Shown piece by piece: positions 1 through 20,900 of a stretch of 20,900 nucleotides of DNA. Origin of the DNA: a virus; IMG/VR virus record IMGVR_UViG_3300042878_000096, positions 1 to 20,900 of that record. One strand, written 5' to 3'. The notes beneath the pieces are model-generated. The model saw only the letters and a list, made by a program, of their open reading frames with translations. It was not told the DNA's origin and made no database searches. Both the position numbers and the translations under genes were made by a program. The stretch's first letter is position 1. Each line of letters opens with the position of its first letter.

Positions 1-466
1 ACCAAAACCATCCACCAGTAAGTGCGGCAAACTTAGGAGTAGAAACAAGATCAGGCTCCATAACAAAATCCACACCCAATGCTTTACTAGCATGGAAATA
101 GTTAGCATGACCAGTGAGTTGAATACATCCACGACCACGGAAGCGATAACCATCGCCAGAATTTTCGTCACGATTGCCCATGCGAGAAGAATAGACCATA
201 TTTGCGATCTTTTTAGGATTTCCACCATATTCATTAGCCTTCTCCAAGGTAGGAAACCTTCTAGGCCATAACTTCATAAGCGTTGCCGCACGATAGTTTA
301 GGTTTTCCTCAAGGATACGAAAATTCCCACATTCATGGCTACATTGACCAATAAACATGGCTTTTTGATTGTTTGAATTGATGTTGAAACGGGAGAATGT
401 CTCATTTAGAGCATCCACCCACTCCGCACCAATGTGGAGTTGTTTTAGTTGTTCAGCGTTTACCAT
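1..466 (-). CDS. GH19 chitinase-like endolysin (C-terminus outside window)
   Basis: Peptidoglycan-degrading endolysin of the glycoside hydrolase 19 (chitinase-like) fold, last gene of the lysis cassette in the window. Reading down from the ATG at 466 gives 155 residues with no stop before the edge, so the C-terminus is missing. The family signature is clear: QCSHECGNF (residues 41-49) carries the expected catalytic Glu45, ENLNY (54-58) the second acidic residue Glu54, and GYRFRGRGCIQLTGHANY (106-123) is the substrate-cleft block typical of phage GH19 lysins. The start is supported by a strong Shine-Dalgarno GGAGG (473-477) six bases upstream. It overlaps the end of the inner-membrane spanin by 14 nt. 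No signal peptide is seen, so release should depend on a holin. Family assignment is recognition from motifs; identity as this phage's main lysin is inference. Confidence 0.9.
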   Translation of the reverse strand, partial: MVNAEQLKQLHIGAEWVDALNETFSRFNINSNNQKAMFIGQCSHECGNFRILEENLNYRAATLMKLWPRRFPTLEKANEYGGNPKKIANMVYSSRMGNRDENSGDGYRFRGRGCIQLTGHANYFHASKALGVDFVMEPDLVSTPKFAALTGGWFW

Positions 467-917
467 TTACAGCCTCCATCACTTTGTTGTAACTGTCGAT
501 ACAGGCGTTGAGTTGGTTGATTGCTTTGTCTCCGTCTGCGATGATTTGAGCAATAAGTCTGAGAACCTCTGTGTCAGATTCGCTTCCCGCTTTTGTGCTA
601 TCTCCGCTGGAAGGGGTGGGACTTGAACTGGTTTGTACGCAACTTGTGGACGGGAGGCGCACCCTACCAGCACGAATAGCACGATCAAGACTAGACTGTT
701 TTTCAGTAATGGCATTATTGGCCTCCTGTAACTTGGTTGAGTTTTCATTAAGTTGTTTGGTGAGTTCTTGCTCTTTTACACGGGCTTCCTCGTTCTTGAC
801 AGCAATCTCTGCTTGCATCTCAATATCACGATCATCCCATCCCTTATGGTGTCCATAGAAATACACGCTTACAGCCACCAAAATAGCACCCAATATCATC
901 CAAGGATTAGGAATCAT
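453..917 (-). CDS. Inner-membrane spanin (Rz-like)
   Basis: 154-residue i-spanin that would work with the o-spanin nested inside it to fuse inner and outer membranes at the end of lysis. The sequence shows a single N-terminal membrane segment (about residues 6-22, WMILGAILVAVSVYFYG), then a long charged, Gln/Glu/Lys-rich helical stretch (about 30-90) expected to be a periplasmic coiled coil, then a Ser/Thr/Pro-rich linker and a final helical part with a Cys. The start ATG overlaps the stop of the upstream holin-like gene as ATGA (914-917), so translation is probably coupled. Size and topology match Rz proteins of phages of Gram-negative hosts; the pair is assigned mainly by architecture and by the embedded lipoprotein frame. 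Confidence 0.85.
   Translation of the reverse strand: MIPNPWMILGAILVAVSVYFYGHHKGWDDRDIEMQAEIAVKNEEARVKEQELTKQLNENSTKLQEANNAITEKQSSLDRAIRAGRVRLPSTSCVQTSSSPTPSSGDSTKAGSESDTEVLRLIAQIIADGDKAINQLNACIDSYNKVMEAVNGKR
479..715 (-). CDS. Outer-membrane spanin lipoprotein (Rz1-like), nested in Rz
   Basis: 78-residue lipoprotein read in a different frame entirely inside the Rz-like gene. An N-terminal hydrophobic segment ends in a good lipobox, LVGC with Cys19 as the lipidation site, followed by a short Pro-rich part (KPVQVPPLPAEIAQ) typical of Rz1. The start was chosen at the ATG at 715 because a near-perfect Shine-Dalgarno AGGAGG (722-727) sits six bases upstream. An in-frame ATG at 748 would put charged residues before the signal peptide and lacks such a site. 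The mature protein should be anchored in the outer membrane and bind the i-spanin C-terminus across the periplasm. A fully nested Rz1 is well known (lambda). Confidence 0.85.
   Translation of the reverse strand: MPLLKNSLVLIVLFVLVGCASRPQVAYKPVQVPPLPAEIAQKREANLTQRFSDLLLKSSQTETKQSTNSTPVSTVTTK
722..727 (-). promoter_or_regulatory. Strong ribosome binding site of the nested o-spanin
   Basis: AGGAGG on the minus strand, six bases before the ATG at 715 and lying within the Rz-like coding sequence. It decides the start of the o-spanin over the upstream in-frame ATG at 748 and is strong evidence that the nested frame is a real gene. Confidence 0.75.
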
Positions 918-1420
918 TGATCAGCCCTCGCTAATGCCCTCTCATTGGCTATTTTCTCCTTCTCAGGGTCAATATAGTCAGGTGGAGTAGTAGGCGGTGG
1001 TGGTGCTCTCCATTCCTCATCCAAAGGAGGGTTCACCCATGCTGGCATAGCACCAGATGACACCCAAGTAGAGGTAGATGGTGGTGGAGGCGTTGTAGGG
1101 GTGCTAGGAGGCGTTACAGGGGGCGTTGTAGGCGTTGCCATCTTCTCAGCCAATGTCTGCACACCTTTACGGCTCATAACGCCACCGATGCCACCAACAA
1201 TGAGCAAAACAATGTCGTTGAGCATCTTGAGATAACCCTGATCAATCGGAGCCATGCTCTTAATGGGTTGCGTCACAAAGGTAACGCTATACAGCATAAA
1301 GAACACAATGCCAGCCAAGATAACAGTCACGATAAGGACTACTAAAGCCCAAACCCTAACCTCTATCTCATCTTGCGTCAGAAGCCGATTGACTTGGAAT
1401 TTGTGGGGGTTGTTGGACAA
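914..1420 (-). CDS. Holin-like membrane protein with Pro-rich tail
   Basis: 168 residues. One clear membrane segment (about 23-44, VWALVVLIVTVILAGIVFFM), a second shorter hydrophobic stretch (about 68-82, NDIVLLIVGGIGGVM), then a low-complexity Pro/Thr-rich region (about 97-150) and a charged C-terminus. Position directly before the spanins and the GH19 endolysin, and the two-segment topology, suggest a holin, but I cannot name a holin family. The start is TTG at 1420, chosen because GGAG lies seven bases upstream and no ATG occurs before the first membrane segment. A weak start codon would suit a lysis-timing protein (inference). The 5' end overlaps the preceding lipoprotein gene by 53 nt; the 3' end overlaps the i-spanin start as ATGA. 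Confidence 0.65.
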   Translation of the reverse strand: MSNNPHKFQVNRLLTQDEIEVRVWALVVLIVTVILAGIVFFMLYSVTFVTQPIKSMAPIDQGYLKMLNDIVLLIVGGIGGVMSRKGVQTLAEKMATPTTPPVTPPSTPTTPPPPSTSTWVSSGAMPAWVNPPLDEEWRAPPPPTTPPDYIDPEKEKIANERALARADQ

Positions 1421-1598
1421 CTTGTTTCTCCAATATAGGTGCTACTAGGTAATCAGGACAGTCTTGGGTGAATTGGCAGTCAGGGCGTTGGCACTTTTTT
1501 AATGAAAAGTTTTTTGGATTTTGACATTCATATCTCCACCTGTCTTCGCACCCATAAAGCAAGAAAATAGCAATTAAAATTATGTATTTAGTCTTCAT
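1368..1598 (-). CDS. Small Cys-rich lipoprotein (apparent 3' part of a gene split by HNH)
   Basis: 76 residues: basic N-terminus, hydrophobic segment and a lipobox-like LLYGC with Cys17. The Tyr before Gly is unusual for a lipobox. The mature part has four further Cys (25, 36, 41, 47) and begins EDRWRYECQNPKN, a pattern I associate with a conserved small lipoprotein of podovirus-like phages. Its ATG overlaps the HNH gene stop as ATGA (1595-1598). A 15-codon signal peptide with a better lipobox lies on the other side of the HNH gene at 2142-2189, suggesting that the endonuclease interrupted the original gene and this copy regained a start and signal sequence. Role unknown; a place in the cell envelope follows from the lipobox. 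Confidence 0.7.
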   Translation of the reverse strand: MKTKYIILIAIFLLYGCEDRWRYECQNPKNFSLKKCQRPDCQFTQDCPDYLVAPILEKQVVQQPPQIPSQSASDAR

Positions 1599-2098
1599 GT
1601 TGTGTGGTGAGTGAAGTATTTATCTTCTGCCTTTTTTCTTGCTTCTACGGCTTCGTCAACTGTTGCAAAATATCCAATATGGATTGTTTTTCTATTGTGC
1701 ATTATGTTCACAGAAAATGGTTTTGTTTTTAGATATTTTCTATGATAAACACCCCGATGACCAGAAGAATTAGTGCTTTTTAAAGACATATTTTCTGCAT
1801 TTTGTTTTGGACTTGCCAATCTTAAATTGGTTGCAATGTTGTTTGTCCTGTCTCTATCTATGTGGTCAATATTTATTATGGGAAATGCACCATAAACATA
1901 AAGCCACATTAGGCGATGCGCCAAATAATCATGTTGATCCACTCGAATAGCAACATAACCATTTACAGTTAAAGCCCCTGCTTCTTGGCCTTTCTTTGCT
2001 TTTCCGCCCATTGTGTGCTTCCAAACAAAGATTCCTTTTTCCGTATCTACATCTAACAATTCGCAAAGTCTGTCTCGTGTAAGTTGGCTAGTTTCCAT
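1595..2098 (-). CDS. HNH homing endonuclease with C-terminal AP2 domain
   Basis: 167-residue free-standing HNH endonuclease. Residues about 43-65 (ALTVNGYVAIRVDQHDYLAH then RLMW) and INIDHIDRDRTNNIATNLR (75-93) followed by QNAEN are the signature of the HNH_3 type, with Asp78-His79 and Asn91 as key residues. Residues about 111-160 (SSGHRGVYHRK ... HIGYFATVDEAVEAR) form an AP2-like DNA-binding domain, a usual partner in phage homing enzymes. The start was set at the ATG at 2098 because GGAG lies five bases upstream; the longer frame from TTG at 2158 adds residues unrelated to the family. Positions 1621-1800 are only about 32% G+C by my count, lower than the structural genes, which fits recent transfer. 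The last codon overlaps the downstream lipoprotein as ATGA. Confidence 0.92.
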   Translation of the reverse strand: METSQLTRDRLCELLDVDTEKGIFVWKHTMGGKAKKGQEAGALTVNGYVAIRVDQHDYLAHRLMWLYVYGAFPIINIDHIDRDRTNNIATNLRLASPKQNAENMSLKSTNSSGHRGVYHRKYLKTKPFSVNIMHNRKTIHIGYFATVDEAVEARKKAEDKYFTHHTT

Positions 2099-2141
2099 AA
2101 ATACTCCATATAATGATGTGTGAAGTATAACTGACAACATA

Positions 2142-2189
2142 CTATTCTTCGCAACCAACTAAAAGCATAAGCACCAATAAATACTTCAT
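2142..2189 (-). pseudogene. 15-codon lipoprotein signal-peptide remnant upstream of HNH
   Basis: ATG at 2189 overlaps the stop of the upstream 58-residue gene as ATGA and encodes MKYLLVLMLLVGCEE then TAG. This is a complete lipoprotein signal peptide with a good lipobox (LVGC) and two acidic residues, then an immediate stop. The downstream lipoprotein at 1368-1598 reaches the equivalent point with YGCED and continues. A 12-base block (2146-2157) matches 1543-1554 with one mismatch. I interpret this as the 5' stump of the lipoprotein gene cut by insertion of the HNH gene. It could instead be a functional micro-lipopeptide or a leader peptide. Confidence 0.55.
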
Positions 2190-2362
2190 TTAGATTCTTT
2201 CAGTTCTTGTTTCAACTTGCGTAACTCTTTCATCTCTCGTTTTAGTTGTGCTTTCATGTAAAGAGTCTCCACATAAGCCATTGAGGTTGCACCTACGACA
2301 ACGCATAGCATCACTCCGATTAAAACCCACCAGATAAGTTTTGCAGTTGCCACATTAGCCAT
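2186..2362 (-). CDS. Small membrane protein with charged coiled-coil tail
   Basis: 58 residues. N-terminal membrane segment (about 7-27, AKLIWWVLIGVMLCVVVGAT) followed by a strongly charged helix rich in Lys, Glu and Leu (about 36-58) of coiled-coil character. The frame overlaps the 3' end of the preceding coiled-coil membrane protein by 43 nt and ends in an ATGA overlap with the lipoprotein remnant. No strong ribosome site precedes the ATG at 2362; ATG at 2309 is preceded too closely by GGAG and would cut into the membrane segment. The position at the start of the lysis region suggests a holin/antiholin or accessory lysis protein, but no family is recognised. Confidence 0.6.
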   Translation of the reverse strand: MANVATAKLIWWVLIGVMLCVVVGATSMAYVETLYMKAQLKREMKELRKLKQELKESK

Positions 2363-3042
2363 CCAAAAATCGTAGATATAAACACAATAGCAACCCCTCC
2401 ACTTACCAATTCAATGACAAATATTTCTTCTTGTTCTTGTTTCCATCTTTGTAATCTTAATTTCTTAACTTCTTCTGATCTAGCCCATTCTTGCTCTTGT
2501 TGAATTTTTGCATACATCTTTAGAAACCTTGTATAGATTGCCTTCAGTTCAACAGGGGCATAGACAGTCATTTGCTCCCTAATTTGAGCATCAAGGTTTT
2601 CCATTTGGAGTTCCACCAAGGCACGTTCAATAGCCTTTTTAGAAGTATTTTGATCTGGGTCATAGTGTTCCTTAGATTCTGCCTCTAGAGAGGCATAGTA
2701 ATTGGTTAGTTGAGCCTGTATGTCAAAGAAGTTGCCCAGTTGGACTCCCACTTCATTGATGGTTTGTAATTCAACTTCTTCATAAGTCTGTTGCTTCTTG
2801 GAAGCGGCTTTCGCTTTCGCCAAAGGCTTGGGGGTGTCTTCTGGCTTGGACTTGGGTTTTGGGTTAAACAGTCCAAGAAGCCAATCCCAGATTCCCTTGA
2901 TGGCCTTGACATCAGCCATGACCCCTTCAATTGTCTTCTTAGCACCCTCCAGTTCCATGCGCCCTTCATGGAGCATCGCACACCCTGATTTAATGGCAGA
3001 GACTGCGCCTTGGGCAAGAAGGAGGAGGCTAAAAGGGTCAAT
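2320..3042 (-). CDS. Membrane-anchored coiled-coil phage protein, likely ATT start
   Basis: 240 residues if started at ATT 3042, or 218 from the ATG at 2976. Long charged helical regions (EVELQTINEVG onwards) end in a C-terminal membrane segment (about residues 207-232, VSGGVAIVFISTIFGWLMW). A Pro/Lys-rich linker lies near residues 60-80. The ATT start is preferred because AGGAG (3049-3053) lies six bases upstream, an in-frame TAA at 3046 bars anything further up, and the extension DPFSLLLLAQGAVSAIKSGC continues the amphipathic helix and resembles N-termini I associate with this phage protein type. The ATG at 2976 has only a weak AGGG upstream. It sits between the ejection-type genes and the lysis genes; function unknown. 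Confidence 0.7.
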   Translation of the reverse strand: MDPFSLLLLAQGAVSAIKSGCAMLHEGRMELEGAKKTIEGVMADVKAIKGIWDWLLGLFNPKPKSKPEDTPKPLAKAKAASKKQQTYEEVELQTINEVGVQLGNFFDIQAQLTNYYASLEAESKEHYDPDQNTSKKAIERALVELQMENLDAQIREQMTVYAPVELKAIYTRFLKMYAKIQQEQEWARSEEVKKLRLQRWKQEQEEIFVIELVSGGVAIVFISTIFGWLMWQLQNLSGGF

Positions 3043-3048
3043 GGTTTA

Positions 3049-3053
3049 CTCCT
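3049..3053 (-). promoter_or_regulatory. Ribosome binding site pointing to an ATT start codon
   Basis: AGGAG on the minus strand, overlapping the TAG stop (3052-3054) of the preceding ejection-type gene and placed six bases before ATT at 3042. No ATG, GTG or TTG lies at a usable distance in the open frame, so the site only makes sense for the ATT. Confidence 0.55.
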
Positions 3054-4770
3054 ACGGCCTATTGGGAGCCATATTGTTGAGTTCAATGCGAGGAAGTCGA
3101 TCTTCTTTGTTGTATTGAAATACTGTGCTTGGGGCAAGTACGCCACCAGATTGAGGCGATGTTTGTGATAACAAACCACCAGCCCGTTTTATCAACTCAG
3201 GTCGTGAACGCAATAAAGCATCTATTGCGGCTTGCCCACCAGGACTATAGACTGTTGGCACACCAGTAATTAATCCAGCCGCAATCATTGGTTCTGTAAA
3301 CATTCCATAACCACCAGCCACCCTAGTAGCAATATTTCCTTCTAGCGTTGCTTGTGATTGATTTCCAAGCACCTGAATACCAGCATCAGAAATCTCTTGG
3401 CTTTTTGCTGTACCTTTAGCAAATGCTGATTTATTTCTTGTCTTGTCTGCTTGTCTTACAGCAGTTGAAAACTGTTTTGGTGTAAATACGCCACTATCTG
3501 CCCCAGAATTAGCGGCGGCAATATTGATTACAGACAAATCACTATAAGCACTATCAACTCTACGCAACTGTGGCGTTTGTTTTGGGTTTTGGAAGTACAA
3601 CTCTTTTTTCAAAACACCTAAAACATCACTCAATGCCTGACCAACTTCTCTTTCAGAAGCATTTGAACTATTTATGTAGTTGCTGGCTTTTTTACGCAAG
3701 TCTGACTCAATACCCTTGAATGTTTTACCATCCAATTTTTGACCAGAAAATTTACCTAATACTATATTATTGAGTGTTTGGGCAACTTCTTGTCTTTGGT
3801 TTGCTGATAAATTTGTGTTTTTGCTTAAAGACGAAAGAATATTGCTTGTAGTTGCAAAATCCAAGTCAAATGACATTTTTGCCAACACTTCATCATACTT
3901 TTTAGACACTTCATTTGAAGCGTACATGATTGCATCTCTGCCAACTACATCAGCGGGAAGTTGCAATTTATCTGCTTTTGTTGGATCACTTGCTTTGCCC
4001 AATGCCTTGTTAATAATGCCTTTATTAAAGTCAAACAAAACACGCTGTCGTGCGTTGGTAATACTGTCTCCTATGAGAGGTAGATTTTGTGCAAATTCTT
4101 CAAATGTATTAAATTTGCCACCCAATGTTTGACCTGTGGTTGGCATAATTCCAAGATCACGCATAGTTTGTTCTGCTTTAGAAACAAGCGGATTTAATGC
4201 TCTACCAACACCAGAAATAACTTTTTCTCCAATAGGAGCCGTTACCCCACTAACAATAACTTGTTCGGCTTTTTGACTACCAAAGTCACCCTCTCCTGTA
4301 ACTGGTTGCATTGCTCCACCAGCAACTCCACTACCAACTGCTTGCGTAGTTCTACCATAACCAGCCGCACGGGTTAATTGAGCCGCCCTTGTGGCAGGAA
4401 CAATAGAAGCAGGGTTAATTATGTTTCCCGCTAATCTAGATACATCAAACCCTGTTTGACCTTGAGCCTGACGCTGTTGTTGGTATGCCTGTTCTTCAGA
4501 ACGAGCAAGTTCATCCATGCGCTGTGCTTCGCCTGTAAAGAATTCACTAACAGGGTTTTTGTATGCTCCAAATCCTGAAGTTACACTAGCCAAAGCCCGT
4601 GGCAAAAGTTGTGCGCCACCTGTGATAGGGTCTTTTAACCCCATCATAAATCCTGAAGATGGGGGTGTAACTTGCGCTTGTGGAGCAAGCAGTTTTTCTA
4701 TTTGTTCGTCAGTAGTTCCTTCTGGAAACTCAATAACGTCATTGCCTACTTGTACATATATTGATGCCAT
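3052..4770 (-). CDS. Putative DNA ejection / internal virion protein (third of three)
   Basis: 572 residues. The N-terminus IEFPEGTTDEQIEKLLAP is a short acidic helix motif seen at the start of many phage structural proteins. Residues about 40-190 are Gly/Ala-rich and helical with hydrophobic stretches (ASVTSGFG, VGSGVAGGAM), and the rest is alternating helical and Asn/Gln/Ser-rich sequence. Size and position as the last of three consecutive Gln/Ala-rich proteins after the tail hub parallel P22 gp7-gp20-gp16 and T7 gp14-gp15-gp16, which leave the virion and build a conduit for DNA. That is inference from order and composition; I see no lytic transglycosylase motif. The ATG at 4770 has GGAG seven bases upstream and starts just before the end of the preceding gene's stop. 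Confidence 0.6.
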   Translation of the reverse strand: MASIYVQVGNDVIEFPEGTTDEQIEKLLAPQAQVTPPSSGFMMGLKDPITGGAQLLPRALASVTSGFGAYKNPVSEFFTGEAQRMDELARSEEQAYQQQRQAQGQTGFDVSRLAGNIINPASIVPATRAAQLTRAAGYGRTTQAVGSGVAGGAMQPVTGEGDFGSQKAEQVIVSGVTAPIGEKVISGVGRALNPLVSKAEQTMRDLGIMPTTGQTLGGKFNTFEEFAQNLPLIGDSITNARQRVLFDFNKGIINKALGKASDPTKADKLQLPADVVGRDAIMYASNEVSKKYDEVLAKMSFDLDFATTSNILSSLSKNTNLSANQRQEVAQTLNNIVLGKFSGQKLDGKTFKGIESDLRKKASNYINSSNASEREVGQALSDVLGVLKKELYFQNPKQTPQLRRVDSAYSDLSVINIAAANSGADSGVFTPKQFSTAVRQADKTRNKSAFAKGTAKSQEISDAGIQVLGNQSQATLEGNIATRVAGGYGMFTEPMIAAGLITGVPTVYSPGGQAAIDALLRSRPELIKRAGGLLSQTSPQSGGVLAPSTVFQYNKEDRLPRIELNNMAPNRP

Positions 4771-4771
4771 T

Positions 4772-6124
4772 TTATTCTCCAGTCACCGATTCTATTTTTC
4801 CAGTTGCAGGATTTAATCTTTTGGTTACTCGTGGCGCAGATGGTGCTGGTTGCATTGGTTGTAAAGGCAAATCACCACCAGTTTTTCCAGTTTGTACTTG
4901 TTTTTGCAAACGAGCAATATTGTTGTTAGTTTTTCTTTCTGCGCTTTCCAAAATACGTTTCATTGATTCTGGTTCTAGGCGTTGCTCTCCTGCAACAACT
5001 TTTTGCAAATACTTTAATTCTTCATTGGAATCATTGCCGCCAAATTGTTGCAATCTTGGAATAACAATTTCGCCAATGTTAGCGAGGAACACTTCTGTAT
5101 TTTGTACCTTCTTAGAATCTCCAATCATTCCACCAGAATACTTAGCAATAAATCCTTTTTCGGGGCCAAAAGCACCTGCATAAATGCCTTGTCCAACCAA
5201 CTTTGTAGCGTCTTGTATTGCGGTTTGTAAAGAATATTGCTCCTCAATGTTAGCAACCTTAGCACCAATATTTTTACCCGCTTCTTTTGATGCGGCTCCT
5301 GAATCAATTGTGATGCCACCAATAGTTACATTACCAGAACCTTTTTTTGCGCCTTCAAGTTTACTTTCAATAAACTGATTCATTCTGTTTTTAAATGTTT
5401 CTGTTTCTGGCATTATTCCAGCATCAATAAGAGTTTGAGCAAATGGTGAGATTTTATCTTTTGAATTATCTAAACGTTTTATTTGCGCTACTATGCTATC
5501 GTATTGAGGACTACCCTTATCTTGCCCCATTGCTTTCAAAGTTTGTAGTTGTGTTGTTAAAGACCCAATTTCTTGAGAAATTTGTATAGCGTCAGCAACC
5601 TTATCTGGTTTTGGAGTAATCAATGATGAAAGTTGGTTGCTAAGAAATGCAAGTGTGTTTGTTTTTTTATCCGAATCTGGCTCCGCTGTAACTTGGTTTA
5701 TTTGTTGCCTTAATGTTGCTGATGCCAAAGCATTGCGTTGTTCTGGAGTCATCTTTTCAGCAGTTCTTTGCTGAATCAAAGCATAGTCACTTTGTGCTTT
5801 ACGCAAATAGTTTGATAACTCTAACGCACCAGGCTGATCTCCTTCGGATGCCAACCTTTGTATTCCCCTTTGTATTGATTCAGGATCATTTGGGTCAACT
5901 TGTTGCATTACAGCATTTCGTGCGCTGATGATGCGTAACTGTGGGTCTTCAGCACCCAATGCACCCGCCAACCGTCTACCACCATAGATAAGGCTAGTAC
6001 GAGCAGACGCAAAAGGATCCATTTGTCCTAGTTCTGCCGACTGTGCTAATGCCTGTCTGTTTTGTTGTGCTTGGTATCCTTCAGGGGTTATACCAAATAA
6101 ACCACCCATAATTGATTCTGCCAT
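4772..6124 (-). CDS. Putative DNA ejection / internal virion protein (second of three)
   Basis: 450 residues, almost entirely predicted helix, rich in Gln, Ala, Leu and charged residues with no membrane segment or enzyme motif. The N-terminal GGLFGITPEGYQAQQNRQA and several long amphipathic stretches fit an internal virion protein. The start was set at the ATG at 6124 because a strong site AAGGAG lies eight bases upstream; the longer frame from 6148 would place that site inside the gene. Only two bases separate its stop from the next start codon. Its length is close to P22 gp20 (471 residues), and the context is a trio of ejection-type proteins. No catalytic function is claimed. Confidence 0.6.
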   Translation of the reverse strand: MAESIMGGLFGITPEGYQAQQNRQALAQSAELGQMDPFASARTSLIYGGRRLAGALGAEDPQLRIISARNAVMQQVDPNDPESIQRGIQRLASEGDQPGALELSNYLRKAQSDYALIQQRTAEKMTPEQRNALASATLRQQINQVTAEPDSDKKTNTLAFLSNQLSSLITPKPDKVADAIQISQEIGSLTTQLQTLKAMGQDKGSPQYDSIVAQIKRLDNSKDKISPFAQTLIDAGIMPETETFKNRMNQFIESKLEGAKKGSGNVTIGGITIDSGAASKEAGKNIGAKVANIEEQYSLQTAIQDATKLVGQGIYAGAFGPEKGFIAKYSGGMIGDSKKVQNTEVFLANIGEIVIPRLQQFGGNDSNEELKYLQKVVAGEQRLEPESMKRILESAERKTNNNIARLQKQVQTGKTGGDLPLQPMQPAPSAPRVTKRLNPATGKIESVTGE

Positions 6125-6135
6125 TTGGTTACTCC

Positions 6136-7206
6136 TTAAATATCCCAATTAATTGATGTTGGAACTTGTCCTTGCCCACCAAATCCATACACATTTTGTG
6201 CCCCATATTGATTCATTGCTTGTTGTGCATTTACATAAGGATTTCTATATTGATTAATTGCTTGACTTGTTCCAACACCCTGTAAAACATTAGCCAATGG
6301 GTTGAAAGCGTTTCCTGCTTGTGCAGTCTGGGCGGCACTCATTCCACCTCGTAGTAACGATTGTCCAACATTAGCACCTGCCGTAGCAGAACGACCACCC
6401 AATGCACTACCAATTTCAAGACCCTGCTGACCCATTTGTTCAATAGTTCCACCCAAGCCCAATGAAGTTTGGAATGGTGACAATGCGCCAACTTGACCCT
6501 GTTGATAACTTCCAAGCAAGTTAGCACCTGTGCCAAACAATCCTGCACCAAAAGCAGTTTGTTGTTGACCTGCTTGTGTAGCCTGTGCCGCCAACTGTGC
6601 ATCTTGTTGTGCCAATGCGTTGTAGTAGGCTTCCATCTCAGGATTAGTTGCGCTTAGTCCTAAACCGCCGCCTGGTCGAAGTCCTGTTCCTCCAACAGAC
6701 AAGCCTTCACGACCTGTTTGGAAATTCCTATTTCTTAACTCTGCCAACTGACGTTCACGGGTTGGTGCAAGTAAGTTTTGCTGGCTCAATATATACTTTT
6801 GAGCAACTTGTTCTGGAGACTCTGCTAAATATTGACTACCAAGGTTAAACAACCCAGTAGCCGCACCAGTTAAAGGAGCGTACTGTTCAGGAGCCATCAG
6901 CCCTTGTTGTAACTGTCTTCCAGTTAACCCTAGTAGTTGGTCTTGATAGGCTCGTAACTCAGGAGATACTGTGTAATCAGCACTTGAGAGTTGCCCAGAC
7001 GGATCAAAACCGAACTGAGATGCTCCAAAACGAGTAGTAACACCAACAGGCCGAAACCTAGCCGCATCAGCCGCTATTCTTGCAGAATCTCGTTGAGCGT
7101 TAGCAGAAGTCTCTGCCGCATCTGCCGCAGATTGACCTTGCATTACGCCGCCAAGGATGCTTCCTCCTGCTGATAAAGCCATTGATGTTGTTACTGGATC
7201 ACCCAT
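6136..7206 (-). CDS. Putative DNA ejection / internal virion protein (first of three)
   Basis: 356 residues, strikingly rich in Gly, Ala and Gln. An N-terminal Gly/Ala hydrophobic segment (about residues 8-22, MALSAGGSILGGVMQ) leads into an Ala-rich helix (AADAAETSANAQRDSARIAA). The middle is Gln-rich and the C-terminus Asn/Tyr/Gln-rich (QYRNPYVNAQQAMNQYGAQN). This composition is typical of small internal virion or ejection proteins encoded just after the tail hub in podoviruses. The ATG at 7206 has GGAG about seven bases upstream. The gene lies 11 bases before the next start codon's gene, with that gene's ribosome site directly after this stop. Confidence 0.6.
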   Translation of the reverse strand: MGDPVTTSMALSAGGSILGGVMQGQSAADAAETSANAQRDSARIAADAARFRPVGVTTRFGASQFGFDPSGQLSSADYTVSPELRAYQDQLLGLTGRQLQQGLMAPEQYAPLTGAATGLFNLGSQYLAESPEQVAQKYILSQQNLLAPTRERQLAELRNRNFQTGREGLSVGGTGLRPGGGLGLSATNPEMEAYYNALAQQDAQLAAQATQAGQQQTAFGAGLFGTGANLLGSYQQGQVGALSPFQTSLGLGGTIEQMGQQGLEIGSALGGRSATAGANVGQSLLRGGMSAAQTAQAGNAFNPLANVLQGVGTSQAINQYRNPYVNAQQAMNQYGAQNVYGFGGQGQVPTSINWDI

Positions 7207-7217
7207 TTTCTTCTCCC

Positions 7218-7505
7218 TTATACCTGTGAAGCATAAATTAAGGCTTTATTGCCATTGTTTAAAACCATTTGTCCTTTTACAACCCACCCAAAAGACTTAG
7301 CAAACTTAGTTAATTTATTGTTCGTTACATCAACGACTGCCAACAAAGGCATATTAACTAAATCTTCTAATTTTGCCAAATCCAATCTGTACCTCTTTTT
7401 TATTTCTGCTGACCATTTAAAAACATCTGTATGAAACCATAGTAAATTGTCAAACAATTCTAGGTAAATTACATAATCTTTTCTAATGACCACAGGAGTC
7501 TTCAA
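7218..7505 (-). CDS. Conserved-looking small phage protein of unknown function
   Basis: 95 residues. Aromatic and basic N-terminal half (VIYLELFDNLLWFHTDVFKW) followed by an alpha/beta-looking C-terminal half (LLAVVDVTNNKLTKFAKSFG and a final NKALIYASQV strand). The start is TTG at 7505 with AAGGA upstream; no ATG is available in frame. T7 gene 13 occupies a comparable position between the tubular proteins and the internal core proteins, but I see no clear sequence link and do not claim homology. The rather acetyltransferase-like ending is only an impression. Confidence 0.6.
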   Translation of the reverse strand: MKTPVVIRKDYVIYLELFDNLLWFHTDVFKWSAEIKKRYRLDLAKLEDLVNMPLLAVVDVTNNKLTKFAKSFGWVVKGQMVLNNGNKALIYASQV

Positions 7506-7516
7506 TCATTAATTCC

Positions 7517-8185
7517 TTATGCCGTTCTTTTCCACATATAGACAGTTATGTATGGCTGATAGTTAGCATTTGTTGCACTTGAACCTTCGGTGCTGTTTGA
7601 TACAGTTATACCTGTTGTTGCTGTTTGAGTGTTTTGTACCGCAGAAGATTGGTCTTGTGGGTCAGCAATAGTAGGCCCTGACGCTACCGCTGTTACTTGG
7701 TGCGCTCGACCAATAGCGTGAGAGTGACTTGGGTCTGTGACTGTGGCTGTGTGCGTATGGCTTGGCAAAGTAGCATTTGCACTACCACCAGTTTCCTCTG
7801 CTGTGTCAAACAAGGCATTGCCAGAATCAAAGCCAACCATGACCCGACCTGCGCCAAATGCTGTCCAAGTACCAAAGCCAATCAATGTTGCTGGATTTGT
7901 TGAAACAACTGCCGTGTATATTGCTCCAACTGGAAACAATGCCGTCATTGCCGCCTGAACAAAAGCGGTGGTAGCAAGTTGCGTTGTGTTTGTTCCTGCC
8001 GTTGCAGTAGGTGCTAAAGGCGTACCAGTAAAAGTAGGGCTTAATAAGTCTGCTTTGGTAGCAATAGCCGTAGCAATATCATTGAACTCAGTATCAATTT
8101 CAGTACCCTTAACAATCTTGAGTGGGTTGCCACTAGATAGATTGTCTTTGGTAGCAAAATTGGTTGATTTTGTGTAATTACTCAA
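7517..8185 (-). CDS. Collar-type receptor-binding tail fibre protein
   Basis: 222 residues. N-terminal region (about 1-45, TEIDTEFNDIATAIATKADL) is a virion-binding helix common to short tail fibres. Then come a Thr/Ala-rich repeat-like spacer (FTGTPLAPTATAGTNTTQLA) and a FPVGAIYTAV ... GFGTWTAFGAGRVMVGFD block typical of collar-domain fibres. Two His-x-His pairs (His143/145 and His154/156 in LPSHTH and DPSHSH) resemble the metal-binding motifs of T4 gp37-like fibre tips. The C-terminus NYQPYITVYMWKRTA is the usual end of such proteins. The start is TTG at 8185, chosen because AAGGAG lies just upstream and no ATG is in frame. Likely a trimeric host-recognition protein, encoded directly after the tail hub. 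Confidence 0.82.
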   Translation of the reverse strand: MSNYTKSTNFATKDNLSSGNPLKIVKGTEIDTEFNDIATAIATKADLLSPTFTGTPLAPTATAGTNTTQLATTAFVQAAMTALFPVGAIYTAVVSTNPATLIGFGTWTAFGAGRVMVGFDSGNALFDTAEETGGSANATLPSHTHTATVTDPSHSHAIGRAHQVTAVASGPTIADPQDQSSAVQNTQTATTGITVSNSTEGSSATNANYQPYITVYMWKRTA

Positions 8186-8195
8186 TTTCTTCTCC

Positions 8196-9305
8196 TTAAC
8201 TTACTTTGCCACGTTTGGATTGAATCTCAATCTTTTGGATAGATAAAGCCGTTCCATTGATATCTGACTCATAACCTGTTTGAACAACTTTACCCGTACC
8301 ACTTGCAGAAACAGTCAATGTCTGCAAAGCAACCCCATCAGAATAGTATGCAATCACAGTAGCATTTGCACCGTATTCTGCAATTCCATAATAGTATGTA
8401 TCTTGTTCTGGAATTGTAGATATTGCTGATTGGTAATTGGTCTTAAAGTCAAAGCCCCACTTAAAGATTACATCTTGATTTGTTCCACCAATGACAACAG
8501 TAGATAAACGCTTTAAGATAGAGGTAACATTCTGGTCGCCTAAATCTGCATGGTTTGTGTAATACAAAAACCTATATAGACTTGTATGGTCTTGATAAGT
8601 ACCATATTTTCCAATGTAGCCATTCTTACCAATTAACAAATCACCATTTCGTTTTGACAAAAAGGCTGTTGGCTCAATAGAGTCCCAAGTGGTTACTCTA
8701 AGTGAACCATCTTGTAAACTTGTCCGTGTATCAAAACAAAATACTGCTTTAATAGATGGAAGTGTCAATAAGTAAAAGGCTTCTTTTTCAGAGTAAACAG
8801 ACTTAATGTTTGCCAATGTTTCGCCTGAAACAACACTTATTAAGTCATTCCTAACGTTTTTAGACAAGTCACCCAAAGGAACAGACTTTTCTATGATTGT
8901 TCTAGCAAAAGAACGAACACCAGAGTTAGACAAGAATAAGATGTCTTTACCAGTAGATTGGATTGAGTCCCTTGCTATACAGCCAATACCGCCCACAGTA
9001 TCAGTTAACGTCATTGTGGAAGGAGTAGTTGCGTTGGCATAGACAAGAATCTGACGCTTGCCAAATATGATTAGGAATCCATTGTGTGCCGCCAAACCAG
9101 TTATCTCATCTGACCCGTTAGCCCATACCCTATCTACATTTAACGAACCAGCCGTTCCTGTTGACCACACATGACCAGATAACAAGTCAGAGAAAGAAAT
9201 GGTTGTTGTGTTTGTGGCTGTATTTGCCACCCACAACCTACCAAAAGCACTAATAGCAATATTGGCAGAAGGAACAGTACCTACATAACCCGTCTTTTCA
9301 GACAC
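8196..9305 (-). CDS. Tail hub/nozzle-like protein, C-terminal part (frame-broken gene)
   Basis: 369 residues from a nominal GTG at 9305, but this is almost certainly the continuation of the gene at 9281-9724, in another frame. The sequence is beta-rich with repeating strand blocks such as ISAFGRLWVANTATNTTTIS, FSDLLSGHVWSTGTAGSLNV, GFLIIFGKRQILVYAN and LFLSNSGVRSF. I recognise this pattern as the podovirus tail hub/nozzle family (P22 gp10 / T7 gp12 type beta-propeller). No ribosome site precedes the GTG. Together the two pieces give about 510 residues, near P22 gp10's 472. The C-terminus (SIQKIEIQSKRGKVS) is complete and the downstream fibre starts ten bases later. If the break is real the tail hub would need frameshifting; sequence or assembly error is also possible. 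Confidence 0.7.
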   Translation of the reverse strand: MSEKTGYVGTVPSANIAISAFGRLWVANTATNTTTISFSDLLSGHVWSTGTAGSLNVDRVWANGSDEITGLAAHNGFLIIFGKRQILVYANATTPSTMTLTDTVGGIGCIARDSIQSTGKDILFLSNSGVRSFARTIIEKSVPLGDLSKNVRNDLISVVSGETLANIKSVYSEKEAFYLLTLPSIKAVFCFDTRTSLQDGSLRVTTWDSIEPTAFLSKRNGDLLIGKNGYIGKYGTYQDHTSLYRFLYYTNHADLGDQNVTSILKRLSTVVIGGTNQDVIFKWGFDFKTNYQSAISTIPEQDTYYYGIAEYGANATVIAYYSDGVALQTLTVSASGTGKVVQTGYESDINGTALSIQKIEIQSKRGKVS

Positions 9306-9724
9306 ACATAGATCAATGGATCAAAGCCAGATTGGAAGAAGTAGGTAATGCCATTTAAAGATGCACATTGCCAATTACTTGCCGTGAGGGTAGGGGCAGT
9401 ACCACCACCACCATAGGTCAGTTCAACAACAGCGTTTGAGCCATCTAACTTGAATAACTTATTGTTACCAGCAAATAGAACAGTCAAAGTTCCATCAAGT
9501 TGCACTAACTCATGTATAACTTTTACATCGTTTGCGCCTAGATTACCGCTTGAGGCATTAACCCTTGACCACCCTTTACGTGAGCCAATGCGCCCGTATT
9601 GGTCAATGATGCAATTTGTAGCAACTAAAGCAAAGCCTTGGTTTAAGTCCAAAGGAGAATCTTGGGTGTTTAACCCGTAAAAGCCTGGTGCGCTTATGCT
9701 AGAGACTTGGATTGCTTGGCTCAT
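9281..9724 (-). CDS. Tail hub/nozzle-like protein, N-terminal part (frame-broken gene)
   Basis: 147 residues ending at TAG 9281. The N-terminus (SAPGFYGLNTQDSPLDLNQG then FALVATNCIIDQYGRIGSRKGW) is the characteristic opening of the hub family. It then reads through WQCASLNGITYFFQSGFDPLIY and abruptly changes to VCLKRRVM before the stop, where family members continue towards the YVGTVP block found in the other frame. The last 25 bases overlap the second part. The start ATG overlaps the adaptor gene's stop as ATGA. The break is near a GTGTGT stretch at 9303-9308; moving from this frame to the next requires -1 (or +2). Confidence 0.75.
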   Translation of the reverse strand: MSQAIQVSSISAPGFYGLNTQDSPLDLNQGFALVATNCIIDQYGRIGSRKGWSRVNASSGNLGANDVKVIHELVQLDGTLTVLFAGNNKLFKLDGSNAVVELTYGGGGTAPTLTASNWQCASLNGITYFFQSGFDPLIYVCLKRRVM

Positions 9725-10368
9725 ATTGAGACAAACTCCTGATTCTCTGGATAGCGTGTACCCTCCAAAGCAATGTAGTCAGACAACATTGCCCGATACA
9801 AACTATACGCATCTGAGGAAGACAAACCACCATCTTCACCACGCTCCAACAATGCTCTTGCATAGGCGTTTTGCACTACTAAAACATCTGGAACTTTTAC
9901 TACTGTGGAATTAGATGCCAATATTGCCTGTGGAACAGTCAACATAAACTTAATTGTATACACGCCATTAGGTATTGGATAGAGTTTTACTTGTGTGTCG
10001 TAAGAACCATCTACCCCATCAAAAGCATATTCTGTGGGTGTTTCAGTAGCAACAGGCGCAAAGTTCAACTTGCGGTTCATGTCCACAAAAGTAATGTTTG
10101 TCAGCCCTAACAGGCTAGTTGTATTGAGTACATCCATAACCTGAAACTTCTGTCCAGCCCCTGTGAGGGAATAGGTAGAGGTACTGGCAGTAGTTGTAAC
10201 TGTGATAGTTGTACCCAAGGCGTTCCAACTAAACGCATCTTCAACCTGACGCTTGGCATCATTGACAAACTTGCCAATCAAGGTTGAATAAGTGGTTTCG
10301 TTGTAAGTAGTGACTTCAGGCTCTCTAAGTCGAACTAACACATCGTTAATCATTTCTAAATAGGTCAT
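9721..10368 (-). CDS. Head-tail adaptor (T7 gp11 / P22 gp4-like position)
   Basis: 215 residues. The N-terminal helical block MTYLEMINDVLVRLREPEV and LIGKFVNDAKRQVEDAFSWN (about 30-50) is typical of podovirus adaptor/tail tubular A proteins that dock under the portal. A Thr/Ser-rich beta region follows (about 52-150), and the C-terminus is helical again (VLVVQNAYARALLERGEDGG ... LYRAMLSDYIALEGTRYPEN). It lies directly before the hub gene, the conserved adaptor-hub order. Both ends overlap neighbours by ATGA (10365-10368 and 9721-9724), which would keep adaptor and hub in balanced supply. Family recognition is by pattern. Confidence 0.75.
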   Translation of the reverse strand: MTYLEMINDVLVRLREPEVTTYNETTYSTLIGKFVNDAKRQVEDAFSWNALGTTITVTTTASTSTYSLTGAGQKFQVMDVLNTTSLLGLTNITFVDMNRKLNFAPVATETPTEYAFDGVDGSYDTQVKLYPIPNGVYTIKFMLTVPQAILASNSTVVKVPDVLVVQNAYARALLERGEDGGLSSSDAYSLYRAMLSDYIALEGTRYPENQEFVSI

Positions 10369-10700
10369 GTTCTAGTCAACCCTTCTTCTTCAAATGTGGC
10401 TATAAAACTGAAGGTGCTTCCAGACTGAGTAGTTATTTTGAGTTTGTCGCCTTCTTCAAACACAATGTAGGCATTGCCATCAAACTGCAAATATTCTTTT
10501 GTACTGAAATCAAGAGAAGTCAATATATCAAGAGTGCTATTAGCACTTGCGTCAAACCATTGAACAGTTATATGTTTGGTAGAGCCACCTGTATTGTGTA
10601 TATACATTACAGTAAATTTGGCGTAATAGCCCGTAGGACAGGTATAGACTGTTGTGTCTACTGCCGCCGTAGGACTAACACCAACTGATAATGCTCTCAT
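10365..10700 (-). CDS. Small beta-sandwich-like virion protein, unknown role
   Basis: 111 residues, predicted almost wholly beta: VDTTVYTCPTGYYAKFTVMY, IHNTGGSTKHITVQWFDASA, EYLQFDGNAYIVFEEGDKLK. The pattern of a CP-x-GY opening, a symmetric strand series and a final SFSFIATFEEE strand is one I associate with small head or neck proteins in podovirus-like genomes. No enzyme motif, signal peptide or membrane segment. It is coupled by ATGA overlaps to the DUF6321-like gene before it and the adaptor after it, which favours a head-completion or decoration role (inference). Confidence 0.65.
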   Translation of the reverse strand: MRALSVGVSPTAAVDTTVYTCPTGYYAKFTVMYIHNTGGSTKHITVQWFDASANSTLDILTSLDFSTKEYLQFDGNAYIVFEEGDKLKITTQSGSTFSFIATFEEEGLTRT

Positions 10701-10999
10701 TTTGCCTTTGCCTTATTTCGTTCGGAAATAGACTTGGCTTTTGCCTTTGCGTCAGTCTTGGAGTTTGCACCCCATGCTTTTAACGAAAGAAGCAGTCTTG
10801 TCGGTTCACCATTCTTGTACTCAGGGCCATCATTACCTGCCATACGAGCCAAGAAACTTGCTCTACGGGGATTATCCCCTGATTTAACTGGTGCTTTAAG
10901 ATTACCACCAGTTTCCGCATTATAAGATGATCTTCCCTTGGAGTTCAACCCCCCTTTAGGATTTTTACCTTCGGAGCGTTGCCAAGCGGGAGTTTTCAT
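10697..10999 (-). CDS. DUF6321-like basic protein
   Basis: 100 residues, Lys/Arg/Gly-rich. The opening TPAWQRSEGKNPKGGLNSKG and the following NLKAPV and RRASFLARMAG are the signature I recognise from DUF6321 proteins, common in phages and of unknown function. The ATG at 10999 shares one base with the preceding stop (TGATG); a GTG at 11002 would add one residue. The C-terminus is a Lys/Ala-rich tail (AKAKAKSISERNKAKAK) that could bind nucleic acid (inference). Confidence 0.75.
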   Translation of the reverse strand: MKTPAWQRSEGKNPKGGLNSKGRSSYNAETGGNLKAPVKSGDNPRRASFLARMAGNDGPEYKNGEPTRLLLSLKAWGANSKTDAKAKAKSISERNKAKAK

Positions 11000-11157
11000 C
11001 ACTTTACCTTTTTTGGTTTCTTTGCAGTTTTAGCAGACTCAATAAACGCTTTGGCAGTTGGCGCACCTTTGCTACCAACTTTCCGCATACGTTCACCAGA
11101 GCCAGCCTTAATTCTTGCTTGTTTGGCATTGATATTGGCATAAAGTCCTTGTTTCAT
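10999..11157 (-). CDS. Small basic phage protein (MKQGLYANI type)
   Basis: 52 residues, starting MKQGLYANINAKQARIKAGS and continuing GERMRKVGSKGAPTAKAF, with a Lys-rich tail. I recognise this as a recurrent tiny phage protein often next to DUF6496 and DUF6321 genes; no function is known to me. The start overlaps the DUF6496-like stop as ATGA (11154-11157) and the stop shares a base with the next start. The composition (many Lys/Arg, no Cys) suggests an unstructured or nucleic-acid-binding protein. Confidence 0.75.
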   Translation of the reverse strand: MKQGLYANINAKQARIKAGSGERMRKVGSKGAPTAKAFIESAKTAKKPKKVK

Positions 11158-11309
11158 TTCTTCTTCGCCTTTCCAGCCTCTGATAAAGCAATAGCAATCG
11201 CTTGTTTCTGAGACTTGACAACCTTACCACCTTTGCCTGAGTGCAACTCACCCGCCTTGTACTCACGCATGACTTTGCTAATCTTGGCTTGGGCTTTAGT
11301 CTTTTTCAT
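11154..11309 (-). CDS. DUF6496-like small basic protein
   Basis: 51 residues. KVMREYKAGELHSGKGGKVV followed by KSQKQAIAIALSEAGKAKKK is the DUF6496 signature, a small helical basic family found in phages and bacteria without known function. The ATG at 11309 is one base after the stop of the 94-residue gene and has no clear ribosome site, so translation is probably coupled. It ends in an ATGA overlap with the next gene. Confidence 0.82.
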   Translation of the reverse strand: MKKTKAQAKISKVMREYKAGELHSGKGGKVVKSQKQAIAIALSEAGKAKKK

Positions 11310-11310
11310 A

Positions 11311-11595
11311 CTAATATAAGACCTTTGCTGTAATAGTTCCAGATGTGTAGGCTGTACAGTTGGCTCTCAAATACTTTGGCGCATTGGCTATGGTAATGAT
11401 GCCATCAGCCGTCAAAGCAGTACCAATCGTTGCGTAGGTTGTTCCATCCAAACTACCTTGCAAAGCAACAGTAGCGGTGGTTATCCCTGTAACTTGCAGA
11501 AATGCGGGTTGTCCTGCGTCTGCTTGTACAGGCTGAGATGCACCACTTGCAGTTACTGCACTTAAAAGGGTTTTTGCCCCAGATAATGAACTCAT
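11311..11595 (-). CDS. Small beta-rich virion protein, decoration-like
   Basis: 94 residues, Thr/Ala/Ser-rich. The strand series AFLQVTGITTATVALQGSLD, GTTYATIGTALTADGIITIA and YLRANCTAYTSGTITAKVLY looks like one immunoglobulin-like or jelly-roll sandwich. Similar short proteins are common near capsid and neck genes. No signal peptide, membrane segment or metal motif. The ATG overlaps the stop of the 61-residue gene as ATGA (11592-11595). Head decoration or neck protein is the best guess; not certain. Confidence 0.65.
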   Translation of the reverse strand: MSSLSGAKTLLSAVTASGASQPVQADAGQPAFLQVTGITTATVALQGSLDGTTYATIGTALTADGIITIANAPKYLRANCTAYTSGTITAKVLY

Positions 11596-11777
11596 TTACT
11601 TCTCCCTGATTTCTTCATCATGTTAGTTGCGGTACGCTGACCACGCATAGGCATACCTTTTGGCTTGCCAACAGCAACCATAATGGTCACAGGAAGACCC
11701 TTTTTCTTGCCATATTCTTTTGCTTCTTTTTCGCCTTTTTCAGAGTAGGCAAACTTCTTTTTTCCAACCATCGGCAT
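11592..11777 (-). CDS. Small Lys/Gly-rich basic protein
   Basis: 61 residues, very basic: a Lys/Glu-rich helix (KKKFAYSEKGEKEAKEYGKK), a hydrophobic strand (LPVTIMVAVG) and a Lys/Met/Gly tail (KPKGMPMRGQR ... KKSGRSK). The ATG at 11777 has GGAG six bases upstream. Function is unknown; composition fits nucleic-acid contact or an intrinsically disordered structural role (inference). It belongs to the same run of tiny basic genes as the DUF6496- and DUF6321-like proteins. Confidence 0.6.
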   Translation of the reverse strand: MPMVGKKKFAYSEKGEKEAKEYGKKKGLPVTIMVAVGKPKGMPMRGQRTATNMMKKSGRSK

Positions 11778-11799
11778 AGCAATCTCCTAGTTAATTAAC

Positions 11800-12003
11800 T
11801 TACTTCAACCACCTTGCGGCAAAGAAACTTACCACGCCAGATAAGGCAGAGGCAATGACCATACCCATCCAAAAGCCACCCTTAGACTGGTTTGCCAGTT
11901 CAAGCAATGCCTTGACATCATTGCTTAATTGGGAAACTTGCTCATGCAAAACCTCTACTTGGGCTTCCAATCTGCCGAAATCTCTTGCATCAATATCACT
12001 CAT
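11800..12003 (-). CDS. Coiled-coil protein with C-terminal membrane anchor
   Basis: 67 residues. An N-terminal heptad-like helix (GRLEAQVEVLHEQVSQLSND then VKALLELA) is followed by one membrane segment (about residues 44-63, FWMGMVIASALSGVVSFFAA) and a basic end RWLK. The layout resembles XhlA-type or other small phage membrane proteins, but it lies in the head module, not the lysis module. The start overlaps the preceding stop as ATGA (12000-12003), so it is probably translated with it. Function unknown. Confidence 0.65.
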   Translation of the reverse strand: MSDIDARDFGRLEAQVEVLHEQVSQLSNDVKALLELANQSKGGFWMGMVIASALSGVVSFFAARWLK

Positions 12004-12200
12004 AACAATTGTTCCTTACGGGGTCTACCCATAGGTTTCTTCAAAGTTAATGTCTGCCTTGTTCCATCAACCTTCTCAACCTCCACAACAGCAGAAGTAT
12101 CAACCTCTGTGTATTCTGGATGCCTACGCATTTCGACAATATCAAAGTCATATCTGAATTCGACTGTATTGCCAGATTTATTGCAACGAAACAAAGCCAT
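12000..12200 (-). CDS. Small unknown protein following the capsid terminators
   Basis: 66 residues, ALFRCNKSGNTVEFRYDFDI followed by VEMRRHPEYTEVD and a basic end GRPRKEQLL, which resembles an AT-hook (GRP). The start was set at the ATG at 12200 because AAGGA lies about seven bases upstream; a longer frame from 12236 would run through the terminator hairpin. The single Cys and acidic-aromatic core give no family. The GRPRK end could bind DNA (inference). Confidence 0.6.
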   Translation of the reverse strand: MALFRCNKSGNTVEFRYDFDIVEMRRHPEYTEVDTSAVVEVEKVDGTRQTLTLKKPMGRPRKEQLL

Positions 12201-12210
12201 ATTTATCCTT

Positions 12211-12234
12211 AAAAGAAAGGGGAGCAAGCCCCCC
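12211..12234 (-). terminator. Intrinsic terminator between the 107-aa and 66-aa genes
   Basis: On the minus strand a six-pair G/C-rich stem (arms 12229-12234 and 12219-12224, including one G-U pair) closes a CUUG tetraloop and is followed by UUUCUUUU (12218-12211). The following gene's ribosome site begins right after the U-tract. Seen directly in sequence; efficiency is unknown. Confidence 0.65.
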
Positions 12235-12239
12235 AATCC

Positions 12240-12563
12240 TTAAACCATACGAACAATAACAATGTCCATAGTGGCTGATGCCAAGTCTGCTGTTGAGCCT
12301 GACTCGTTTTGGATGCGGAACTTAACTGTATTGGCGGCTGAGACATAACCTGTCACAGTCAATCCAACTAAGTCAACAGCCAAAGATGTGCAAAGAACCA
12401 TGTCACCCAAGGCAACGCCTGGAACTGTTACATCATCTGTTTCACCAGCACCATCAACTAATGAGCCAGCATTTAAAGTACAAACAACTGACCAAGTATC
12501 AGAGAATAAACCCCGAAAACTGTCATTGCCTCTACGTGTTACAACTGCACTTGCTGTTGCCAT
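12240..12563 (-). CDS. Small beta-rich protein after the capsid gene, decoration-like
   Basis: 107 residues. After a charged start (VVTRRGNDSFRGLFSD) the sequence is a regular strand series: DDVTVPGVALGDMVLCTSLA, VDLVGLTVTGYVSAANTVKF, RIQNESGSTADLASATMDIV. The NTVKFRIQNESG-SADLASAT pattern is one I know from small phage head or fibre domains. Placed directly after the major capsid gene between two terminators, a capsid decoration or stabilising protein is the best guess. The ATG at 12563 has AGGAG about eight bases upstream. Confidence 0.65.
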   Translation of the reverse strand: MATASAVVTRRGNDSFRGLFSDTWSVVCTLNAGSLVDGAGETDDVTVPGVALGDMVLCTSLAVDLVGLTVTGYVSAANTVKFRIQNESGSTADLASATMDIVIVRMV

Positions 12564-12585
12564 AATAATTTCTCCTAATTAGGTT

Positions 12586-12616
12586 AAAAAAGTCCCCCCA
12601 CCACTAGGGCGAGGGG
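12586..12616 (-). terminator. Strong intrinsic terminator after the major capsid gene
   Basis: On the minus strand arms 12608-12616 and 12594-12602 pair over nine positions (seven Watson-Crick, two G-U) around a five-base loop, followed by AC and six U (12591-12586). It begins 11 bases after the capsid stop. It would cap the capsid transcript and reduce read-through into downstream genes. Confidence 0.8.
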
Positions 12617-12627
12617 CGCAACTGCAA

Positions 12628-13572
12628 TTAGGCAGGAACTAAGAGAGCGAACATAGATGCAGACTTAGCCGCACCTGTGCTTGCCGCATCACGGAGAATC
12701 TGAACGCCATACAACGTATCAGATGTGAACAGCGTAGCAAGGTACTCTTGCTTGTACTGGACTTGTGAACGCACACCAATTTGCTCAACCAGAACCAAAG
12801 AATCTTTGTGTCCCATCAAACAAACACGAGCGCCAGCAGAACCTGATGCTGTGTCGCAATTGCTTGAGACAAACACAGGGATGCCATACAAGTTACCGAT
12901 CTCACCTGTGCGGATGGTATTGTTAGTACCGCCAACAAATGCTTGTTCTGTGTAACGTGCCAAGCCCATCAGCGTGTTACGGCTTGAGGGTGGGATGATG
13001 AAGAAACGACCATCCATAGGAGTATCGTTGTCATCCAAGCGCTGAATGGTGCGGCGAATAGCGGCATCGGTCAAGGCTGACTCATTGTTGCTTGCGGCAA
13101 CATAAGCAGATGTACCATCACCACCAATAAACGCACCAGTTGCGTAGGCGTTTGTACCAGCACCATTATTGGTTTCACGTCCAAGGTTAATTAAGTCTGT
13201 ATCGACTTGTTTAGCCAAAGCGTAACCAGCGTCTGCTGTGTAGAAGTTACGCAGACTATTTAAAGCCTGTGCTTCTACGATGTCTTCGATCAAACGGCTA
13301 TATTCATAGTGTTTGTCAATGGCTACCTGAACTTCGGATTCCGTTGCCGCAATCAAAGTTACTTGTGAACCAGCCGCCTTTGCAGACGCTGAACCACGGG
13401 TAGGGGCAGGAACGTGAACTACATCACCCTTCTTGCCCTTGAAAGACATCTTCATAACCAAGTTTGCTAAAACGAGGTTCTTTTTATAAGCCGCAACAAT
13501 TTCGTCACTCCAAATTTCAGGAATGAACGTTGCCGCTGTCGTTACTGTCACATTATTTGTACCTAAAGGCAT
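12628..13572 (-). CDS. Major capsid protein
   Basis: 314 residues, the shell protein of the head, probably HK97-fold. After a short Thr-rich arm, IPEIWSDEIVAAYKKNLVLA (17-36) is the typical opening helix. A basic GKKGDVVHVPAPTRG stretch (50-64) fits the E-loop. HYEYSRLIEDIVEAQ and LAKQVDTDLINLG fit the spine helix, and GRFFIIPPSSRNTLMG, GEIGNLYGIPVFVSSNCD and YKQEYLATLFTSDTLYGVQI are strand blocks shared by podovirus-like coat proteins. The ATG at 13572 has GGAG eight bases upstream. It follows the scaffold gene and precedes a strong terminator, both usual for capsid genes. A relatively short coat protein without an added surface domain. Confidence 0.9.
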   Translation of the reverse strand: MPLGTNNVTVTTAATFIPEIWSDEIVAAYKKNLVLANLVMKMSFKGKKGDVVHVPAPTRGSASAKAAGSQVTLIAATESEVQVAIDKHYEYSRLIEDIVEAQALNSLRNFYTADAGYALAKQVDTDLINLGRETNNGAGTNAYATGAFIGGDGTSAYVAASNNESALTDAAIRRTIQRLDDNDTPMDGRFFIIPPSSRNTLMGLARYTEQAFVGGTNNTIRTGEIGNLYGIPVFVSSNCDTASGSAGARVCLMGHKDSLVLVEQIGVRSQVQYKQEYLATLFTSDTLYGVQILRDAASTGAAKSASMFALLVPA

Positions 13573-13600
13573 GATAAATCTCCAAAAATCGATAAGTTAA

Positions 13601-14365
13601 TTACTTGACCCGACCTTCTGCGTAGGCTTGCATGATCTCGTCACTCAAGGCTTCGTATCTGTTCGGATCGGTCATTTTCAGCCGAATAAGGTCAGCCCGT
13701 CTATAAACCCTCTTTCCTGATTCACCACTACCACCTATGTCAACAGATGCCGCCTTCAGGTTAGTCTTGCGTTGGGTTTCACCCGCATCGCTAGTCTGTT
13801 TTGCCTTAATGCCACGTAACTGTTTATAAGTAGTAAGTAATTCGTTTGCACTATCGTAATCAAACTCACCATCAGCCTTTGCATATAACCCTAACCGAAT
13901 AGGTGAAGATTTCACCCAATTCTGAAATTCCGTATCTTGTGCAATTTGCCCAAAATCAGGATGGTCTTGCGTTAACTTTTGCTGAATTTGCATCCTTTTG
14001 AAGTCGTGAGCCGCTTGGCGACCCGCTACTACATCGGGGTGGTTATCGACAGTCTGACGAATTGCCTCTTTTGGATTCTCAAAGAAGTCTACTTCTGGTT
14101 GTTCCTCTTTAATAGGTTGCTTGCTAGAACTGAGGTTCTGCTTTATGAGTTCATCCGCTAATTTGCGAACTTCACCAACTTCCTGTGCTTGCTTACCAAT
14201 ATACTTCTCAGCCTCTTGGTGCATTTTTATAACTTCTTCTAGAGTTTTTTCCCTGTATTTCTCAGGAAACTCAGTAGATTGTGTTACTTCAGGGAGTTGC
14301 TTCTCTTGTTGTTCTTCAACAACATCTAACTCACTTGGCGACTCATCTTCATTTTCAATCAACAT
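13601..14365 (-). CDS. Capsid scaffolding protein
   Basis: 254 residues, acidic N-terminus (ENEDESPSELDVVEEQQEKQ) and highly charged helices thereafter. PEKYREKTLEEVIKMHQEAE and YIGKQAQEVGEVRKLADELI (about 34-74) and the basic C-terminus LIRLKMTDPNRYEALSDEIM with QAYAEGRVK are recurring features of podovirus scaffolds; the basic tail would contact the coat protein. The gene is immediately upstream of the capsid gene, the usual order. The ATG at 14365 has AAGGA about seven bases upstream. It should be removed or released on DNA packaging. Well supported by pattern and order. Confidence 0.88.
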   Translation of the reverse strand: MLIENEDESPSELDVVEEQQEKQLPEVTQSTEFPEKYREKTLEEVIKMHQEAEKYIGKQAQEVGEVRKLADELIKQNLSSSKQPIKEEQPEVDFFENPKEAIRQTVDNHPDVVAGRQAAHDFKRMQIQQKLTQDHPDFGQIAQDTEFQNWVKSSPIRLGLYAKADGEFDYDSANELLTTYKQLRGIKAKQTSDAGETQRKTNLKAASVDIGGSGESGKRVYRRADLIRLKMTDPNRYEALSDEIMQAYAEGRVK

Positions 14366-14417
14366 ATTTCTTCCTTTTCCTGCCGATATCGGTTCTAGGA
14401 CATTTAACTCGCCACTT

Positions 14418-14651
14418 TTATGGTTGTGAGTTGTTACTTTGCTCCCACTTCAATCTATCTAGGTGTTTTCTCTCGAACTTCCCATGCTCTGACGGGAAAG
14501 AACCAGACCACCCTTCTAATTTGAAGTTAGGTGCGCTTATGAGTCGGTTGGCTGTTGCTCCGCACTCACACTTAAAACCTGTTGTCTCATAATCAACAAG
14601 TCTTTCAGTTTTATGCCCGTTTTCACAGGCAAAATCAAATAGTCTTTTCAT
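14418..14651 (-). CDS. FmdB-like zinc-ribbon protein
   Basis: 77 residues. The N-terminus MKRLFDFACENGHKTERLVD and the following GFKCECGATANRLISAPNFK are the FmdB/Zn-ribbon_8 pattern. The usual CxxC pairs are altered: the first pair is Cys9-x3-His13 and the second Cys28-x-Cys30, so four zinc ligands can still be provided. The remainder (EGWSGSFPSEHGKFERKHLD) is polar. Such short ribbons often lie near phage portal and scaffold genes with unknown function. It overlaps the preceding gene's end by 17 nt. Confidence 0.8.
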   Translation of the reverse strand: MKRLFDFACENGHKTERLVDYETTGFKCECGATANRLISAPNFKLEGWSGSFPSEHGKFERKHLDRLKWEQSNNSQP

Positions 14652-14964
14652 TCAATTCCTCATACGCTCTTTCGCTGACCTCTTTCAAGGTTCTCAGCCA
14701 AGTTAGTATTGACAATTCACCCTTTTTGAAGTGCAAAGACGCTTCATCAGGGATTGTACTGATATTGTTCAACGAATTTATCATTGTGTCAATATCCTCC
14801 ATTAAGTCCTTCCACCCCTCTGTTGCCATAGTATCAAAGCGGGCTTCATAGTATTTTTGCAGTTCAGGAGTCATGGATTCAATCTTTTGTAGGTTGTCTT
14901 TAAGTCTTTTCTTAGCATAATCCATGAAGATTTCTGCTTGTTGTTCATCAACAGTCTTGGGCAT
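14635..14964 (-). CDS. Helical phage protein of unknown function
   Basis: 109 residues, fully helical and charged: VDEQQAEIFMDYAKKRLKDN, LQKYYEARFDTMATEGWKDL and FKKGELSILTWLRTLKEVSE. The EARFDTMATEGWKDLMEDI and FKKGELSILTWL blocks look conserved and I associate them with small proteins next to FmdB-like genes in podovirus-like genomes. No membrane segment or enzyme motif. No good ribosome site precedes the ATG at 14964, which is 13 bases after the chaperone gene's stop. Role unknown; possibly head assembly. Confidence 0.65.
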   Translation of the reverse strand: MPKTVDEQQAEIFMDYAKKRLKDNLQKIESMTPELQKYYEARFDTMATEGWKDLMEDIDTMINSLNNISTIPDEASLHFKKGELSILTWLRTLKEVSERAYEELNEKTI

Positions 14965-14977
14965 TTTTTGGTTTTAG

Positions 14978-15418
14978 TTATGGAACGTCAGGCCAAACTA
15001 CACTATAAGGAAACCCTGATTGAATGGGGATACCACGCAATGCTTGGCGATAAGTAGCCCATGCCACTTTGTCCACAGGAGCATCTGCTAACTGAGTCCA
15101 ATCTGATTCTGTTAGTTTTTGATTGCGTTCAGTTCGCACTTCCTCTGCCTTACTTAAAGCCTCTGCTTGTATTTCCTCGTCTGTCTTATCTACAACTGGG
15201 TACGCTCTTTCTACTATTGCACCGCTAATTGTAAAAATGGGATCGCCATACTTCTGTGTGTTTGTAAGTTCTGATCGTGGGGCATCTTCAATTAAATAAA
15301 CATTAAGTTCTTGTCGTTGTTCATCTGACAAAGACTCAGCAGATTGAAATATATTTGGCGCAAAACGAATGTTTCCAGCCAACTCACGCCACACTTCATT
15401 AAGTTGCTGTGCGTACAT
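14978..15418 (-). CDS. Tail-fibre assembly chaperone-like protein
   Basis: 146 residues. The C-terminal block ERNQKLTESDWTQLADAPVD then WATYRQALRGIPIQSGFPYS and VVWPDVP is the phage tail assembly chaperone (APC-type) signature. Upstream is a short beta part (DPIFTISGAIVERAYPVVDK) and a helix rich in Glu/Ala. The ATG at 15418 is preferred over the longer frame from 15517 because AGGAG sits seven bases upstream and it overlaps the previous stop as TGATG. Proteins of this type are usually encoded next to the fibre they help fold, so the fibre and propeller genes upstream are its likely clients (inference). Confidence 0.85.
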   Translation of the reverse strand: MYAQQLNEVWRELAGNIRFAPNIFQSAESLSDEQRQELNVYLIEDAPRSELTNTQKYGDPIFTISGAIVERAYPVVDKTDEEIQAEALSKAEEVRTERNQKLTESDWTQLADAPVDKVAWATYRQALRGIPIQSGFPYSVVWPDVP

Positions 15419-15654
15419 CAATCTTCTCCTAATTGCTGTTGGACAACAAAAAGCATAACCTTGGCTTTCTTTTGCTCTAACTTTTCCGATACTAATAGCG
15501 ACTCTAGTTTTTGACAAAAATCTGCTAAGTCTTCATCACCGCTGGTTTTGATGTGTTCAATTGCCAACGTGTAGTTATCAATATTTATTTGATAACCCAT
15601 AATTTCTTGTTCTCTTGCAACAAGAGCGTCTTTAAAAATTTCTTGTTTGTTCAT
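15418..15654 (-). CDS. Small helical protein between propeller and fibre chaperone
   Basis: 78 residues, helical with heptad tendency: KQEIFKDALVAREQEIMGYQ, YTLAIEHIKTSGDEDLADFC and LESLLVSEKLEQKKAKVMLF. The start was set at the ATG at 15654, after the stop of the propeller gene, with a GAAAG-type ribosome site; the longer frame from 15777 would read through the propeller's last repeat in another frame. It ends in a TGATG overlap with the chaperone gene. Function is unknown; being coupled to the chaperone suggests an accessory to the fibre module. Confidence 0.65.
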   Translation of the reverse strand: MNKQEIFKDALVAREQEIMGYQINIDNYTLAIEHIKTSGDEDLADFCQKLESLLVSEKLEQKKAKVMLFVVQQQLGED

Positions 15655-15664
15655 ATTTTTTCTT

Positions 15665-16690
15665 TCAGGGACTAAATGCAACACCAAAACCAGAATTTGT
15701 TGGTAAGGTGGCTGGATTAGAGTATTTAGTACCAAAACCAGCAGACCAAGGATACACAGATATAAAAGGAGATACATTGTGACTAACCGCTATGTCTGTG
15801 CCTGATGGACTAAATGCTACATTTCGACCATTACCTGTTGGTACGGTGGCTGGATTAGCGTACTTAGTACCAAAACCAGAACTCCACGGGTAAACCGAAA
15901 TATTAGGCGTTGTAAAGTGAGAAACCGCTAAATCTGCTCCACTAGGACTAAATGCCACTTTTAAACCAGGCCCTGCTGGCAAGGTGGCTGGATTAGCGTA
16001 CTTAGTACCAAAACCAGAAGACCAAGGATACACAAGTATATAAGGTGAAGAACTGGAAGCAACCGCTATATCTGATCCACTAGGACTAAATGCAACACCA
16101 TTAACATTACCTGTTGGTAAAGTGGAAGGGTCAGCATACTTGGCTCCAAAACCAGAACTCCACGGATAAGCCGATATAAAAGGGGAAGTAGAGTGTGCAA
16201 GTGCTATATGTGCCCCACTAGGACTAAATGCAACACCATTACCAATACCTGTTGGTAAGGTGGAAGGGTCAGCATACTTAGTACCAAAACCAGAACTCCA
16301 CGGATACACAGATATAAAAGGAGAGGTAGCATGAGCAACTGCTAAATCTGCTCCACTAGGACTAAATACAACACTTATACCAGTACTTGCTGGTAAGGTG
16401 GCTGGATTAGCGTACTTGGTTCCAAAACCAGAACTCCAAGGATACACAGATATAAAAGGGGAAGTAGAGTGTGCAACCGCTATGTCTGCTTTACTAGGGC
16501 TAAAGGCAACGCCTTGACCAGTACCTGCTGGCAATGTAGCAGGATTAGCGTACTTGGTTCCAAAACCAGCAGACCAAGGGTAAACCGATATAAAAGGAGA
16601 GGTCTGATGAGCAATCGCTAAGTCTGGGGCTGATGCTGGCGAACCAAAAGACCGATGATTCATGTACACCGCTTGCTGTGAACCACTCAT
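15665..16690 (-). CDS. Seven-bladed beta-propeller adhesion-type protein (46-residue WD40-like repeats)
   Basis: 341 residues. After 30 residues it consists of six full 46-residue repeats and a 35-residue seventh. The consensus is [24 protein letters not shown], a variable six-residue loop, then [16 protein letters not shown]. The missing 11 residues of repeat 7 are matched by residues 20-30 ([11 protein letters not shown]), as in circular velcro closure of a propeller. Repeats of the AFSP-G-x-LAVAH type are known in WD40-like phage and bacterial proteins. No signal peptide. It follows the collagen-like fibre with an ATGA overlap (16687-16690) and precedes the fibre chaperone, so a receptor-binding or head/tail appendage role is likely but inferred. 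Binding partner unknown. Confidence 0.8.
15668..16600 (-). repeat. Seven tandem 138-bp coding repeats (last one partial)
   Basis: Units begin at 16600, 16462, 16324, 16186, 16048, 15910 and 15772 (read downward); the last is 105 bp. Long stretches are nearly identical in DNA (for example CTTGGTTCCAAAACCAG-like blocks), with change concentrated in the loop after ATLP and before SPFI. Such repeats can gain or lose units by recombination and may cause assembly errors. Confidence 0.85.
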
Positions 16691-18861
16691 GTCAAACCAC
16701 TCCCAGAAATAAGCCAGTTGGTTGAGGTTATTTTCAATGCTGTTGCAGAACCATATTGCGCCAAACTTCTTGACCCAGTTGTGCCAGCAGGACTCAAATT
16801 CATAGTGTCTGTTGTGATAGCGATAGTTACCACCTGAGAAGTCATATTGATAAATGTAACTACTGTGCCGATTGGATAAGCCACGCTTGCATTTGATGGA
16901 ATGGTAAATGTCCTAGCATTGGCATCACTTGATGGATGTAATATAGTTTTTCCAGAATCTGCAAGCACTAATGTGTAGGCGGCAGACTGTGAGTTGACAG
17001 GCACATTTCTAAACCCAACGGCATCTGTGCCATCAACTGTGCAATTACTTAACGTGCCAGAAGTAGGTGTACCTAAAACTGGTGTTGTTAATGATGGGCT
17101 AGTAGAAAGAACAACATTGCCACTACCAGTAGAAGTTGTAACTCCAGTTCCACCATTCACAACAGGCAACGCAGTACCAGACAATGTAATTGCCAATGTT
17201 CCACTTGTTGTAATTGGTGAACCAGTTACAGACAAGAATGATGGGACAGTTGCCGCAACGCTTGTTACTGTGCCAGAGCCACCGCTAGGAGCCGCCCACG
17301 AACCATCACCACGCCAAAAAGTAGATGCTGATGCTGATGTACCGCCATTAAGGTTAGTTACAGGCAAATTACCAGTTACTTGTGTTGCTAGGTCAACATT
17401 TGATAATGTGCCACCAAGGGTCAAATTACCACTTGTTGTGACTGTGCCTGTTAATGTGATGCCGTTTACTGTTCCTGTGCCACCAACGCTTGTAACTGTT
17501 CCGCTACCTTTGTTGTTAAATGTTGTCCAATCAGCAGAACTTAATGCGCCACGATTAGTTGCAGATGCGGTAGGTACATTTAAAGTGATTACTGGAGTTG
17601 TAGTTCCATTAGCCACAGTAGAACCTAAATCAGTCCCTGTTGTGCCTAATGTAAGTGCCGCAACGCTTGTTACTGTGCCAGTTGTCGAATCATTGGAAGT
17701 AATCGTAAAGTTAGGATATGTTCCCGTAATACTAGTCGTACCCGCACCTGTTAAAGAAACAGTCTGATCTGGTGCAGAGTTGGTAATTGTAAAGTTAGGA
17801 TACGTGCCACTTGTGCTAATTCCTGTTCCCGCAGTTAAGGCAACTGTTTGGTCAGGTGCGCTATTGGTGATTGTGAAGTTAGGATAGGTTCCTGATGTAC
17901 TAATGCCCGTACTTGCAGTCAATACTACCGTCTGATCTGGTGCAGTATTAGTAATATTTAACGTACCAGATGTAGTAATTGGACTACCAGTAATACTGAT
18001 GCCTGTTCCAGCAGAAGCGGCAACACTTGTTACTGTGCCAGAACCGCCACTTGCGTTAATTGTTTGATTAGGCCAAGTGCCTGTGATACTAGTGATGTTT
18101 GTGCCTGCCACCAAGGAAGGCGTTGCTGTACCTGTTCCACCACTAGCAACCGCAAGAGTACCAGCCAAAGTGATAGTGCCAGTTGTAGTAATTGGGCTAC
18201 CAGTAACAGTCAATCCTGTTGTACCACCTGACAAACCAACGCTTGTTACAGTACCTGTTCCTGCGCTGACATTGACAGTTACATCGTCCCCAGAATTTGT
18301 AGCAGTAACAGTCGCACCAACAAAATTGATTTTCTTAACACCACTTGTGATGCTTGTGCCTTCGTCTAGGATAGCCACCGCCCCATTGGTAGACATGGTG
18401 CTAATGACTTTGATCTTTTCTGCTAAGTCAGGAGCAACTACTTCACCTACATTGATCTCTTGACCAGTAGACAAAGTGATAACCAACGAGCCATCAAAGT
18501 CAATCTTGGCATCCCTAACAGAAACACCATCTTTGCCGTCTATTCCGTCTTTTCCATCCCTACCATTTAACCCATTTTTACCATCTATGCCTTGGCGACC
18601 ATCTAAACCACGCTCACCCTTGTCTCCCTTGTCACCCTTTTCAGGAACAATAGACTTGGCAACCTCTAGTTGTGCGCTGACCTTGTTCTCCATTACCTTA
18701 ATGGCTTCAACAATCAACTCAACATTGTCATTTATGGCTTCTTCTTCTTGCTGGCGCATAGCCACAAGAGTCTCTTCCATCTTAGTGATGGCTTCTAACT
18801 TGTCATCAAAAGATGAATCAGTCGATTCAATGCTTTCAATCAGTTCTTTGATGTTAGCCAT
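16687..18861 (-). CDS. Collagen-like tail or head fibre protein
   Basis: 724 residues. Residues 1-70 form a charged coiled coil, 76-112 are 12 consecutive Gly-x-y triplets ([20 protein letters not shown] onwards), and 150-600 are Thr/Ser/Gly/Val-rich beta repeats with five GTVTSV units and three 28-residue APDQTV repeats. The C-terminus (about 615-724, [20 protein letters not shown] onwards) is a compact beta domain typical of fibre tips. This is a trimeric fibre by family knowledge. The ATG at 18861 overlaps the portal gene's stop by 8 nt, without a clear ribosome site. It lies directly after the portal gene rather than near the tail genes, which is unusual. Low-complexity composition leaves long open frames on the other strand that are not genes. 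Confidence 0.85.
17695..17946 (-). repeat. Three 84-bp tandem repeats in the fibre gene
   Basis: Residues 306-389 are three 28-residue copies of (S/T)APDQTV-x-LT-x3[15 protein letters not shown]; the third is diverged. In DNA the first two are close to identical. Part of the beta-repeat shaft. Confidence 0.8.
18526..18636 (-). repeat. Collagen-like Gly-x-y repeat of the fibre
   Basis: Residues 76-112 keep Gly at every third position for 12 triplets, many with Asp and Lys in the x and y positions, as in bacterial and phage collagen-like triple helices. Confidence 0.88.
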
Positions 18862-20900
18862 TTTGCTTTAGACCATCTGTGAGTTTGGTAAGGAAGTCTT
18901 GCTTTACTTTTGACTGAGCATTTAACTTGTCAGCCATCTGTAACTCAACAATTTTGGATTTATTCTTGATGTCAGCCTCCTTGAGCATCAAATCAGCAAT
19001 CTTAACTCGCTTATCGAACTCTCTTTGGTTGGCATCAGCCTCATTAGGTAGATTCTTGGTCAAAGATGCACTCATCTTGGCTTGAACTTCTTGTGGCATC
19101 AACTGAGCCTCAACAGACAACTTAGTTGCCTCTGCCCGATTCTGTTCTGCTTGAGTAGTGTTGACAGCAATCTGTGCTTGAGCCGCTTGCAGAGCCAATT
19201 GTTGTTGCATTTCTTGCATTTGTTGGGCTTGTGGGTCAGGTTGAGCCATCTTCTCCAACATAGCAATCAATTCCATCCTGTTAGATAGGCTTGAATTAGC
19301 CAAAATGCCCTTCAAGATGACAGGCAAGACAGGAGTGTTAGGGCCAAGCGTTTGGAGTAGGCCAATGAACTGCTGTTGTTCGTACTCACGGGCAATAATG
19401 CCCAGAGTAGCCGTAGGTATGAAGTTCATATCCACAGAAGGGTAACGCTCTGGATCGAACTGCATATAGCGGAAAGCCGCTTTTTGGATAAACGGGATTA
19501 AGAAATCCTCTTGGAAGTTTACCAAAGTGCGTTTGTACTTTTTAATGATAGAAGCGACAGCCATAGACATACCGCCTTGACCACCATCTCTAGCAACATT
19601 GCTAATCATGCCCTGAGAATCAAGAGTTCCCGTTGCTTGCAACAACATACGCTCAAAGTCTTTAGCCGTAGCCAAGTTGTTTGGGTCAGTTGCTCCGAAC
19701 TTGAAGGGATAGAGAATCTCTGAAGGTGCGCCATTTGTAAGGATTGCCTTGCCAGGCTTTACCTCAAACTTCATTCCTCTTGGCAAACGAGTAGCGTCCA
19801 TTGCAATCATGGGGCTAGTGGTAAGTGCCAAGGAGTCAAGGTGGCTACGAGTCTGTGCGTCAATAGCCTTTTGCATATTGAACGCTTTTTCTACTGTGCC
19901 TCTGCCTAACAAACGATTAGGAACTGTGTCATCTTGATAGGTCAAGACGGGACGATCCTTCATCATGTAGGGATTGGCTTCAGCCTTTAGGAGTTGACCA
20001 TCATTAGCAATGACAACAATGGCTTCTACCAAGTCAGCATATTCCTCTGCCTCAGAGTTATTTGGGAAAAGGTCAACAATGTCTTTGTTCTCTTCTAGAT
20101 TTTCTAGATATTCCCTTGGCACTAAGCCGTAGTAGGTCAACAACAAAACTTTTTCATCTTGGTATTGGCTTACCTCTTGGGTAGGCTCAAGGTCAGAATC
20201 GTCACCAGAAGTGGTAATGTTGACTTTGCGATAAATACCTGCCTCAATGCCTTGGACAATCTTGTGGATAGAGACATACTTCTCAATTGCCACACCCATA
20301 CAGTCATTTACAGAAACGCCATTGGGGTCAAACAAGAAATTCTTTGGATTTACAGGAGAAATCTTGACCGCAATGCGTTCTTTCTCCATCACACCAATAG
20401 CCGCTTGCCCTTGCATATTAGGGATTGGCTGGGTTGCTGGGACATATATTGTCTCAGTCATCACCACAACTTCGCCTATTCCTGTGCCATAAATCTCAGC
20501 CATCAATTCAATCTGATCGATTGCTTTGCGGATTTTGTCTTTCTTGAAGTCTTCTGTGAGTTGAGCCTTAATCATCTCCACATCAATGGGGTTGCCATTG
20601 ACATCTTGAATATCGTCTTCAATGTCAAAGAAGTCGCCTTGACCAAAGATTGCTTCCATAATCTCAGCATGGCGAGTCTCTACTGCTTGTTGGGTGGCAG
20701 GTGTGACAATGCGTGAACGCTCTGATTCACGGGTTTTGTCTTCTACTGCCCATTCTCCACGGAAGATGCGCTCGTACTCTAGCCAATCGGGAAGGAAGTT
20801 GGTATTTCTGTAATCACGCCAACGATCACAATGGTCAACAACAAAGGCAGTTAAGTCTTTGTCAGCCTGTGTAGGCTCATCGTAACTACCCTGATCTTCG
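18854..20900 (-). CDS. Portal protein (N-terminus outside window)
   Basis: At least 681 residues; the frame is open to the window edge, so the ATG at 20659 is internal. The upstream part reads [40 protein letters not shown] and [20 protein letters not shown] then [15 protein letters not shown], typical of the portal N-terminal wing. The middle is an alpha/beta core ([60 protein letters not shown]), and the C-terminus is a long Gln/Ala-rich helical barrel (about the last 150 residues). The protein forms the 12-fold DNA gate at the head vertex. Length exceeds T7 gp8 (536) and approaches P22 gp1 (725). The stop overlaps the fibre start by 8 nt. Confidence 0.85.

Follow-up and report, generated by a model that had tools for sequence, protein, structure and literature searches.

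A probable mobile HNH endonuclease cassette that splits a phage lipoprotein gene and carries a replacement signal peptide

The usual view confines free-standing homing genes to intergenic sites, introns, inteins and tolerant split genes. Passages of PMC2988022 describe phage genes that are split by an endonuclease and whose halves reassemble, namely the MobE-split nrdA of Aeh1 and the MobA-split gene 60 of T4. Furthermore, mitochondrial mobile ORFs bring substitute C-termini, as in Allomyces atp6 and in Glomus atp6, atp9, cox2 and nad3 (passages of PMC3630166). Gene splitting and C-terminal replacement are thus already known. No case of 5′-end replacement in a phage was found in the open-access literature searched by titles, abstracts and passages, and we therefore count the replacement of a 5′ signal by a phage cassette as apparently new.

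Here we describe such a locus in a stretch of 20,900 nucleotides from a freshwater phage (positions 1 to 20,900 of IMG/VR record IMGVR_UViG_3300042878_000096), which we call the window. Very probably, a phage lipoprotein gene in it has been invaded by a mobile HNH cassette, which sits at the codons just past the lipobox cysteine. The genes lie on the minus strand in the order 218-aa protein, 58-aa membrane protein (2186..2362), 15-codon frame, HNH gene, 76-aa lipoprotein, 168-aa membrane protein and Rz-like gene. The 15-codon frame (MKYLLVLMLLVGCEE and a stop; 2142..2189), hereafter the stump, represents the original 5′ end of the lipoprotein gene, and its ATG overlaps the TGA of the upstream 58-aa gene (ATGA). 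The predicted HNH gene (1595..2098; METSQL...HHTT, 167 aa) encodes an AP2-like C-terminal domain, and its TGA is overlapped by the ATG of the complete post-insertion lipoprotein gene (MKTKYIILIAIFLLYGCEDRWRYECQNP..., 76 aa; 1368..1598). This gene joins a replacement signal peptide with lipobox (MKTKYIILIAIFLLYGC, 1548..1598) to a Cys-rich body (1368-1547) that belongs to the original lipoprotein gene. The gene for the 168-aa protein (914..1420) overlaps its 3′ end and is targeted by another HNH gene in relatives. Both ATGA overlaps, already reported in the first-pass annotation, were confirmed in the sequence. Only two annotated phage records, both metagenomic, matched the flanking genes, and these distantly.

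Further along the minus strand, an Rz-like spanin gene (453-917) contains a nested Rz1-like lipoprotein frame (479-748, LVGCASRP) and adjoins a gene with a glycoside hydrolase 19 domain (2-466). Two repetitive proteins are encoded side by side at 15665-18861 (minus strand); one has repeats of one kind, and the other has a collagen-like GDKGERG stretch and VTSV... repeats.

The first-pass annotation had proposed that the HNH gene split a lipoprotein gene, partly from two near-identical 12-mers. The left junction repeat (TGGTTGCGAAGA, 2146..2157, minus strand; junction fixed by the empty allele L014) and the right one (TGGGTGCGAAGA, 1543..1554, minus strand) lie at the two lipoboxes, and the 12-mers TCTTCGCAACCA and TCTTCGCACCCA at these positions are indeed one base apart (11/12). 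That the codons of two lipoboxes share a 12-mer is by itself weak evidence; what makes it decisive is the empty allele L014, together with the recurrence of the pattern among relatives. The AT-richness of the HNH region was observed as noted (32-39% GC) and is not distinctive, because positions 2101-2700 and 3600-5700 are AT-rich too.

About 160 loci were recovered when IMG/VR was scanned with the proteins encoded upstream and downstream, and in most of them the 58-aa gene is ATGA-coupled directly to an intact lipoprotein gene. Viral contig L014 reads MKYLLVLMLLVGCEDRWRYECQNP, in which the window's stump is joined to the window's body at TGCGAAGA. Its first 44 nucleotides equal the stump and its next codons equal the body, so that the window corresponds to L014 with an extra 603 bp, on either side of which stands a copy of TGCGAAGA. 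This net insertion covers 1543..2145 and can slide within the flanking repeat. The first 44 stump nucleotides are identical in the empty alleles L010, L011, L012, L014, L015 and L017, while the body sequence was found, among the IMG/VR loci compared at that stage, only in L014 and the window's own record. To the left, L014 and the window are 94.7% identical over 914 bp; the right flank is short, since the contig stops 28 nt past the shared GAAGA. The alignment of HNH-less relatives that had been proposed as a check thus revealed a single lipoprotein in which the MKYLLVLMLLVGCE signal leads straight on to the body, and in L014 the exact MKYLLVLMLLVGCEDRWRYECQNP was present. In these relatives the stump sequence continues into a lipoprotein body and not into another protein. 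All this supports the split-gene interpretation, as far as sequence comparison reaches, with the insertion placed just after the lipobox codons as had been suggested.

Further allele pairs showed the same arrangement. The occupied L168 (L252 is the same contig) and the empty L247 (MSKYLLILLLLVACEDRYRYTCQNP) are 97.1% identical over 931 bp on the left and 100% over 139 bp on the right, and the 8 bp between these flanks in L247 give way to 660 bp in L168. Likewise, L320 (the same contig as L184) and the empty L301 share 95.7% over 2526 bp on the left and 86% over 2128 bp on the right, and here 646 bp take the place of 7 bp. The pairs L322 vs L290 and L291 vs L307 are similar to the latter.

The family was gathered by scanning with the HNH protein and with its alignment. 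HNH proteins of this clade are 59-92% identical, and every member lies directly upstream of the same lipoprotein gene; HNH proteins of at least 59% identity are all at this site, and those at or below 45% sit elsewhere. Around this one fixed site, presence and absence are polymorphic (L014, L247 and L301 among the empty alleles), with 23 distinct occupied sequences, window included, against 122 empty ones, a tally that mirrors the locus search and not population frequency. A stump is kept in 16 occupied lineages and ends within a few residues of the lipobox cysteine (longer in L180), as in MKKLILLSLLMLVACEEL (L162), MKVLKILMLCLALTACEDC (L164), MSKYLLILLLLVACEDT (L168) and MSQNKFLWCVIVISIAVVLLLSGCEIV (L182), each followed by a stop. 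Stumps match neighbouring empty alleles, and those of L181-L190 are near-copies (92-99%) of signals in empty relatives; L284, the sole 100% match to the L184 stump, is a truncated occupied contig and was left out of the empty alleles. Six lineages are without a stump (L161, L170, L171, L173, L191 and L193). In L161 a TAAAAT leader directly adjoins the stop of the 58-aa gene; the HNH gene of L171 and L173 begins at the ATGA.

Next to the HNH gene, the lipoprotein signal itself appears to be mobile. Among 2.9 million contigs, a DNA pattern for the window's MKTKYI-type signal matched two contigs, both HNH-bearing, so that this signal was not seen in an HNH-less relative. A pattern for the MIKKLSF-type signal matched seven contigs, all of them known occupied ones. 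The window and L161 share 95% DNA identity over HNH codons 41 to the end plus the signal, a tract that ends at TGCGAAGACAG. Outside this tract, identity drops to 68% at the HNH start, 63% for the 218-aa protein, 77% for the 58-aa protein, 71% for the body, 70% for the 168-aa protein and 77% for Rz, which points to horizontal transfer of the tract relative to its flanks. The earlier suggestion that the cassette brought a replacement start and signal peptide is thereby upheld. L187 and L190 are alike in stump (0.88) and body (0.89) and less so in HNH (0.75), and their signals are unrelated (0.30). Across all lineages, partial Mantel tests did not cleanly separate HNH from body: signal similarity showed a partial r of 0.29 with each, and stump similarity also tracks HNH, so that vertical inheritance contributes. 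A tandem duplication of the native signal was discarded, as stump and replacement signal are dissimilar (0.08-0.38). On these sequence grounds we assign the replacement signal to the cassette.

The window's stump and its replacement signal both match the lipobox pattern PROSITE PS00013. It had been proposed that the tyrosine before the glycine impairs processing of the new lipobox. This is not supported, because tyrosine at −2 is permitted by PS00013 and LYAC is present in the intact alleles L016, L026, L094 and L118.

The HNH identity of the inserted gene was established by matches to Pfam HNH_3 (E=3.9e-13) and PHROG 99 (E=2.6e-57). The AP2 domain in the first-pass annotation was recovered only in structure: the window protein has no Pfam AP2 match and a relative has a weak one (0.0043), but the C-terminal domain of the AlphaFold model (pLDDT 83) matches AP2 domains, with 1gcc at 1.5 A rmsd (Foldseek probability 1.00, E=0.13). 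The best structural match of the model is I-HmuI (PDB 1U3E). Residues D78, H79 and N100 are invariant in a 10-sequence alignment and spaced as given for D74, H75 and N96 of I-HmuI, as would be predicted for a nuclease domain with conserved catalytic-type residues. The gene is probably a selfish DNA-cutting gene.

The leader of the HNH gene (2099..2141, minus strand) holds a possible −10 element TATACT, a weak −35 element and the Shine-Dalgarno sequence GGAG, all consensus matches only. A promoter scan of the window gave no excess over shuffles, and the leader promoter is therefore only suggestive. In L163 and L164, TTGACT-17-TAAAAT/TAAGAT lies right at the junction, likewise with no excess over shuffles. 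The Shine-Dalgarno GGAGTA of the window leader has a possible, if weak, pairing partner upstream in TACTTC (z −0.15). The sequence ATACTTCAC in the window, or TTCACACATC in L165, recurs at the HNH 3′ end, and 3-4 of 500 shuffles were as long. A conserved hairpin preceded by TAAAAT was observed in the leaders of L161, L164, L168 and L180-L190 (e.g. L181:3928-4000), with compensatory changes such as AAATGCCA/TGGCATTT and AAACACCG/CGGTGTTT. Next come CTAACC and a small hairpin whose loop contains the Shine-Dalgarno AAGGAG. The leaders of L161, L164 and L168 had no Rfam match at the gathering score.

The cassette consists of a stop codon with leader, the HNH gene, and a new start and lipoprotein signal coupled to the HNH stop and in frame with the resident body. 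We propose that in genomes lacking the HNH gene, where the lipobox-body junction is intact, the enzyme recognises this junction and cuts or nicks it. Repair from an HNH-bearing phage would then copy in the HNH gene and signal, with left and right crossovers in flanking homology. The insertion would split the recognition site, and the carried signal would keep full-length lipoprotein in production via ATGA coupling.

HNH enzymes of the I-HmuI type often reside in introns; PMC3428280 gives an example. The insert could accordingly be a self-splicing intron or a similar element whose flanking gene pieces are rejoined after transcription. We regard this as highly improbable, as all 22 cassette lineages examined have a downstream lipoprotein gene with a start of its own and a full signal, features that would be needless under splicing, and neither the window nor five relatives had an Rfam intron match. 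A group I intron-borne endonuclease was likewise rejected, with no intron RNA core detected by Rfam in these six sequences. The allele pairs raise a different question, since a pair alone does not tell insertion from later precise loss, and the 12-bp repeat would favour loss. If the HNH-bearing form were ancestral, the empty alleles would have arisen by precise deletion between the junction repeats, and the cassette-like CFEE junction (CFEEKYRY) behind the native signal of the empty alleles L279, L307 and L318 might be a scar of such loss. However, the truncated signal derives from an intact gene that existed beforehand, the empty alleles in our search-dependent tally are far more numerous (122 vs 23) and spread across divergent lineages, and the mosaic of the window and L161 shows horizontal movement. 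An ancestral cassette is therefore unlikely, if less so than splicing.

Insertion of the cassette leaves the role of the stump to be considered. Its frame and lipobox are intact in L181-L190, where pN/pS is 0.22 for stumps and, in 39 sequences that still include L284, a similar 0.31 for native signals, and all 16 stumps (16/16) fit the lipobox pattern. The stump frames thus look functional, judging from their coding sequence, through either recent capture or selection on the stump. The stump may be not merely debris but a functional mini-lipopeptide gene or translational coupler selected next to the HNH gene. We consider this rather doubtful, because recent repeated capture explains the same ratio, given the 92-99% match of stumps to neighbouring empty-allele signals, and six lineages lost the stump. 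The inserted HNH cassette, with empty and occupied alleles in matching flanks, a stump from the resident signal and a new signal co-inherited with HNH, remains our preferred reading.

A different HNH gene (32% identical) was found in L126 at the neighbouring 168-aa gene, where it takes the original start and first codons (MSNNHHKFQVNRLLT) and the 168-aa gene now starts with MKLENHPVHDQ. The flanks of L126 are 91.2% and 89.5% identical to those of L095, where the arrangement is native, and 576 bp take the place of 22 bp. The MKLENHP start is also present without HNH in L079 and L059, and we infer that these starts are scars of a lost cassette whose substitute start stayed. The 168-aa gene occurs with several unrelated N-termini (L126:2407-3506, L152:66-1093, L079, L059, L007, L028 and L055). 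Scanning genome contigs with the 168-aa protein gave only two hits, both in betaproteobacterial MAGs (L332 and L333; one Burkholderiales), a hint to the host, for which freshwater Betaproteobacteria would be a guess; no cultured phage of this family was found. As two unrelated HNH lineages hit adjacent genes, HNH cassettes might recurrently invade 5′ ends and bring N-termini that outlast the endonuclease, so that selfish genes drive signal and N-terminus swapping in an apparent lysis-region cluster; we see the chances of this broader reading as evenly balanced.

A cassette that supplies the interrupted gene with a working front end would represent a further low-cost route into coding sequence, and such cassettes could be part of the reason why one conserved lipoprotein body carries varied signals. 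With occupied and empty alleles in matching flanks, target site and repair outcome are directly testable.

The lactococcal Skunavirus HNH genes resemble this family in having a fixed insertion site per HNH clade (passages of PMC12724721). The window's enzyme shares the HNH motif, the D-H...N spacing and its best structural match with the I-HmuI-like endonucleases (PHROG 99; PDB 1U3E), but its cassette lacks an intron, has an AP2-like C-terminal domain and carries a replacement 5′ gene end. As in the MobE/nrdA case of Aeh1 and the MobA/gene 60 case of T4, the coding sequence of a phage gene is split by a free-standing HNH gene within it. In those two cases both halves reassemble and are required, whereas the downstream part in the window appears complete, with its own start, signal and lipobox, and the 5′ piece redundant. 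The fungal mitochondrial ORFs (passages of PMC3630166) likewise combine an endonuclease ORF with a substitute host-gene end and leave the native end as a relic, just as the signal here travels with HNH and the stump is the native 5′ end. However, the end they replace, in mitochondria, is the C-terminal (3′) one, and their enzymes in Glomus are of the LAGLIDADG or GIY-YIG type, whereas the window's cassette replaces an N-terminal signal at the 5′ end, in a phage and with an HNH enzyme.
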